A stretch of DNA of 64,000 nt, taken from contig NZ_JADQDQ010000009.1 in NCBI RefSeq assembly GCF_015694725.1, positions 124,001-188,000 of the forward strand, read 5' to 3'. The notes below the pieces were generated by a model. That model did not search any database. It was given only the letters and a program-made list of their open reading frames with translations, and had not been told where the DNA came from. Position numbers and translations under genes: made by a program. Below, in pieces: positions 1 to 64,000 of the stretch (the first letter of the stretch is position 1; each line of letters begins with the position of its first letter). Source of the stretch: Hymenobacter jeongseonensis. GTDB taxonomy: Bacteria > Bacteroidota > Bacteroidia > Cytophagales > Hymenobacteraceae.

Positions 1-1353
1 CTTCTCGGCCTGTACCAGCTGGCCTTGGGCGGCATGCAACTCGTCCTGCTGCTGCTTGAGCAAGGCATAGGCGCGGCGCTTTTGGCCGTTGCTGCGCCAG
101 AGTACCGCGCTCAGGGCAGCCACTGCGCCCAAGCTCAGCAAAGCCCCGAGCAGAAACCACTGCTGGGCGCGGTTTTGCTTCCTGATAAGTTGGTCGTTTT
201 TGGTAAGCAAGCCAATTTGGGCTTGCTTTTTGGCGAGGTCGGCCCGGTACTCGAGCACGGCAGCCCGGCGCTGCAGGTCGCTGCTATTGAGGCTGTCTTT
301 GTAGGAGCTAAACAGTTGCTCGTAGCGGTAGGCATCGGCGTAGCGACCAAGCCGGTAAGACGCCTGGGCAATGACTTCGCTGGCGTCGCGGCTGAACGTT
401 TTGGTGCCGTTACGCTGCGAGCCCTGCAGGCTTTTTTTGGCGTAGACGAGGGCACTGTCGGGCTGGCCCGTATTCAGCAAGGCGCGGGCCAGCAGCAGTT
501 GGGCGCGGGGCACTTCGGCCAATACGTGCAGGCGCCGGGCTTCGGCAAGGCCGTGCAGCCCGTGCGTAAACGCTTGGGCGTACTTTCCCTGGCGCTCCGC
601 CATCTCGCCAATGTTGAGTTCTTCGAACAGCTGGCCCGCTTGGTTATTCGTTTGCTGCGCAATAATGGCCTCCTGCTCGTAGCTGCGCTGTGCCTGCGCC
701 CACTGGCCCTGCATGCGGGCTAGGTCGCCCAAGCCCGCGTGCGCGTTGCCAATGCTTTGGGGGTCGCCCGATTCCTTGGCCCACTTCATGCCTTGGTTAA
801 GGTAATCCAAAGCGTGCTCGTACTCACCCAAAAAAGTGCTGGTGACGCCGAGACGGGTGTTAAGAAAAGCCATCCATTTCCGGTCGTGCATGGCTTCGGC
901 CAGCGCCAGCCCCCGCAAATTCGCTTCCAGCGACTTCACGTACCGGCCCTGTTCCGAATACCCCGCCGACAAATTATACAGGCTCCGGGTCTGGCCTTCG
1001 CGGTCACCAACGCGGGCAAAATCCTGGCGCGCCTGCTCGGAGTAGGTGTGGGACAGCCCGTACTCGCCGTGGTGGCGGTAGTAGAACCCCAGTCCCAAAC
1101 GGGCCTCCGCGGCGCCGGCTGTGTACGCCAGCTGCTGCGCTAGCCGCAACGCCTGCCGAAACAAACCCGCCGACTCTTCGACTTCTGTATTGCGCAACGC
1201 CAACGCCAGCGCATTGAGGCGGTTTACCCGGGCGGTGTCGGCCCGCGGCTGGGCTTGCAAAGCGGTGCGCAGCTCCTCAGATGAAAGCTTTTGCGCCAGC
1301 AGTCCAAACGGAACCAGCAATGTCACCATTAAAAGAAGGTAGATTCTTCTCAT
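1..1353 (-). CDS. TPR sensor histidine kinase, C-terminus outside window
   Basis: The frame is open from an ATG at 1353 to the window edge (451 codons, no stop), so the gene is partial at its 3' end. It starts MRRIYLLLMVTLLVPFGLLA, a signal peptide or membrane anchor. A long run of TPR-like helical repeats follows (for example GEYEHALDYLNQGMKWAKES and QWAQAQRSYEQEA), then one membrane segment near residues 395-415 (WFLLGALLSLGAVAALSAVL) and a coiled linker ending GQLVQAEK. The same linker precedes the kinase core in the neighbour at 1465-3696, so a HisKA/HATPase core is inferred to lie beyond the edge. Such proteins sense an unknown signal through periplasmic TPRs. The kinase activity itself is inferred from the paralog and is not visible here. 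Confidence 0.85.
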   Translation of the reverse strand, partial: MRRIYLLLMVTLLVPFGLLAQKLSSEELRTALQAQPRADTARVNRLNALALALRNTEVEESAGLFRQALRLAQQLAYTAGAAEARLGLGFYYRHHGEYGLSHTYSEQARQDFARVGDREGQTRSLYNLSAGYSEQGRYVKSLEANLRGLALAEAMHDRKWMAFLNTRLGVTSTFLGEYEHALDYLNQGMKWAKESGDPQSIGNAHAGLGDLARMQGQWAQAQRSYEQEAIIAQQTNNQAGQLFEELNIGEMAERQGKYAQAFTHGLHGLAEARRLHVLAEVPRAQLLLARALLNTGQPDSALVYAKKSLQGSQRNGTKTFSRDASEVIAQASYRLGRYADAYRYEQLFSSYKDSLNSSDLQRRAAVLEYRADLAKKQAQIGLLTKNDQLIRKQNRAQQWFLLGALLSLGAVAALSAVLWRSNGQKRRAYALLKQQQDELHAAQGQLVQAEK

Positions 1354-1464
1354 GTAGCGCAAAGAAACCTCCAAATGGTCAGCCAGCTCTTAGTGTCGAG
1401 CTTATAATAACTGATTGCCAAACATATCTTGCCCCAGAATCAAGCTTTTTGGGTGTTCTACTTC

Positions 1465-3696
1465 CTACTGCGGCAGGGCGATGAGGAACTCGGTGCCGTG
1501 GCCCTCGCGGCTCTCTACCGTGAGCGTGCCGCCGTGGCCCTTGGTCACGATGTCGTAGCTCAGCGACAGGCCCAGGCCCGTGCCCTCCCCCGCCGGCTTG
1601 GTCGTGAAGAAGGGCTCGAAGATTTTCGCTCGCACCGCCTCGCTCATCCCCGCCCCGTTGTCCCGTACCCGGATTTCAACTTCTCGCCCAGGCAGCCGGC
1701 AGCACGTGCTCACCGCTACCGTGGGCTGGTAAGCAGCGCCGGCCGCGGCGGCTTGCTGTTGGCGTTCGCGCACGGCGTGCAGGGCATTGGTGCAGATGTT
1801 GAGCAACACCCGCCCTATGTCCTGCGTCACCACGGACACAAGGCCCAGCTTGGGGTCAAAATCCATCTCTAACTGCGCGCTGAACGACTTGTCGTGGGCA
1901 CAAAAGCCTTGGTAAGCCAAGGTCAGCGACTCGCCGGCCAAGGCATTGAGGTCGGTTGGTACGCGCTGTCCCACGCCTGCCCGCGAGTGCTCCAGCATGC
2001 CCTTGATGATGGCCGAAGCGCGCTGGCCGTGCTGGCTAATCTGCTGCAGGTTTTGCTTGAGCCCGACCAAAATTTCGCCCTCCAGCCCGGAATTGGGGCG
2101 GCCATCGGCGCCTTCGCTGTTGATGTCGTCGACGAGGTCGGTGCTGACTTCGGCGAAGTTTTTCATGAAGTTGAGCGGGTTTTGCAGCTCGTGGGCAATG
2201 CCGGCGGTGAGCTCGCCTAGAAAGGCCATCTTTTCGGCCTGCACCAGCTGCGACTGCGTTTGGCGAAGCTGGGCCAGCACCCGCCGCTTGGTGCGCAATT
2301 GCTGGTAAATCAACGCTCCCAATCCCGAAACCAGCACCACTGCCAGCAGCGCCCCTAGCAGCAGCCAATTGCCCAGCCGCAGGCGCTCCGCTTGCACGGC
2401 CTGCGCTTGGTGGAGGTTGTTAATCTGCGTGTTTTGCGCTTGCTCCACCCGCTCGCTCTCGTACTGCGCCACATGAAAGGAATTTTGCGCCGCATTAAAG
2501 GCCGCAGTTAGGGCCATGTAAATGCGGGAATAGCGCTGCGCCTCCGTAGGCCGCCCCTGGGCGTCGTAGAAGGCGGCTAGCTGCTGCAAATACTTGGGGC
2601 GCAGGCGGTCGAGTTTGGCCGCCGTTGCTTTTTGGTAAGCCAAAAGCCAGTGGGTTTCGGCGCGGGCATCGTCCTGCCGGGCCGTGTAGTACCGGGCCCA
2701 GGCCGCGTCAATCTCCAGTTCGCCCGGCTTGTCCGACATCGGCAAGCGCAGCGAATCCTCCAGGTGCTGCGCGCGCTTCAGGAGGCGGCCGGCGGGCTCT
2801 ACCTGCTTCATTTGCAGCAGCACCGCCGCTTTTTGCACAAGCGCATGCGCCCGAATCATGCTCTGTTCGCGCGGGTCGACCACGCGGGCGGCCAGGGCCG
2901 AATCGGACGCGCGCAGGGCGGCCTGGTGTTGCTGCTGCTGCAAGTAGAGCTTCGAGAGCGCCACGTAGGTAAACACCCGGTTCTGGCCCTGCACCTGCCG
3001 GAATTCGGGCTGGGCCAGGGCTTTGCTCAGGTACTGAACCGCCTTGTTGGCGTTGTCCCAATCAGCATAAATGGCGCCGGTTACCAGCAGCTCGTTGAGG
3101 TACAGGTTTCGGCTGAACTGCTGCGCCATATCGGCCGCGCGCAGGCTGCTGTTGATGGCGCGGTTGTAGTCGCCCATGCGCCGGTAGTAGGCACCTTGCG
3201 ATAAGTAGCAGGCCGCCACGTTCTCATCGTCGCCGCGCAGCCGGTAGAAGGCCAATTTGCGGTCGTAGTACTGCTTGCGTTCGTCCAGCGCATTTAAGCG
3301 GTTGAAGAGCGTGACCAAGTCAATGAGCAGCCAGGGAATGGCGCGCCCGGCCCGGTCAAACTCGGTTACAGCTGCTTGCATGCTGTCCAGGGCCACCATC
3401 TCCACGGCGGGCTGGTGCCAGAGCGCGAGGCCCGCCCGCAGGCGGCGGTAAGGCTTTTCGTTCAGCGCATTGGCGCGCTGATTCAAGGCCAAAAGCTGGT
3501 CGAGCAACGGCAAGGCCTGGGTGTTGGATGGGCGCAGGTCGAGCAGGTGCACCAGCGTTCGGAGCCGGGCCGTATCTGTGCGTTGCTGGGGCAGGGTCCC
3601 CGCCAAGGAGTCATAATCCGCATCCCAGTAGCGATGCTGTGCCTGCAAGGGTGCACACATGCCCCAAACGACCAGGACTGTCAGTATCCATTTCAT
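1465..3696 (-). CDS. TPR-containing membrane sensor histidine kinase
   Basis: Start chosen at ATG 3696 ([20 protein letters not shown], signal peptide); the frame also opens two codons upstream at a TTG. About 743 residues: TPR-like helices to about residue 400, a coiled stretch, one membrane helix ([20 protein letters not shown]), a linker ([16 protein letters not shown]), the phospho-acceptor H-box ([14 protein letters not shown]), and an HATPase domain with N-box [11 protein letters not shown]1 box DNGAGM and G2 box GTGLGLSLS. All catalytic boxes are present, so an active kinase is expected. It lies downstream of nothing on its own strand for 650 bases and just upstream of the paralogous kinase at 1-1353. 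No response regulator is encoded nearby. The signal is unknown. Confidence 0.92.
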
Positions 3697-4365
3697 GGGC
3701 AAAGACAGGACTTTGATGCAGGCAAATGGGGCAGCGCATTGCTGGCCATACCCGCCAACAACCGGGGCCTGCTGCAGCCTGGCAAAAGGAGATTATCTTG
3801 ACAACTCATGGCAGGCAAACGGTAGAAAAGCTGGGGTAAGGAGCATGCCATACTAAATGTTAGTACCAGAAAGAATAGCAGGCGGCACGTTCCATTTGGT
3901 AAAGATTGATGAATCGGTGCACCCGATTGCACAGAACGTTCAATTTACTATACCTAAATAGGCGCCTATAACACAACACTACTAACAGTGGTTGTTGAAT
4001 TTCAAGCAAAAACCAAGTTTTTTAGTAAATATTGCTTCGTTATATATTATTTTCGTTATATATTATTTTCTGAACTAATCATTTTTCACATCCCCGTGCT
4101 TTGGCGTTTGCTCCCGGCTGGCATTGCCTAGCCCGAGCGGGGTTCCCAACTGCACTGCTTGGTGCGCGGGACCCGGCGCTTCACTAGCATTTTTTTCGTC
4201 AGAAGTTTATAAAATCCGCAATTGAATTGGAGGCCCCGGCAGCGCATTTGCCCTGGCCCCGCAGCCACTGCTCAGCACCAGCCATTGGATGTTTGTATTT
4301 TCATTTTTAAGTACTTGCTTTACGTTGGCGCGGGGCTGGATGCTCCGGTTTCCGCGCCCAGCCGC
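3697..4365. other. Intergenic region with AT-rich core and 16-bp tandem duplication
   Basis: This gap separates the divergent kinase and HD-hydrolase genes. The part from about 3940 to 4085 is much richer in A/T than the coding DNA around it. It contains two head-to-tail copies of TTCGTTATATATTATT at 4036-4067. I see no convincing gene; a 79-codon minus-strand frame over 3693-3932 has no family resemblance. It probably carries the promoters of both flanking genes. Confidence 0.5.
4036..4067. repeat. Two tandem copies of a 16-bp AT-rich unit
   Basis: TTCGTTATATATTATT is repeated exactly twice (4036-4051 and 4052-4067) and followed by TTC. It lies in the AT-rich spacer between divergent genes. 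Its function is unknown. Confidence 0.8.
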
Positions 4366-4983
4366 ATGCACGCCCAAGCCGCCGAAGCATACATCGTACA
4401 GGAGCTACGCCGGGGCCTCTCCCCCACGCTCTACTACCACGGCCTGCACCACACCCTCGACGTGACGGCGGTGGCCATGGAGCTCGCCGCAGCCGAAGGC
4501 GTAACCGACGCGGAAGCACTGTGCCTACTGCGCACGGCGGCCCTGTACCACGACGCCGGCTTTTTGCGGACTTACCAAGGACACGAAGCCGAAGGTTGCG
4601 AGCTGGTCCGGGTCACGCTGCCGGACTTCGGCTACTCCCCAGACCAAATCGAACAGATTTGTGTCATGATAATGGCTACGCAGTACCCCCAGGAACCGCG
4701 CAGCCAGCTGGCCGAAATCCTGTGCGACGCCGACCTCGACTACCTGGGCCGGCCCGATTTTGAGCCAATTTCAACCAGCCTTTTCAAAGAATTGACCGCC
4801 CGCGAGCTAATCGCCGACGAATACGAGTGGTATCAGCTGCAAGCCAATTTCCTGACCCACCACCGCTACTGGACGCCCACCACTGTGGCCCGGCGGGCGG
4901 CGTCCAAGCAGGCGCGCCTCGACCGTATTCTCGCCCTGCTCGCGGCCTGGCCCAACCCGGACGGGAATTTCCAGAACGTCTAG
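4366..4983 (+). CDS. HD-domain metal-dependent phosphohydrolase
   Basis: Start chosen at ATG 4366 (MHAQAAEAYIVQEL); the open frame runs 48 codons further upstream, but that part has no protein-like character. The product is about 205 residues. HD-family signatures are visible: YYHGLHHTLDV (first His), LLRTAALYHDAGF (HD pair) and a distal CDADLDYLGR (metal-binding Asp). These place it with small HD phosphohydrolases, which act on nucleotides or other phosphoesters; the substrate cannot be told from sequence. It converges with the MoeB-like gene, whose stop is about 47 bases away. The fold is well supported, the substrate is unknown. Confidence 0.85.
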   Translation: MHAQAAEAYIVQELRRGLSPTLYYHGLHHTLDVTAVAMELAAAEGVTDAEALCLLRTAALYHDAGFLRTYQGHEAEGCELVRVTLPDFGYSPDQIEQICVMIMATQYPQEPRSQLAEILCDADLDYLGRPDFEPISTSLFKELTARELIADEYEWYQLQANFLTHHRYWTPTTVARRAASKQARLDRILALLAAWPNPDGNFQNV

Positions 4984-5030
4984 CGTCTCGCTGGTTCGCG
5001 ACAACGCGGGCGTGCCTGCACCGGCGGCCC

Positions 5031-6134
5031 TTAGTAATCGGCTAAGCCATTGCGGAGCGAATACACCGTGACGCAGCCGTGGGCCAGTAGCAGGGCGGCG
5101 GCTTGCTGGCTGCGCCGGCCGCTGGCGCAATGCACTACCACCGGAACATCGACGCGAATTTTAGCGAGATTATCTGGCAGTTCCCCCAAGGGAATCAGGC
5201 GGCCGCCGATGTGGTACTGGGCGTATTCGTGCGGCTCGCGCACATCCAGCAGCTGCAAGGGCCGGCCGCTGTGCTGCCAAGTCTTCAGTTCCTCGGCGCT
5301 GATTTCGGGGGCCTGCGCCGCGCCGTCGGCGCTTGGAGTTTCGCCGCAAAATGCCGCGTAGTCAGCGGCCAGGGCCGTGAATTGCTGGTTGGCGGTCACG
5401 GCCCGGAAGCGAATGGGCTGAAACCGCATTCCAAGCGCATCCACCAGCAGCAGGCGCCCGCTCAATACTTCCCCGATACCGAGAATGATTTTAAGCGCCT
5501 CGGTTGCCTGCAGCGTGCCCACCAAACCAGGTAGCACGCCCAACACCCCGATTTCGGCGCAGCTAGGAGCCTCACCCGGGGCTGGCGGCGTAGGGTGCAG
5601 GCAGCGGTAGGTAGGGCCATTCTGGTAGTTAAACACCGAAACCTGGCCTTCAAACTTGAAAATAGCGCCGAACACCAACGGCTTGCCCAGGATGACGCAG
5701 GCGTCGTTGACTAGATAACGGGTGGCGAAATTGTCGGAGCAGTCCACCACCAAATCGTAGTCGGCAAACAGTTCCAGCGCATTCGCCGCCGTGAGGTGCA
5801 CTTGGTGGGTGCGCAGCTCGATAAACGGGTTTTGGGCGTGGAGTTTTTCGGCAGCCACCACGGCTTTGGGGCGGCCTACATCGGTGGTGGCGTACAGCAC
5901 CTGGCGTTGCAGGTTGCTGTCGTCCACGGTGTCAAAATCCAGCAAGCCCAGCGTGCCCACGCCCGCGGCGGCGAGGTACTGCAGCACCGGGCAGCCCAGC
6001 CCGCCGCAGCCCACCACCAGCACGCGGGCGGCTTTCAGCTTTTGCTGGCCCACCAAGCCGATTTCGGGCAGAAGCAAGTGGCGGCTGTAGCGGTTGGTTT
6101 CGGCAGCGGAAAGGGTTTCTTCGGCAGGTTTCAT
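5031..6134 (-). CDS. MoeB/ThiF-type adenylyltransferase with C-terminal rhodanese domain
   Basis: ATG 6134 (MKPAEETLSAAETNRYSRHL) gives 367 residues; longer frames add unlikely N-terminal sequence. Residues 1-250 form the E1-like fold: RYSRHLLLPEIG, nucleotide-binding GCGGLGCPVLQYLAAAGVG, DFDTVDDSNLQRQVLY, and DCSDNFATRYLVND. Residues 265-367 form a rhodanese domain with active-site loop HCASGRRSQQAA. In the family, the E1 part adenylates the C-terminal Gly-Gly of a sulfur carrier (MoaD or ThiS) and the rhodanese part relays persulfide sulfur, in molybdopterin or thiamine synthesis. No carrier or other cofactor gene is adjacent, so which pathway it serves is open. Confidence 0.9.
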   Translation of the reverse strand: MKPAEETLSAAETNRYSRHLLLPEIGLVGQQKLKAARVLVVGCGGLGCPVLQYLAAAGVGTLGLLDFDTVDDSNLQRQVLYATTDVGRPKAVVAAEKLHAQNPFIELRTHQVHLTAANALELFADYDLVVDCSDNFATRYLVNDACVILGKPLVFGAIFKFEGQVSVFNYQNGPTYRCLHPTPPAPGEAPSCAEIGVLGVLPGLVGTLQATEALKIILGIGEVLSGRLLLVDALGMRFQPIRFRAVTANQQFTALAADYAAFCGETPSADGAAQAPEISAEELKTWQHSGRPLQLLDVREPHEYAQYHIGGRLIPLGELPDNLAKIRVDVPVVVHCASGRRSQQAAALLLAHGCVTVYSLRNGLADY

Positions 6135-6548
6135 CAACAGAGAAGACAAGGGAGCGGATACCAAACAACTCAGCAACGCTTCTGACTTAATTAAGGTCGC
6201 AATTTCAGCACGACTGCTCCCCGTTGGCTGGCCAAGGGATTTCCGCTCAGTTAGGGCACCGATTCGAAGAGCACCTGACTGTGGCAAACTACCTCTTTCA
6301 TAGCTCTTGTGTGAGACGATGAATACGCTACATTTGCTGGATTCTGAAGCTATAAATACTAATAAGTTCCATAATATTTAAGCCCATTTCACTTAACATA
6401 ATAATAAAACAGGCTAGTTAAAATAATTTACAGGCCCTGATACTGACCCGATTTTTATTTAAAATTCTACCCGTGCACAACGTGCTGAATAATAAAATCC
6501 AATATCTTCGCTTAGCACGAGCATTAAACTGATTTCTCTCTAGCTATT
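6135..6548. other. Divergent intergenic region
   Basis: About 410 bases between divergent genes, AT-rich from 6300 to 6540. A perfect TAnnTTTG box (TACATTTG) lies at 6329-6336 and a TATCTTCG box at 6503-6510, about 39 bases before the ATG of the TPR gene at 6549. The second is the better promoter candidate for that gene. No gene or RNA was recognised. Confidence 0.4.
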
Positions 6549-7616
6549 ATGCCAAAGCCTCTACTATTATCCTTATTACTAGCACTTCCACTTGTAGGCT
6601 ACGCCCAAGTCGACACCGTTCGGGCCAGCACGCTGCCCGGCCCCCAGCTGGCAGAGAAGGCGTACAACAGCGGCTTGGCCAGCTTCAATGCCCAAAGCTA
6701 CTCGGCCGCCTTGCGCAGCTTCGACCAGGCCATTGCGGCCAAGGCTGATTTTGCGGCGGCTTATGCCAACCGCGCCGCTACTCGCTACGAACTCAAAGAA
6801 TATTCGCAGGCGCTGGCCGACTACGACCAAGCCCTGAAGCTGGAACCGGGCAACTACGCGGGCTACTTTGGCCGGGCCCGGGTGCGCGAAGCCCAGAACC
6901 AGCCGGCCGAAGCTGACCAAGACTATTCCGAAGCCGTGAAAGCCAAGCCCGACTACGCCCCGGCGTGGTACAACCGCGGCGTGCTGCGCTTTGAAAAAGG
7001 CGATTACCAAGCGGCCCGCGATGACTTTGACGGCGCCATCAAGGCCGACCCCAAAATGGCCTACGCCTACCACGACCGCGGCAGCGCCAACCAGAAGCTG
7101 AGCAACTACGCCGCCGCTACCCAAGACTATTCCCAGGCCCTGACCCTGCAGCCCGACCTGCTGGCGGCCCTGCTCAACCGCGCTACCTCCGAGCGCCGCA
7201 CGGGCCAGCTGCCCCAAGCCCTGCGCGACTACGACGCCTACATCGCAAAGAAAGCCGACAATGCACTGGCGTTCAGCAACCGGGGCAGTGCGCGCTTCGA
7301 AAACAAGGACTACGCCGGCGCCATTGCCGATTTCAGCCAAGCCATCAAGCTCGATGCGGCTTATGCCTATGCCTGGAACAACCGGGCCGCCGCCCAGCTC
7401 AAGCTGGAGAAATACGCGCCGGCTGCCGCCGACGCCAGCCAAGCCATTAAGCTGAAACCCGATTACGCCGAGGCCTACCTCAACCGCGGCCACGCCCGCG
7501 AAATGCTGCGCCAAGCCGACGAAGCCTGCCAAGACTGGCGCAAAGCCGCCGAACTGGGCATTGCGGCCGGCGATAATTACGCCGCGGCCGCCGGCTGCGC
7601 AGGTGAAGCCCAGTAA
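6549..7616 (+). CDS. Secreted tetratricopeptide repeat protein (nine TPRs)
   Basis: The 355-residue product begins with a signal peptide (MPKPLLLSLLLALPLVGYAQ). From about residue 35 to 345 it is almost entirely nine consecutive 34-residue TPR units with canonical spacing, such as YAPAWYNRGVLRFEKGDYQA and NALAFSNRGSARFENKDYAG. TPR arrays are protein-binding scaffolds. Export to the periplasm is expected. The OmpA-family gene 84 bases downstream also carries TPRs, and the two may be co-expressed; a partnership between them is inference only. No catalytic motif is seen. Confidence 0.88.
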   Translation: MPKPLLLSLLLALPLVGYAQVDTVRASTLPGPQLAEKAYNSGLASFNAQSYSAALRSFDQAIAAKADFAAAYANRAATRYELKEYSQALADYDQALKLEPGNYAGYFGRARVREAQNQPAEADQDYSEAVKAKPDYAPAWYNRGVLRFEKGDYQAARDDFDGAIKADPKMAYAYHDRGSANQKLSNYAAATQDYSQALTLQPDLLAALLNRATSERRTGQLPQALRDYDAYIAKKADNALAFSNRGSARFENKDYAGAIADFSQAIKLDAAYAYAWNNRAAAQLKLEKYAPAAADASQAIKLKPDYAEAYLNRGHAREMLRQADEACQDWRKAAELGIAAGDNYAAAAGCAGEAQ

Positions 7617-7700
7617 GAAGGCGCATTCGGCACCCAAACCGCACTTTGCTACCGGTGCACTGATTGAACGCGTCAAGGCACGTTCCTACCCCTTTTATTT

Positions 7701-9767
7701 ATGTCAATGCCTATCCTCTTCCGCCTGTTTCTGCTACTGCTATTGGCTCCTACGTTCCAAGCGGCGGCCCAAAGCGTGGCCTTTAGCAAAGACCAGTTTT
7801 CTGAGAACAAGGAAGGCTTGCGCGAGGCAATGCGCGAGATGAAAGAAGGCGACACCGAATACAGCGCCGACCCGGCCCGCTACGCCCAGGCCCTGCCCCA
7901 TTACCTGGCCGCTCAGGAGTTCAACCCCAACAACGCGGGCCTGAACGTGAAAATCGGCGACTGCTACCTGCATTCGACCACCAAAACGGCTGCCCTTCCC
8001 TATCTGCAAAAAGCCGCCAAGCTCGACGCCACCGCCGATGCACGCACGCACTTCCTGCTGGCCCGCGCCCTGCACCTGAGTGCCAAGTGGCGCGAAGCCA
8101 TTGCCGAATACCAGTTGGCCCCGCCCGTGGGCGGCAATACGCGCAACGGCAGCGCCGACGCCCTGACGGCAAATGATTTGCAGCGCTACATTCAGCAGTG
8201 CCGCAACGGCCAATTGCTGATGGCTCGCCCCGTGCGCGTGTTCGTCGACAATGCCGGGCCGGAGCTGAACTCGGCCGATTCGGACTATGGGCCCGTGGTA
8301 TCGGCCGACGAGTCGACTATTGTCATAACCTCCCGGCGGGCCGGCTCGATTGGTGGCAAAAAGGACCCCGAGGGCAACGGCTACTTCGAAGACATTTACC
8401 AAGCGACCTGGACGGGCAAAGCCTGGAGCCGCGCCGCCAACCTGGGCGCGCCCGTGAACACCGACGAACACAACGCCACTGTGGGCCTCGCGCCCGACGG
8501 CCAGCGCATGCTGGTATACTCCAATGCCAACGGCGGCGACATTCTCGAGGCCAACCTGGGCGGCAGCGCCTGGGGCAAGCCCAAGCAGCTGGGCTCGCGC
8601 ATCAACACGCGCAGCCACGAAACGTCGGCCAGTTACTCGCCCGACGGTCGATACTTGTACTTCGTGAGCGACCGGGAAGAAGGCAGCCTGGGCCGCTCCG
8701 ACATTTATAAGGTAGAGCTGGAAAGCCGGACGCCGCCCGTGAACCTGGGCTCTACAATTAATACGGCCTACGGCGAAGAAGGCGTGTTTATGCAACCCGA
8801 TGGCAAAACCATGTTCTTCTCCTCGGAAGGCCACAACACGATGGGCGGCTACGACATCTTCAAGTCGGTGTTTGAAAACGGCAAGTGGAGCAAGCCCGAA
8901 AACCTGGGCTGGCCCATCAATACGCCCGACGACGACGTGTTTTTTGTTACCTCGGCGTCGGGGCGGCACGGCTACTACTCCAGCGACCGGCCCGGCGGGC
9001 TGGGCGCCAAGGACATCTACCGCATCACCTTTCTCGGCCCCGAAAAACAGCCCCTGCTGAGCGAAGAAGACCAGTTGCTGGCCTCGCGGCTCGCGCCCAT
9101 GAAGCAAACCGTGCTGGCCCCGGCCGTGGAAGTAGCCACCGCCCAGGTCACCATTCTGAAAGGCACCGTGACCGATGACGCCACCAAGCAGCCCGTGGAA
9201 GCGGCCATTGACCTCATCGACAACACCAGCGGCCAGACCATTGCCACGTTCCGCAGCAACTCCACTTCGGGCCGGTACTTGGTGAGTTTGCCTTCGGGTA
9301 CCAACTACGGCATTGTGGTGCGGCAGGAAGGCTACTTGTTTCACTCCGAAAACTTCGACCTGCCCGCTGGCGCCGCCTACGCCGAAGTAGTGAAAGACAT
9401 TCCCCTCAAGCGGCTGGAAATGGGCGTCACCATTGTGTTGAAGAACATTTTCTTCGATACGGGCAAAGCGTCTTTACGCCCCGAAAGCACTGCCGAGTTG
9501 GAGCGCCTGCAAAAGCTCCTCACCGAAACCCCGGCCCTGAAGCTGGAGATGGCCGGCCACACCGACGATGTGGGCGAAGCCGCCAAAAACCAGGACCTCA
9601 GCCAGCGCCGCGCCCAAGCCGTGGTTGCTTACCTTACCCAGCACGGCATTGCGGCCGCCCGCCTCACCGCCGCGGGCTACGGCGAAACCCGTCCCGTAGC
9701 GCCCAATACCAACAAAGCCAACCGCCAGCTCAACCGCCGCACCGAGTTTAAAGTGACCGGCAAATAA
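7701..9767 (+). CDS. PorE-like envelope protein: TPR, PD40 propeller, CRD, OmpA domain
   Basis: 688 residues (alternative start at the second Met, 7707). Order: signal peptide (MSMPILFRLFLLLLLAP..AAAQ), TPR-like helices to about 170, PD40/WD40-like propeller at roughly 195-450 with repeated SPDGRYLYFVSDR and QPDGKTMFFSSEG motifs, a carboxypeptidase-regulatory-like beta domain at about 480-560 (LKGTVTDDATKQPVEAAIDL), and a C-terminal OmpA peptidoglycan-binding domain (FFDTGKASLRPES, GHTDDVGEAAKNQDLSQRRA). This is the domain order described for PorE, which anchors the type IX secretion system to peptidoglycan. Unlike PorE it has no obvious lipobox. It follows the TPR gene on the same strand. 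Confidence 0.88.
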   Translation: MSMPILFRLFLLLLLAPTFQAAAQSVAFSKDQFSENKEGLREAMREMKEGDTEYSADPARYAQALPHYLAAQEFNPNNAGLNVKIGDCYLHSTTKTAALPYLQKAAKLDATADARTHFLLARALHLSAKWREAIAEYQLAPPVGGNTRNGSADALTANDLQRYIQQCRNGQLLMARPVRVFVDNAGPELNSADSDYGPVVSADESTIVITSRRAGSIGGKKDPEGNGYFEDIYQATWTGKAWSRAANLGAPVNTDEHNATVGLAPDGQRMLVYSNANGGDILEANLGGSAWGKPKQLGSRINTRSHETSASYSPDGRYLYFVSDREEGSLGRSDIYKVELESRTPPVNLGSTINTAYGEEGVFMQPDGKTMFFSSEGHNTMGGYDIFKSVFENGKWSKPENLGWPINTPDDDVFFVTSASGRHGYYSSDRPGGLGAKDIYRITFLGPEKQPLLSEEDQLLASRLAPMKQTVLAPAVEVATAQVTILKGTVTDDATKQPVEAAIDLIDNTSGQTIATFRSNSTSGRYLVSLPSGTNYGIVVRQEGYLFHSENFDLPAGAAYAEVVKDIPLKRLEMGVTIVLKNIFFDTGKASLRPESTAELERLQKLLTETPALKLEMAGHTDDVGEAAKNQDLSQRRAQAVVAYLTQHGIAAARLTAAGYGETRPVAPNTNKANRQLNRRTEFKVTGK

Positions 9768-9810
9768 TCTTTGGGGCGCCGAAAACCGCCGGTACCGTTC
9801 ATGTTCCCAG

Positions 9811-11337
9811 CTATCCAGTCACCAGGTCGTTTGGCACGGGCGGGCCTTCGCGTAGCAAGCCCAGGACCAGTTCCCACAGGTGCTCGTAGGGAATGATTTC
9901 GACTTCAGCAAACGCCTCGCCGGGCGGGGGGGTGTCGCGTAGCTGCTCCAGAAGGACCGCGCCCCTTTCGGCCGCCTGCGCCGCCTCGAAGTTCTTTTCC
10001 ACAATCAGCTGCAAAAGGCGCAGAAACAGCCGGCTCCGCAAGGTGGTGGGCTCGTACAAATGCCGCTGCTGGTACTTGCGCAGCCGTTCCAGGCGCATCA
10101 GCACTTGCTCCAGGTTGCGTTCGCGCAGGAAGTGCAGCAGCTGGAGCACCAAAATGGCCACGTTGTGCCCGCGCTTATCGCGGCTGTACTCGGGCAGTTG
10201 CAACACCCATTGGGCCATTTGCCGCTGCCGGGCCGTGGTGAGGCGTTGCGGAGGCAGCACAAATTCGAGGTAGCTCTTATATAAATCCCAACGCTGCAAC
10301 GCTGTTTCGAGCTGATTGGGGTAGCCCGGATTTTTGGCTATTATCGCCAGCAAATTCTGGGCCCGTTCGTATTGCTGCGCGTGCAGCGCCAGCAACATGT
10401 GGTGCTCTTGGAAGTAGAACCAGTTGTTGGACGAAGGGTGAAAATCGCGCGAATACTGCTCTGCTAGCCGCAAGCCCTGCACCGGCTGCCGGCTGCGCAA
10501 ATAGGCGTAAATGCTCACGAAGTGATTGAAACGCAAGTCGAAGCGCCGTGCATTGAGCTTGCCTTCGCGCAGCCGCCGGGAAGCCGCTGCCGTCACCCGA
10601 ATCATCTCAACGTAGTTTCCCTGCAGCTCTTCGTACGCCAGCCGCGCCCGGTAGGCGAGGTTATACGTTACGAAGCTGCGGGCGCGGCGGTGCAAGGCTT
10701 CCAGTTGCTCAATGCGGGTGGGCAGTAGCACCAGCACGGCGCGGCGCGCGGCCACCGTGCCGTTTAGGGCCAGCTGCGTATCGGCGTACAGCTGCTCGGC
10801 CTCGTCTTCCAGGGCCAGCACTTGCTGCGCCTTCAGCAGCACTTTCACCGTTTTCTTGTAGGGAATGGCCTGCCGCTGTTCCATATGCAGGTTGCGCAAC
10901 ATGCGGGCGCTTTGCACCACGTACTGCGTAAATTCTCCCGCCTCGGCCAGGCGCAGGCAGCGCTGCAGCAAGCGCTCCGACAGTTTGAAGTCCCGTTCGG
11001 CGTACAGAATGCTCACCTTATGCAGCTGGTCCAAGCACTCCAGTTCGTAGCGCCGCGATACCAAATGCCTTGGGTCCGAGTGGTCTAGGAAATAAAGCTG
11101 GTTCAGCAACTTACTTCGCACCCGGGACTGCAGCTTCTGCAGCGCCCGCACATTTGCCGGCGTTGCTTTTCCGTATAGCGCCTTCACTACTTGCAGCTGG
11201 GTAGCGTCGGGCGACTTGGTCAAAATGGTTACAAATTGATTTTCCTTGCTCGACTGCTTGCCCCGCAAGTCCAACACGGGCAAAGAAGCCAAGCTCCGGA
11301 ATGTCACAATTCGCGCCAAATTCGCAATTTCATTCAT
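9811..11337 (-). CDS. Large helical protein of unknown function
   Basis: 508 residues from an ATG at 11337 (MNEIANLARIVTFRSL). No signal peptide, membrane segment or enzyme motif was recognised. The sequence is rich in Leu, Arg and Gln and appears all-helical, with amphipathic helix pairs such as SERLLQRCLRLAEAGEFTQY and YERAQNLLAIIAKNPGY that suggest divergent TPR-like solenoid repeats. It reads like a conserved cytoplasmic Bacteroidota protein but I cannot name a family. It converges with the OmpA gene (44-base gap). The frame is long, with codon use like its neighbours, so it is very likely real. Confidence 0.8.
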   Translation of the reverse strand: MNEIANLARIVTFRSLASLPVLDLRGKQSSKENQFVTILTKSPDATQLQVVKALYGKATPANVRALQKLQSRVRSKLLNQLYFLDHSDPRHLVSRRYELECLDQLHKVSILYAERDFKLSERLLQRCLRLAEAGEFTQYVVQSARMLRNLHMEQRQAIPYKKTVKVLLKAQQVLALEDEAEQLYADTQLALNGTVAARRAVLVLLPTRIEQLEALHRRARSFVTYNLAYRARLAYEELQGNYVEMIRVTAAASRRLREGKLNARRFDLRFNHFVSIYAYLRSRQPVQGLRLAEQYSRDFHPSSNNWFYFQEHHMLLALHAQQYERAQNLLAIIAKNPGYPNQLETALQRWDLYKSYLEFVLPPQRLTTARQRQMAQWVLQLPEYSRDKRGHNVAILVLQLLHFLRERNLEQVLMRLERLRKYQQRHLYEPTTLRSRLFLRLLQLIVEKNFEAAQAAERGAVLLEQLRDTPPPGEAFAEVEIIPYEHLWELVLGLLREGPPVPNDLVTG

Positions 11338-11707
11338 GATAAAAGTCTTCTACAAGCCCCTGTTGAGCCTTTTTGCAATCAGACGGCTCTGCAAACCCAT
11401 GTCGCATTTGCGCCGCTTATTTCCTTTTTTCATTGCTTTGCGCCCTACAATCTTTGTATCGTGATTATTCATCCCCATTTCAAGGGTTTGACGTCACAAA
11501 TTGAGCCTTTTTTTTTAACGGTCAAACTAAATAACACCGTTAGGAAAACGGAATTGCTCTTCATTTTCTTTTAACATATTAAAATACCATAGTTTATTAC
11601 CAAAGAACAAGTCTGTTTTAAGGCAACATTGTCCTTTTGTACGGTAGCAGGATGCGTCAACTTTGTGTCACTCAAACATCTGACACACCTCTTAATCGAT
11701 AAACGCC
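11338..11707. other. AT-rich divergent intergenic region upstream of the repeat-peptide gene
   Basis: About 370 bases, strongly AT-rich from 11480 to 11640. It holds the promoter at 11631-11669. No other gene was recognised; a plus-strand frame over 11191-11574 mostly overlaps the minus-strand gene and has no family character. Confidence 0.45.
11631..11669 (+). promoter_or_regulatory. Promoter of the repeat-peptide gene, paired with 16202-16240
   Basis: It has a -33-like TTTTG at 11635-11639, an 18-base spacer, and a -7 box CAACTTTG at 11658-11665 (7 of 8 to TAnnTTTG). That fits Bacteroidota sigma-A promoters and predicts a leader of about 35 bases before GTG 11708. The whole 39-base block matches 16202-16240 at 29 positions, including GTCCTTTT and CGGTAG, which are not part of the promoter consensus. 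A shared operator inside the spacer is therefore possible. Confidence 0.65.
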
Positions 11708-12070
11708 GTGCTGAATCTCCTCGCCATCGCCCTGCTCCAATTCGCTAGCCTCTCGTCTGGTGTTGCTAAGGAAACTGCCACCGTTCAGGCTAACTCGGTC
11801 AGAGCGAGCACCAGCATCGCAGTAAGTGGTGAGGGCGGCACCGGCGGCTGGGTTGGCGACATCGCTGCAGTGGGCGGCACCGGTGGTTGGGTTGGCGATA
11901 TTGCCGCGGTTGGTGGAACCGGCGGGTGGGTTGGTGATATTGCGGCCGTAGGCGGTACTGGCGGCTGGGTTGGCGATATCGCTGTAGCGGGTGGAACTGG
12001 TGGTTGGGTCGGCGATATCGCTTCAGTGGGCGGCACCGGCGGCTGGGTTGGCGACATCATCGCCGCCTAG
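11708..12070 (+). CDS. Small repeat protein with six 13-residue GGTGGWVGDIAAV units
   Basis: 120 residues from GTG 11708; a stop lies in frame at 11693, so the N-terminus can hardly be longer. Residues 1-42 are a leader-like part: a hydrophobic start (MLNLLAIALLQFASL, no basic n-region) then a Ser/Thr/Ala-rich stretch. Residues 43-120 are six tandem units, each 39 bases, of GGTGGWVGDI plus three small residues. Units 1-3 are identical as protein yet differ at many codons, so the peptide sequence is under selection. It has its own promoter and sits 71 bases before a peptide-type ABC substrate-binding gene. It could be a multi-core precursor peptide, an exported structural protein or a substrate of the transporter. 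No family recognised and no modifying enzyme is adjacent. Confidence 0.72.
   Translation: MLNLLAIALLQFASLSSGVAKETATVQANSVRASTSIAVSGEGGTGGWVGDIAAVGGTGGWVGDIAAVGGTGGWVGDIAAVGGTGGWVGDIAVAGGTGGWVGDIASVGGTGGWVGDIIAA
11834..12067 (+). repeat. Six 39-bp in-frame tandem repeats
   Basis: Units begin at 11834, 11873, 11912, 11951, 11990 and 12029. GGTGGWVGDI is invariant in all six; the last three residues vary (AAV, AAV, AAV, AVA, ASV, IAA). Between unit 1 and unit 2, seven of 13 codons differ synonymously; between units 1 and 3, nine of 13. Confidence 0.95.
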
Positions 12071-12092
12071 GTCTTCCCGGCGCTCACGTTTC

Positions 12093-12136
12093 GTGTCTAT
12101 CTTGCTTCGCTGCTGCATAAACGGCAGTTTAGACAC
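12093..12136 (+). promoter_or_regulatory. Intercistronic hairpin between repeat peptide and transporter genes
   Basis: GTGTCTA at 12093-12099 pairs with TAGACAC at 12130-12136, with a smaller CTGC/GCAG stem inside. There is no T-run, so it is not a standard terminator. It could stabilise the upstream mRNA or lower read-through into the transporter genes. Confidence 0.35.
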
Positions 12137-12141
12137 CTCGC

Positions 12142-13890
12142 ATGAAGCCTCATTCTTCGGCCTTTTTTCTGCTTTGTGCTGCAATAGGTTTTTGTAGTCA
12201 AAGCTGTTCTGCGCCCGAGGGCAAGGACCTCGCCATTCGGGTGCGCTGTGCTTATGACCCCGAGTCGTTGAACCCGCTACAGCTGCCTAACCAGCAGGCT
12301 TTTGACGCCGCGAATCTGCTGCATGTCAGCTTATTACAAGCCGATTTTTCTAAAAAGGAAATAGCCCCTGCACTGGCCGAAGCCCTTCCTACGGCTGAGC
12401 TCGTTGGGGATTCGTTGACCCGCGTTTCTTACCGCATCCGCCCGGCGGCAACCTGGGATACCGGCGGGCCCGTGCTGGCCACGGATGTGGCGTTTACCTT
12501 AAAGCTGATGTTTTGCCCGGGCGTGCCCAACGAGACTTCACGCCTCCAATTTGGGTTTATCCAAGGCCTTATTCCCGACCCGCACGACCCGCGCCGCTTC
12601 ACCTTGGAATGCCGCGGTCAAGGAACGGAATACCAACAAGCCACGGGCGACTTTTTTATTCTGCCAGAAGCCGCACTCGACCCTCAAGGCGAGTTGCGGC
12701 GCTTTTCATTGGCCGCGTTGCAGCGCCGCCCCCAGAACGCCCCCGATTCGGGACTGGCCGCCGTGGCCCGGCGCTACCGCGCCCTAGCCCCCGGCAAATT
12801 ACCAGGCTGCGGCCCCTACCAATTAACCGCCTGGGAAAAAGACCGGTACCTCGCCTTTCGCCGCAAGGCAAACTGGTGGGGCAGCCGGCTCCGGCCCACG
12901 CCGTTCGTGCTGCAGGCCCGCTCTCAGAAGTTGGCTTTCGTCATCATTCCAGATGCCGCGACGGCGAGTTTGGCCCTGCAACGCGGCGACTTGGATATTT
13001 TCCCGCAAATGCCTGCTCGAGAATTTGCGCGGCTGCGCAAGGCGACGGCCGCGCGGCCTGCGCTCTCCTTTTACTCGGTGCCATCCTACGATGTGGTAAC
13101 GGCCGGCTTTAATACCCGCCGACCGGCCCTTGCCGATGCCCTGACCCGGCGGGCGCTGAGCCATTGCTTTAATGCGGCGGGCTTGTTGCAGGCCACCCAG
13201 ATGGGCGAAGGACAGCAAACCGTCGGCATCATCAGCCCGCTGGACCGCCAGAATTACAACGACAGCCTTGCCCCCGTGCCGTTCGACCTCGCCAAAGCCG
13301 AGGCGCTTGTTCGCCAAGCGGGCTGGCAGCGCCGGGCCGGCACCGAAACAGGCTGGGTCCGGACCCGGCCGGGCAGCAAACAGCCCGAGGTTTTACAGGT
13401 ATCCATGCGCTATCGGGCCGATGAAACCACTTTCGCGACCATTGCGCTCCAATTCAAGGCCGCGGCGGCGAGCCTGGGAATTGCCGTCTCGCTGTTGCCC
13501 ACCGAAGCGGGCTCGTTTACCACGGCTTTGCGCACCAGCGACTTTGATATGTACGTGCGCACGCTCAAGGGCAATCCATTCATGTTCAACCTTGCGCCGC
13601 TGCTGCATTCGCGCGCCATTGGCCAGAGCAACACAACGGGCTACAGTGGGGCAGCGAGTGACCGGCTCCTCGACGCCATTGCTGTAGCTGAAAACCCCAC
13701 GCGCCGGGCGCAGTTGCTGCGGAAGTTCCAAACATTGATGCAAGCCGAAATGCCTTGGGTGCCCTTATTCTTCCTGCCTACCCGCATTGCGGCCAGCCAC
13801 GAGCTAACCGGCCTTCACGTCACAGGCCTCAAACCCGGGTTTGCCCTTACCGCTGTGGAGCGTTCGGCGAAATCCACTCCCACTCCGTAG
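12142..13890 (+). CDS. ABC transporter substrate-binding protein, family 5 (peptide type)
   Basis: 582 residues. The N-terminus (MKPHSSAFFLLCAAIGFCSQ then SCSAPEG) is an export signal with a cysteine in a lipobox-like place, so a lipoprotein is likely although the box is not perfect. The mature part has family 5 (Opp/Dpp/Nik) features: YDPESLNPLQLPNQQAFDA near the start, the middle RRALSHCFN segment, and a C-terminal block reading MQAEMPWVPLFFLPT. Family 5 proteins bind oligopeptides, nickel complexes or opines. The gene lies 71 bases after the repeat-peptide gene and 3 bases before a DppB-type permease, so it is one operon with the permeases. The ligand is unknown. Confidence 0.88.
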   Translation: MKPHSSAFFLLCAAIGFCSQSCSAPEGKDLAIRVRCAYDPESLNPLQLPNQQAFDAANLLHVSLLQADFSKKEIAPALAEALPTAELVGDSLTRVSYRIRPAATWDTGGPVLATDVAFTLKLMFCPGVPNETSRLQFGFIQGLIPDPHDPRRFTLECRGQGTEYQQATGDFFILPEAALDPQGELRRFSLAALQRRPQNAPDSGLAAVARRYRALAPGKLPGCGPYQLTAWEKDRYLAFRRKANWWGSRLRPTPFVLQARSQKLAFVIIPDAATASLALQRGDLDIFPQMPAREFARLRKATAARPALSFYSVPSYDVVTAGFNTRRPALADALTRRALSHCFNAAGLLQATQMGEGQQTVGIISPLDRQNYNDSLAPVPFDLAKAEALVRQAGWQRRAGTETGWVRTRPGSKQPEVLQVSMRYRADETTFATIALQFKAAAASLGIAVSLLPTEAGSFTTALRTSDFDMYVRTLKGNPFMFNLAPLLHSRAIGQSNTTGYSGAASDRLLDAIAVAENPTRRAQLLRKFQTLMQAEMPWVPLFFLPTRIAASHELTGLHVTGLKPGFALTAVERSAKSTPTP

Positions 13891-13893
13891 CGC

Positions 13894-14958
13894 ATGGTGT
13901 GGCCCTTGCTCAGGCGCTTATTTCGGACGGTACTGGCCGTGTGGGCCTTGGCATCTTCGGTATTTCTGCTAAGCCGCCACGACGCGAACACCGCCACGTT
14001 ACTGTTCCTGCCCGACTCTTCGGAATCGGTGGCCACCGGCAATGGCAATGCGGCTGACTACGCCGCGGCGCAGCGGGCCGTCCAACACCGCCTGGGCCTC
14101 GACTTACCTTTGTTTTACGCAAGCCAACAGCCCAACGCGCCGGCCAACACGGCACAATGGCGATGGAATGGCACTCAAAACCAATACCATCGCTGGATGG
14201 TCCGCCTCCTGCACGGCGATTTAGGCACCTCTTTCCGCACGGCGCAACCTGTCACCACCCGGATGTGTAGTGCATTGGGTTTCACTTTGCCCCTAACCGG
14301 CACGGCGGCGCTGCTGGCCGTCTTGACGGCTTTGGCGTTGGCTCGGCGCCTAGCGGCCAAGCCCTGGTGGCAGCACCCCGTGCGGGCGGCACTGGTGGCA
14401 GTGCACGCGCTGCCCCTGTTTGTGCTGGCCTTATTGCTGTTGCTGACGTTTGCTAATCCTGCAGTAGTTGCCTGGTTTCCAGCTTATGGCCTCGACCAAT
14501 TGGCGGCTGATTCAGACAACTGGAGCCGTACTCAAACCTACTTGCTGCATTTGGTGCTACCCGTGGCTGCACTCACGCTCGCGGCGCTGCCGGAACTCAC
14601 CTTGCAGCTCGATGCGGCCTTAACCCAGGAGTTGCGCACCGATTATGCCACCACCGCCCGCGCCAAAGGCTTGGCCGAAGGAGCCGTCATCCGGCACCAC
14701 GCCCTGCGCAATGCTTTGCTACCTACTCTTACCCAAGTGGCTGAGCTGCTGCCTGCCATGGTGGCCGGGGCCGTGGTGGTGGAAGTGGTGTTTGCCCTCC
14801 CCGGCATGGGCCGGCTGCTGGCCGACGCCGCGGCCGGCCGCGACTATCCCGTGCTGGTGGGCGGGGTTCTGCTAACGGGGGCGGCCCGCCTGCTGGCGCT
14901 GCTTCTGGCCGACCTTCTTTATTTCTGGGCCGACCCGCGCATCCGGTGGCAATCCTAA
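13894..14958 (+). CDS. ABC transporter permease, DppB/OppB type
   Basis: 354 residues from ATG 13894. An N-terminal membrane helix (LLRRLFRTVLAVWALASSVFLL) is followed by a periplasmic part and a BPD permease domain from about residue 125. The EAA-loop region reads TTARAKGLAEGAVIRHHALRN, and the end reads VVVEVVFALPGMGRLLADAA, both typical of the DppB subunit. Its periplasmic insertion (about residues 30-115) is longer than in many DppB proteins. It is followed by the DppC-type partner with a 13-base overlap, so the two are translationally coupled. No ATP-binding subunit is encoded in this operon. Confidence 0.9.
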   Translation: MVWPLLRRLFRTVLAVWALASSVFLLSRHDANTATLLFLPDSSESVATGNGNAADYAAAQRAVQHRLGLDLPLFYASQQPNAPANTAQWRWNGTQNQYHRWMVRLLHGDLGTSFRTAQPVTTRMCSALGFTLPLTGTAALLAVLTALALARRLAAKPWWQHPVRAALVAVHALPLFVLALLLLLTFANPAVVAWFPAYGLDQLAADSDNWSRTQTYLLHLVLPVAALTLAALPELTLQLDAALTQELRTDYATTARAKGLAEGAVIRHHALRNALLPTLTQVAELLPAMVAGAVVVEVVFALPGMGRLLADAAAGRDYPVLVGGVLLTGAARLLALLLADLLYFWADPRIRWQS

Positions 14959-15932
14959 CTTTTTCTTCGCTCTCCTGGCCACAAAAGCTGGCTGGGGTTT
15001 GGCTAAGCTTCATAGTGCTTATGGCACTGCTGGCGCCGTACTTGCCGCTCCCCTACCCTCCTCATGAGTCCGATTTGGCACACGTAGCCGAAGCGCCCTA
15101 CAGCATGGGCAGCACGGGCTTGCACTGGTTGGGCACCGACCCGCAGGGGCGCGACGTGTTGAGCGTGCTTGTATTCGGGGCCCGTACGGCCGTATTGCTT
15201 ACGCTTCCGGCGGCCTTTCTAGCGGCTTTGCTGGGGTCACTGGCCGGCGGGGCCGCCGGCTTTTGGGGAAATACCCGCCGGCTGGCAGTGCCTTATTGGC
15301 TACTGGCCTTGGGCGGCCTGTGGTGGGGACTGCGATTTCCAGTGCCCTTAGTGGGTGCAGGAGTTGCCGCTCTGGGAGTCGCCGCCATCGTGCTGGCCCT
15401 CCTGCGCCCACGCCCTATTCCCACTTGGCCAGTTCCTATCAACGCCATAGTCATGGGAGCCGCTACCACCTTGGATTCCATTCCGCGCCTGATTCTGGTG
15501 GTGGCCATAGCTGCCGGCAGTGGGGTCTCGGCACCCGGCCTGCTGGCCTTGCTTACCCTGACGGCGTGGCCGCATTCGGCCCGCTTGGTACGGGCCCAAA
15601 TGCTGCGAATCCGTACCCTGCCCTTCATCGAAGCAGCCCATGCAGCCGGCCTTTCATCCTGCAAAATTTGGTTGCATCACGCGTTGCCGCATGCCATCCA
15701 ACCCCTGCGAACAGCCCTGCCACTCAGTATAGCTGGGCTGCTGGGGCTGGAGAGCACCTTGTCTTTTCTCGGCATTGGCTTGCCCCCTGATGTAGCGAGT
15801 TGGGGCAGACTTATGAGCGCCATCCGCAACGAACCAGACGCTTGGTGGACGCTTGCGCTTCCAGCCACATGCCTGATAGCAAGTATTTTATCACTCAATG
15901 CACTAGGGCGCAGCCGACACAAATCGCTATAA
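14946..15932 (+). CDS. ABC transporter permease, DppC/OppC type
   Basis: 328 residues from GTG 14946, overlapping the end of the preceding permease. It has an N-terminal membrane helix, a GTDPQGRDVLSVLVFGART motif diagnostic of DppC-type subunits, and the EAA loop FIEAAHAAGLSSCKIWLHHA. An extra hydrophobic stretch (about residues 115-150, with LLALGGLWWGLRFPVPLVG) lies between the first helices, which I do not recall from typical DppC. It forms the heterodimeric channel with the upstream permease. The operon ends here; no ATPase gene follows. Confidence 0.88.
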   Translation: MAILTFSSLSWPQKLAGVWLSFIVLMALLAPYLPLPYPPHESDLAHVAEAPYSMGSTGLHWLGTDPQGRDVLSVLVFGARTAVLLTLPAAFLAALLGSLAGGAAGFWGNTRRLAVPYWLLALGGLWWGLRFPVPLVGAGVAALGVAAIVLALLRPRPIPTWPVPINAIVMGAATTLDSIPRLILVVAIAAGSGVSAPGLLALLTLTAWPHSARLVRAQMLRIRTLPFIEAAHAAGLSSCKIWLHHALPHAIQPLRTALPLSIAGLLGLESTLSFLGIGLPPDVASWGRLMSAIRNEPDAWWTLALPATCLIASILSLNALGRSRHKSL

Positions 15933-16201
15933 ATCTTCAATTATTCCGCTAAAATCAAGGAGTCGGTAAACCTCCCAATCATTTGCTTATCTAGATTTGC
16001 GTCATGTCGCAAATGGGCATTTTTTTGGAGACTTAGAGAGCATTCAAATGCAAAATATATTTTCATCAACAATCTATTTTTCAATTGTTTGATTACCGTA
16101 ATACAAAAACCCGTTTTTACTATTTTATAAATTATCAATATTAATCATTGCATTTTATCACAAATATTGGCGCATTTGAATGTCGCCTATTCTACGCTAG
16201 T
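15933..16201. other. AT-rich intergenic region after the transporter operon
   Basis: Strongly AT-rich (for example around 16030-16165). A 65-codon minus-strand frame (15941-16138) lacks any family character and is not called. It precedes the promoter at 16202. Confidence 0.45.
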
Positions 16202-16240
16202 GTCCTTTTCTGCGGTAGAATGGCGCGGTAACATTGTATC
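16202..16240 (+). promoter_or_regulatory. Second copy of the repeat-peptide promoter
   Basis: TTTTC at 16206-16210, an 18-base spacer and TAACATTG at 16229-16236 (7 of 8 to TAnnTTTG). It aligns without gaps to 11631-11669 at 29 of 39 positions. It drives a short unit that ends at the terminator at 16644-16677. Confidence 0.6.
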
Positions 16241-16302
16241 GCCTTAGGGATGCTTGCTATCTACTTACCCCGACGGCTTCATTCTCTCTACCGCTGCTAC
16301 CC

Positions 16303-16506
16303 ATGTATCTACTTATCTATCCCGCACTAAGCCCCTCACGCCGTTCAAAATCATCGAGCGGTGCTGCTCGGGCTGCTTCTACCGGCGCCGATTTTATTAC
16401 CCCCGATGGCCTGATTGTGCCACGCGCGTTGGGCGAAGCCGCGCTGCTCGGCCACACTGCCGTGCTGGTAGGTGGGCTTTTGGTGGGCGTCTGGCCCCAA
16501 TCCTGA
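16303..16506 (+). CDS. Possible small protein, 67 residues
   Basis: ATG 16303 opens a 67-residue frame that begins MYLLIYPALSPSRRSKSSSG and ends VLVGGLLVGVWPQS. It lies in the only transcription unit between the promoter at 16202 and the terminator at 16644. The Gly/Trp-rich tail (GGLLVGVW) faintly resembles the GGTGGWVGD units of the gene at 11708, but this may be chance. No ribosome-binding signal or family was seen. The unit could instead be a noncoding RNA. Low confidence. Confidence 0.35.
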   Translation: MYLLIYPALSPSRRSKSSSGAARAASTGADFITPDGLIVPRALGEAALLGHTAVLVGGLLVGVWPQS

Positions 16507-16643
16507 GCTTAGCCCCTCGGCTTAGTCGACTTGTTTTTCATTCCATTTTCAGATTTCCATCCAACACCGGCCTACTACCCATAGGCAACCTCTCTACCAC
16601 CATTACCTCTACCCCTTACTCACAGGCTACCCCCGTTGAGTTT

Positions 16644-16677
16644 AAACCCGCCGTCTACCCCGGTGGGTTTTTTTTTG
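16644..16677 (+). terminator. Rho-independent terminator
   Basis: AAACCCGCC pairs with GGTGGGTTT (one G-T pair) across a short loop and is followed by a run of T. It closes the short unit started at 16202, just before the convergent rmlD-like gene. Confidence 0.75.
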
Positions 16678-16683
16678 TGCCGA

Positions 16684-17583
16684 CTAGTTACTCTGCTCAC
16701 CAATTAGCGCAATGCCTTCGGCGAAGGTGTGCGGCTGAAAGCCAAGTTCCCGCCGGGCCTTGTCGATGTAAAACCCGGTGCGGGACGGCCGCCGAGCCGG
16801 CTGCGAAAACGTACTGGCAGTTACTTTTTCAATCAGGCTTTGGTCGAGGCCGAAATAGTCCGCCACGCGCAGCGCCATGGCGTAGGGCGTGAGCAATTCG
16901 TCGCTGCTGAGGTGGTAGATGCCTTGCGCGCCCTGCCGGGCCAGTAGCCAACAGCCCTGCGCGAGGTCCTCGGCCAGGGTGGGCGTACGCCACTGGTCGT
17001 CCACTACTTTAATGGATTTGCCGGCGCGCAAGGCATCCCGAACCCACACCACAATATTGGTTCGGCCGTACTCGTGTGCGACGCCATACACCAGCACGGT
17101 GCGGGCAATGGCCCAGCGGCCGGGGCTAGCCTGTACCAAGCGTTCGGCGGCCAGCTTGCTGTGGCCATAAAAGTTTACCGGCCCGGGTTCGGCGGCCTCC
17201 GTGAGCGGTCCAGCCTCTCCGCTGAAAATAAAATCAGTACTGAGGTGCGTGAGGTGAATATCGTGCTGGGCGCAGGCAGTGGCCACGTGCGCCACCGCTG
17301 TCACGTTTTGCTGCCAGCAGTCCTCCTGGTTTAGCTCGCACTCATCCACATTGGTCATGGCCGCCGTGTGGATAAGGTGGGTGGGCTGCTCTTGAGCCAG
17401 CACTTGCCGCACCTGGGCCGCGTCCGTTACGTCGAGTACTTCAAAGCGGACATCGGGGTAGAGCCCGGCCAGTTTATTAGCGCCGCGCGACGTTGCCACC
17501 ACCTCCACGCCCACCTGCTGGCGCAATAGCGCCACCAGCTTCTGGCCCAGCAGGCCGTTGGAACCCGTGATAAGTATTTTCAT
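16684..17583 (-). CDS. dTDP-4-dehydrorhamnose reductase-like SDR (RmlD family)
   Basis: ATG 17583 (MKILITGSNGLLGQKLVALL) gives 299 residues; the upstream ten codons of the frame are unlikely. It has the extended-SDR Rossmann motif GSNGLLG, a catalytic region with YGHSKLAAERLV (Tyr-x3-Lys), and the RmlD-like THLIHTAAMTNVDECE and LSTDFIFSGE segments. RmlD makes dTDP-L-rhamnose. No rmlA, rmlB or rmlC gene is adjacent, so it may reduce another nucleotide sugar. It is the last gene of a minus-strand run. Confidence 0.85.
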   Translation of the reverse strand: MKILITGSNGLLGQKLVALLRQQVGVEVVATSRGANKLAGLYPDVRFEVLDVTDAAQVRQVLAQEQPTHLIHTAAMTNVDECELNQEDCWQQNVTAVAHVATACAQHDIHLTHLSTDFIFSGEAGPLTEAAEPGPVNFYGHSKLAAERLVQASPGRWAIARTVLVYGVAHEYGRTNIVVWVRDALRAGKSIKVVDDQWRTPTLAEDLAQGCWLLARQGAQGIYHLSSDELLTPYAMALRVADYFGLDQSLIEKVTASTFSQPARRPSRTGFYIDKARRELGFQPHTFAEGIALIGEQSN

Positions 17584-17674
17584 GGGAGAGTGACTGCGTT
17601 TATTGGCTGTCATGCGTCAGACGGCCTCCACTGGGCACTACTACCGTGGTGTTCTCACCAAGCGGCGGGCCTTG

Positions 17675-18331
17675 CTACTCGTACTTGTAGCCGTAGAGCT
17701 TGGTGATTCTCTTCCGCTTCAGCTTCTCAATTTTCATGGTCATTTTGGCGTCGCCAGTGGGGTGGTCGCGGCCATCGCGGGGCAGGGCGGCAATTTTGTC
17801 GATGACATCCAGCCCCTGAATGGTTTGCCCGAAAACGGTGTATTGCCCGTCGAGGAAGTGGGTGCCGTCGTGGTTTTGAACCAAGTAAAACTGGCTGATG
17901 CTGCTGGCGCGCTGGGGATTGGCAAAGTCACCTTGACGTGCGGCGGCCAAGGCCCCAAAGTTGTGCTGGTGCCCAGCGACCAGTTCGGCCGCAACCGTGC
18001 CCTCGTTGGCCTGGCCCAGCCCGTCGTTGCTGGGGTCACCGTCTTTGGAGTTGACATCGCCTCCCTGAACCATGAAATTGGGGATAACGCGGTGAAACGA
18101 GGTGCCATCATAGAAGCCACTTTTGGCTTTTTTCAGAAAATTGGCTTTGTGCAAAGGCGTGTCATCGAAGAGAATGACGCGGATGATGCCCTGCGCCGTG
18201 GTGATGGTTACGACTTCGTCCCGGCTGCTTTTTTTGGCGGGCTTGGCGGGTTTATCGGCGGCAAAAGCGGAGCCAGCCACCCACAACAAAGCGAATAGCA
18301 GCACCCCAAAACGATGAACAGAGAATTTCAT
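17675..18331 (-). CDS. Exported cyclophilin-type peptidyl-prolyl isomerase
   Basis: ATG 18331 gives 218 residues with a signal peptide (MKFSVHRFGVLLFALLWVAG then SAFA) and a Lys-rich linker. The cyclophilin domain follows: IIRVILFDDTPLHKANFLK, FYDGTSFHRVIPNFMVQGGD, GQANEGTVAAE, SQFYLVQNHDGTHFLDGQYT and VFGQTIQGLDVIDKIAALP. The catalytic FHRVIPNFMVQGGD segment is intact. It should act as a periplasmic folding catalyst. A -7 box TAATTTTG lies on the minus strand at 18371-18364, upstream of the start. Confidence 0.92.
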   Translation of the reverse strand: MKFSVHRFGVLLFALLWVAGSAFAADKPAKPAKKSSRDEVVTITTAQGIIRVILFDDTPLHKANFLKKAKSGFYDGTSFHRVIPNFMVQGGDVNSKDGDPSNDGLGQANEGTVAAELVAGHQHNFGALAAARQGDFANPQRASSISQFYLVQNHDGTHFLDGQYTVFGQTIQGLDVIDKIAALPRDGRDHPTGDAKMTMKIEKLKRKRITKLYGYKYE

Positions 18332-18408
18332 TGGGAAAAGGAAAGAGAAAGGAAACAGTGCCACAAAATTACGGTGCCGCGCTTGCCGCCAGATGTCGGC
18401 AACAGGCA

Positions 18409-19344
18409 TTACCCGCGGTGCTCGCGAATGCTGGCCAGAATTTCGCGGCCGCCACGGGCCAGCACCGCATCGGCCACGGCCACGCCCAGGGCGTAGGCAT
18501 CGGCCGCCGCGGCTTGCTGAATTTCTTCCACGTATTCTTCGCCGCTGAGGCTGATGAGGCCGCCGTGCAGGCGTACCGCGCCGTTGCTATCCAGCGTGGC
18601 CAATGCAAATGAGGGGATACTACACCCGCCTTCCATGGTGTGCAGAAAGGCGCGCTCGGCCAGCAGACAAGTGTGGGTGGCGGGGTGGTCGAGGGCGATT
18701 TTGAGTTGGGCTTTGAGCGCCGGATTCAGGTCGGCGGCGCATTCGATGGCGATGCTGCCCTGGCCGGTGGCGGGCACAAACTGCTGGGTAGGCAACACGT
18801 GACGCACGAGGTGGTCGTAGCCCATGCGGTGCACGCCCGCATACGCCAGCACCAGCGCATCAAACTGGCCTTCTTCCAGCTTGCGAAGGCGGGTTTGGAG
18901 GTTGCCGCGGGCCTCGGCGGTGGTGGCTTCGGGATAGAAGCGGCGCAGCTGGGCCTTGCGGCGGGTGCTGCTGGTGCCCAGCACAATGCCGGGCTTAGCG
19001 AGCGAAAATTGCTCGTTGAAGCTCAGAACCACGTCGTTTACCTGCTCCCGCTCCAGAAAGGCCAGCAACTCCAGGTCGCGCGGGATGCTGCTTTGCACAT
19101 CCTTGGCCGAGTGCACGGCCAAATGGGTTTCGCGCCGCCGCAGACTTTCCTCCAGCTCTTCGGTAAACACGCCTTTCGAGCCAATCTTGGCCAGCGAACG
19201 GTCCTGCACGGCATCGCCGGTGGTTTGCATGGGCACGATTTCGGTGGCAAAACCAGCTTTTTGGAGCAGGCTGGCTACGTGCTCCGTCTGCCAAAGGGCA
19301 AGGCGGCTGGCGCGTGTAGCGAGGCGAATGGGTTCTTGGGACAT
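18409..19344 (-). CDS. hemC: Porphobilinogen deaminase (hydroxymethylbilane synthase)
   Basis: ATG 19344 (MSQEPIRLATRASRLALWQT) gives 311 residues, the usual length. The enzyme joins four porphobilinogens into hydroxymethylbilane in heme synthesis. Visible: LATRASRLALWQTEHV at the start, the K/R-rich GTSSTRRKAQLRR cofactor-binding loop, GNLQTRLRKLEEGQFDA, and the cysteine that holds the dipyrromethane cofactor in MEGGCSIPSFALA. It starts 44 bases after the holB stop. No other heme gene is adjacent. Confidence 0.95.
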   Translation of the reverse strand: MSQEPIRLATRASRLALWQTEHVASLLQKAGFATEIVPMQTTGDAVQDRSLAKIGSKGVFTEELEESLRRRETHLAVHSAKDVQSSIPRDLELLAFLEREQVNDVVLSFNEQFSLAKPGIVLGTSSTRRKAQLRRFYPEATTAEARGNLQTRLRKLEEGQFDALVLAYAGVHRMGYDHLVRHVLPTQQFVPATGQGSIAIECAADLNPALKAQLKIALDHPATHTCLLAERAFLHTMEGGCSIPSFALATLDSNGAVRLHGGLISLSGEEYVEEIQQAAAADAYALGVAVADAVLARGGREILASIREHRG

Positions 19345-19388
19345 GTAAATAATGTTCAATTAACGGGTAGCCGCTGGCAATGCGAAAC

Positions 19389-20534
19389 CTAAGCCTGGGC
19401 CAAACGCAGCTGACTGCCCAGCCGCAACGAGCTGTCGAAAAACACCATGCGCGGGTTGGCATTGCGCTCGATGTGGTAATGGGCGTCGGTCAGCTCTTTG
19501 GTTAATAAATCGGCGTTGCGCGGTGTCACAAACTTGGCAAATCCAACCACGAACTGTTGCTCCCCACCGGCCAGGTGCGGCACAAATTTCGGGTCGATGC
19601 CAAACAGCAACACCTTGCGCACCAAGCCCAACGAGTAGGCCAACAACTCTTTCTGGTTTTCGCGGCCCAGCTTCTGAAATTCCTCGCTTTTCTTGAGAAT
19701 GTCGCCCGCCTTGCTGCCGTAGTTAAAGCACAGCCGCATCCAGTCGCGGAAAAATTCAAAGTAGTTATGGTCGGCGTTGGCGTCGCGGCTGGCCAGGGCG
19801 GCGCCCAGGCTGCCGTCGGCCAGCTGGGCTACCTGGCGGGCTTTGGCCTCGGGCACGTGGTGCCGGGCGTGCAGGAATTCGGTGATGTCGTCCTCCGAAA
19901 ACGGGCGCACCACCACCGGCTGCACCCGGCTGATGATGGTGGGCAGCAGTTGCTCGGGCGCGTGCGACACCAGCAGGAAAATGGTGGCGGGCGGCGGCTC
20001 CTCCAGCAGTTTCAGCAACGCGTTGGCGGCGGCCGGGTGCATCAATTCTGGCAGCCACAGAATCACAATTTTGAAGCGGGCCTCAAACGCCTTGAGCGAC
20101 ACCAGCTTTAGGATTTGCACAGCCTCGTCCTTGGAGATGTTGCCCTGCTTGTTTTCGGCCCCGATGTGCTGCATCCAGTCGTTGAGGCCTTGGTAGGGAT
20201 TGCCGAGCACGAAGCTGCGCCACTCGGCCATGAACTTGCTGCTCACCGCATCCTTGGCCACCGTTTTGGTGGTGGTCACGGGCACGATGAAGTTCAGGTC
20301 GGGGTGGGCCAGCTTGGCGGTTTTGGTGCAGGCCGGGCAGTGGCCGCAGCTGTCCCCGGCATCGGCGGTGCGCTCTTCGCAGTTCAGATACTGGGCGTAG
20401 GCCAGCGCCAGCGCCAAAGCCGCGCCGCCCTCGCTGCCCCGAAAAAGCTGCGCGTGCGCCACATGCTGCCGCTGCACCGATTGGCGCAGCAGCTGCTTAA
20501 CGGCGGCTTGGTTGGGAATGTCGTTGAAAAGCAC
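19389..20534 (-). CDS. holB: DNA polymerase III delta-prime subunit
   Basis: 381 residues from a GTG at 20534 (GTG-CTT-TTC; LFNDIPNQAAVKQLLRQSVQ). It has the AAA+ clamp-loader layout: HVAHAQLFRGSEGGAALALA in place of the Walker A region (degenerate, as is normal for delta-prime), a four-cysteine zinc module (LNCEE, then DSCGHCPACTKTA), KIVILWLPELMHPAAANALL and LLEEPPPATIFLLVSHAPEQ with an SRVQP sensor motif. It is part of the clamp loader. Its GTG lies seven bases after the stop of the 179-aa gene, so the genes are probably co-transcribed. Confidence 0.92.
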   Translation of the reverse strand: MLFNDIPNQAAVKQLLRQSVQRQHVAHAQLFRGSEGGAALALALAYAQYLNCEERTADAGDSCGHCPACTKTAKLAHPDLNFIVPVTTTKTVAKDAVSSKFMAEWRSFVLGNPYQGLNDWMQHIGAENKQGNISKDEAVQILKLVSLKAFEARFKIVILWLPELMHPAAANALLKLLEEPPPATIFLLVSHAPEQLLPTIISRVQPVVVRPFSEDDITEFLHARHHVPEAKARQVAQLADGSLGAALASRDANADHNYFEFFRDWMRLCFNYGSKAGDILKKSEEFQKLGRENQKELLAYSLGLVRKVLLFGIDPKFVPHLAGGEQQFVVGFAKFVTPRNADLLTKELTDAHYHIERNANPRMVFFDSSLRLGSQLRLAQA

Positions 20535-20540
20535 TTCGGT

Positions 20541-21080
20541 TTAGTTGTCGCTTGGTTTCAAAAGTTTCTGACGCGACTTGTGCTGCCACAGCAGCTTTAG
20601 AGAATTGAAATAATCGGCATCAAAACGGAGAAGCTGGATTTCAGAAAGTACGAAAGGTGGGTTGTCGTTGTCGCGCACGGCCACCGTACAGTTCGAAGAG
20701 AGCGTATCCATCCATAAATGCACCGCGTCGGCTTCATTTACCCAACCAAAAAATGTGCAGTCCTCTTTGTCCGTAAATTCAACCAACCCATATTGGTGCT
20801 CTACCCAGCGCATCATGTCCACTAATTCAAGAAAGGAAAAATTTGACGGCACTTCCGGCTGAATGCCCTTCAGCTTTAGTACCTGCTCAACCTGTTTGCG
20901 GTCACGATGTGGTTTGCGGGACACGATGTGCTCCTTCACAACCAAAACGTACCCGTCAATCATATAATCATTCGGAATAGAGCGGAGCAATAACCAATCG
21001 TTGTCTTCGGCCAGCCACAGGCCCACCTCGTCGGCTTCCCAACCAGCAAGCTGCACATATTCGACATGGTAGGGCTTCAT
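20541..21080 (-). CDS. Unknown 179-residue protein
   Basis: ATG 21080 (MKPYHVEYVQLAGWEADEVG) lies one base after the stop of the GlmU-like gene, so translation is probably coupled; the longer frame upstream overlaps that gene. The sequence is acidic and aromatic-rich, with several Trp (WLAEDNDWLLLRSIPNDYMI), which suggests a soluble mixed alpha/beta protein. No motif or family was recognised. Base composition is visibly more AT-rich than in the flanking holB and GlmU-like genes, hinting at a different origin. Confidence 0.7.
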   Translation of the reverse strand: MKPYHVEYVQLAGWEADEVGLWLAEDNDWLLLRSIPNDYMIDGYVLVVKEHIVSRKPHRDRKQVEQVLKLKGIQPEVPSNFSFLELVDMMRWVEHQYGLVEFTDKEDCTFFGWVNEADAVHLWMDTLSSNCTVAVRDNDNPPFVLSEIQLLRFDADYFNSLKLLWQHKSRQKLLKPSDN

Positions 21081-21081
21081 C

Positions 21082-22290
21082 TTATTTAACCTTCTCCCAG
21101 ATTCTATCCCCTGCCGTGGCCTCAAACACTGTCTGCATAATTCCCTGCTCCACCTCATCATAAGGCAGCGCGCGGCGGGCCATCACCCGCTCGGCCACTT
21201 CCGCTACTTTGGGCAGCTTAAAGGTTTCGAAGCCCGCCGCGCCACCCCAACTGAAGGAGGGAATGAACGTGCGCGGGAAACCCGCTCCAAAAACATTGGC
21301 CCCCACGCCCACCACCGTGCCGGTGTTGAACATGGTGTTGATGCCGCATTTGCTGTGGTCGCCCATCATCAGGCCGCAGAAGGTCTGGCCGGTATCGACG
21401 AAGCGGCCGGCCACGTGGCTCCAGATTTTGACGGGCGCGTAGTTGTTTTTAAGGTTCGACGTGTTGGTATCGGCCCCTAGGTTGCACCACTCGCCAATGA
21501 CGGAGTTGCCGAGGTAGCCGTCGTGGCCCTTGTTGGAATAGCCCAGCAGGATGCTATTGCCCACTTCGCCGCCCACCTTGGAGTGGGGGCCCACGGTGTT
21601 GTCGCCGCGCATTTTGGCGCCGGCGTTGATGTGCGAACCCTCGCACAAAGCCAACGGGCCCTTGATAATGGCGCCCTCGTGCACCTGCGAGTTTTTGCCC
21701 AGGTAAATAGGCCCGTCCTCGGCATTGAGAATGGCCGCGCGGATTTTCACGCCTTCTTCGATGAAGATATTTTCGGCGCCGTACACGATGGTGTGCGGGT
21801 CGTTCACGGGCTGCGAGGTGCGGCCCTTCGTCAGGAGCGCAAAATCGCGGCGGATTTCTACCCCATTGAACAGAAACAGCTGCCACGGACGCTTGATGAC
21901 GGCCACCGGCTCGGCTACTTGCTGGGTTTCGGGCAAGCCGTCCTGAATGAGTTCGGCAACCAGCGTGGCATCGGCCACGTGCGCCGCCACCAGCAGGTCG
22001 TCGGAATACAGGGCCTGGCCGGGCTGCAGCGCCTGCACCTGGCGCGTGAGCAAGTCATCGGGGCACACGGCGCCGTTGATGATGAGCGCCGGGCCGCTCA
22101 CGTCGCCGGCCGGAAACTTGGCCTGCAAATACGGTTGCGTGAGGTACCCGACCGATGCGGTGCCCAGCCGGTGCTGCCACTTCTCGGCTAGGGTGAGGAT
22201 GCCGCAGCGCAAAGCCGCCACGGGCCGCGTGAACGTGAAGGGCAACAGATGCGGCCGAATGGCCGGGTCATCAAAAAGCAGAACGTGCAT
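21082..22290 (-). CDS. GlmU-family sugar nucleotidyltransferase-like protein
   Basis: 402 residues. The N-terminal part (MHVLLFDDPAIRPHLLPFTF) replaces the usual pyrophosphorylase signature LxAGxGTRM of GlmU. From about residue 170 there are left-handed beta-helix hexapeptides (VKIRAAILNAEDGPIYLGKN, IIKGPLALCEGSHINAGAKM, GNSVIGEWCNLGADTNTSNL). The GADTNTSNLKNNYAPVKIW motif is typical of the acetyltransferase half. The protein belongs to the Bacteroidota GlmU-related group often labelled putative sugar nucleotidyl transferase. Whether either activity is retained cannot be seen. It heads the run of minus-strand genes down to hemC. Confidence 0.85.
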   Translation of the reverse strand: MHVLLFDDPAIRPHLLPFTFTRPVAALRCGILTLAEKWQHRLGTASVGYLTQPYLQAKFPAGDVSGPALIINGAVCPDDLLTRQVQALQPGQALYSDDLLVAAHVADATLVAELIQDGLPETQQVAEPVAVIKRPWQLFLFNGVEIRRDFALLTKGRTSQPVNDPHTIVYGAENIFIEEGVKIRAAILNAEDGPIYLGKNSQVHEGAIIKGPLALCEGSHINAGAKMRGDNTVGPHSKVGGEVGNSILLGYSNKGHDGYLGNSVIGEWCNLGADTNTSNLKNNYAPVKIWSHVAGRFVDTGQTFCGLMMGDHSKCGINTMFNTGTVVGVGANVFGAGFPRTFIPSFSWGGAAGFETFKLPKVAEVAERVMARRALPYDEVEQGIMQTVFEATAGDRIWEKVK

Positions 22291-22397
22291 GGGTAGGGCG
22301 GTTAGCGCGGAGCCGGAGCATTGCGGCGGGCGCGGGCGGTTAACTTTTTGTTACGATAACGGGGCGAATTTACGGCAACCGGGCTCGGCCGGGGCCA

Positions 22398-22434
22398 TAA
22401 AAAAACTCCTTCCGGGTTCACCGAAAGGAGTTTT
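22398..22434 (-). terminator. Rho-independent terminator of the L31 gene
   Basis: AAAACTCCTT...AAGGAGTTTT stem with a CCGG/CCG extension and a run of T on the minus strand (the A-run at 22399-22405). It lies about 45 bases after the L31 stop. Confidence 0.85.
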
Positions 22435-22478
22435 CAGAATGCGGATAGCAGCGGGCGGCAAGCCTGCTGCCAGGCCAG

Positions 22479-22748
22479 CTATTCTTTGTTGGCGCTGTTC
22501 TGCTCTTTCTTGGCGTAGCGGCTGCGGAATTTCTCCACGCGACCGGCCGTGTCGATGAACATGTTTTTGCCGGTGTAGAAGGGGTGCGAAGCGCTGCTAA
22601 CTTCGATTTTCACCAGCGGATATGTTTTGCCGTCTTCCATCGTGATGGTGTCGGTCGGCTTCATCGTGGAGCGCGTGATGAACTTAAAATCCGAGGAAGT
22701 GTCCTGAAACACGACTTCCTGATATTCGGGATGGGTCTCTTTTTTCAT
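22479..22748 (-). CDS. rpmE2: 50S ribosomal protein L31, type B
   Basis: 89 residues: [28 protein letters not shown], and [20 protein letters not shown] match type B L31. The zinc-binding cysteines of the C+ paralog are absent, so this is the zinc-independent form. A -7 box TACTTTTG lies on the minus strand at 22808-22801, and a terminator follows, so it is a single-gene unit. Confidence 0.96.
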
Positions 22749-22800
22749 ATCGGGGGCCAGTTTTACCAGTTGAACCCTGCCGATTTTGCGGAAGGGACTG

Positions 22801-22808
22801 CAAAAGTA
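22801..22808 (-). promoter_or_regulatory. -7 promoter box of the L31 gene
   Basis: TACTTTTG on the minus strand, an exact TAnnTTTG match 53 bases before the ATG. The -33 element is not clear. Confidence 0.5.
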
Positions 22809-22884
22809 CAGCTTAGCTCGTAAATACCCAACTCCGAACCCAATAATTTCCTATTAACAAGCTCCGCCGATGGGTGTAGCTGAG

Positions 22885-22916
22885 CTTGTTGACTTTCTGA
22901 AACGGTTGTACATTTG
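22885..22916 (+). promoter_or_regulatory. Promoter upstream of the 22951 gene
   Basis: TACATTTG at 22909-22916 is an exact TAnnTTTG match; a TTGTTG lies about 19-20 bases further upstream. The gene at 22951 starts 34 bases later. Confidence 0.5.
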
Positions 22917-22950
22917 AATCCGACCCCCACATGGGGGCGGTCCGTCGCGC

Positions 22951-23403
22951 GTGCTCCTATCCTACCTCATCCGCCGTCTGTTCCGCCGTTCTGGCCTGGT
23001 GGCCGTGCTGGTGTTGCTGTGCGGGATGGGGGCGGCCATAGCCGCGACGCTCACCCTGTTCACGGCCGCCTACAACGGCACCACCGTGCGCGTGGAGTGG
23101 GAAGTGAACACCGAAACCGACGTCACCGGCTTCGAGCTTGCCCGCAAAGCAGCCAACGAATCGGCGTACACGGTGCTGAGCAACGTGACGGCCACCGGCC
23201 AGCGCCGCTACCAGTACCTCGACGCCAACGTGTACCGGACCGCCGGGGGCACCGGCACCGCGGCCCCCACCACCGGGGGGCCGTATACCTACCGCCTCAC
23301 CGTGCTCGGCCCCGGCCCCGACCCGAGCTACCTCACCGTGCTGGCCGGCACGCCCAGTGCAGTGCAGCGTTCCTGGGGCACTATCAAGTCCATGTTCCGT
23401 TAG
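22951..23403 (+). CDS. Exported fibronectin III-like small protein
   Basis: 150 residues from GTG 22951 (LLSYLIRRLFRRSGLVAVLV), with a basic n-region, a hydrophobic core and an Ala-rich end, so a signal peptide or anchor. The rest resembles one Fn3-like beta sandwich as seen in Bacteroidota surface proteins: FTAAYNGTTVRVEWEVNTET, DVTGFELARKAANES and PYTYRLTVLGPG. That motif is familiar from segments just before sorting domains, but no sorting domain follows here. Function unknown. It is followed by a palindromic element (23497-23586). Confidence 0.7.
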   Translation: MLLSYLIRRLFRRSGLVAVLVLLCGMGAAIAATLTLFTAAYNGTTVRVEWEVNTETDVTGFELARKAANESAYTVLSNVTATGQRRYQYLDANVYRTAGGTGTAAPTTGGPYTYRLTVLGPGPDPSYLTVLAGTPSAVQRSWGTIKSMFR

Positions 23404-23496
23404 GGTTGAAGGTGCCTTTAGTAGGTTGAGCGTGTCATCAGGACAGCGCGCATTAAACACTGCCAAGAACTACCAACTCACGACGAACCACCAGCC

Positions 23497-23586
23497 CGTC
23501 ATGCTGAGCTTGCCGAAGCATCTCTCCCGCGCAACTAATTCATTTTAGTATTGCAGGAGAGATGCTTCGACAAGTTCAGCATGACG
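23497..23586. repeat. Palindromic intergenic element, family A, copy 1
   Basis: 31-bp arms (23497-23527 and 23556-23586) with two mismatches flank 28 bases of loop. The arm carries TGCTGAGCTTG and CGAAGCATCTC. It lies between two plus-strand genes. Related copies are at 29243, 41636 and 45837. Confidence 0.9.
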
Positions 23587-23623
23587 TTCTTTTTTGCTTA
23601 TCCACTGACATTCCAACCTTATA

Positions 23624-24208
23624 ATGACCCAACTCTGCTTTGCTTCTAACAACGAGCACAAGCTCGACGAAATTCGTCCGCTGCTGCCGCTTAATTTCAC
23701 CTTGTTAAGTTTGGCCGACATCGGCTGCCACGAAGAACTGCCCGAAACGCAGGACACCCTGGCCGGCAACGCCCGCCAAAAAGCCGAATACGTGCGCCAG
23801 CACTACGGCGTGGATTGCTTTGCCGACGACACCGGCCTGGAGGTAACCGCCCTCAACGGGGAGCCGGGCGTGTACTCGGCCCGGTACGCCGGCCCCCAGC
23901 GGCTGGCCGAAGACAACGTGGCCAAGCTGCTGCAGGAGTTGGCCGGGGCGACTGACCGCTCGGCCCGGTTCCGCACGGTGGTGGCGCTGGCCCGCGCCGA
24001 TGGGGCCGTGCACGAATTTGCGGGCGAAGTGGCCGGCCACATCACCGAGGCGCCCCGCGGCACGGGCGGCTTTGGCTACGACCCCGTGTTTGCGCCCGCC
24101 GAGGGCGACGGCCGCACGTTTGCCGAAATGAGCGGCACCGAGAAAAACCGCATCAGCCACCGCGCCCGGGCCGTGGCGGGGCTGCTGGCTTTTTTGAGCA
24201 ACGAGTAA
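23624..24208 (+). CDS. rdgB: Non-canonical purine NTP pyrophosphatase (RdgB/HAM1)
   Basis: 194 residues. The enzyme hydrolyses dITP, XTP and ITP to the monophosphates and so keeps them out of DNA and RNA. Signatures: FASNNEHKLDEIRPLL at the N-terminus, DDTGLEVTALNGEPGVYSAR, VVALARADGAVHEF, GTGGFGYDPVFAP and EKNRISHRARA. Length and motif order are standard. It starts 37 bases after the family A palindrome. Confidence 0.96.
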   Translation: MTQLCFASNNEHKLDEIRPLLPLNFTLLSLADIGCHEELPETQDTLAGNARQKAEYVRQHYGVDCFADDTGLEVTALNGEPGVYSARYAGPQRLAEDNVAKLLQELAGATDRSARFRTVVALARADGAVHEFAGEVAGHITEAPRGTGGFGYDPVFAPAEGDGRTFAEMSGTEKNRISHRARAVAGLLAFLSNE

Positions 24209-24287
24209 ATTCGTGAGCGAAAAAGGGTTAGCACAGGATGACCGAATTCTTCGCTCCTGCTTTTTCGTTCCTCCTAAAGCCAAGCCT

Positions 24288-24295
24288 TATCTTTG
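24288..24295 (+). promoter_or_regulatory. -7 promoter box of the uridine kinase gene
   Basis: TATCTTTG, exact TAnnTTTG match, ends only six bases before ATG 24302; a T-rich TTTTTCG lies about 20 bases upstream. Transcription would start at or next to the ATG, so the mRNA is probably leaderless. Confidence 0.55.
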
Positions 24296-24301
24296 CCTGC
24301 T

Positions 24302-24928
24302 ATGCAAACCCCTTATCTTATTGGCATCACCGGCGGCAGCGCTTCTGGCAAAACCACGTTTCTGCGCCGGCTCCTGGCGGCGTTTCCCGAAGACCAGATT
24401 TGCCTCATTTCGCAGGATAATTATTACCACCCCCGCGAAAAGCAGCTGCGCGACGATAAGGGCGTAGAAAATTTTGACCTGCCCGCCAGCATCGACGCCG
24501 CCGCGTATGCCGACGACGTGTTGCGCATCAGCCAGGGCCACGAGGTGCGGCGCAGGGAATACACCTTTAACAACGCGGCGGCCACGGCCAAGGAATTGGT
24601 GTTTCGGCCGGCGCCCATTGTGGTGGTGGAAGGCATTTTCGTGTTTCACTTCGAGGAGATTGCCAAGCTGCTCGACCTCAAGGTGTACATCGATGCCCAG
24701 GAACACGTGAAGCTGCACCGCCGCATCATCCGCGACCGCGACGAGCGGGGCTATGATTTGGCCGATGTGCTCTACCGTTACACCCACCACGTGGCGCCCA
24801 CTTATGAGCAGTTCATCGCCCCGTACAAGCACTACGCCGATATCGTGATTCCCAACAACCGCCACTTCGAGAAAGGACTGGAAGTGCTGGTGGGCTTCCT
24901 GCAAGGCAAAGTGGTGGCGGAACGCTAA
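24302..24928 (+). CDS. udk: Uridine kinase
   Basis: ATG 24302 (MQTPYLIGITGGSASGKTTF) gives 208 residues; the frame also opens three codons upstream at TTG inside the promoter box. It phosphorylates uridine and cytidine. Walker A GGSASGKTT, NYYHPREKQL (substrate region), VVVEGIFVFHFEEI and HRRIIRDRDERGYD are all typical. A strong terminator follows, so it is a single-gene unit. Confidence 0.95.
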   Translation: MQTPYLIGITGGSASGKTTFLRRLLAAFPEDQICLISQDNYYHPREKQLRDDKGVENFDLPASIDAAAYADDVLRISQGHEVRRREYTFNNAAATAKELVFRPAPIVVVEGIFVFHFEEIAKLLDLKVYIDAQEHVKLHRRIIRDRDERGYDLADVLYRYTHHVAPTYEQFIAPYKHYADIVIPNNRHFEKGLEVLVGFLQGKVVAER

Positions 24929-24970
24929 GCGCATTGCGCTGCATTTACTCAAGGTGCAACAAGGTTCAGA

Positions 24971-25005
24971 AGCACGTCAAGCACCGGCCTGACGTGCTTT
25001 TTTTT
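24971..25005 (+). terminator. Rho-independent terminator after udk
   Basis: AGCACGTCA pairs with TGACGTGCT around a ten-base loop, followed by eight T. Confidence 0.88.
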
Positions 25006-25027
25006 GTGGCACACACTTTTAAATAGC

Positions 25028-25489
25028 ATGTACAGCAAAGCAGAAGTAACCCAGCTCCGCCAAGCGTTCTGGACGGCCTTTGGGCAATACATGGCGCCCG
25101 TGCCGTCGGCCGAGGGCGAGACGACCAATTGGATAAACTACAAAACCGGCGTCAAGCACCTGTACTTCCGCATGCAGGCCGACAACCGCCAGGCCACCAT
25201 CGCCATCGAGCTCAGCCACCCGGACGCGGGCATTCGGGAGCTGTTTTTCGAGCAGTTTCGGGAGTTGAAAGGCCTGCTGCACGAAACCTTGGGCGAGGAA
25301 TGGACCTGGGAAGCAGAGGCGGCCGACGCGCACGGCGTGCCGTTTAGCCGCATTTATAAGGAGCTGAGCCCCGTCAACCTGTTCAGCCGGGACGATTGGC
25401 CGGCGCTGATTTCGTTTTTCAAGCCCCGAATGATTGCGCTGGACGCCTTCTGGGCCGACGCCCAATACACGTTTGAAGCCTTGAAATAG
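25028..25489 (+). CDS. DUF4268 family protein
   Basis: ATG 25028 (MYSKAEVTQLRQAFWTAFGQ) gives 153 residues; eight upstream codons of the frame overlap the udk terminator and are rejected. It carries the DUF4268 pattern: FWTAFGQYMAP, WINYKTGVKHLYFRMQADNR, ELSHPDAGIRELFFEQF and a C-terminal DAFWADAQYTFEALK. In other bacteria this domain also occurs at the ends of restriction-related proteins; as a stand-alone protein its role is unknown. No partner gene is adjacent. Confidence 0.85.
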   Translation: MYSKAEVTQLRQAFWTAFGQYMAPVPSAEGETTNWINYKTGVKHLYFRMQADNRQATIAIELSHPDAGIRELFFEQFRELKGLLHETLGEEWTWEAEAADAHGVPFSRIYKELSPVNLFSRDDWPALISFFKPRMIALDAFWADAQYTFEALK

Positions 25490-25524
25490 GCCTTAACCGC
25501 TTGTTAAATGAAGTAATACGACAT

Positions 25525-25557
25525 TTTGCCTTCATCCCCGGCAAAAGATTATCTTTG
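25525..25557 (+). promoter_or_regulatory. Promoter of the 25576 gene
   Basis: TTTG at 25525-25528 and TATCTTTG at 25550-25557 with a 21-base spacer, close to the Bacteroidota consensus. The ATG is 18 bases further on. Confidence 0.65.
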
Positions 25558-25575
25558 CAGTCCCCGTACATACCC

Positions 25576-25950
25576 ATGCTGGACTTGCTCACTCGTTTTT
25601 GGTTTTCGCTCCGCTTTGCCCTGCTCACCGCTACGGTGCTGCTGGTGCTGGGCCTGAACCAACGCGCCGTGAGCATACTGCGCCTGCCGGTGAGCAAGGG
25701 CGAGACGCACCTGGCCGCGCCGCCCAAGGCCACGGTGGTGAAACAAAAAGTACTTCTGGAAGCCACGGCTACACTGGACCATTTTGTGGCCCCGCCACTG
25801 GTGGCGTGGTTGCCGGCCGCGGTGCCCGCGCTATGGCTGCCGGCCCTGCGCCGGGCCCTGGCCGTGCCGCGGCTGCACGCGGGCGTGCGCGCCGGCGAGG
25901 TATTTCGAGCGCGGCTGCTGGCCGTGGCCCTGTCGCCGCAGGCCCCCTAA
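25576..25950 (+). CDS. Small predicted membrane protein
   Basis: ATG 25576 (MLDLLTRFWFSLRFALLTAT) gives 124 residues. A membrane helix spans about residues 10-30 (LRFALLTATVLLVLGLN), and a second hydrophobic stretch lies near residues 70-90 (LVAWLPAAVPALWLPAL). No family is recognised. It has its own promoter and lies upstream of secDF on the same strand, separated by 150 bases with AT-rich inverted repeats. Function unknown. Confidence 0.65.
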   Translation: MLDLLTRFWFSLRFALLTATVLLVLGLNQRAVSILRLPVSKGETHLAAPPKATVVKQKVLLEATATLDHFVAPPLVAWLPAAVPALWLPALRRALAVPRLHAGVRAGEVFRARLLAVALSPQAP

Positions 25951-25956
25951 GGGGAG

Positions 25957-26096
25957 TTATGAGTTGCGAATTATGAATTATAAGTTGGCTGGTTGGGCGA
26001 AAGCCCGATGAGCAAGAGCCGCTTATAAGGTATGATTCCTGACTCGCCGCCCGAACGTCAACTCATAATTCATCACTCCTCATTCATAATTAGCAA
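25957..26096. repeat. AT-rich imperfect inverted repeat upstream of secDF
   Basis: TGAATTATAAGTTG near 25973 is the near-inverse of CAACTCATAATTCA near 26059. The right part contains CTCATAATTCATCACTC (26062-26078), which recurs with one change at 63737-63753, also just upstream of a start codon. Confidence 0.55.
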
Positions 26097-26101
26097 CGCT
26101 C

Positions 26102-29089
26102 ATGCGTAATAAAGGATTAATCATCGCCCTAACCGTCGTGGTGACGGCGCTGTGCGCGTACTTCCTGTTCTTCACCTACGTCTCGCGCGGGGTGCAGCAG
26201 AAGGCCGTAGCCTACGCCACCACCAACGGCAAGCTCAACGAATCGGCCCGCCAGCACTACCTCGATTCGGTGTGGCGCGCGCCGGTATTCGGCCCGTTCA
26301 CCTACCGCGAAGTACGCCAGAGCGAACTGGGCCTCGGCCTCGACCTGAAAGGCGGCATGCACGTCACGCTGGAAGTTTCGCCGGTAGAAATCGTACGGGC
26401 ATTGAGCGGCAACAGCAAAGATGCCGCGTTCAACAAAGCCCTGGAGCAAGCCCAGGCAGCTCAGAAAACCAACTCGGGCACGCCGTTTACCACCCTGTTT
26501 TCGCAGGCCTATCAGGCGGCCGCCCCTGGCAAGTCGCTGGCTAGCATCTTCGCCAACACCACCAACAAGAGCCGCGGCATCGACATCAATTCGTCAAATG
26601 AGAAGGTAGTTGCCGCCATCGATAAAGAAGTAGACGAAGCCATTGACCGCTCGTTCAACATCCTGCGCACCCGCGTCGACAAGTTTGGCGTGAACCAGCC
26701 CACCATTCAGCGCGTGAAGGGTACCGGCCGCATTCAGATTGAGCTGCCCGGCGTAGACAACCCCGACCGCGTGCGCAAACTGCTGCAAGGCCAGGCCAAA
26801 TTGGAGTTCTGGGAAGTGTGGAACCAGAACGAGGTAGGTCCTTACCTCGTGCAGCTCGACCAGCAATTGTCGGCCAAAGAAGCTGCCAACAAAGCAGGTG
26901 GCTCCACCGCGACCGCCGACACCACTGCCGTAGCCAGCACCGCCACCGGCGACTCGACCTCCCTGGCTGCCCAGCTGGCCAAGAAAACCAAAGACGCTGC
27001 TGCTGATTCGGCCGCTACTTCTACCAAAGGTGGCCAGTTGGCCCGCCTCTTCACCATGCCCGGCCGCCTGGGCGTGAACCTGCGCGACACCGCTCGCATG
27101 AACGACATCCTGCGCTCGCCCGAAGCCAAAGCCGTGTTGCCCCCCACCTTGGCGTTGCTCTGGAACCTGAAGCCAACCACCATCGACAAGCAGGAATACC
27201 TGGAGCTGGTGCCCGTGCGCAAAACCCGCGACGGCGTGCCCCCCATGAGCGGCGAAGTTATCAGCGACGCGCGTGCCGACATCGGCCAGAACGGCCAGCC
27301 CGAAGTGCTGATGAACATGACTCCGGCCGGCTCGCGCAAGTGGGCTAAAATGACCGGCGCCAACATCGGCCGCCAGGTGGCCATGGTGCTCGACGACTAC
27401 GTGTGTTCGGCGCCGGTGGTACAGAGCGAGATTACGGGCGGCGGCACCAGCATCACGGGCAGCTTCGCCATCGAAGACACCCAGGACTTAGCCAACCAGC
27501 TGAAAGCGGGTAAGCTCCCCGCTCCTACCCGTATTGTAGAAGAAGCCATTGTGGGCCCTTCACTGGGCAAAGAAGCCATCGACCAGGGCCTGTACTCGTC
27601 GTTGGCCGGTTTGGTCATCATCATGATTTTCATGGCCGCCTACTACGGCCGCGCCGGCTTGGTGGCCGACGTGTCACTGTTGTTCAACATGTTCCTGATT
27701 CTGGGCATGCTAGCCCAGTTCGGTACGGCCCTGACCTTGCCTGGCATTGCCGGTTTGATTCTGGTAATTGCCTCGGCCATTGACGCCAACGTGTTGATTT
27801 TTGAACGGATTCGGGAAGAATTGGCCCACGGCCACAATGTGCCCGATGCCATCAACAAAGGCTACTCGCGTGCTTTCTCGGCTATTTTCGACTCAAACGT
27901 GACCACCATGCTGATTGCCGTTATCCTCGGCTTCTTCGGCACGGGTCCGGTGCAGAGCTTCGCCGTTACCTTGGGTATTGGTGTACTCACTTCGTTCCTG
28001 TCGGCAGTGTTTGTGTCGCGCCTTATCATCGAGTGGATGGTGAAAGGCCGCGAAGACCACAGCCTCACGTTTGACACGGTGCTCTCGCGCAACCTGTTCA
28101 AAAACATCAACTTCGACATCGTGGGCAAGCGCAAGATTGCCTACACGGTTTCGGCCATCGTCATCGTCATTGGCTTTGCCTTAATGGCGTACCAAGGTGG
28201 TCCTAACCTGGGCGTCGATTTCCAGGGTGGTCGCGCTTACGTGGTCGATTTCAACAAGCCCATGGTGGCCTCAGACGTAGCGGACCAGCTACGCCCAGCT
28301 TTCAAAGGCGCCGGCCTAGAAGTGAAGCAATACGGCTCGCCGAGCCGCCTGCGCGTGACCACCGGCTACCTGGCCAGCGACGAAAGCGTGGAAGCCGACA
28401 AGCAGGTACGCGCCGCCCTGGACCAGGGCTTGCAGCCCTTCGCCTCGGCCAGCCCAAATGTGCCGTCGTTCTCAAAAGTAGGTGCTACCATCGCCGACGA
28501 CATCAAGCGCACCTCGGTGCTCTCTCTGGGCCTCACCCTGCTAGGCATCTTCATCTACGTACTGTTCCGCTTCGACAAGTGGCAGTACTCGATGGCGGCG
28601 GTAGTGGCGTTGTTCCACGATGCCTTGCTGGTAATTGCGGCCTTCCCCATCGCCCGGGCCTTCGGTGTGGTGTATGAAATGGACCAGATTTTCGTGGCCG
28701 CTGTGCTCACGGTGCTGGGTTTCTCCATGAACGACACGGTAGTTATCTACGACCGTATCCGCGAATACCTGCGCGAGAACCCCAAGCTGACCTTTGCCCA
28801 AGTGGTGAACCCGGCCTTGAACTCGACTTTCTCGCGGACCATCATCACGTCGTCGACCATTCTGATGGTGGTAATCGTGTTGTACATCTTCGGCGGCGAA
28901 ACCCTCCGTTCCTTCTCGTTCTCGATGATTATCGGTATGATTTTCGGCACCTATTCGTCGCTGTTTATCGCCACTCCGATTATCCTCGACACCTACGGCC
29001 GGAAAGAGGAGCGTGAGCGCAAAGCTGCCGGCGAGGACGTAACCGGCCTGCCCGGCGACGCACCCAAGCTGAGCACGGCCAATATGTAA
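26102..29089 (+). CDS. secDF: Fused protein translocase subunits SecD-SecF
   Basis: 995 residues, the fused form common in Bacteroidota. It uses the proton-motive force to finish Sec export. N-terminal helix (GLIIALTVVVTALCAYFLFF), then SecD: GLGLDLKGGMHVTLEV, FNILRTRVDKFGVNQPTIQR, IQIELPGVDNPDRVRKLLQG, a long Ala/Thr-rich insertion near residues 255-310, and membrane helices from about 500 with IDANVLIFERIREEL. SecF begins near 660: NLGVDFQGGRAYVV, and GFSMNDTVVIYDRIRE. Both conserved D/R-bearing membrane motifs are present. A terminator follows at 29122. Confidence 0.97.
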   Translation: MRNKGLIIALTVVVTALCAYFLFFTYVSRGVQQKAVAYATTNGKLNESARQHYLDSVWRAPVFGPFTYREVRQSELGLGLDLKGGMHVTLEVSPVEIVRALSGNSKDAAFNKALEQAQAAQKTNSGTPFTTLFSQAYQAAAPGKSLASIFANTTNKSRGIDINSSNEKVVAAIDKEVDEAIDRSFNILRTRVDKFGVNQPTIQRVKGTGRIQIELPGVDNPDRVRKLLQGQAKLEFWEVWNQNEVGPYLVQLDQQLSAKEAANKAGGSTATADTTAVASTATGDSTSLAAQLAKKTKDAAADSAATSTKGGQLARLFTMPGRLGVNLRDTARMNDILRSPEAKAVLPPTLALLWNLKPTTIDKQEYLELVPVRKTRDGVPPMSGEVISDARADIGQNGQPEVLMNMTPAGSRKWAKMTGANIGRQVAMVLDDYVCSAPVVQSEITGGGTSITGSFAIEDTQDLANQLKAGKLPAPTRIVEEAIVGPSLGKEAIDQGLYSSLAGLVIIMIFMAAYYGRAGLVADVSLLFNMFLILGMLAQFGTALTLPGIAGLILVIASAIDANVLIFERIREELAHGHNVPDAINKGYSRAFSAIFDSNVTTMLIAVILGFFGTGPVQSFAVTLGIGVLTSFLSAVFVSRLIIEWMVKGREDHSLTFDTVLSRNLFKNINFDIVGKRKIAYTVSAIVIVIGFALMAYQGGPNLGVDFQGGRAYVVDFNKPMVASDVADQLRPAFKGAGLEVKQYGSPSRLRVTTGYLASDESVEADKQVRAALDQGLQPFASASPNVPSFSKVGATIADDIKRTSVLSLGLTLLGIFIYVLFRFDKWQYSMAAVVALFHDALLVIAAFPIARAFGVVYEMDQIFVAAVLTVLGFSMNDTVVIYDRIREYLRENPKLTFAQVVNPALNSTFSRTIITSSTILMVVIVLYIFGGETLRSFSFSMIIGMIFGTYSSLFIATPIILDTYGRKEERERKAAGEDVTGLPGDAPKLSTANM

Positions 29090-29121
29090 TGCCCTGCTTG
29101 CGCAACCAGCGCAACATTTGC

Positions 29122-29153
29122 AAAAAAGCCCGACCATGTGGTCGGGCTTTTTT
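29122..29153. terminator. Terminator after secDF
   Basis: Perfect 15-bp stem AAAAAAGCCCGACCA / TGGTCGGGCTTTTTT with a two-base loop; symmetric, so able to act on both strands. Confidence 0.9.
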
Positions 29154-29242
29154 GTGCGTGGATTTGGTCTACTAGAACGCCACTTAGCGCGCAATCAAAG
29201 CTTTCTTTAAAAAATAAGCTACCTAGAAAGTCCAGACATCTA

Positions 29243-29325
29243 TCATCCTGAGCGGAGCGAAGGACCTTATCACGCTTGAACAAATCGTTCTAACCTGATA
29301 AGGTCCTTCGCTCCGCTCAGGATGA
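29243..29325. repeat. Palindromic intergenic element, family A, variant copy
   Basis: Perfect 30-bp arms (29243-29272 and 29296-29325) around a 23-base loop. The arm core TCATCCTGAGCGGAGCGAAG resembles the other family A copies but the distal part differs. It sits between the convergent secDF and Nfu genes. Confidence 0.9.
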
Positions 29326-29361
29326 CAAACGCTGAAAAGATGAACTGTGAAACTGTTTCAA

Positions 29362-29399
29362 AAAAAATGCCCACCTGATAAATCAGGTGGGCATTTTTT
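29362..29399. terminator. Bidirectional terminator
   Basis: AAAAAATGCCCACCTGAT pairs perfectly with ATCAGGTGGGCATTTTTT across two bases. It follows the stop of the Nfu gene on the minus strand and could also stop read-through from secDF. Confidence 0.9.
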
Positions 29400-29418
29400 A
29401 TTCTTAGTTATTGGTTCC

Positions 29419-30021
29419 TTAAACCGTGATGCCTTCGGCAACTACGCTCTGCACTTCGGGCACCATGCGCTTCAACAGGTTTTCAATACCGGACTTGAGC
29501 GTGACGGTAGCTGAGGGGCAGCCGGAGCAGGAACCTTGCAGGTTCACGGTCACGATGCCTTCGTGGTAGCTTTTGAAGGTGATGTTGCCACCGTCTTGCT
29601 CCACGGCGGGACGCACGTAGTTATCGAGGAGGTCGATTACTTTTTGGGCAATCTGACCGTCTTGCTGGGTGGGGTCGCCAGCGGTGGCGGCTTGGGCAGC
29701 CTTTTGCTCGGCAGCAGGGTCGACCAGGAAAATTGGGCCGCCGGCCTCTACGTAGCTTTTCAGGAACTGACGCAACTCGGGAATGAGCTGGGTCCAGGCC
29801 AACTCAGGCTGGCTTTTGGTTACCGTGACAAAGTTCTGGGCGATGAAAACGCGGCCTACGTAATCGAAGCCAAACAGCTCCTGCGCCAGCGGCGAGTTGG
29901 CTGCGGCTTCGAGGTTGGGGTAGTCCACGCTCACGCCGTCGACCAGCAAGTTGGAGTTCAGGACAAACTTCATGCTCTCCGGATTGGGAGAGGCTTCGGC
30001 ATAAATGGAAACAGCAGACAT
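29419..30021 (-). CDS. Nfu/NifU-type iron-sulfur cluster scaffold
   Basis: ATG 30021 (MSAVSIYAEASPNPESMKFV) gives 200 residues; the longer frame is rejected because the TACATTTG promoter box lies at 30111-30104. Residues 1-90 are the Nfu N-terminal domain (NPESMKFVLNSNLLVDGVSV, GFDYVGRVFIAQNFVTVTK). Residues about 120-200 are the NifU C-terminal domain with the cluster-binding CSGCP motif (LQGSCSGCPSATVTLKSGIE). Such proteins carry and deliver 4Fe-4S clusters to target enzymes. Confidence 0.93.
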   Translation of the reverse strand: MSAVSIYAEASPNPESMKFVLNSNLLVDGVSVDYPNLEAAANSPLAQELFGFDYVGRVFIAQNFVTVTKSQPELAWTQLIPELRQFLKSYVEAGGPIFLVDPAAEQKAAQAATAGDPTQQDGQIAQKVIDLLDNYVRPAVEQDGGNITFKSYHEGIVTVNLQGSCSGCPSATVTLKSGIENLLKRMVPEVQSVVAEGITV

Positions 30022-30103
30022 GGTTTCGGGGCTTAAAATCGAGGGGTGAGGTCGCGTAGGTCGCGACAACTAATATACAACCGCACGGGGGCGTTAGAGG
30101 TTG

Positions 30104-30111
30104 CAAATGTA
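30104..30111 (-). promoter_or_regulatory. -7 promoter box of the Nfu gene
   Basis: TACATTTG on the minus strand (30111-30104), exact TAnnTTTG match, 83 bases before the ATG. The -33 element is unclear. Confidence 0.5.
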
Positions 30112-30141
30112 CCTACATCATTTGGTTTGAGCCTCGCCGCC

Positions 30142-30170
30142 GTAGCGTGGACGCTGCGAGTCCGCGCTAC
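30142..30170. repeat. Palindromic element, family B, short copy at the end of aroC
   Basis: GTAGCGTGGAC pairs with GTCCGCGCTAC (one mismatch) across seven bases. The arm is shared with the larger element at 40397-40474. The aroC stop codon (TAG, 30169-30167) lies inside its right arm. Confidence 0.8.
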
Positions 30171-31246
30171 AACTGGTTGGCGCGGGCCCGGAGCAGCAAA
30201 TCAGCCAGCACAAGCTGCGTCATGGCCTCTACGATGGGCACGGCGCGGGGCAGCACACAGGCATCGTGGCGGCCGCGCCCCACTAGCGTAATGGCTTCTC
30301 CCTGGTCGTTGATGGTCTGCTGGGGCTGTAGCAGCGTGGCCACGGGCTTGAACGCCACCCGAAAATTAATATCCTGCCCATTGCTGATGCCCCCCTGGCT
30401 ACCGCCGCTGTGGTTGGTGCGGGTGCGCACCGCGCCAGCTTCGTCGGTATAAAATTCGTCGTTGTGCACCGAGCCAGGCAATTTCGTACCGGCAAAACCG
30501 GAGCCGAACTCGAAGCCTTTCACAGCATTGATGCTGAGCAGGGCGTGGCCTAGCACGGCGGGTAGCTTGTCGAACACTGGTTCGCCCAAGCCCGCGGGCA
30601 CATGGCGTGCTACTCCGGTAATTACGCCGCCCACGGTATCATGCGTCGCCTGGGCCTGGCGAATGCGGGCTTCCATCCGCACCGCCGTTTCCGGGTGGGG
30701 GCAGCGCACGGGGTTGGCATCGATAAGGCTCAAATCCAGTTCCTGGTACTCCACGGGTACTTCTACTTCGCCCACGGCAGAAACGTAGGCGGCGATTTCA
30801 ACTCCGAAGTGATTTAATAACTGCCCGGCAATGGCGCCGGCGGCGACACGCGCGGCCGTTTCGCGGGCTGAACTGCGGCCGCCGCCGCGGTGGTCGCGCC
30901 GGCCGTACTTCACGTCGTAGGTGTAGTCGGCGTGGCTGGGGCGGTAGGCGTGGGCAATGTGCGAGTAGTCATCGGAACGCTGGTCGGCGTTGGGGATGAA
31001 CAGGCTGATGGGTGTGCCGGTCGTGAATCCTTCGAATAAGCCCGACTGAATCTGAACGGTGTCCGATTCCTTGCGCGGCGTGGTCAGGTCCGACTGGCCG
31101 GGCCGCCGCCGGTCGAGGGCCGTTTGAATGTGGGCTGCTTCTACCGCCACACCGGCCGGGCAACCGTCGATGATGACGCCGATGCCCGCTCCATGCGACT
31201 CGCCGAAGGTGGTGATGCGAAAAACAGAGCCGAACGTATTGGACAT
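30167..31246 (-). CDS. aroC: Chorismate synthase
   Basis: ATG 31246 ([20 protein letters not shown]) gives 359 residues. It converts EPSP to chorismate with reduced FMN, the last shared step of aromatic amino acid synthesis. Signatures: [55 protein letters not shown] and [14 protein letters not shown]. The C-terminal [17 protein letters not shown] is also standard. No other shikimate gene is nearby. Its TAG stop comes from a family B palindromic element. Confidence 0.97.
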
Positions 31247-31352
31247 GAAGCGAGTAGTAAATGGCAATGACTAAGAAGAGGCCCCGGCAGGACGTCCTGC
31301 GCAGCCGGCAACCCGAAAACGCCAGGCAAAGTTGGCACGGCGCCACCGAAAA

Positions 31353-32963
31353 TCAGCCCCGGCGCCCGGCACGCCACCAGCCCAATCCGGCTACGCCCAC
31401 CAAGCCCAGCAGGAGCCAGCTGGCATAGCGGCGCACATCGCGGTACACATCCAACGACTGCAGGCGGGTATCCGCATCGGCCAGGGCGGGGCCGTAAAAA
31501 GGGTCTTCTTCGGGCTTGGGCAGCACGTTGGGAGCAGCCAGCCCCCCGCTGACCCGGGGACGAATTCTGGGCCGCAGGGTATCGTAGCGGGCCGTTAAAG
31601 GGTTGAAAACGATAAGGCGAACCAAACTATCCAAGGGAATGATGCCGGGCTGACGAGCCACCAACCGATAGCGAAACACCTTGCGCCCCCCGCCCGGCGT
31701 GGCCTGCTCGCGCACCTCGGGGCCGTACACGGCCAGTCCTGGCCACTCGGTGAAATCCGGAGCCAGCACCGCCGACAAATTTCCCTTCCCCTGTACAACA
31801 AACGTGTAAGTAAACGCCTGCCCTACCTGAGGCACAGAACGGCTAATAGCTTCCTGCAACTGGTAAGTTCCCACGGCCACTGCCGCCTGCTCCGGATGCA
31901 GCGGCAAAGCGCGCACCATCACTGTCAGGCCTTTCGACAAATAGGTTTTGTAGCCTGCCAGGCGATTATCCTGCCCCGGTTCTGGCTTTTTCAAAAGCTT
32001 AAACTTCACCATGGTCAACGCCAGGGGCGGAAAGCGCAGCGGGGCATTTGTAAGGGGGTAATAGACGTGTTCGGCCAGCCGGAAGCGCAGGTACAGCTGG
32101 CCTTGCTGGCGCACGCTGTCGGGGGTGACGCTGGCCTCGGGGCCGGGCTCCTGCCAAGCCGTGGCCTGGTGCAACTCCTGGAGCAGCGGGGGAAGTTGGT
32201 CATTAAAATCGTGGAAGGCCAACAAAGCCTGGTCCGAGGGCTTGAGGTAGAAATACAGGCCCACCCGCACGCCCTCGCCCACATACACGCTGGGCCGGTC
32301 GGCCACCACAGCCAGAAAGGCCCCATCGGGCAACTCCTGATATTGCGCGGGCTTGGGCTTGCCAAATAGCTTGTCGAGGTCGCCCACGGCTTGGAGCGGC
32401 GCCGTGGGGTCGGCCGGCGGGGTCAGGGCGGGTGCATTGCCCGGAGTGGTCACCGGCACATTACTACCGGCCGCGGGCGCGGGTGAGTTCGCGGGCGGCA
32501 CGGCCGCCGGGTCGGGCAGCACGCGTACGGTAGCGGGTCGGCTGCGCAGCACCACTCCATTCACCGTTATTTGAAAGGGCTTGATGCTGAATTCGCCCTC
32601 GCCATAAGGCACGTAACGCTGCGTTATGGTCAGGTCTGTGAACCGGCGGCCTTGCACAATGCGCGTGGTGGTGGTTCTGGTTTTGCCGCTTTTTTTGAAG
32701 CCTTCCAGCTCCGGAAATTCCGAATACTGCCCCAAGGCCCCGCCTCGCAGCCGAAAGGCCAGCGTGAATACCCCCGTGACGGGCACCGTGGCTGGGCCCG
32801 GCAGCAACGCTACATCGGCCGGAGCGGTGGGCTTTGGCTGAGGCGGGGTTTTAGCGGCCGGCGCGGTTATGGCCGGTTTTGGGGGCGCCGTGGGCTGAGC
32901 ACTGGCTGCCCCTGCGCCCAATACGCCCCACAACACCGCCATCCACCCAAAAAGTCTTCCCAT
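31353..32963 (-). CDS. batD: BatD-family protein
   Basis: ATG 32963 (MGRLFGWMAVLWGVLGAGAA) gives 536 residues with a signal peptide. A Pro/Ala-rich linker is followed by BatD beta domains: FRLRGGALGQYSEFPELEGF, ITQRYVPYGEGEFSIKPFQI, a second Pro/Ala linker at about 160-200, VYVGEGVRVGLYFYLKPSDQ, PVPQ-like PQVGQAFTYTFVVQGKGNL, and one C-terminal membrane helix (ASWLLLGLVGVAGLGWW). BatD usually sits in a batABCDE operon with MoxR-type ATPase and VWA proteins, linked to stress tolerance. None of those genes is present here, so it is an orphan copy. Confidence 0.88.
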   Translation of the reverse strand: MGRLFGWMAVLWGVLGAGAASAQPTAPPKPAITAPAAKTPPQPKPTAPADVALLPGPATVPVTGVFTLAFRLRGGALGQYSEFPELEGFKKSGKTRTTTTRIVQGRRFTDLTITQRYVPYGEGEFSIKPFQITVNGVVLRSRPATVRVLPDPAAVPPANSPAPAAGSNVPVTTPGNAPALTPPADPTAPLQAVGDLDKLFGKPKPAQYQELPDGAFLAVVADRPSVYVGEGVRVGLYFYLKPSDQALLAFHDFNDQLPPLLQELHQATAWQEPGPEASVTPDSVRQQGQLYLRFRLAEHVYYPLTNAPLRFPPLALTMVKFKLLKKPEPGQDNRLAGYKTYLSKGLTVMVRALPLHPEQAAVAVGTYQLQEAISRSVPQVGQAFTYTFVVQGKGNLSAVLAPDFTEWPGLAVYGPEVREQATPGGGRKVFRYRLVARQPGIIPLDSLVRLIVFNPLTARYDTLRPRIRPRVSGGLAAPNVLPKPEEDPFYGPALADADTRLQSLDVYRDVRRYASWLLLGLVGVAGLGWWRAGRRG

Positions 32964-32976
32964 AATCGCTGGCTTG

Positions 32977-33213
32977 TTAGCGAACCCTAAATGTAGCTTC
33001 AAACGCGGGAATGCCATTTCCTTGCAGAGTGCTAATTACTAAATCCACAGCAAAGCGGCGTTTTTGAAATAAAAAATACGGGCTTAGGGAATCCTTTTGC
33101 GACACTATTCCCGTATCTGGTTTCAAATCCCCATAACAGTTCAGGTTTTTACCTCCAAAAAACGGCCCGCTGGCGTCGTGTGGAACCGTATTGCCTTCTA
33201 AATAAAATTTCAC
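32977..33213 (-). CDS. Possible small protein upstream of batD
   Basis: GTG 33213 opens a 78-codon frame directly after an in-frame TGA and ends 13 bases before the batD ATG. The translation (ends VISTLQGNGIPAFEATFRVR) looks protein-like but has no family. Against it: no ATG, and a TACATTTA promoter-like box for batD lies inside (32994-32987). The frame may be chance. Confidence 0.25.
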   Translation of the reverse strand: MKFYLEGNTVPHDASGPFFGGKNLNCYGDLKPDTGIVSQKDSLSPYFLFQKRRFAVDLVISTLQGNGIPAFEATFRVR

Positions 33214-33237
33214 TTCTCACCTAACCGTTTCTATTCC

Positions 33238-33993
33238 ATGTCTGACAAACTTCAGCCCCGCGGCACCGAGGAATCCACGCTCGCCCAACCGCTGTACACG
33301 CCCATCAAGCGGCGCTCCTTTTTCATGTACGCTGGTGCCACAGCGGGTGCTTCGGCCCTGGTGTTGGCCGGCTGCTCCAAAGATTCGGATGATGCGACGC
33401 CGTCGCTTCCTAAAGGCAACAGCACCACGGCCGATGGTTCTATTAGCCTGGGTTCGGGTGATGTAGGCGTTTTGAACTACGCTTATGCTCTAGAGCAATT
33501 GGAGGCTGACTTTTACGCAAAAGTTGCAGCTCTTTCCAATGGCGCTACGCTACTCGGCGCTACCGAATTTGCCTACTTCCAGCAAGTAGCCAAGCACGAA
33601 GCCATTCACCGCGACTTCTTTAAGGCTGCCCTTGACCGCGACGCCGCTGGCCAAACCCTGCGCGGCCTGACGCCGAAGTACCCCGCTGCCACCTTCACTA
33701 GCCGTGCCACTATCCTGAATACTGCCAAGACATTTGAAGACCTCGGTGTAGCGGCCTATAATGGCGCGGGCAAGCTCCTCAAAACGGCTGCTTACCTGGT
33801 TATTGCCGGCCAAATTGTTTCGGTTGAGGCACGCCACGCTGCTTATGTCCGCGACTTGGTTGAGAAAGGCTCTTTTTCGTCCGATGTGGACGCCCTTGGT
33901 CTCGATAAGGCAATGACCCCTGCTCAGGTCCTCACCGCTGCGCAAACCTTCATTACCGAGAAGCTGGATGGTAGCTCCATTGGCGTTAATTAA
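33238..33993 (+). CDS. Ferritin-like lipoprotein, pair 1 first member
   Basis: 251 residues. The N-terminus has twin arginines (KRRSFFMYAGATAGASALVL, RR at 25-26) and a lipobox LAGC with Cys46, so a Tat-exported lipoprotein is expected. A Ferritin_2 (PCC13-62 desiccation-related type) four-helix bundle follows. All six expected diiron ligands are visible: E86/E89 in LEQLEADFY, E121 and H124 in KHEAIHRDFF, E167 in FEDLGVAAY, E197 and H200 in SVEARHAA. The next gene starts 35 bases downstream and encodes a related partner. The family is linked to desiccation or oxidative stress; the exact reaction is unknown. Confidence 0.88.
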   Translation: MSDKLQPRGTEESTLAQPLYTPIKRRSFFMYAGATAGASALVLAGCSKDSDDATPSLPKGNSTTADGSISLGSGDVGVLNYAYALEQLEADFYAKVAALSNGATLLGATEFAYFQQVAKHEAIHRDFFKAALDRDAAGQTLRGLTPKYPAATFTSRATILNTAKTFEDLGVAAYNGAGKLLKTAAYLVIAGQIVSVEARHAAYVRDLVEKGSFSSDVDALGLDKAMTPAQVLTAAQTFITEKLDGSSIGVN

Positions 33994-34027
33994 TCCCCCT
34001 TCCCTCCAATCGTAATCAATCTTCACC

Positions 34028-34858
34028 ATGAATTTCTTCAACATTATCAATCAGCTTTCCGAAGTAGACCCCGACGTAATGGGTCGCTTGGATACCCGGC
34101 GTTCTGTGTTCAACTCGTTGACCACGGTAAGTAAGCGCGCTGCTTTGGCTTCGGCTCCCGCCTTTTTGGCTGCCTTCTTTTCGAAAGCTTATGCTGGCAC
34201 TACCGCCGGCGACCCCAAGGAAGTTTTCAACTACGCCCTTACGCTGGAGTACTTGGAAGAGGATTTCTACAAAAAGGTAGTTGCTTCGCCCATTTTTGCT
34301 ACGGTTTCCGCTGATGACCAAGCTGCCATCCGTCAAATCCTGAAGCATGAAACGGCTCACGTGAACCTGCTGAAAACGGTAATTACCACCATTGGTGGAA
34401 CGCCGACTGCTCCGGTCACTTTCAAAGCAACCACGTTTGCGACACTCACTTCCTTCCAGGCACAACTCCAAGTAGCCCAGCTACTTGAGGACACCGGCGT
34501 ACGGGCCTACAAAGGCCGCGCTGGAGACTTGTTGGGTATTCCCGACGTAAACATCACCGGCGTAGGCATGGTGAACCCGCTCCAGGCTGCTCTGCAGATT
34601 CACTCGGTGGAAGCCCGTCACGCGGCTCACATTCGCTACATGCGCGGTCAAACGCCTTGGATTAGCGGCGACGGTGACCTCGACGGCCAGGAACACTATA
34701 AAGGTGCTATTCCCGAGAGCAACACCACGCAGTCGGGCGTGGACATTACCAAGCTTGGTGGCGGTTATACTGCCAAAGACGCACAGGCTTCGTTCGACGA
34801 AATCCTGACTAAGGCCGAAGTACTTGCCCCTTCGCGCGCCGGTGGTCTTGTTGGTTAA
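34028..34858 (+). CDS. Exported ferritin-like protein, pair 1 second member
   Basis: 276 residues. The start MNFFNIINQLSEVDPDVMGR is shared in pattern with the other second members, then twin arginines (DTRRSVF, RR 24-25), a hydrophobic stretch and AYA at 54-56: a long Tat-type signal without a lipobox. Ferritin-like ligands: E74/E77 (LEYLEEDFY), E108 and H111 (KHETAH), E154 (LEDTGVRAY), E195 and H198 (SVEARHAA). A C-terminal extension of about 70 residues follows the last helix. A perfect palindromic terminator ends the pair at 34900. Confidence 0.87.
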   Translation: MNFFNIINQLSEVDPDVMGRLDTRRSVFNSLTTVSKRAALASAPAFLAAFFSKAYAGTTAGDPKEVFNYALTLEYLEEDFYKKVVASPIFATVSADDQAAIRQILKHETAHVNLLKTVITTIGGTPTAPVTFKATTFATLTSFQAQLQVAQLLEDTGVRAYKGRAGDLLGIPDVNITGVGMVNPLQAALQIHSVEARHAAHIRYMRGQTPWISGDGDLDGQEHYKGAIPESNTTQSGVDITKLGGGYTAKDAQASFDEILTKAEVLAPSRAGGLVG

Positions 34859-35289
34859 TACCAATCGGTAATCCGCTTCTATATCGAAGCAGCTTATATA
34901 CAAAAGCCGGCCCCGCATATGCGGGGCCGGCTTTTGTGTTTCTAAATGGGTAGTGGTTTGCGCCTAAACGATGATACTGGCTAAGGTGTAGGTTTTGCAC
35001 CGTTATTTCAACATAATTTTAGCTAAGCCGCCTTCTTATGCTTCGTCTTGGCCCGAAATAAGGCATTGAACCAACCTCATCAGCACCAACCATCCGGTAG
35101 CTTTACGGCGGGTTATTGACTAATCAGCGTTCTTACTGCAAGCAACTGGTTATTCGCCGTTCCATCACAATCCGCCGTATTTGTCTTGATTCGAGTGTGC
35201 TTGCTCATGCCATGGTGGGCTGCGTTCGATTTTCCTGATGGGCTCAGCCCGACGGCTTCATTCCTTAATTCACTAACTTTTTTCTTCTC
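34859..35289. other. Intergenic region between ferritin-like pairs 1 and 2
   Basis: Holds the terminator at 34900-34937. The rest, about 350 bases, has no convincing gene or consensus promoter; it must carry the promoter of pair 2 unless that is read through. Confidence 0.4.
34900..34937. terminator. Perfect palindromic terminator after pair 1
   Basis: The two half sites starting ACAAAAGCCGGCCCCGCAT are exact reverse complements with no unpaired loop base (38-bp palindrome). T-rich on exit in both directions. Confidence 0.8.
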
Positions 35290-36090
35290 ATGTCCGACAC
35301 TACCCGGCCCACTGGCCCCGAGCGTCTTTCGCCCGCGCCGCCCTTGTACGCCCCCATCAAACGGCGTTCGTTCTTCCTGTACGCTGGTGCTACTGCCGGG
35401 GCCACGGCGCTTGTGCTGGCCGGCTGCGACGATGACAGCGACACCACACCCAACAGTGGCTTGGTGAATGTGGGCATCAGCAGTGCCAACGACTTTGGCG
35501 TGCTCAACTACGCTTATGCTTTGGAGCAGCTGGAAGCCGCGTTTTACACCCAACTCAAAGACGGTGACTACTACAAGTCGCTGGCCGCATCGAGCGCCGA
35601 AAAGCAGATTCTTGACGACCTCCACTACCACGAGGTGGCGCACCGTGATTTCTTTCGGGCGGCCCTGAGCAGCAACGCCATCAAAAACCTCGAACCCGAT
35701 TTTGCGACCATCGACTTTGGCGTGCGCACGGGTGCGACCGGCGGAAAATTGGGCGTGCTCGATGCCGCCAAAGCATTCGAAGACTTGGGCGTAGCAGCTT
35801 ACAACGGTGCGGGGCGCTACATTCAAAGCCCGCTGAACCTGGTATTGGCAGGCAAAATTGTGTCGGTTGAAGCCCGCCACGCCTCGCTCATACGCGACCT
35901 GCTTGCCGAAGCCACCTTTGTGGGCGATGACGTGGTGCAAGTGACCACCGGCGGCCCCATTGTGGCGGGCGGGCCGGTTTCGGCCACCCCAACCGGCCTG
36001 GAGCGCTCCAAATCCCCAACCGAAGTAGTAGCCATAGCCAACACGTTTCTAAAAGCAGGCTCGAAGCTGGACGTATCGGGCTTGGTATAA
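35290..36090 (+). CDS. Ferritin-like lipoprotein, pair 2 first member
   Basis: 266 residues, very like the gene at 33238: IKRRSFFLYAGATAGATALV with RR at 25-26 and lipobox LAGC (Cys46), so a Tat lipoprotein. Ligands intact: E79/E82 (LEQLEAAFY), E115 and H118 (HEVAHRDFF), E164 (FEDLGVAAYNGAG), E194 and H197 (SVEARHAS). It is followed 40 bases later by its partner. Pairs 1 and 2 probably arose by duplication of the two-gene unit. Confidence 0.88.
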   Translation: MSDTTRPTGPERLSPAPPLYAPIKRRSFFLYAGATAGATALVLAGCDDDSDTTPNSGLVNVGISSANDFGVLNYAYALEQLEAAFYTQLKDGDYYKSLAASSAEKQILDDLHYHEVAHRDFFRAALSSNAIKNLEPDFATIDFGVRTGATGGKLGVLDAAKAFEDLGVAAYNGAGRYIQSPLNLVLAGKIVSVEARHASLIRDLLAEATFVGDDVVQVTTGGPIVAGGPVSATPTGLERSKSPTEVVAIANTFLKAGSKLDVSGLV

Positions 36091-36130
36091 GTCCGGACGG
36101 GCTTTTTCCTTATTTTAATCTTCCTGCTTT

Positions 36131-37150
36131 ATGAATCTTCTGAATATTCTCTCCGAAATCGAAAAGGTGGACCCCGAAGTGTACGGTCGCCTCGATTCAC
36201 GCCGCCGCGTGTTCCAGCACCTGAGCGGGCTGGGCGGCAAGTTGGCCGTTGCCGCCGTGCCCTTTGCCCTGGGTTCTATCTTCAACAAAGCCTACGCCGG
36301 CGCCACCGCCACGCAGGCCACCGTGCTGGAAGTGCTTAATTACGCGCTGCTGCTGGAGCACCTCGAAGCCAATTTTTACAACATCGGCACGGGTAGCACC
36401 ACCATCACCAGTGCCTTGAGCGCCAACAACGTCAAGTCCCTGAATTCGATTAAAACCGACGAAAACAACCACGTTACCTTCCTGCGCGGGGTCATCGCAG
36501 CGGCCCCATTCAACGCCACGCCAGTGGCGCCAGCCGCCACGGACTTTGACTACACCGGCGCGCAGGGCGGCTCGCGGGCCGCGCTTTTTGCCGATGTGCT
36601 GACCAACCCAGCCACGTTTTTGGCTGTGGCCCAGGCCCTGGAAGACACCGGCGTGCGGGCCTACAAGGGCAGCGCCACGGATTTGATGTCGAACAAAACC
36701 GTGCTCGAAGCCGCCCTCAACATTCATTCGGTGGAAGCTCGCCACGCTGCCCGCGTGCGCACCATGCGCCGTGGCGGGCTGATGCCCGCCAACGACCGTG
36801 CCTCACTGGTTGCCCCGGGTGCCAACCTCAGCACCTCGCCCAAGAGTTGGGTATCGGGCCGCGACGGAGGTGGCCCCGCCCCGGGCACAACCGACGCGGT
36901 GTATGGCCCGGGCACGCCGGCATCGGGCACGGCCACCACGATTTTCTACCCGGCCGAAGACAATGTGACCCAGGCCGGGGCCAGCATCAGCACCATCCTC
37001 ACCACGGCTGTTATTGCGGGACTGGCCACGACCAATATCCCGACGGCTGCTTCTGAAGCGTTTGACGAACCCCTGGACATGGCCACAGTGAAAGCCATTG
37101 CCCGCAACTTCGTCAAAACCGGCACCCCAACGTTTGCGCTTCTGTCGTAG
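36131..37150 (+). CDS. Exported ferritin-like protein, pair 2 second member
   Basis: 339 residues, the longest of the set. N-terminus MNLLNILSEIEKVDPEVYGR then SRRRVF and AYA (54-56), a Tat-type signal. Ligands: E76/E79 (LEHLEANFY), E111 and H114 (DENNHVTFL), E171 (LEDTGVRAY), E202 and H205 (SVEARHAA). A Gly/Ser/Pro-rich segment after residue 215 and a C-terminal AFDEPLDM motif, shared with the 38038 gene, extend it beyond the four-helix bundle. Terminator at 37182. Confidence 0.87.
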   Translation: MNLLNILSEIEKVDPEVYGRLDSRRRVFQHLSGLGGKLAVAAVPFALGSIFNKAYAGATATQATVLEVLNYALLLEHLEANFYNIGTGSTTITSALSANNVKSLNSIKTDENNHVTFLRGVIAAAPFNATPVAPAATDFDYTGAQGGSRAALFADVLTNPATFLAVAQALEDTGVRAYKGSATDLMSNKTVLEAALNIHSVEARHAARVRTMRRGGLMPANDRASLVAPGANLSTSPKSWVSGRDGGGPAPGTTDAVYGPGTPASGTATTIFYPAEDNVTQAGASISTILTTAVIAGLATTNIPTAASEAFDEPLDMATVKAIARNFVKTGTPTFALLS

Positions 37151-37181
37151 CCAAAAAATTTTCAGTCAATGTGTTTCATAC

Positions 37182-37214
37182 AAGGATGGCCCGCCCCGGG
37201 CCATCCTTTTTTTG
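37182..37214 (+). terminator. Terminator after pair 2
   Basis: AAGGATGGCCCG pairs with CGGGCCATCCTT across three bases and is followed by seven T. Confidence 0.88.
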
Positions 37215-37243
37215 GGGGCATGCCACCCCTGGGCCGCTGCGAG

Positions 37244-37251
37244 TATCTTTG
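37244..37251 (+). promoter_or_regulatory. -7 promoter box of ferritin-like pair 3
   Basis: TATCTTTG, exact TAnnTTTG match, 45 bases before ATG 37297. The nearest TTTG upstream is 29 bases away, too far for a standard -33 element. Confidence 0.5.
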
Positions 37252-37296
37252 TAGGTAGCGGCGAGGTGCGCTTGGGCACCCGGCGGTTCTATTCTT

Positions 37297-38013
37297 ATGT
37301 CTGATTCGTTTTTTTCCCGGAGCGGGGCTTTGCATCGCCGGACTTTTTTACGGGTAGCGGGCGCTTCGGCGGCCACCGCCTCGCTGGTATTGGCCGGCTG
37401 CTCCGACACGGAGCCTACGCCCGTAGTCGTTGACCCAAACTTGCTGCAACTGGCCCAGGCCGACCCGGGCCTGCTCAATTACCTGTATTTGCTAAAGCAG
37501 CTCCAAACGGCTTTCTACCAAAAGGTGGTCGATGCATTTCCAAGTGACTTTTCAGCAGCCGAGAAGCTCGCTTTCAACGACCTGCGCGACCATGAACTGG
37601 TCCACCGCGAAACGTTGCGCTTTATGCTGGGCGCCAACGCCTACGACACGGCCCTGTTGCAGCCGCTGCCGTTTGACTTCTCCAGCCTGACGCTCACCTC
37701 ACGGGCCGGCGTGCTGGCAGGTGCGCAGCAGCTCGAAGACCTGTCGGTGGCGGCCTACGCCGGGAGCTTGCGCTTGTTGGCGGCTGTTCCCACGGCAGCG
37801 CTGCTAGCCAAGATTGCCTCGGTGGAAGCCCGCCATGCCGCTTTCGTCCGCGACCTGCGCACCCCCGGCTCCTTTGCCGACACCGATGTGGTGGTGAGTG
37901 AAGGCGCCCTGCAGAGCGTGAGTTTGGCCAAAACCCCCACTCAGGTCCTCGACGAGACCAAAGCTTTTTTCTTGCCCGTTGTGGTTTCGCCCAGCTCACT
38001 GCCCACGGCGTAG
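37297..38013 (+). CDS. Ferritin-like lipoprotein, pair 3 first member, ligand-poor
   Basis: 238 residues. HRRTFLRVAGASAATASLVL plus LAGC (Cys35) again gives a Tat lipoprotein signal. Helix A reads LKQLQTAFY, so the two glutamates of the paralogs are replaced by K67 and Q70. The other ligands remain: E100 and H103 (DHELVH), E147 (LEDLSVAAY), E177 and H180 (SVEARHAA). A normal diiron centre is therefore doubtful. It shares a unit with the next gene, 24 bases downstream. Confidence 0.85.
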   Translation: MSDSFFSRSGALHRRTFLRVAGASAATASLVLAGCSDTEPTPVVVDPNLLQLAQADPGLLNYLYLLKQLQTAFYQKVVDAFPSDFSAAEKLAFNDLRDHELVHRETLRFMLGANAYDTALLQPLPFDFSSLTLTSRAGVLAGAQQLEDLSVAAYAGSLRLLAAVPTAALLAKIASVEARHAAFVRDLRTPGSFADTDVVVSEGALQSVSLAKTPTQVLDETKAFFLPVVVSPSSLPTA

Positions 38014-38037
38014 CGCCTCCTTTTTGCCTGATTCCGC

Positions 38038-38928
38038 ATGAATTTCCTCTCGCTTCTCGACCGCATCAGTTCCGTCGACGCTCCCTCGGACGCCGCTCCC
38101 CGCCGTGACCTGCTTCGCCAGCTGGGCCAAGCCGGTGCGCGCGCGGCAGTAGCCGCCTTGCCCCTGGCCCTCGGTACGCCCGCGCAAGCGGCTCCCGCCA
38201 ATAATTCCTTCGACGCCGTTGTTCTGCTCCTCAAGCTCGAAGACCTGCTCATGGACTTTTACACCAAGGCGCTGGCGGCACCCGTGCTCACCAACGCTGC
38301 CCAGGCCGCCGTCCGGCTCGATTTTGTGCGCCTGCAGCAGCAGCAGCAGGGCCACGCCCGTTTTCTGCGCGATACCCTTTCGTTTGCGGGTGTAACTCCG
38401 CCCCCGGCGCCTAGCTTCGACTTCAGTGGCCGCCGAAACAACCCGGCAAACCCCGTGCTGTTCCCTAACGTGCTGACCGACTACACGGCTTTCCTGCAGC
38501 TTGCCCAGCAACTGGAGGACGCCAGCGCCAGCATTTACCTCGGCCAGCTTGCCTTCCTCACCACCGACAAGCCCCTGTTTGACGCTGTACTCCGCATGCA
38601 GTTGGTGGAAGCCCGCCACGCTTCGCACGTTCGCACCTTGCGGCGCTCCGCTACGCCGGCCACAGCGGTAAAAAGCTGGCCCAGCACCGCCGACACGGCC
38701 CCTACCGCTGCCGTGTTGGTTCCCAGCACCAGCAGCAGTGGCGCTACACCCACGTCCATCTACACCTTCGAAGCCAACGAGCGGCAAATCTCGACCGGTA
38801 CCACCGTTGTCCCCTTCCCAACCATTCTCACTGGCGTTAACGCGGTGCAGTCCAGGGCATTTGCGGAGGCTTTCGACGAACCGCTGCCTACGCTCCAGGC
38901 TACGGCGCTGCTTAGTATTTTTGGTTAA
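38038..38928 (+). CDS. Exported ferritin-like protein, pair 3 second member, ligand-poor
   Basis: 296 residues. MNFLSLLDRISSVDAPSDAA then PRRDLL and an Ala-rich hydrophobic stretch ending AQAA: Tat-type signal. Helix A keeps E68 but has L71 where paralogs have Glu (LEDLLMDFY). Helix B has a Gln run (LQQQQQGHARFL), so the Glu of the ExxH pair is Q103 while H106 stays. E160, E191 and H194 (VEARHAS) are kept. The C-terminal AFDEPLP motif is shared with the 36131 gene. Terminator at 38956. Confidence 0.85.
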   Translation: MNFLSLLDRISSVDAPSDAAPRRDLLRQLGQAGARAAVAALPLALGTPAQAAPANNSFDAVVLLLKLEDLLMDFYTKALAAPVLTNAAQAAVRLDFVRLQQQQQGHARFLRDTLSFAGVTPPPAPSFDFSGRRNNPANPVLFPNVLTDYTAFLQLAQQLEDASASIYLGQLAFLTTDKPLFDAVLRMQLVEARHASHVRTLRRSATPATAVKSWPSTADTAPTAAVLVPSTSSSGATPTSIYTFEANERQISTGTTVVPFPTILTGVNAVQSRAFAEAFDEPLPTLQATALLSIFG

Positions 38929-38955
38929 GGATATAAAATTTGGGTATTATGACGG

Positions 38956-38982
38956 AAAGGAGCGGCTCAGGCCGCTCCTTTT
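38956..38982 (+). terminator. Terminator after pair 3
   Basis: AAAGGAGCGGC pairs with GCCGCTCCTTT across four bases, followed by T-rich sequence. Confidence 0.85.
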
Positions 38983-39137
38983 GCGTATTCGGTCTGCTTG
39001 GGCAATTAGATTCTATGTGCTTCTCTTGCACAATTCTCCCTTGCTATTGTATCTTTATTAAAGGGTGGCAACCAAGCTCTTCCGTAGGAATTGGTGCCCA
39101 TTTTTATATTTCTTCTTTCTTTCGTACTGCCAACGCT

Positions 39138-39353
39138 ATGCTAGACTACGTGAAAATGATTCTGCTCAAAGTAAGCTTTAACCAAGCCCTGTTCGAAAAA
39201 GAACTCCGTAAGTCTCTCAAAATGCTCATGCCAGCGGAGGTGCCAGACTTTCGGGTGTGGTGCTACCAGCAGTTTGCCCGCGTTTATCGCCTTGTGCTGC
39301 AACGCGTGTTTGGCAGCCTCGACGAATCAGCCTTTCAAATCAGCGTCGGGTAG
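39138..39353 (+). CDS. Small conserved-looking protein, 71 residues
   Basis: ATG 39138 (MLDYVKMILLKVSFNQALFE). The frame is open further upstream, but that part is Cys-rich and runs into the terminator at 38956, so it is rejected. The product is basic and helical (KELRKSLKMLMPAEVPDFRV, FARVYRLVLQRVF), with no signal peptide. I believe similar small proteins exist in other Cytophagales but cannot name a family. A promoter-like TATCTTTA lies near 39050. Confidence 0.6.
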   Translation: MLDYVKMILLKVSFNQALFEKELRKSLKMLMPAEVPDFRVWCYQQFARVYRLVLQRVFGSLDESAFQISVG

Positions 39354-39395
39354 TCGAGCCAGTAGCGCCGCGCCATATGCCCAAACTGTGGCCGC

Positions 39396-40331
39396 TTAGT
39401 CGGTGTCGAGCACAAACTTAATGTTGCGCTTCAGCCCTTCGTAGCCCGTGCGCTTCACGGCCGACTGGCGGAACAGCTCCGTGAACAATTCGTGGGTGAT
39501 TTCGCGCCAGTCGCCGGGCGTCAGGTCTTTCAGGCTAGGATGCGCCTGAAACTGGGGCTCGCTGTGCGGTTTCGAAAAGCGGTTCCAAGGGCACACGTCC
39601 TGGCAGATGTCGCAGCCGAAAACCCAGTTGCCGAATTGCCCGGCCACCTCGGTGGGTATCTGGTCCTTCAACTCGATGGTGAAGTAGCTGATGCACTTGC
39701 TGCCGTCCACCACATACGGCTCCGTGATGGCCTGCGTGGGGCAGGCGTCCACGCATTTGGTGCAGGTGCCGCAGTAGTCCCGGATGGGACCGTCGGCGGG
39801 CAGTTCCACGTCCACAATTAACTCGGCGATGAAGTAGAACGAGCCGGTGCCGGGCGTTATTAGGTTGGAGTTTTTGCCCACCCAGCCAAGGCCGGATTTC
39901 TTGGCCCAGGCCTTGTCCAGTACTGGTGCCGAATCGACGAAGCAGCGCCCACCAATCTGCCCTATTTCGGCTTCCATATCGGCCAGCAGCAGCTTCAGCT
40001 TGTCTTTAATGACGAAGTGGTAGTCTCGGCCGTAAGCGTATTTGCTCACTTTGAGCGTGTCATCGGCTTGCTGGTCTTCCGGTGCGGGATAGTAGTTCAG
40101 CAGCAGCGAAATCACCGATTTGGCACCGTCTACCAGCAGGCGTGGGTCGAGGCGCTTGTCGAAGTGGTTTTCCATATAGCCCATCTTGCCGTTCATGCGG
40201 CGCGTGAGCCAGGTTTCGAGGCGCGGGGCCTCTTCCTCCAAAAATTCGGCCTTGGAAATACCACAGGCCATGAAGCCTAGCTCGGCCGCACGGCGCTTGA
40301 TAAACGGGGCCCATTCGGATTGGGGAAGCAT
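39396..40331 (-). CDS. queG: Epoxyqueuosine reductase
   Basis: ATG 40331 ([20 protein letters not shown]) gives 311 residues. It makes the last step to queuosine in tRNA, reducing the epoxide with cobalamin and two 4Fe-4S clusters. Both clusters are visible: [16 protein letters not shown] and [17 protein letters not shown] with an extra Cys in [31 protein letters not shown] and [20 protein letters not shown] are also typical. It lies downstream of ruvB on the same strand, separated by a family B palindrome. Confidence 0.95.
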
Positions 40332-40396
40332 GGGCGACGGAGAAAGAGGTGCAAAGAAACAGAAAACGCGCCGCTGGGGGCGGCGCGTTCCGTAGT

Positions 40397-40474
40397 GTAG
40401 CGTGGACTCTGCGAGTCCGCGCATGGTTCAGTTCGTTCGAAACGCGGACTCGCAGAGTTCACACTACGACGCTA
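40397..40474. repeat. Palindromic element, family B, full copy between ruvB and queG
   Basis: Inner arms GTGGACTCTGCGAGTCCGCG (40402-40421) and its near inverse at 40443-40462 differ at one base; GTAG-rich outer parts extend it. On the minus strand its first bases supply the TAG stop of ruvB (40474-40472), as the short copy does for aroC. Confidence 0.85.
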
Positions 40475-41527
40475 CGACGTTATTTCATCAAACAAGCTAG
40501 CGCCGTTGTTGCCGCGCAAGTGGTTTGGGAGCAGGCGGCCCAGGTGCTGGTACGCAGCCTCGGTAGCCTCGCGGCCGCGCGAGGTGCGCTTGATGTAGCC
40601 TTCCTGAATCAGGAACGGTTCGTACACTTCCTCGATGGTTTCGCCTTCCTCGCCGCAGGCCGTGGCGATGGTGCTGATGCCCACCGGGCCGCCTTTGAAC
40701 TTGTCGATGATGGTGGTCAGGATGCGCTTGTCCATGTCGTCGAGGCCGCGAGCGTCTACGTCAAGGGCATTGAGGGCAAACTGTGCAATGTCTACCGTGA
40801 TGGTACCGTCGCCCTTAATTTGAGCAAAGTCGCGGGTGCGGCGCAGCAGGTTGTTAGCAATGCGCGGGGTACCGCGCGAGCGGCGGGCAATTTCAAAAGC
40901 TGCGTCTTCGTGAATAGGCGTACCGAGGATTTCGGCCGAACGATGCACGATGGTGGTCAGCAGCTTGGAATCGTAGTATTCCAGGCGGGCCGAAATACCG
41001 AAACGGGCCCGTAGCGGCGCCGTGAGCATGCCCGAACGCGTGGTGGCGCCCACCAAGGTGAAGGGCGACAGCGAAATTTGCACCGAACGCGCATTCGGAC
41101 CCGAATCGAGCATGATGTCGATGCGGTAGTCCTCCATTGCCGAGTAGAGGTATTCTTCCACCACGGGGTTGAGGCGGTGGATTTCGTCGATGAACAGCAC
41201 GTCGTGCGGCTCCAGGTTGGTGAGCAGGCCGGCGAGGTCGCTGGGCTTGTCCAGCACCGGGCCGCTCGTCATCTTGATGCCCGAGCCCAACTCGTTGGCA
41301 ATGATGTGCGAGAGCGTGGTTTTGCCCAGGCCGGGAGGGCCGTGCAGCAGTACGTGGTCGAGGGCGTCGCCGCGCTGCTTGGCAGCGGCCACGAACACCT
41401 TCAGGTTCTCCAGAATTTTTTCCTGGCCCGTGAAGTCGTCGAAACTAAGCGGCCGCAGGGCCTTGTCAATGTCCTTATCGGTGGCATCGAAACTCTCGTT
41501 GCCGCCAGTGAGATAGGCTTCGCGCAT
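40472..41527 (-). CDS. ruvB: Holliday junction branch migration helicase RuvB
   Basis: 351 residues from ATG 41527. AAA+ motor of the RuvABC complex. [20 protein letters not shown] at the N-terminus, Walker [10 protein letters not shown] at 63-71, Walker [10 protein letters not shown] at 111-119, [19 protein letters not shown], and the C-terminal winged helix with [20 protein letters not shown]. Complete and of normal length. The last codons ACG-TCG-TAG run into the family B palindrome. Confidence 0.97.
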
Positions 41528-41635
41528 AATGGTATTTACTAAATTAATTGGTCGACGCTTGCTAAGCTAGTGAGTAACCTTGTTGCCGGCAAAAAAGCTC
41601 CTTTGCGTTCCAAAAAAGTAGCCTTATATAAAGGA

Positions 41636-41729
41636 CGCCATGCTGAGCTTGTCGAAGCATCTCGCGTGCTTCGCTGAACGACTAAGATTACTACCACACG
41701 CGAGATGCTTCGACAATCTCGGCATGACG
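41636..41729. repeat. Palindromic intergenic element, family A
   Basis: 33-bp arms (41636-41668, 41697-41729) with three mismatches and a 28-base loop; arm core TGCTGAGCTTGTCGAAGCAT. It lies between the ruvB start and the end of the HIRAN gene. Confidence 0.9.
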
Positions 41730-41738
41730 TTCCTGTTA

Positions 41739-42083
41739 TTACTCGTTCAACAGCACTTCAATATCCAAGTGCAGCCAATCCGATTCCCAGGACTTGTGGT
41801 TGAGGCGGGCCGTAAGGTTTTTGCCGGCGTCGAGGAGGCGCGCTACGGTTTCGTTGCGGCCTTCGGGTAGGTAGCCGAGCCACACGTTGGCGGGGTCGGT
41901 AGCGGGGGCGGTGTGCACTTGCACGGCCCAGTCGTCGTATTTGTTGCTGGGCTCGCGGCTCAGCTGCAGGGCCTGCCCCACGCTCAGGCTGGGCTCGTAC
42001 TGCACGAGGTTGTCGCGGTGCGAAGTGCCGGCCACGAGGCACTCGAGCAGCACGAGGGGTTCGGAATCGGTAGCGATTTTCAT
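41739..42083 (-). CDS. HIRAN-domain protein
   Basis: About 114 residues (ATG 42083, or one codon earlier). The whole protein matches a HIRAN domain: ECLVAGTSHRDNLVQYEPSL, LSREPSNKYDDWAVQVHT, WLGYLPEGRNETVARLLDAG. In larger proteins such as HLTF, HIRAN binds DNA 3' ends at stalled forks. Here it stands alone. The neighbour ruvB is a recombination gene, but a functional link is only suggestive. Start is close to a TAATTTGG box. Confidence 0.85.
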   Translation of the reverse strand: MKIATDSEPLVLLECLVAGTSHRDNLVQYEPSLSVGQALQLSREPSNKYDDWAVQVHTAPATDPANVWLGYLPEGRNETVARLLDAGKNLTARLNHKSWESDWLHLDIEVLLNE

Positions 42084-42206
42084 CATGGGGCCAAATTACG
42101 GCATGGGCGGCAGGTTTTGGTTTTGTGTAATGCTTGCGTTCGAGGCCATGCCACGCCGTCCTCAGTATATTGAATCAATATTTCCACTCTTCCCTCTTAA
42201 CTTTTT

Positions 42207-42551
42207 ATGAAAAAAGCATTTCTCGCCGCCGCGCTGGCGCTGGCCGTGGCCGGCTCCTGGGCCTTCGCTCCCAATGAGAACCAGCCCGGTACCTACATGC
42301 AACTGGATGCTTATAACGTAGACGGCCGGGGCACCCTAATTATTACTGCAGCTGATGGCAAGGTGAACATGATACAGGTGAAGGAGGCGGACGCGCCCCT
42401 GGGTCGCTCCAAAACGCTGCTCAAACTTAACGAACTGCGGCACGATGGGTGGCAGGTGGTGCAGATGACCGACCGAAACACGCCATCCACAACCAATGGC
42501 AATTACTATAATAATACTTTCAGCGAGACGTATTTGTTGGAGAAACGCTGA
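42207..42551 (+). CDS. Exported small protein, DUF4177-like
   Basis: 114 residues with a clear signal peptide (MKKAFLAAALALAVAGSWAF then AP). The C-terminal half reads LLKLNELRHDGWQVVQMTDR and ends YLLEKR, like the DUF4177 pattern of a Leu-Asn helix, Gly-Trp, and a final strand ending in Lys/Arg. Function unknown. A terminator follows at 42574. Confidence 0.75.
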   Translation: MKKAFLAAALALAVAGSWAFAPNENQPGTYMQLDAYNVDGRGTLIITAADGKVNMIQVKEADAPLGRSKTLLKLNELRHDGWQVVQMTDRNTPSTTNGNYYNNTFSETYLLEKR

Positions 42552-42573
42552 AGCCTAGCCATCCCAAACGCCT

Positions 42574-42615
42574 ACACAAATCGGCCGCTCCATTACTAGA
42601 GCGGCCGTTTTGTGT
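42574..42615. terminator. Terminator between convergent genes
   Basis: ACACAAA and CGGCCGCTC pair with GAGCGGCCG and TTTTGTGT around a loop; it can serve the small gene on the plus strand and the dehydrogenase on the minus strand. Confidence 0.8.
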
Positions 42616-42639
42616 GTCTCGAGCCAGAAGCCGTCGATA

Positions 42640-43875
42640 TTATTTAAACGCCTGAATGCCCGTAATATCAGCACCCGTAATCAACAGGTGGATGTCGTGG
42701 GTGCCCTCATAGGTAATCACCGATTCCAGATTCATCATGTGGCGCATGATGGGGTACTCGCCGGTGATGCCCATGCCGCCGTGAATCTGGCGGGCTTCGC
42801 GAGCCACATGCAGGGCCATTTCCACGGAGTTGCGCTTAGCCATGCTGATTTGGGCGCTGGTGGCTTTGCCTTCGTTTTTGAGCACGCCCAAGCGCCAGGC
42901 CATGAGCTGAGCCTTGGTGATTTCGGTAATCATCTCGGCCAGTTTCTTCTGCTGCAGTTGGAAGCCGCCGATGGGCTGACCGAACTGCTCGCGCTGCAGC
43001 GAGTATTTCAGGGCCGACTCGTAGCAATCGATGGCCGCGCCGATGGCGCCCCAGGCGATGCCGAAACGGGCCGAATCGAGGCAGCTGAGCGGGCCTTTGA
43101 GGCCGTCGATGTTGGGCAGGATGTTCTCCTTTGGGATTTTTACATCCTCAAACACCAGCTCGCCAGTGGTGCTGGCGCGCAGGCTCCATTTGTTGTGGAT
43201 TTCGGGGGTGCTGAAGCCTTCCATGCCGCGCTCCACAATCACGCCTTTGATGCGGCCTTGCTCGTTTTTGGCCCATACCACGGCCACTTGGCACTCGGGG
43301 GAGTTCGAAATCCAGAGCTTGGCGCCGTTCAGCAAGTAATGGTCGCCTTTGTCCTCGATTTTGGTGGTCATGCCGCCGGGGTTCGAGCCGTGGTCGGGCT
43401 CGGTGAGGCCGAAGCAGCCCAGCCATGCGCCGCTGGCGAGCTTGGGCAGGAACTTCTTGCGCTGCTCCTCGGAGCCATATTGGTAAATGGGGAACATCAC
43501 CAGCGAGCCCTGCACCGAGGCCGTGGAGCGCATGCCGGAATCGCCGCGCTCAATTTCCTGCATGATGAGGCCGTAGCTGATGTAATCCAGCCCGCCGCCG
43601 CCGTACTCCTGGGGCACGGTGGGACCGAAAGCGCCCACGTCACCAAACTTCCGCACGATTTCCGAAGGAAAATGCGCGTCCTGCGCCCACTTCTCAATGT
43701 TCGGATTAATTTCTTTTTTGACGAAGTCGCGGATGCTCTGGCGGATGAGCAGGTGCTCCTCGGTGAGCAGACCGTCGAGGTCGAAGTAATCGGTGAAGCC
43801 GTTGGCGTTGGTGCTGCCTTTTTGGGCGGTGTGGGCTTTGGATTCCGGGGAAAGAACGTCGGCTTGGGAGGACAT
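42640..43875 (-). CDS. Acyl-CoA dehydrogenase, glutaryl-CoA dehydrogenase type
   Basis: ATG 43875 (MSSQADVLSPESKAHTAQKG) gives 411 residues; the longer frame runs through the -7 box at 43912. FAD-dependent fold with FGLTEPDHGSNPGGMTTKIE, NGAKLWISNSPECQVAVVWA and RQIHGGMGITGEYPIMRHM. The C-terminal VITYEGTHDIHLLITG holds the catalytic Glu in the glutaryl-CoA dehydrogenase pattern. That enzyme makes crotonyl-CoA in lysine and tryptophan breakdown. Substrate assignment is by resemblance; no pathway partner is adjacent. Confidence 0.9.
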   Translation of the reverse strand: MSSQADVLSPESKAHTAQKGSTNANGFTDYFDLDGLLTEEHLLIRQSIRDFVKKEINPNIEKWAQDAHFPSEIVRKFGDVGAFGPTVPQEYGGGGLDYISYGLIMQEIERGDSGMRSTASVQGSLVMFPIYQYGSEEQRKKFLPKLASGAWLGCFGLTEPDHGSNPGGMTTKIEDKGDHYLLNGAKLWISNSPECQVAVVWAKNEQGRIKGVIVERGMEGFSTPEIHNKWSLRASTTGELVFEDVKIPKENILPNIDGLKGPLSCLDSARFGIAWGAIGAAIDCYESALKYSLQREQFGQPIGGFQLQQKKLAEMITEITKAQLMAWRLGVLKNEGKATSAQISMAKRNSVEMALHVAREARQIHGGMGITGEYPIMRHMMNLESVITYEGTHDIHLLITGADITGIQAFK

Positions 43876-43904
43876 AAAGGGGGTGGTGAGGTGGGATGTG
43901 CGCG

Positions 43905-43912
43905 CAAAGATA
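43905..43912 (-). promoter_or_regulatory. -7 promoter box of the dehydrogenase gene
   Basis: TATCTTTG on the minus strand (43912-43905), exact match, 29 bases before the ATG. Confidence 0.5.
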
Positions 43913-44077
43913 ACAGCCGTAGCGGGGGCGCAGTTCGCTGCGCAACAGCCCGAAAACCAGATTAAAAATTTCGTTGTGGTGAGGTTTTGCAAAAATTTCG
44001 CTTCTTACTGCTCCCAAACGCAGGCTTCGCCGTACAGACTATCCATTCCCACCTACCCGCCTTAGCTAAGGCCGCAC

Positions 44078-45817
44078 ATGAGCCACGCAAAGAAACTTAA
44101 CGAACTGGAAGCCACTGCCATTTGCGGCAACGACATTTCCTCTTCCTGCCTGTACGTCTCGGCCCTGGCCATTTCCTATGCCGGGCAATATGCCTGGCTG
44201 GCCCTGCTGGTAGTCGGGGCGGTGCTGTTTCTGTTTCGTAAAATTTACGGCGAGGTAGTGGGCGCCCTGCCCCTGAACGGCGGCGCCTACAACGTGCTCC
44301 TGAACACCACCAGCAAGCGCAACGCCGCCCTGGCCGCCTGCCTCACCATCCTGTCCTACATGGCCACGGCCGTGCTCTCGGCCAACGAGGCCATGCACTA
44401 CCTGCACACGTTGTGGCACAGCTTGCCCATTATTAGCGCCACCATGGGGCTGCTGGCGCTGTTTCTGCTGCTAACCATACTGGGCATGTCCGAATCAGCC
44501 ATTGTGGCGGTGGTTATTTTCATTACTCACCTGCTGTCGCTCACGCTGCTGGTGGGCGTGGCGGTGTGGTATCTGGCCCAAAACGGCTTCGATAATTTGT
44601 CGCTCAACTTCCAAATGCCCGTCAAGGGCGGGAGCGTTATGAATGCGCTGTTTTTTGGTTTTAGTGCGGCTATGCTGGGCATTTCGGGGTTCGAAAGCTC
44701 GGCCAACTTCGTGGAGGAGCAGGCCCGAGGCGTGTTCCAGAAAACCCTGCGCAACATGTGGGTGGTGGTCACGGTGTTCAACCCGCTGATTGCCTTTCTG
44801 GCCATTGCCGTGCTCCCGCTGGCCGAAGTAGGGCAGCACACCGAAACCCTGCTTTCGCACATGGGCACCGTCACGGGCGGCCCTTGGCTGGGCACGCTCA
44901 TCTCCATCAATGCCGTGGCCGTGCTCAGCGGGGCCGTGCTCACCTCCTTCGTGGGCGTGAGCGGCCTGATGAAGCGGATGACGCTGGACCGCATTCTGCC
45001 GCAGTTTTTCCTCAAGGAGAACAAGCGGGGCAGCAACTACGTCATCCTCATCACGTTTTTCGTGCTCTGCGTGTCCGTGCTGTTGATTACGAACGGCAAA
45101 CTGGGGCCGCTGGCCGGGGTGTACACCATTTCGTTTCTGTCGGTGATGGCCTTTTTTGCCCTTGGCAACTTCCTGCTGAAGCGCAAGCGGCCCAACCTGC
45201 CGCGCCCCGTGTACGCCGGCATCATTACGGTTACGCTGGCCTTGCTGGGCGTTTTCGTAGCCTTGTATGGCAATGTTAAGATTCACCCCGAATACCTGGT
45301 GGTGTTCCTGCAGTACTTTCTGCCGACCATGGCCGTGGTGTCCATCATGCTCAACCGCATTGCCATACTTAACTTTATCTTGAAGGCCGTGGATGCCTTT
45401 GAACGCCACCTGCCCCGGGCCTCCCGGCTGGGGCGCCTCATGGTGCGGCGCCAGCTGCGCGAGCTGTCCAAGCAGGAATTTGTGTTTTTCACCAAGGGCG
45501 ACAACGTGGCCAACCTGAACAAGGTGATGGCCTACGTAGTGGAAAACGAGTTTACCAACCGCCTCAAAATCGTGACGTTGCTAAAAGACGGCGAAAACTA
45601 CCCCCAGGATTTGCTCAACGACATCCGGGTGCTGGACCGCGCCTACGAGCAAATCGAAGTGGATTTCGTGACGATGGAAGGCAAATTTGGCCCCGAGCTG
45701 ATTGAGGAACTGTCCGAGAAGTGGTGCATTCCCAAGAACTTCATGTTTATCGGCTCTCCCGGCGACCGGTTTCCGTACCAGATTTCCGAGTTGGGCGGCG
45801 TACGTCTGATTATTTGA
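44078..45817 (+). CDS. APC-superfamily amino acid permease with soluble C-terminal domain
   Basis: 579 residues. About twelve membrane helices to roughly residue 440, beginning with ICGNDISSSCLYVSALAISY and including GEVVGALPLNGGAYNVLLNT, the APC substrate-loop pattern, and SANFVEEQARGVFQKTLRNM. A C-terminal soluble part of about 130 residues (QEFVFFTKGDNVANLNKVMA, KFGPELIEELSEKW) could be regulatory, similar in layout to USP-like tails of other APC carriers. The substrate is unknown. It converges with the TonB receptor gene across a family A palindrome. Confidence 0.88.
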   Translation: MSHAKKLNELEATAICGNDISSSCLYVSALAISYAGQYAWLALLVVGAVLFLFRKIYGEVVGALPLNGGAYNVLLNTTSKRNAALAACLTILSYMATAVLSANEAMHYLHTLWHSLPIISATMGLLALFLLLTILGMSESAIVAVVIFITHLLSLTLLVGVAVWYLAQNGFDNLSLNFQMPVKGGSVMNALFFGFSAAMLGISGFESSANFVEEQARGVFQKTLRNMWVVVTVFNPLIAFLAIAVLPLAEVGQHTETLLSHMGTVTGGPWLGTLISINAVAVLSGAVLTSFVGVSGLMKRMTLDRILPQFFLKENKRGSNYVILITFFVLCVSVLLITNGKLGPLAGVYTISFLSVMAFFALGNFLLKRKRPNLPRPVYAGIITVTLALLGVFVALYGNVKIHPEYLVVFLQYFLPTMAVVSIMLNRIAILNFILKAVDAFERHLPRASRLGRLMVRRQLRELSKQEFVFFTKGDNVANLNKVMAYVVENEFTNRLKIVTLLKDGENYPQDLLNDIRVLDRAYEQIEVDFVTMEGKFGPELIEELSEKWCIPKNFMFIGSPGDRFPYQISELGGVRLII

Positions 45818-45836
45818 GGAAAAGGCGCGCAAAAAA

Positions 45837-45931
45837 GAACGTCCTGCTGAGCGGGCCGAAGCATTTCCACCGCAGTAGTAACTGATTACTCCTCGTGTCA
45901 CAGATGCTTCGACCCACTCAGCAGGACGTTC
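45837..45931. repeat. Palindromic intergenic element, family A
   Basis: 28-bp arms (45837-45864 and 45904-45931) with two mismatches; arm core TGCTGAGCGGGCCGAAGCAT. Located between convergent genes, where it may act as a terminator. Confidence 0.9.
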
Positions 45932-45949
45932 TAGCTTATTGGCCGATAC

Positions 45950-48469
45950 CTAAAACTTCAGGTTCACCGAAGCCAGGAAGTTACGGGTGGCCTGCGGGAA
46001 GAACCAATTGAAGGTTTCCTGCTGCCCGCTGAAACCCACGTAGCTGTAGGTATAGCCGTTGGCCACGTACTCGCGGTTGAGCAGGTTATTCACCAGCAAG
46101 GCCAGCTCGATTTCCTTCATGAAAACCGGGCGAATGACGTAGCGCAGGCGTAAATCGAGCACTTGATAGGCGGCAATGCGCCGTGCCTCGTTGGCCGAGT
46201 TATCGAGGTATTGCTGGCCCACGGTTTTGTAGAGCAAGGCCAAACGCAGGCCTTTCAGGGGCTGGCCTTCCAAAGTGTGGGCCGAAACGACGCCGGGCGA
46301 ATAGGAAATGGTGGACGTGCGCGGGGCGGCCTCCACCCGCTCGTAGTTGGCATCGTAGGTCACGTCGCGGTACTCCAGAATGCGGTTGCGGCTCAGCGTC
46401 AGGGTGCTGCTCAGGCTGATTTTATCGTCGGCCGAAATAGCGCCGGTGAGTTCCAGGCCGGTGCGGTAGCTGCGCGCCACGTTGGTGCGGAGCGGCGCGC
46501 CCACGTCGTTGAGCTGGCCGGTAGCCACCAGCTGGTCGCGGTAGTTCATGTAGAAATAGTTGGCTTCGAGGCGCACGGCCGTGCGCGGCCCCAGCAGGCT
46601 CAGGTCGGCGCGGGTGAGGCGGTAGCCCGCTTCGTAGTCTTCGAGGCGTTCGGCGCGGGCGGTTTGGTCGCCGGCGGGGCGGTCGGTGAAGTCGGCGCGC
46701 ACGGGCTCGCGCTGGCCCACGGCAAAGCTGCCGTAGAGCTGCTGGCCCTCGGCCAGGGTGAAAGTGGCGCCGGCTTTGGGATTGAAAAAAGTGTAATTAG
46801 CGCGGGTGGTCACGTCGTTCTGGTCGTCCTCCAGGCCATCGATTTTGTACTCGATGCGGCGCACCTGCAAGTCGCCGTACACGCCAAGCCGGGGCAGCAC
46901 CTGCCATGTGGCGCGGGCGTAGGCGTTGTTGTCCGATTTGGTGGCGTCGTTGAAATAGTAGCGTTGGCGCGGCCGGAGATTGGCCGCGTATTGGGCCCAG
47001 ATAATCTCGCCGTAATGGTCGTTGTGGAAAATATTACCCGCTCCCCCGATAGTAGCCTGAAATTTGTCGTTGTCTTTGGGTTGGTAGTTGAAGGCAAAAG
47101 TGCCGCCGTAGAAGTAGTTATCGAGCCACTTCCGGTCGATGAGGTCGGTACGGGTGATGGTTTGGCTGCCAATCACCACGTCCGGCAGGCCAAAGGCCGA
47201 GAAGCGGCGGTTGGCGCGGTAGTTTTCGTAGTACCCCAGGCCGCGCGTGAGGTGCAGCGCCGCCCCCAGGTTCCAGTTTGCTCCTAAGGCCTGCGAGAGG
47301 TGCAGCTGGTAGTGGTTTTGCTGGTAGTTATCGGTTTGGTTGTCGTAGGTATAGTAGCTGTAGCGGCGGCCTTCCTGTTGCACACGCACGGCGTCGGCTT
47401 CCGATAATTCCCCGTTGTCCACGTAAGTCTGCAGCAGGGCGCGGTTGCCGGTAATGGCCGGCTCGGGCACACCGTTCCAGGCCTGGTAGGTTTTTTCGCG
47501 GCCCGAGAAGGTGATGAATTTGAGCAGTGTATTCTTGCCTTGGTAGCCCGCGGCCAGGTAATACGACTTCAAATCCGAAGCAGCCCGGTTCATGTAGCCG
47601 TCGGTGGCGATGCGCGAGAGGCGGCCGTCGAAGGTGAAGTGCCCGCCCACCAGCCCGGTGCCAAACTGCACGTTGTTCTTCCAGGTGTTGAATGAGCCGT
47701 AGGTGTTGTTAGTCTCGGCATAGGCTTCGCGGCGGTTGTCGAGCGTGCTAATGTTGATGCTGGCCCCAAAGGCGGCCCCGCCGTTCTGGCTGGTGCCCAC
47801 GCCGCGCTGCACCTGCAGGGAATTGACGGACGAAGCCAAGTCGGGCAGGTTCACCAGGAACGCGCCGCGGGATTCCGGGTCGTTCAACGGCACCCCGTTG
47901 ATGGTCATGTTGATGCCGATGTTGCTCGTGCCCCGAATGCGGATATCGGTGTAGCCCACGCCCGCCCCGGCATCGGAATTCACCACCACCGAAGGCGTCT
48001 GGTCGAGCAGATAGGGCAAATCCTGGCCGAAGTTGCGCTTGGCCAAATCCTCCTTGCTGAGATTGGTGTAGGCCGTGGCGGTGCGGTCGCTGGCGCGGGA
48101 AGCCGTCACCAGAGCTTCGCCGGTGAGCACAGCGCCGGGCTTCAGGCTGGCAGTCAGGCGTTGCTCGGTGGCCTGGCCCTGCACTTGCCGCACCACGGGC
48201 TCATACCCAACAAAGCTGATGCGCAGCTCATGCGTCCCGGCGGGCACGGCGCCCAGCACAAAGCTGCCCGTGGCATCGGTGGCCGGGCCCGCCACGCCGT
48301 CGAGCAATACGGTGGCGCCGGGTAGTCCGTCGCCCGTTCGGGCATCGGTAACCGTGCCGGACACGGGGCCTTGGGCCCATGCCGGCGCGAAGGCCGTCCC
48401 CAGAAGGGCGGCTCCCGCAATCAATACAGTCTTCAAAAAGATTATGGCGTAAAAAATGGAACGCGCCAT
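45950..48469 (-). CDS. TonB-dependent outer membrane receptor, probable thiamine uptake
   Basis: ATG 48469 (MARSIFYAIIFLKTVLIAGA, signal peptide) gives 839 residues. The open frame runs 56 codons further, but those codons are the TPP riboswitch read as protein and are rejected. Order: signal peptide, carboxypeptidase-like domain (VSGTVTDARTGDGLPGATVL), plug (DLPYLLDQTPSVVVNSDAGA, GVGYTDIRIRGTSNIGINMT), and a 22-strand barrel ending VNLKF with the C-terminal Phe. The riboswitch in its leader strongly suggests that the ligand is thiamine or a phosphate of it. A PnuC/PnuT transporter gene lies 2.3 kb upstream. Confidence 0.9.
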   Translation of the reverse strand: MARSIFYAIIFLKTVLIAGAALLGTAFAPAWAQGPVSGTVTDARTGDGLPGATVLLDGVAGPATDATGSFVLGAVPAGTHELRISFVGYEPVVRQVQGQATEQRLTASLKPGAVLTGEALVTASRASDRTATAYTNLSKEDLAKRNFGQDLPYLLDQTPSVVVNSDAGAGVGYTDIRIRGTSNIGINMTINGVPLNDPESRGAFLVNLPDLASSVNSLQVQRGVGTSQNGGAAFGASINISTLDNRREAYAETNNTYGSFNTWKNNVQFGTGLVGGHFTFDGRLSRIATDGYMNRAASDLKSYYLAAGYQGKNTLLKFITFSGREKTYQAWNGVPEPAITGNRALLQTYVDNGELSEADAVRVQQEGRRYSYYTYDNQTDNYQQNHYQLHLSQALGANWNLGAALHLTRGLGYYENYRANRRFSAFGLPDVVIGSQTITRTDLIDRKWLDNYFYGGTFAFNYQPKDNDKFQATIGGAGNIFHNDHYGEIIWAQYAANLRPRQRYYFNDATKSDNNAYARATWQVLPRLGVYGDLQVRRIEYKIDGLEDDQNDVTTRANYTFFNPKAGATFTLAEGQQLYGSFAVGQREPVRADFTDRPAGDQTARAERLEDYEAGYRLTRADLSLLGPRTAVRLEANYFYMNYRDQLVATGQLNDVGAPLRTNVARSYRTGLELTGAISADDKISLSSTLTLSRNRILEYRDVTYDANYERVEAAPRTSTISYSPGVVSAHTLEGQPLKGLRLALLYKTVGQQYLDNSANEARRIAAYQVLDLRLRYVIRPVFMKEIELALLVNNLLNREYVANGYTYSYVGFSGQQETFNWFFPQATRNFLASVNLKF

Positions 48470-48470
48470 C

Positions 48471-48481
48471 ACCCCAGGGGT
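48471..48481 (-). promoter_or_regulatory. Palindrome next to the TonB receptor start codon
   Basis: ACCCCTGGGGT on the minus strand, one base before the ATG (48469-48467). It may be part of the riboswitch expression platform, together with a GCGGA/TCCGC hairpin about 10-25 bases further upstream. Confidence 0.35.
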
Positions 48482-48509
48482 CGGAGTGACAGCGGAAACG
48501 TCCGCGGAT

Positions 48510-48598
48510 TGTTTGTTCCCTTCGCCGGCATTACCCGGTTCAGGTTCGATGGGTATCATCTCAGCCGATGTCGTGCACAACATCAGCACCCCTAAACA
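48510..48598 (-). ncRNA. TPP riboswitch (THI element)
   Basis: Reading the minus strand, the conserved aptamer blocks appear in order: AGGGGTGCT, GGCTGAGATGATACCC, GAACCTGAACCGGGTAATG, then CCGGCGAAGGGA, flanked by a short P1 stem (TGTTT / AAACA). CTGAGA and ACCTGA are the pyrimidine- and pyrophosphate-binding signatures. The promoter at 48604-48639 predicts a transcript starting about at the first aptamer base. The TonB receptor ATG is 41 bases after the aptamer. By family knowledge, TPP binding switches expression off. Confidence 0.96.
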
Positions 48599-48603
48599 GG
48601 ATG

Positions 48604-48639
48604 CAAAGGTATACGCCCCGCGCCATACGGCCCGCAAAA
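48604..48639 (-). promoter_or_regulatory. Promoter of the TPP riboswitch and TonB receptor
   Basis: On the minus strand TTTTG (48639-48635) and TACCTTTG (48611-48604) are 23 bases apart. Initiation would fall at about 48597, the 5' end of the aptamer. Confidence 0.65.
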
Positions 48640-48777
48640 CAAGCTGCCAAGCTCCTCGGCAGGCAACTTTGCCCTTGGCCGTTTGTTGAAAGTCAGTTAA
48701 TTTAGGGACGTCGGCCGGCGCAACGCCGGGACGCGAACCTTCGTTGAAAGTTTTGCACCGCTTCAGCTGTTATCGCC

Positions 48778-49002
48778 ATGTTCAGCCTTGTCTACGCCGT
48801 TGCTTTTTGCGCCTTTTTCCTGTTTCTGCTGGTTCTCCCGCGCCGCCGCCGGGCCATGCCGCCGCCCCCTCCGCCCGACGGTGACGACGACGGCGGCGAA
48901 CCACACGACCCCGGCCTGCCCGACCTGGATTTGCCCCCCGGCATTTCCCGGCCCATCAACGATTGGGAGCCCGACTACAACAAGCGCCGGGTGGGCGTAT
49001 AG
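48778..49002 (+). CDS. Small single-pass membrane protein
   Basis: 74 residues. One membrane helix (MFSLVYAVAFCAFFLFLLVL) is followed by an Arg cluster (PRRRRAMPPPPPP), a Pro run, an Asp/Gly-rich linker and a tail ending NDWEPDYNKRRVGV. Positive-inside placement puts the tail in the cytoplasm. No family known. It is divergent from the TonB receptor gene, about 140 bases beyond the promoter of that gene. Confidence 0.6.
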   Translation: MFSLVYAVAFCAFFLFLLVLPRRRRAMPPPPPPDGDDDGGEPHDPGLPDLDLPPGISRPINDWEPDYNKRRVGV

Positions 49003-49161
49003 CGCGCATAGCGCACCCTTGCTTTTACTATAATATAAAGGCCGCCACGAGTGGGTTCAGGAGTGGTTTGACGGTCAATTTATGGCCCTCAAACCGCTCC
49101 TTTCTTTTTGCAGCATGGCTAGCCCGAACACCTAAATCCGGGCCCGGCACAAGTCCTGCCT

Positions 49162-50607
49162 TCAGCCGATTTCGATGGTGTAGGCAGCCGAGAATACCTG
49201 CCCCGGTTCCAGCGTCAGAATGCCCTCTTTTTCGCTGAGCTCGCCGGGCTCGCCCGTGGGACTGGCGATGCCGTGCCAGGGCTCGATGCACACAAAACCG
49301 GCGCCGGGGCCTTTGGTCCAGAGGCCGAGGTAGGGAAAGCCATCGAACTGGAACCGCACGAAATGCGCCGACTTGTGCGAGCGCAGCGTCAGGCGCGTAA
49401 AATCGTAGTGCTTGAACACCAAGGCATCGTCCGCAAACAGCTCGTAGCTGAGCGGCAATTCCCGTTCGTTGCGGAGTACCGGCGCGGTTTGGCCGGTGAG
49501 CAGGCCGCCTTGCAGCAGGTGACGGTCCAAGGTCACGGGGTGGTCGAATTCAAAGAAGTAATCTTCAAATTGCTCATCCGGCAGCAAGGGGCAGCGCAAC
49601 GCGGGGTGCGCCCCAATGCTGAACAGCAGCGGCTGTTCGGGGGCGGGGTTGCGCACGTCCCAGCGCACGGTGAGCAGGGCGTCGCGCAGCGTATAGGTGA
49701 TGGTTAGCTCGAAAGCGAAAGGGAAAACGGCCCGCGTTTTTTCGTCGTGGCGCAGCTGGAAAACCAACTGCGATGCACTTTGCTGGGCCACCGTAAACAT
49801 CTGGTCGCGGGCAAAGCCGTGCTGGGGCAGGCTGTAGTCGCGGCCTTCGTGGTAGTACGCATCGCCGGGCAGGCGGCCCACCAGCGGAAACAGCACCGGC
49901 GCGTGGCGCGCCCACACGGCCGGGTCGGCGGGCCACAAGTACTCAAGGCCATCGGCCAGGGTTACCAGGCTGGTCAGCTCGGCGCCGTATGCGGCAAACG
50001 TGGCGCGGCAGCTGGGCGAGGTGAGGGTGTATTGGTCGGGGCGGGCGGGCATGGGAAGAGGCGAGGTGGGGAGAGGGAGCGAAGCGCCCCGCAGCAGCTC
50101 ATCAATCAGAAAGCACGCCTGGGTGAACCGGCGGTCTTCGTTGCCGGATATCTCGGCAAAATTGGCCATTTGCTCGCGCAGCTCGCGCTGGTAGAGGTCG
50201 TAGAACTGCTGGCGCAGAAAGGGGTGTTCGCGGAGCGGGTCGGGCTGCCAGGGCAGGTCGATGCCCATGAGCAGCACCAGGTCGTAGTGCTGCTGGCTGA
50301 TGCGGCGCAATATCCACTCCGGACAAGTGCCAAAAGCGTGCTCCGACCAGATTTTAATTACCAGCAAGTCGCTGTCGTAAAACACCAGCCCGTTGGCCTG
50401 GGCTTCGGCGTGCGCTTCGGCCAGGACCTGGCCACGGGCTATTTCCTCAATATCCTCGGGCGTGTAATGGGGACCGGAATCGGCCAGATACTCGCGGGCA
50501 AATTCGGGAGCAAAAGAGGTTCCGTAGTGAGCCGCCAGCCGAGCGGCCAACGTCGACTTGCCCGTGGATTCGGGACCAGTAAGGGAAACGCGCAGCAACT
50601 TATGCAA
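49162..50607 (-). CDS. Fusion: NadR-like P-loop kinase plus aldose-1-epimerase-like domain
   Basis: 481 residues from a TTG at 50607. Residues 1-175 match NadR-type ribosylnicotinamide kinase/AAA_28 proteins: SLTGPESTGKSTLAARLAAH (Walker A), FAPEFAREYLADSG, VFYDSDLLVIKIWSEHAFG and LPWQPDPLREHP. A Ser/Pro/Leu-rich linker (GASLPLPTSPLPMPARPDQY) follows, then a galactose-mutarotase-like domain from about 190 to 481 (YGAELTSLVTLADGLEYLWP, GDAYYHEGRDYSLPQHGFAR, SIGAHPALRCPLLPDEQFED, FVCIEPWHGIASP). The Met in the linker could be an old, separate start, so the fusion may be recent. Next to a PnuC/PnuT-type carrier the kinase may trap thiamine or nicotinamide riboside. Substrates are unproven. Confidence 0.85.
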   Translation of the reverse strand: MHKLLRVSLTGPESTGKSTLAARLAAHYGTSFAPEFAREYLADSGPHYTPEDIEEIARGQVLAEAHAEAQANGLVFYDSDLLVIKIWSEHAFGTCPEWILRRISQQHYDLVLLMGIDLPWQPDPLREHPFLRQQFYDLYQRELREQMANFAEISGNEDRRFTQACFLIDELLRGASLPLPTSPLPMPARPDQYTLTSPSCRATFAAYGAELTSLVTLADGLEYLWPADPAVWARHAPVLFPLVGRLPGDAYYHEGRDYSLPQHGFARDQMFTVAQQSASQLVFQLRHDEKTRAVFPFAFELTITYTLRDALLTVRWDVRNPAPEQPLLFSIGAHPALRCPLLPDEQFEDYFFEFDHPVTLDRHLLQGGLLTGQTAPVLRNERELPLSYELFADDALVFKHYDFTRLTLRSHKSAHFVRFQFDGFPYLGLWTKGPGAGFVCIEPWHGIASPTGEPGELSEKEGILTLEPGQVFSAAYTIEIG

Positions 50608-50737
50608 AAAAAAAGGGAGGTTAAACGGAGTGAGCGGCGGCCTAAATAAAACCAGAAATTATTTAGCCGGTGCAACCTAGTAAGTGGCTGGAAACGAAAA
50701 ACCGGGCTGGGAACCGCGGCTCATCTCCCGCCAGCTT

Positions 50738-51388
50738 TTAAGAAACAACGGACTGCGCTTGCGCCGTCTGCGCTGCTAGCTCGCGCCGCCATTGCCAATA
50801 GCCGTACGCGGCCAGCCCCAAAAACACGGCGTAGAGCACGCTGGTCAGGTGCAAGTCGCGGTGCCAGTACATGCCTACGTAGGCCACGTCGACCCCAATC
50901 CAGAGCAGCCAGTTTTCGATGTTGCGGCGCGAAAGCAACAGCTGGGCCGCCAGGCTGATGGCCGTGGTGCTGCTGTCCCAATACGGCAGGGCCGCGTCGC
51001 TGTATCGACTAAACAAAAAGCCCACAACCACCGCAAACACTAGGCCCGCCGCCCCCAGCCACCAGGCCACCCGCCGCGGGGTGTGGGAAATGGGCAGCGA
51101 GGGCGCTTCGGGCGAAGCGTCCTTGCGCAGCCATTTCGCCCAGCCATACACCAGCAAGGCTATGAAAGCCAGCTGCAAGCCGGCATCCGAATAGAGCCGG
51201 GCCTGCTTGAAAACTACCAAGTAAAGCCCACCGTTGACAATGCCAATAGGGAAATTCCAGATGGAATTTCGGGCGGCCAGCCACACGCAGGCCACGCCCG
51301 TCACCACGCCGGCTACTTCCACCGGACTAGCGGCCTGCACTGCCGCCCAGGCCGCCGAAAATAAAGTAGCAGAGAGAACCACAGCCAA
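50738..51388 (-). CDS. PnuC/PnuT-family vitamin transporter, probably thiamine
   Basis: Up to 217 residues from TTG 51388; a more typical N-terminus would start at GTG 51340 (VQAASPVEVAGVVTGVACVW), giving 201. PnuC signatures: CVWLAARNSIWNFPIGIVNG near the start and ENWLLWIGVDVAYVGMYW near the end, with about seven membrane helices. PnuC carries nicotinamide riboside, PnuT thiamine; both rely on phosphorylation inside the cell. The neighbouring TPP riboswitch on the TonB receptor favours thiamine. No riboswitch was found in front of this gene. The kinase fusion lies downstream on the same strand. Confidence 0.88.
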   Translation of the reverse strand: MAVVLSATLFSAAWAAVQAASPVEVAGVVTGVACVWLAARNSIWNFPIGIVNGGLYLVVFKQARLYSDAGLQLAFIALLVYGWAKWLRKDASPEAPSLPISHTPRRVAWWLGAAGLVFAVVVGFLFSRYSDAALPYWDSSTTAISLAAQLLLSRRNIENWLLWIGVDVAYVGMYWHRDLHLTSVLYAVFLGLAAYGYWQWRRELAAQTAQAQSVVS

Positions 51389-51430
51389 CGCCAGCAGAAG
51401 AAGAAAGGCGCAAGGTAGGGCTCCGACGCC

Positions 51431-51438
51431 TACTTTTG
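51431..51438 (+). promoter_or_regulatory. -7 promoter box of the rhodanese gene
   Basis: TACTTTTG, exact TAnnTTTG match, 19 bases before ATG 51458; no clear -33 element. Confidence 0.45.
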
Positions 51439-51457
51439 CCCCACCTACTGCTCAGCT

Positions 51458-51790
51458 ATGGAAAGCGTATCCCTGGAAATCAGCCCCGAAGAACTGCACC
51501 GCCGCCTGCAAGCCGGCGACGACCTGCAACTCGTGGACGTGCGCCAGCCCGAAGAATTTGACTACTGCCACCTGCCCGGCAGCCTCCTGCTGCCCCTGGA
51601 CGAAATGCCCCGCCGCGCGGCCGAAATTCGCCCCGACGGCCCGGTGGTGCTTATTTGCCACCACGGCGTGCGCTCGGCCCACGCACTGGGCTACCTGCGC
51701 CACCGCCTCGGCCGCACCAACCTGCTGAACTTGCGCGGCGGCGTAGCCGCTTGGGCCGAGCAAGTCGACCCCGCCTTTCCGCGCTATTAA
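51458..51790 (+). CDS. Single-domain rhodanese (sulfurtransferase)
   Basis: 110 residues: ISPEELHRRLQAGDDLQLVD, VRQPEEFDYCHLPGSLLLPL and the active loop CHHGVRSAHALGYL with the persulfide-forming Cys, ending NLRGGVAAWAEQVDP. GlpE/PspE-like stand-alone rhodaneses pass sulfur between proteins or to cyanide or thiols. No signal peptide, so cytoplasmic. Divergent from the PnuC/PnuT gene. Confidence 0.93.
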   Translation: MESVSLEISPEELHRRLQAGDDLQLVDVRQPEEFDYCHLPGSLLLPLDEMPRRAAEIRPDGPVVLICHHGVRSAHALGYLRHRLGRTNLLNLRGGVAAWAEQVDPAFPRY

Positions 51791-51881
51791 GCGCCAGAGC
51801 AAGCAGGTCAATTTCAAACCAGTCCCGTCGTTTAGGAGTTGGGTTCGTTGAAGGCACATATCCTGCTGCTTTCCGCTACCC

Positions 51882-52670
51882 ATGCCCGATTTCTCTCTCT
51901 CCTCCGCGCTGCTGGCCGATGCGGGCGCCCCTACCCTATCCGCCAGGGTGGCACTGCGCGACCGGCCGGCCGGCACGCCATTACTGCGCCAGGAATGGGG
52001 CGACTTGCTGTTCATGCACTGGCCGGTTCCGGCCGAACTGCTTCAGCCCTACCTGCCGCCGCGGCTGACCATCGACACCTACGACGGCATGGCTTGGCTG
52101 GCGGTGGTACCGTTTCGCATGTCGAAAGTGCGTACCCGCATCAGCCCGCCGGTGCCGGGCGCCAATGAATTTCTGGAGCTGAACGTGCGCACCTACGTGC
52201 ACCTCGATGGCGTGCCGGGCGTGTGGTTTTTCTCGCTCGATGCCACCAATGCGCTGGCCGTGTGGGCGGCCCGCACGTTTTTTAACCTGCCCTACCTGCG
52301 TGCCAACATGAGCTTGGACAGCCCTAGCCCGCAGCTGCGCCAGTTCCGGGCCCAACGCACCCACCCAAGCGCCCCGGCCGCCACTTTCCGCGCCACCTGG
52401 ACGGTGGGCGCGCCGTTGCCGCCCGCCGAGCCCGGCTCATTGGCCTTTTTTCTCACGGAGCGCTACTGCCTTTATGCCAGCAATAAGGCGCACACCAAGC
52501 TCTACCGGGGCCGGGTGGCGCATGCACCGTGGCCCCTGTCCTCGGCCAATGTGCTGCACTTCGAATCATCGCTAATAGAGAGCCACGGCCTGCCTACGCC
52601 CGCTGGACTGCCCGTGCTGCACGCCGGCGGCCCCGTGAGCGTGGAGCTGTGGCCGATGCAGCGGGTGTAA
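51882..52670 (+). CDS. DUF2071 (YqjF-like) protein
   Basis: 262 residues. DUF2071 pattern: LLRQEWGDLLFMHWPVPAEL, LPPRLTIDTYDGMAWLAVVP, FLELNVRTYVHLDGVPGVWF, FFLTERYCLYA and LWPMQRV at the end. The fold is related to acetoacetate decarboxylase-like proteins. A biochemical role is not established. The helicase gene starts ten bases after the stop. Confidence 0.9.
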   Translation: MPDFSLSSALLADAGAPTLSARVALRDRPAGTPLLRQEWGDLLFMHWPVPAELLQPYLPPRLTIDTYDGMAWLAVVPFRMSKVRTRISPPVPGANEFLELNVRTYVHLDGVPGVWFFSLDATNALAVWAARTFFNLPYLRANMSLDSPSPQLRQFRAQRTHPSAPAATFRATWTVGAPLPPAEPGSLAFFLTERYCLYASNKAHTKLYRGRVAHAPWPLSSANVLHFESSLIESHGLPTPAGLPVLHAGGPVSVELWPMQRV

Positions 52671-52675
52671 TTTTG
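52668..52675 (+). promoter_or_regulatory. -7 box overlapping the end of the DUF2071 gene
   Basis: TAATTTTG, exact TAnnTTTG match, four bases before the GTG start of hrpB. It also contains the upstream stop codon TAA. It could give a leaderless hrpB mRNA. Confidence 0.4.
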
Positions 52676-52679
52676 GTGG

Positions 52680-55280
52680 GTGAAACCTGCCTTTATCCTG
52701 CCGCCGCTGCCCGAATTGCCCATCATTGCGGCCCTGCCCGCGTTGCGGGCTGCCCTGGCCAGCAATGCCCGCGTGGTGCTGGAAGCCCCCCCCGGCGCGG
52801 GCAAGACCACCGTGGTGCCGCTGGAGCTTTTGGCCGCCAGCTGGCGGAATCCGGACGATAAAATTCTGGTGCTCGAACCCCGCCAGTTGGCCGTGCGCGG
52901 GGCCGCCGCCCGCCTGGCGCAGCTACTGGGTGAGCCCGTGGGCCGCACCATCGGCTATCGGGTGCGGCTGGATAGCAAAGTGAGCCAGGAAACCCGGGTG
53001 GAAGTCATCACCGAAGGCATTCTCACGCGCATGATTCAGGACGACCCGGCGCTGGAAGGCGTGGCGGCCGTGGTGTTCGACGAATTTCACGAGCGCAGCC
53101 TCAATGCCGATTTGGGGCTGGCCCTGGCCCTGGATGCACAAGCCGTGCTGCGGCCCGACCTGCGGATTCTGATAATGAGTGCTACGCTGGAGGCCCAGCG
53201 CCTGGGCCAATGGCTGCCCGCCCCGGTGGTGTCCTCGGCCGGTTTTTTGTTTCCGATTGACACTCACTACCTCGACCCGCGCCGCGCTTCTTCGCTGCCC
53301 AACAAGCCCAACGAGCGGCTGGCCGAGCTGGTGCCCGCCCAGGTGCGCGCGGCCCTGAATACCCACGCCGAGGGCGACATTCTGGTATTTCTGCCCGGCG
53401 TGGGGGACTTGCAGCGGAGTGCCGGCAAGCTCACCGACGCCCTGGCCGATACCGTTGACCTGCACTTGCTGCACGGCGAGTTGCCGCTCGAAACCCAGGA
53501 CGCCGCCCTGCGCCCCGCCCGCGCCGGGCGCCGCAAGGTCATCCTGGCCACCAGCATTGCCGAAACCAGCCTCACCATTGAAGGCGTGCGGGTGGTGATT
53601 GACGGCGGGTTTGCGCGGGTGCCGCGCTTTGTGCCCCGCACCGGCTTCACTACCCTGGAAACCGTGCCCGTGGCCCGCGCCGCGGCCGACCAGCGCCGGG
53701 GCCGCGCCGGCCGCCTGGCCCCCGGCACCTGCTACCGCCTCTGGACCGAAGCCGAGCACCACAACCTGCCTGCCCACCGCCCGCCCGAAATCCACACCGC
53801 CGACCTAAGCAGCCTGGTGCTGGAACTGGCCCTGTGGGGAGCGACGGAGCCAACCGGCTTGCGGTGGCTGGATGTGCCGCCGGTGGCCGCCTTCGCGCAA
53901 GCCCGGGAGCTGTTGCTGCGGCTGGGAGCGTTGGCTAACGAGACCAAAGTCACGCCGCACGGCCGGCAGTTGGCGGCGCTGGGCCTGCCGCCCCGCCTTG
54001 GACACTTGGTGGTGCGCGGCCAGGAGTTGGGCTACGGCGCGGCGGCGGGCGCGCTGGCCGCATTACTGGCCGAGCGCGACCTGCTGCGCTGGGCTTCGCC
54101 AACCGATACCCGCCCGATGCTGCCGGATTTGCGCCTGCGCCTGGAGGCGTTGGAAAGCGGCCGGCCGCCGCTGCCCGGCCTGGCGCTGCACCACGCCACG
54201 CTGCAGCGCGTACGCGACGTGGCCCGCAACCTGCAAGCCCGACAGCGGCAGGCGCCGGCCGCGGCTGGCTATTCGGCCGCGCAGGCGCCCGTTGGGTTGC
54301 TCACGGCGCTGGCGTACCCCGACCGCTTGGCCCAGCGCGAAACCCATGACCGGCTCCGCCTCGTAACGGGCCAGCGCGTGAGCTTGAACACGACGGATGT
54401 GGACCCGCAGGCCGAGTTCTTTGCGGTGGCTCACCTGGCCGGCACGGCGGCGGCGCCCCGCGCTACGTTGGCCGCGCCGCTGGGCAAAGACGAACTGGAA
54501 CTGGCCTTCGCCGACCAGATTACCACCACCGACGAAGTGGGCTACGACGTTGCGGCCCAGCGCGTAAGTGGCCGCCGCGTGCGCCGGCTGGGGGCGTTAT
54601 TGCTTTCGGAGGCGGTTATTGGCCAGCCCGACCCGGCGCTGGTCAGCCAGGCCCTGGGTACGTATTTGCAGGAAGCGGGTTTGAGCAAATTGAACTGGAC
54701 GGCCGAGGCCCGGCAGCTACAGCAACGACTGGAATTTCTGCATCAGCAGTTCCCCGCATCCGAAGCAAACCCCGGGGAAGAGTGGCCCACTTTCAATGAT
54801 AAAACCTTGACCCGGGAGCTTACGGAGTGGCTGGGCCCGCACCTCACCGGCCTCAAAACCCTGGCTGATGTGCAGCGTCTCAACCTGACCGAGCCGCTGC
54901 TGGCGCGCCTGCCCGGCGGTTGGAACCAACGCCAAGTGCTCGACCGCTTGGCCCCGGCCGCGCTGGAAGTACCCAGTGGCTCGCACATTGCCTTGGACTA
55001 CAGCGACCCGGCCGCCCCGGTGCTTGCCGTGAAGCTGCAAGAGCTATTTGGCCTTACCGAGACGCCCACTGTGGCCGGCGGGCGCGTGCCGCTGCTGTTG
55101 CACCTGCTGTCGCCGGGCGGGCGGCCGGCGCAGGTCACGCGCGACCTGCGCAGCTTTTGGGAACGGGGCTACTTCGAGGTGCGCAAGGACTTGAAGGGCC
55201 GCTACCCCCGGCATCCCTGGCCCGACAAACCCATGGAGCACATTCCCACCAAACTCACCAAAAAGCGGCTGGGCCAGTAG
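52680..55280 (+). CDS. hrpB: ATP-dependent helicase HrpB
   Basis: 866 residues from GTG 52680 (GTG-AAA-CCT). DEAH/RHA family: Walker A EAPPGAGKTTVVPLELL, VEVITEGILTRMIQDDPALE, DEFHERSLNADLGLALALDA (DEFH in place of DEAH), ILIMSATLEAQRL, VFLPGVGDLQRS, IAETSLTIEGVRVVIDGGFA and QRRGRAGRLAPGTCYRLW. The C-terminal HrpB domain ends with DLKGRYPRHPWPDKP. The length and ending are typical. In bacteria its substrate is uncertain; RNA is likely. Confidence 0.95.
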   Translation: MKPAFILPPLPELPIIAALPALRAALASNARVVLEAPPGAGKTTVVPLELLAASWRNPDDKILVLEPRQLAVRGAAARLAQLLGEPVGRTIGYRVRLDSKVSQETRVEVITEGILTRMIQDDPALEGVAAVVFDEFHERSLNADLGLALALDAQAVLRPDLRILIMSATLEAQRLGQWLPAPVVSSAGFLFPIDTHYLDPRRASSLPNKPNERLAELVPAQVRAALNTHAEGDILVFLPGVGDLQRSAGKLTDALADTVDLHLLHGELPLETQDAALRPARAGRRKVILATSIAETSLTIEGVRVVIDGGFARVPRFVPRTGFTTLETVPVARAAADQRRGRAGRLAPGTCYRLWTEAEHHNLPAHRPPEIHTADLSSLVLELALWGATEPTGLRWLDVPPVAAFAQARELLLRLGALANETKVTPHGRQLAALGLPPRLGHLVVRGQELGYGAAAGALAALLAERDLLRWASPTDTRPMLPDLRLRLEALESGRPPLPGLALHHATLQRVRDVARNLQARQRQAPAAAGYSAAQAPVGLLTALAYPDRLAQRETHDRLRLVTGQRVSLNTTDVDPQAEFFAVAHLAGTAAAPRATLAAPLGKDELELAFADQITTTDEVGYDVAAQRVSGRRVRRLGALLLSEAVIGQPDPALVSQALGTYLQEAGLSKLNWTAEARQLQQRLEFLHQQFPASEANPGEEWPTFNDKTLTRELTEWLGPHLTGLKTLADVQRLNLTEPLLARLPGGWNQRQVLDRLAPAALEVPSGSHIALDYSDPAAPVLAVKLQELFGLTETPTVAGGRVPLLLHLLSPGGRPAQVTRDLRSFWERGYFEVRKDLKGRYPRHPWPDKPMEHIPTKLTKKRLGQ

Positions 55281-55385
55281 CCGGTTTTCGTTACGGACTA
55301 ATAGCCAATGTTATCATTACTCAAAAACCGGTAATTTATGAGGTAACAATTGCGTAACGTTGGCCGACCGGTGCGTAATTGGGGT

Positions 55386-56120
55386 ATGAAACACCTCTTC
55401 TCCTCATTCATTCTGGCTCTACTTACTGGCACGGCCCAGGGCCAAGGTGGCGGCGGAGGGGCACCCGTGGGGTGGATGAAACTCAGCGCCGATTTGCCCC
55501 TGCGCGGCCGCTGGAGCATGTACTCGGAAGTGGAGACGCGCCAGAGCAATGCTCAACTCACTGCCCAGCAGCTCGGCCGCCTGGGCTTCCGCTTGAACGT
55601 ATCCCCTAATTTCAGCCTCACCACGGGCTACGTGCTGGCGGCAAACGAATGCCGCGCCAGCGGCGACGAGTCCACCACTCCCGAACACCGCCTGTATCAG
55701 GAAGTAGCTGTGAACGACGCCACCGGGGCCATACGCGCCGGCCACCGCCTGCGGGCCGAAGAGCGGTGGCTGCGCGCCACACCGGAAGCCGCCTTTCGGT
55801 TTGCCCCGCGCCTGCGCTACCAATTGCGACTGGTGCTGCCGTTGCGGGCGGGCGGGACGCTGCCCATCGGCGGCGTGTTCCTGGTGGTGGGCAATGAAGT
55901 ATTTGCCGGCCTGGGTCGGCGCGAAGGGCGGAGCTTTTTGGAAGAAAACCGCGCAAGTGCGGGCCTGGGCTACCGCGTCAGCCGCCACGCCACCGTGGAA
56001 ATGGCTTACCTGCACCAGACCCAGGCGGCGGGGTCGGCGGGCGCTTCCCTGGCCCGCAATGCGGTGCAAGTGAGCGTGGCCGTGGCTCGACCCAACCATC
56101 TTGCCTTGGTGCGCCGCTGA
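55386..56120 (+). CDS. DUF2490 family exported protein
   Basis: ATG 55386 (MKHLFSSFILALLTGTAQGQ) gives 244 residues with a signal peptide. It looks like a small outer membrane beta-barrel: alternating strands such as WSMYSEVETRQSNAQ, RLGFRLNVSPNFSLTTGYVL, HRLYQEVAVNDATGAIRAGH, RLRAEERWL. This pattern, with a central HRLRAEERW, matches DUF2490. Function unknown. Confidence 0.82.
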   Translation: MKHLFSSFILALLTGTAQGQGGGGGAPVGWMKLSADLPLRGRWSMYSEVETRQSNAQLTAQQLGRLGFRLNVSPNFSLTTGYVLAANECRASGDESTTPEHRLYQEVAVNDATGAIRAGHRLRAEERWLRATPEAAFRFAPRLRYQLRLVLPLRAGGTLPIGGVFLVVGNEVFAGLGRREGRSFLEENRASAGLGYRVSRHATVEMAYLHQTQAAGSAGASLARNAVQVSVAVARPNHLALVRR

Positions 56121-56140
56121 TAGCTGCTTCCGCTTGTTGG

Positions 56141-56983
56141 CTAGCCCGGCAACTCGCTGCCCGGACCGCTGGCGTCCCGGCCGCGGGCGGGCGAGTAATG
56201 CCGATGCAGCCAGCGGCTCAGCCCGCCGAGGCCGGGCAACAACACCCGCTCCGTGATGTTGGCTTGGTCGAGCTTATCGCGCACTTCCCACTTCAGGCGG
56301 GCGGGAATAACGATGCGGAAATACAGCTCGGGGCGTTCCGTCAGCCAGTCGTGCAGCACGCTTTGGGCCGTGCTCATCAGCGAGAACAACGCGTACTGGT
56401 GCACGATGCGGGCGTCGAGGCTTGGCGGCTCGAGAAACAGCACGTAGGGCACGTCCTGCAGCTCTTCCAGCTCGCCCAGGCTGCTGGCCAGGGGCTGCAG
56501 GAGCTCCGAAGTAAACACGTTGGAGCCTTCGGTTTGCAGGGCCTGGCGCAGGCGCTGGGGCAGGTGCTCGGCGGCTTTTACGTAGTTGAGGGCCCAAATA
56601 ATGCCGTCTTCGTGGTAGGCTTCGAGGTCGTCGGTGGCGAAATGCAGGGCCACGTAGGGCGAGTAAGTCCAGTCGAGCAGGCGCGTGGGCAGGCCGTGGT
56701 GCTGGGCCAGGGCCAGCCAGTCCCAGGTGCTGGCCGCCTGAATGGTTTGGGTGGTGTCGTGGGCGTACTTGCGGAAATTCCGCAGCAGGTGGTTTTCCAG
56801 CTTGTGGTATTCGCCCCCGAGGCGCTGCACGCTGGTATTGAGCTGGTAGTGGCGCGAACGGCTCCCGCGGTACACAAACGGCGAACGGAACCGCCCCAGG
56901 CCCCCGTCCCAGGTATCCTGAAAGAGCAGGCGTTGCAGGTCTTCCCAGGAAGTAGCTTCGTAATCGTTGGCAGAAAGGGGCAT
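56141..56983 (-). CDS. FRG-domain protein
   Basis: 280 residues from ATG 56983. FRG domain: FVYRGSRSRHYQLNTSVQRL near residue 36, then AQHHGLPTRLLDWTYSPYVA and HFATDDLEAYHEDGIIWALN. FRG domains are of unknown activity and are common in phage-defence and mobile contexts; here there is no such neighbour. The C-terminal half (about 165-280) also follows the family. A TATCTTCG box ends four bases before the ATG, so a leaderless mRNA is likely. Confidence 0.9.
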   Translation of the reverse strand: MPLSANDYEATSWEDLQRLLFQDTWDGGLGRFRSPFVYRGSRSRHYQLNTSVQRLGGEYHKLENHLLRNFRKYAHDTTQTIQAASTWDWLALAQHHGLPTRLLDWTYSPYVALHFATDDLEAYHEDGIIWALNYVKAAEHLPQRLRQALQTEGSNVFTSELLQPLASSLGELEELQDVPYVLFLEPPSLDARIVHQYALFSLMSTAQSVLHDWLTERPELYFRIVIPARLKWEVRDKLDQANITERVLLPGLGGLSRWLHRHYSPARGRDASGPGSELPG

Positions 56984-56987
56984 GGGG

Positions 56988-56995
56988 CGAAGATA
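56988..56995 (-). promoter_or_regulatory. -7 promoter box of the FRG gene
   Basis: TATCTTCG on the minus strand, one base off TAnnTTTG, four bases before the ATG. Confidence 0.4.
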
Positions 56996-57090
56996 CGCGG
57001 CGCCAGCAGCAGCCGTTCGTTTGAGCTTACCAAGCGTAGCGCCTGGCGAGCCACCGGCTTCAAAACCGGAAGCTTCGCTGGGCGCAACTC

Positions 57091-57942
57091 TTATCCACCG
57101 GCCGGGAAATCGGCAGCATCGCCCATCGCGGCGTACTGCTCCAGTTCCTGACTGAGGGCGGCAAACTTCTCGCGGGCGCCTTTCACTGCGGCTTTGCCCA
57201 GGGGCAGGTGCAGGGGCGGCTTGGTTAGTTGCACGACGTCGTACATGGCCTTGGCGGCGCGCACGGGGTCGCCGGGCTGGCGGCCGCTGTAGCCCTGGAT
57301 GGCGCGCATGTTTTCGCCCACAGTGGCCTGATAATCGTCAATTTTGGTATCGGCGAAGGTGGCCGACTCGCCTGCCCATTTTGTGCGGAAACCGCTGGGC
57401 TCGACGTTGGTGACGTGAATGCCCAGCGGTGCCAGTTGCAGCGACAAGCTCTCGCCGATGCCTTCGAGCGCAAATTTGGAAGCATTGTACACGCCCACGC
57501 CGGGAAACGCCCGCAGGCCGCCGATGCTGGTGATGTTGAGAATATGGCCCGACCGGCGCGCCCGCAGATGCGGCAGCACGGCCCGCAGCACGTGCAGCGC
57601 GCCGAACACGTTCACGTCGAACTGCCGCTGCACTTCCTCGGCGGGCACCTCTTCGATGCTGCCCATGGAGCCGTAGCCGGCATTGTTCACGACCACGTCG
57701 AGGTGGTCGAAATGGGCAATGGCATCGGCCACGGCGGTTTTCACCTGTGCTTCGTTGGTCACGTCGCACACCAGGCCCAAGGTGCGGCCGGGCGCTTGGG
57801 ATGTAAACGCCTCGGCTTGCCCGGGCTGGCGAAAGGTAGCGGCCACACGGCCGCCTTGCTCCAGAATATAAGTAGCCAGGGCTTCGCCAAAGCCGGACGA
57901 CGCCCCGGTGATAAACCAGGTTTGGGGGGTGGAATCAGGCAT
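57091..57942 (-). CDS. Short-chain dehydrogenase/reductase
   Basis: 283 residues. Classical SDR: TWFITGASSGFGEALATYIL (TGxxxGxG cofactor site), VVNNAGYGSMGSIEEV, INTITSIGG-like ILNITSIGGLRAFPGVGVYN and the catalytic YNASKFALEGIGESL (Tyr-x3-Lys). SDR enzymes oxidise or reduce alcohols and ketones with NAD(P)H; the substrate is unknown. Divergent from the esterase gene. Confidence 0.92.
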   Translation of the reverse strand: MPDSTPQTWFITGASSGFGEALATYILEQGGRVAATFRQPGQAEAFTSQAPGRTLGLVCDVTNEAQVKTAVADAIAHFDHLDVVVNNAGYGSMGSIEEVPAEEVQRQFDVNVFGALHVLRAVLPHLRARRSGHILNITSIGGLRAFPGVGVYNASKFALEGIGESLSLQLAPLGIHVTNVEPSGFRTKWAGESATFADTKIDDYQATVGENMRAIQGYSGRQPGDPVRAAKAMYDVVQLTKPPLHLPLGKAAVKGAREKFAALSQELEQYAAMGDAADFPAGG

Positions 57943-58038
57943 ACAATTCGTATTGGGAAATGGTAGGTGCTAAGACGGCTTGCGGCCGCGAATTGTTTGC
58001 GGGCGCAACCGAAATGCGCGGGGCTGAGGCCATTGCCG

Positions 58039-58046
58039 TACCTTCG
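58039..58046 (+). promoter_or_regulatory. -7 promoter box of the esterase gene
   Basis: TACCTTCG, one base off TAnnTTTG, 46 bases before ATG 58093. Confidence 0.35.
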
Positions 58047-58092
58047 CGCCCCACAAATCCCACCCAACACGCTCCGCGCCGCATTCCAGCCG

Positions 58093-61072
<2,980 letters not shown>

Positions 61073-61252
61073 GGCCATTAAACGACGTATTGATACCCAA
61101 CGGGCAACGCTGGCTTATGCTGGGGTTGCCCGTTGTGCTTGTTGCACTAGGCGCGGGTTGGTTTCTCAGGGCTGATTGTATCTTGCATGCCGATTGAGCG
61201 TCTTTGCAGATGCAGCGGGCTGGTGCACTTGTGTTATTCCTGGTTTTATTCT

Positions 61253-63346
61253 GTGCCTAAACGCTTACTCTTTTCCCTCCTCCCATTCAGCCTGCTTACT
61301 TGGGTGCTGCTGCTGCTTAGTGCGCTCAGCCACTCGGGAGCCGAGCCGTGGCTGGGCAACTGGCCCCAGTGGACGACGCAGCTGACCCAGGCGGCGTTTG
61401 TGCTGAGTGTCTTTTTGTACTACCGGTACCAGCCGTCGCCCTTGCAGGGCCAGGCATTTGTGAAGCTGCTGCGGCGCTTGCTCCTGGGGCCAGGCCTTCT
61501 GGCCCTGGCCTGTGTGGGCCTGCACTTACTGGAGCGCCAGGCGAAGGACGAGCCCATTTTCAGCGGCAACAGTCTCTTCTTCACTTGCATTTACACCCTC
61601 AATCTGGGGTTGTTCGTCATTTTTCTGGCCCGCACCAACTACGCGTGGCGGGCGCTGGTGCTGTTCCGTTCCTCGGCCCGGCTCCAACGCGAATGGACCC
61701 TGTTTGAAATGATGCTGGGGGCCACGTTGCTGTTCCGCTTGGTAGGCGTGAATCCGCCCGACTACATTGGCATTCCCATTGTGGTGTTGCTTGGTCTATA
61801 TGGCATTTACCTCAGCGGGCACCAAAAATGGGTGGCTTACCTCAGCCAGCGCGACAAGTGGAACGCAGTGTTGCTGCAAGCGGGCCTGCTGTTCGGCGTG
61901 CTGGTGTTTGTGCAATATTTCCGCGTCACACAGGTCGACCCGCAGCTCATTGCCCCGAAACCCCAGTATGCTTTCTTGCTGCTGACGGCTTTTTTCTCGG
62001 CTTTCTACGCCTTGATGGGCTTGCTGGTCACGTTTTTCAACATGCCCATTGCCGATATCATCGAGCAGCGGCGCAACGAAATCCTGCGCCTGCAGCGCCT
62101 CACCCAGATTATCCAGCGCGGCCAGACGTCGGCGGAGGTCTACAACATTCTCCTGGAATCGGCGGTGCAAACCGTGCAGGCCGAAGCGGCCTGGCTCGAC
62201 CTCGACCCCGGTCACGCCGGCATTGATGCGGCCGAAGCCACGTATTACTACAACTTGGCGCCCAACCAAGTAAACGTTCTGCGGGAGCTGCTGAAAGGGC
62301 ATGAGCTGCCGGAAGGCGAATTCATTACCAACGACCTGAACCTGCGGCCTGGCTTCGCAGGCATGCCGCAGGCGTTCCGCTCGTTGCTGCAACTGCCGCT
62401 GCGCGGGCTGCACTACAACTACGGCATGCTGCACCTGCTGAAAGCGGAGCCGCACACCTTCGACCGGGAGGACCTGAGCATCCTGCAAACCTTCACCAGC
62501 CAAGCGGTGCTCAGCATCGAAAACCTGGAACTGGTGCATACTTCGCTCGAAAACCAGCGCACCCAGGAAGAGCTCAAGATTGCTTCCCAAGTGCAGGACA
62601 GCCTGATTCCGAAGAACCTGCCGACGGATAACTGGTTTGAAATCAGCTCGCATTCCTTGGCCGCCAAAGAGGTGGGCGGCGATTTTTATGACTTCCTGCA
62701 CTTGCCCGGCCGCCGGCTGGCCGTTATCATCGGCGACGTGAGCGGCAAGGGCGTGACGGCGGCCTTCCACATGGCCCAGATGAAAGGCATCTTTCATTCG
62801 CTGATGCAGGAAAACCCGCTGGCGAAGAACGAGCGCGACAAATTTCCGGTGCCCAGCCGGTTTATGACCCAAGCCAACACCGCCCTGGCCCACTGCCTCG
62901 AAAAATCCTGCTTCATCACCTCCTCGCTCTACATCATTGACTACGAGCAGGGCGGTTTTGTATTTGCCCGCGCCGGGCACTGCCACACGCTTTACTACCA
63001 CGCCCTGCGCGAAGAAGTCTTTTATTTCGAATCGACCGGTTTGGGCTTGGGCATCATTCGAAACGACACGTACGAGAAGCACATCAAAAACCAGTTTTAC
63101 GATTACAGTCCCGGCGATGTGATGGTGATTTACACCGACGGCATCGTGGAGGCCCGGGGCGAGGGCGGCGCCGAATACGGCGAAGACCGACTTAAGTTGC
63201 GCTTGGAGGAAACTTATTTCCAGAATGCCGAAGAAATCAAGTCATTTATACTAAGAGACTTAAACGCATTTACGCACGGCTTTCCCATCCACGACGACCA
63301 GACCCTGCTGGTTATTAAATTCAAGTCCGCTCAACCCCCACAGTGA
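61253..63346 (+). CDS. Membrane PP2C (SpoIIE)-type phosphatase with GAF domain
   Basis: The frame is open from ATG 61187, but the first 22 residues are Cys-rich and unlike a protein start; GTG 61253 (PKRLLFSLLPFSLLTWVLLL) gives 697 residues. About eight membrane helices fill the N-terminal 280 residues. A linker and a GAF-like domain (about 300-450, PQAFRSLLQLPLRGLHYNYG, LSILQTFTSQAVLSIENLEL) follow. A SpoIIE/RsbU phosphatase domain ends it: AKEVGGDFYDFLHLPGRR, VIIGDVSGKGVTAAFHMAQM, YTDGIVEARGEGG, HDDQTLLVIKF. It should dephosphorylate the STAS protein encoded next. Confidence 0.92.
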   Translation: MPKRLLFSLLPFSLLTWVLLLLSALSHSGAEPWLGNWPQWTTQLTQAAFVLSVFLYYRYQPSPLQGQAFVKLLRRLLLGPGLLALACVGLHLLERQAKDEPIFSGNSLFFTCIYTLNLGLFVIFLARTNYAWRALVLFRSSARLQREWTLFEMMLGATLLFRLVGVNPPDYIGIPIVVLLGLYGIYLSGHQKWVAYLSQRDKWNAVLLQAGLLFGVLVFVQYFRVTQVDPQLIAPKPQYAFLLLTAFFSAFYALMGLLVTFFNMPIADIIEQRRNEILRLQRLTQIIQRGQTSAEVYNILLESAVQTVQAEAAWLDLDPGHAGIDAAEATYYYNLAPNQVNVLRELLKGHELPEGEFITNDLNLRPGFAGMPQAFRSLLQLPLRGLHYNYGMLHLLKAEPHTFDREDLSILQTFTSQAVLSIENLELVHTSLENQRTQEELKIASQVQDSLIPKNLPTDNWFEISSHSLAAKEVGGDFYDFLHLPGRRLAVIIGDVSGKGVTAAFHMAQMKGIFHSLMQENPLAKNERDKFPVPSRFMTQANTALAHCLEKSCFITSSLYIIDYEQGGFVFARAGHCHTLYYHALREEVFYFESTGLGLGIIRNDTYEKHIKNQFYDYSPGDVMVIYTDGIVEARGEGGAEYGEDRLKLRLEETYFQNAEEIKSFILRDLNAFTHGFPIHDDQTLLVIKFKSAQPPQ

Positions 63347-63367
63347 GCCTGACGTATCGCCCTCATT

Positions 63368-63697
63368 ATGAAAGTTACTGCCCAACCCACCGCCGATACG
63401 CTCACCCTCCTACTGGACGGCGAGCTGGACGCTAGCTCCGCCATTGTTCTTGATACTGAGCTGGCCAAACCCGATATTCTCGACTACCGCAAGGTGCTGA
63501 TTGATTGCGCCAAGCTCAGCTACATTTCTTCGGCTGGCCTGGGGGTTTTCATCTCGCATCTGCAGCGTTTTCAGGATGCCCACGTGAAACTCGTGTTTTT
63601 TAACATGCAGGAGAAGGTTTTCAACGTATTTGAAATCTTGGGCCTGGACGCATTGATGACCATCGTGCCCACCGCCACCGAAGCCGAAGCTGCTTAA
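63368..63697 (+). CDS. STAS-domain anti-sigma factor antagonist
   Basis: 109 residues: TLTLLLDGELDASSAIVLDT, VLIDCAKLSYISSAGLGVFI with the phosphorylatable Ser in ISSAGLGVF, then LQRFQDAHVKLVFFNMQEKV. This is the SpoIIAA/RsbV fold and active-site pattern. It starts 21 bases after the phosphatase gene and is followed by the anti-sigma kinase, so the three genes form a partner-switching cassette. Confidence 0.94.
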   Translation: MKVTAQPTADTLTLLLDGELDASSAIVLDTELAKPDILDYRKVLIDCAKLSYISSAGLGVFISHLQRFQDAHVKLVFFNMQEKVFNVFEILGLDALMTIVPTATEAEAA

Positions 63698-63736
63698 GTT
63701 GAACTATGAGGATTGAATTGGTTTAGCCGGTTCAAG

Positions 63737-63753
63737 CTCATAATTCATCCCTC
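63737..63753 (+). repeat. Short sequence shared with the secDF leader
   Basis: CTCATAATTCATCCCTC matches CTCATAATTCATCACTC at 26062-26078 in 16 of 17 bases; both lie shortly before a start codon. Confidence 0.6.
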
Positions 63754-63757
63754 AACG

Positions 63758-64000
63758 ATGAAATCCGCCCTCCGCATTGCTTGCTCACGCAGCCACCTCC
63801 AGCAGGTGCGTGACTTCGTGCGGACTTACCTCAGCAACCGGCAGCTGCCCGAAATCGCCATCAACCAAGTGGTGTTGGCCGTGGACGAGGTGGTGGCCAA
63901 CTTTATTATTCACGCCAACGGTGAAGACGAAAGCCAGTTCCTGGACCTGAAGATAGACATCAAGGAGCACGAGCTGAATGTGGAAATCACCGACAATGGC
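63758..64000 (+). CDS. Anti-sigma factor serine kinase (RsbW-like), cut by window end
   Basis: ATG 63758 opens 81 codons to the edge. The frame reads SRSHLQQVRDFVRTYLSNRQ, then VVLAVDEVVANFIIHANG (N-box of the HATPase_c_2 fold), and reaches the G1 box ITDNG at the very end. Kinases of this kind bind a sigma factor or other target and phosphorylate the STAS antagonist. The gene is partial only because the window ends. Confidence 0.9.
   Translation, partial: MKSALRIACSRSHLQQVRDFVRTYLSNRQLPEIAINQVVLAVDEVVANFIIHANGEDESQFLDLKIDIKEHELNVEITDNG

Follow-up and report, generated by a model that had tools for sequence, protein, structure and literature searches.

The locus described here, identified in a window of 64,000 nucleotides from Hymenobacter jeongseonensis (the whole stretch of DNA that was analyzed), is probably a peptide-pheromone cassette of the quorum-sensing type, comprised of a precursor, an importer and an intracellular receptor (Table 1). 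The repeat protein of 120 amino acids most likely serves as the precursor for a signal that is secreted and passes between cells. This reading is based on the combination of a leader with C-terminal or tandem cores, an importer, a TPR-like partner (H508), and strain-specific cores that track H508.

Table 1. Features of the proposed cassette, in coordinates of the window
Feature	Coordinates	Strand	Remarks
H508, 508 aa, predicted TPR-like helical solenoid, proposed intracellular peptide receptor	9811..11337	-	Divergent from the peptide gene
Divergent intergenic region	11338..11707		Near-constant length in 110 genus loci
Promoter-like element, upstream copy (TCCTTT ... TTTGTA)	11422..11458	+	Presumed function
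Peptide-gene promoter-like element: TCCTTT, 24 bp, TTTGTG, then TCACTCAA	11632..11675	+	Conserved spacing
Peptide precursor ORF	11708-12070	+	GTG start, TAG stop, 120 aa
Precursor leader (hydrophobic stretch, MLNLLAIALLQFASL) and variable linker	11708..11833	+	Leader conserved across genera
Six 13-residue units GGTGGWVGDI-xxx	11834..12067	+	Starts 11834, 11873, 11912, 11951, 11990, 12029
Second promoter-like box TATCTTGC (12098-12105) and inverted repeat GTGTCTA / TAGACAC	12093..12136	+	Just before the SBP start
SBP_bac_5 solute-binding protein (SBP), proposed peptide capture	12142..13890	+	PF00496, E=1.4e-41
OppB/DppB-like permease	13894..14958	+	PF00528, E=2.2e-26; NCBIfam Opp B-type below cut-off
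OppC/DppC-like permease	14946..15932	+	PF00528, E=2.7e-17; OppC_N weak; NCBIfam Opp C-type below cut-off

There is strong evidence that the peptide ORF is real and that its repeats are under selection for the peptide. The GTG start is backed by homologs, which have ATG/GTG-Leu/Phe-Asn/Glu starts at a nearly equal distance from H508 genus-wide. GGTGGWVGDI is invariant in 6/6 units of the ORF, and variation is confined to unit residues 11-13, exactly as in the original prediction, including the synonymous codon counts: units 1-3 are the same as protein, while their codons differ in 7, 9 and 8 of 13 positions, all synonymously. The claim that the units are old and selected for the peptide is also borne out, as in the 10-codon core all 72 of 72 pairwise base differences fall in codon position 3 and none is non-synonymous; nine columns vary, and by a crude estimate the chance of nine random changes all being silent is ~7e-6. 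Codon drift between units that is silent only strongly indicates selection on the peptide. Tandem Repeats Finder reports a period of 39 with 5.8 copies (score 263), and a super-period of 117 bases scores 317. An antisense ORF (PTQPPVPP) was considered as a source of the codon pattern and rejected, as it explains the pattern no better.

No Pfam or NCBIfam family matches the peptide protein, and a search of the plasmid collection yielded no match. The sole match of a contig search with the single peptide protein is an unrelated GC-rich Streptomyces repeat, and the sole Rfam match is a sub-threshold CRISPR-repeat at chance level.

The whole peptide protein was also searched against 120 genomes of the genus, where not every listed match is a true homolog. 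At every principal genus H508 locus inspected there is a small precursor with a hydrophobic leader and 1-20 G-x-x-G-W cores. The architecture in relatives consists of the leader (MLNLLAIALFQVASF or MLELIAIALLQLASF), a variable linker rich in Ser, Thr, Pro and Ala, and 1-20 cores. The leader consensus across genera is M(L/F/I)xLxxxxLxQ; its hydrophobic stretch has no Lys or Arg, which is unusual for a Sec signal peptide, and the net charge over the first 14 residues is -1 or 0. Both Lys and Arg are wholly absent from 43 of 127 precursors.

The cores themselves are highly diverse, with 83 distinct majority cores among 104 loci. Variants in strains of the genus include GGTGGWAGDI, GGVGGWGGDI, HGTSGWGDGY, HGNGGWSG, GSGGWGNSDV and GGTGWGNGDI, and single C-terminal cores are QGGGGWGGD, HGAGGWGDNH and GGGTWGEGH; in other genera single cores such as IGTSGWDDRN, GGTGSWDDNN, YGGTGNWDTKD and IGGNGWGETH are observed. 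For 11-residue stretches around Trp, core identity is 90% within a gene versus 48% between genomes. The only residues invariant across the genus are the Trp and the Gly four residues before it, G(-4). Thr is replaced by Ser, Gly, Ala, Val or Asn in relatives, and Asp at +3 is present in 46/104. Hence the fixed places ascribed originally to Trp, Thr and Asp hold inside the window gene, but across the genus this is true of Trp only.

Single-core precursors occur in 25 of 110 genus loci and in 16 of the 17 other-genus loci scored, 15 of these 17 having exactly four residues after the last Trp. These counts bear on the possibility that the gene encodes a secreted structural or surface repeat protein (an adhesin, amyloid or ice-binding protein) under concerted evolution, as might be suggested by the Gly-rich 13-residue tandem repeats, homogenized in each genome. 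A one-unit protein would be unable to form a repeat scaffold, and, moreover, the pairing with the importer and H508 is constant, which makes this explanation very improbable. Thus, of the two unmodified alternatives considered originally, the secreted-type peptide stands, and the structural protein is unlikely, many relatives being single-core.

Several loci show other arrangements. In one locus of another genus (L158), three whole single-core precursor genes stand in tandem, 376-1039 bp from the H508 start; here it is the whole gene that is multiplied, instead of repeats within it. Small divergent ORFs that begin with a hydrophobic stretch lie upstream of some distant relatives of H508 (L180, L188, L189). 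Two of these ORFs end in ...DEDGW and ...DGEGW; they are possible distant precursors with a different core.

The downstream genes encode, as was predicted from the window and is now confirmed by Pfam, a peptide-type binding protein and two permeases; the SBP_bac_5 protein is the sole match of its kind in its own genome. The importer operon contains no ATPase gene, and a fused OppDF is encoded elsewhere in the genome. This ATPase is retained in all eight genus genomes lacking H508; as it does not follow the module, it is shared.

The locus order is H508 (divergent), peptide, SBP, OppB, OppC. The neighborhood of repeats and transporter, whose constancy in relatives was left to be checked, persists widely: the SBP and two permeases follow the peptide gene in nearly all genus loci, and the order is identical in 20 of 20 loci of five other genera. 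A full module is also present in a more distant family (L174), with the peptide ending in ...CAIGWDDND. The distance from the H508 start to the peptide start is 341-386 bp (mode 370) in the 110 genus loci, and it is near constant although H508 identity drops to 42-50%.

Several points count against the pheromone reading. Among them are the leader without Lys or Arg and, as set out below, the lack of a significant PDB fold match for H508, N-terminal H508 helices not established as a DNA-binding domain and lacking helix 2 in one genus, and the incomplete removal of phylogeny by partial Mantel tests. Further, for several of the more distant H508 relatives within the order no recognizable peptide was found. 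The number of independent losses is also small. In the eight genus genomes without H508, there is no SBP at E<=1e-5 and no convincing peptide match; in the OppDF tree seven of these genomes form a single clade, and the remaining one, a MAG of 82% completeness, falls outside it. Since seven genomes group together and the eighth is incomplete, the sequences point to one clear joint loss of H508, SBP and peptide rather than eight. Lastly, the cassette includes no protease or exporter gene.

The original prediction compared the units with the multi-core precursors of modified peptides, while noting that no modifying enzyme is adjacent. In this explanation the locus would encode the precursor of a RiPP (such as a graspetide or lanthipeptide) or of a bacteriocin, whose units are enzymatically modified and released, the importer serving self-uptake or immunity. 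A leader with repeated cores, a nearby importer of small peptides and the strain-to-strain diversity of cores are all in line with it. However, no modifying enzyme was found among gene clusters recurring in at least 8 of 60 loci within 8 kb; conservation in the cores is confined to G(-4) and Trp and does not extend to residues open to modification (Ser, Thr, Cys, Asp, Glu); and the cassette is near-universal and single-copy in the family, while bacteriocins are usually patchy in spread. The modified-peptide reading does not hold up in the relatives and is considered improbable.

Farther from the peptide gene, beyond H508, two more genes recur in relatives, one for a 1220-aa sensor-like protein (36 of 60 loci) and one for a response regulator (PF00072; 33 of 60), at about -7200 and -3500 from the peptide (L072-L091 and similar loci). 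The window contains neither; there, an OmpA-type gene is situated directly beside H508 instead.

The divergent gene encoding H508, missed in the original prediction, is the constant partner of the peptide gene. H508 is present in 112 of 120 genus genomes, usually in a single copy, in 197 of 205 genomes and 6/6 genera of the family, and in 32 of 130 genera of the order. It has no Pfam or NCBIfam family match, though some members match Pfam TPR models below the cut-off, and a PDB profile search gave chance matches only. The AlphaFold2 model of the window protein is all alpha (pLDDT 88.9, pTM 0.83), as is that of the L158 relative, which belongs to another genus (pLDDT 87.8). In the Foldseek comparison with PDB, TPR proteins are on top (DdvA, LGN, APC subunits, MalT domain III) with a probability of ~1.0, but the best E-value is 2.6e-3 and none reaches E<=0.001; RRNPP receptor chains are absent among the 50 matches listed. 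Judging by the predicted structures, H508 is a TPR-like protein. An OmpR-type winged helix was considered at its N terminus and set aside as unproven: the profile-profile alignment spans the domain, yet the Trans_reg_C probability is 2%. Members from one genus have no helix 2 in the N terminus.

Outside the genus of the window but still in its family, a locus (L190, 1033-7002) has four tandem H508-like genes upstream of one peptide-SBP-permease set, an array that looks like receptor expansion or diversification.

Co-divergence of the peptide core with its neighbors was assessed by Mantel tests on 88 genus loci, with the nearby gene RmlD used as a species proxy. Core distance correlates with that of H508 at r=0.62, of the binding protein at 0.57, and of RmlD at 0.46. 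Given RmlD, the partial correlation between core and H508 is r=0.47 (P=0.001), while, given H508, it is r=0.01 (P=0.37) for RmlD and 0.08 for the binding protein. In non-redundant sets H508 alone shows a clear partial correlation (0.25-0.43), the others reaching at most 0.14. As partial Mantel tests remove phylogeny only incompletely, these values support, rather than prove, that the peptide core and H508 diverge together. No helix was singled out by the mutual information of H508 columns with positions of the core.

Co-occurrence and co-divergence show that peptide and partners are functionally linked, but not which way the link runs, and no DNA-binding domain was established in H508. Hence H508 or the importer might act on the peptide in some other way, for instance with H508 being a chaperone, export or processing factor and the signal being sensed elsewhere. 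We regard this as unlikely: the dedicated peptide-type binding protein and permeases indicate uptake, short peptides are common ligands of TPR solenoids, and the four H508-like genes beside one peptide gene resemble diversification of receptors.

The promoter-like element of the peptide gene (TCCTTT-24 bp-TTTGTG, 11632-11667) retains its geometry, the start-to-start distance between TCCTTT and TTTGT being exactly 30 bp in 94 loci. Each of two patterns derived from it is found once in its own genome, at this site, so that a search of this genome for a regulon with the peptide promoter pattern gave no further targets. In 52 of the 110 genus loci the plus strand carries a second copy, ~210 bp farther upstream. 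In addition, an inverted repeat TGTGTCA-10 bp-TGACACA covers the TTTGTG box in the intergenic region; a strict pattern detects it at 18 of the 110 genus loci; its left half is widely conserved.

Before the SBP gene, most genus loci have, as judged by eye, a promoter-like TA(A/T)CTTGC box and, after it, a hairpin whose sequence varies; these may function as an operator or at the RNA level. In the gap between the peptide stop and the SBP start (12071-12141 in the window; also, e.g., L099, L112) the hairpin often ends right before the SBP start codon. A small ORF directly upstream of a transporter, with an inverted repeat in between, could also be a cis-acting leader peptide (attenuator), where translation of Gly- and Trp-rich codons controls the transporter operon. 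Such a role is extremely improbable, given that there are up to 20 units, that the amino acids are strongly selected while codon choice is free, that the strain-specific cores track H508, and that the SBP gene has a promoter-like box of its own.

If the locus is a pheromone cassette, its operation may be outlined as follows. The hydrophobic leader would take the 120-aa precursor out of the cytoplasm, and its tail would be cut by proteases into several copies of a peptide of 9-13 residues with GGTGGWVGDI as its basis. Powered by the shared OppDF ATPase, the SBP and the two permeases would then re-import this peptide. Inside the cell the peptide would bind H508 and alter its activity, and H508, directly or via partners, would change gene expression, probably including that of its own locus. 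The cassette would also be expected to depend on cell density and to have target genes.

We see an even chance that the cassette represents a family-wide pheromone system of Bacteroidota reaching through the order, with strain-specific tandem Gly/Trp pheromones (up to 20 copies per precursor), a dedicated importer and a new family of TPR-like receptors, independent of, or undetectably distant from, RRNPP of Firmicutes. If so, Bacteroidota gain a peptide signalling system that is open to testing and inherently strain-specific; the many natural alleles (83 distinct cores) open ligand-receptor specificity and pheromone amplification to direct study; and a receptor family now without a Pfam or NCBIfam entry receives a name.

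Several known systems are similar in part. Like yeast alpha-factor precursors, the proteins described here have a leader followed by many near-identical copies with variable spacers. However, alpha-factor, whose precursors carry many pheromone copies, is eukaryotic, relies on dibasic cleavage sites and acts on a membrane receptor, while here 43 of 127 precursors have no Lys or Arg at all. The transporter resembles Dpp/Opp ABC importers, consisting by Pfam of SBP_bac_5 and BPD_transp_1 permeases; unlike these, it is permanently linked to the repeat peptide and H508, and its operon lacks the ATPase.

Gram-positive Firmicutes are known to use imported peptide signals, and the closest known systems are the RRNPP/RRNPPA ones (Rap-Phr, NprR-NprX, PlcR-PapR, AimR-AimP, Rgg-SHP, ComR-ComS). 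RRNPP propeptides leave the cell through Sec or PptAB, and the effector domain of the receptors is an N-terminal HTH or a Rap-type three-helix bundle. A search of the open-access literature found no such peptide signalling described for Bacteroidota. The RRNPP_detector survey was confined to Firmicutes and viruses (PMC10075063), and no peptide signal for Gram-negatives is named in a review from 2026 (PMC13419125). In RRNPPA propeptides of Firmicutes the mature peptide can be present in as many as six copies (PMC9765709), and extracellular proteases process the tandem propeptides of two phage Rap systems (PMC11343458).

The window system differs from RRNPP in that it belongs to Bacteroidota, has importer genes inside the cassette, divergent promoters, up to 20 copies and a leader without positive charges. 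Moreover, H508 shows no detectable sequence match or significant fold match to RRNPP receptors, and is thus not filed as a member of that family; homology is not claimed. Still, as in RRNPP, a small precursor adjoins a TPR-like protein of similar size, the mature peptide (here, the proposed one) is C-terminal or occurs as tandem copies, there is an oligopeptide importer, and precursor core and receptor (here, the proposed one, H508) diverge together. The best reading is that the cassette works in the manner of RRNPP.
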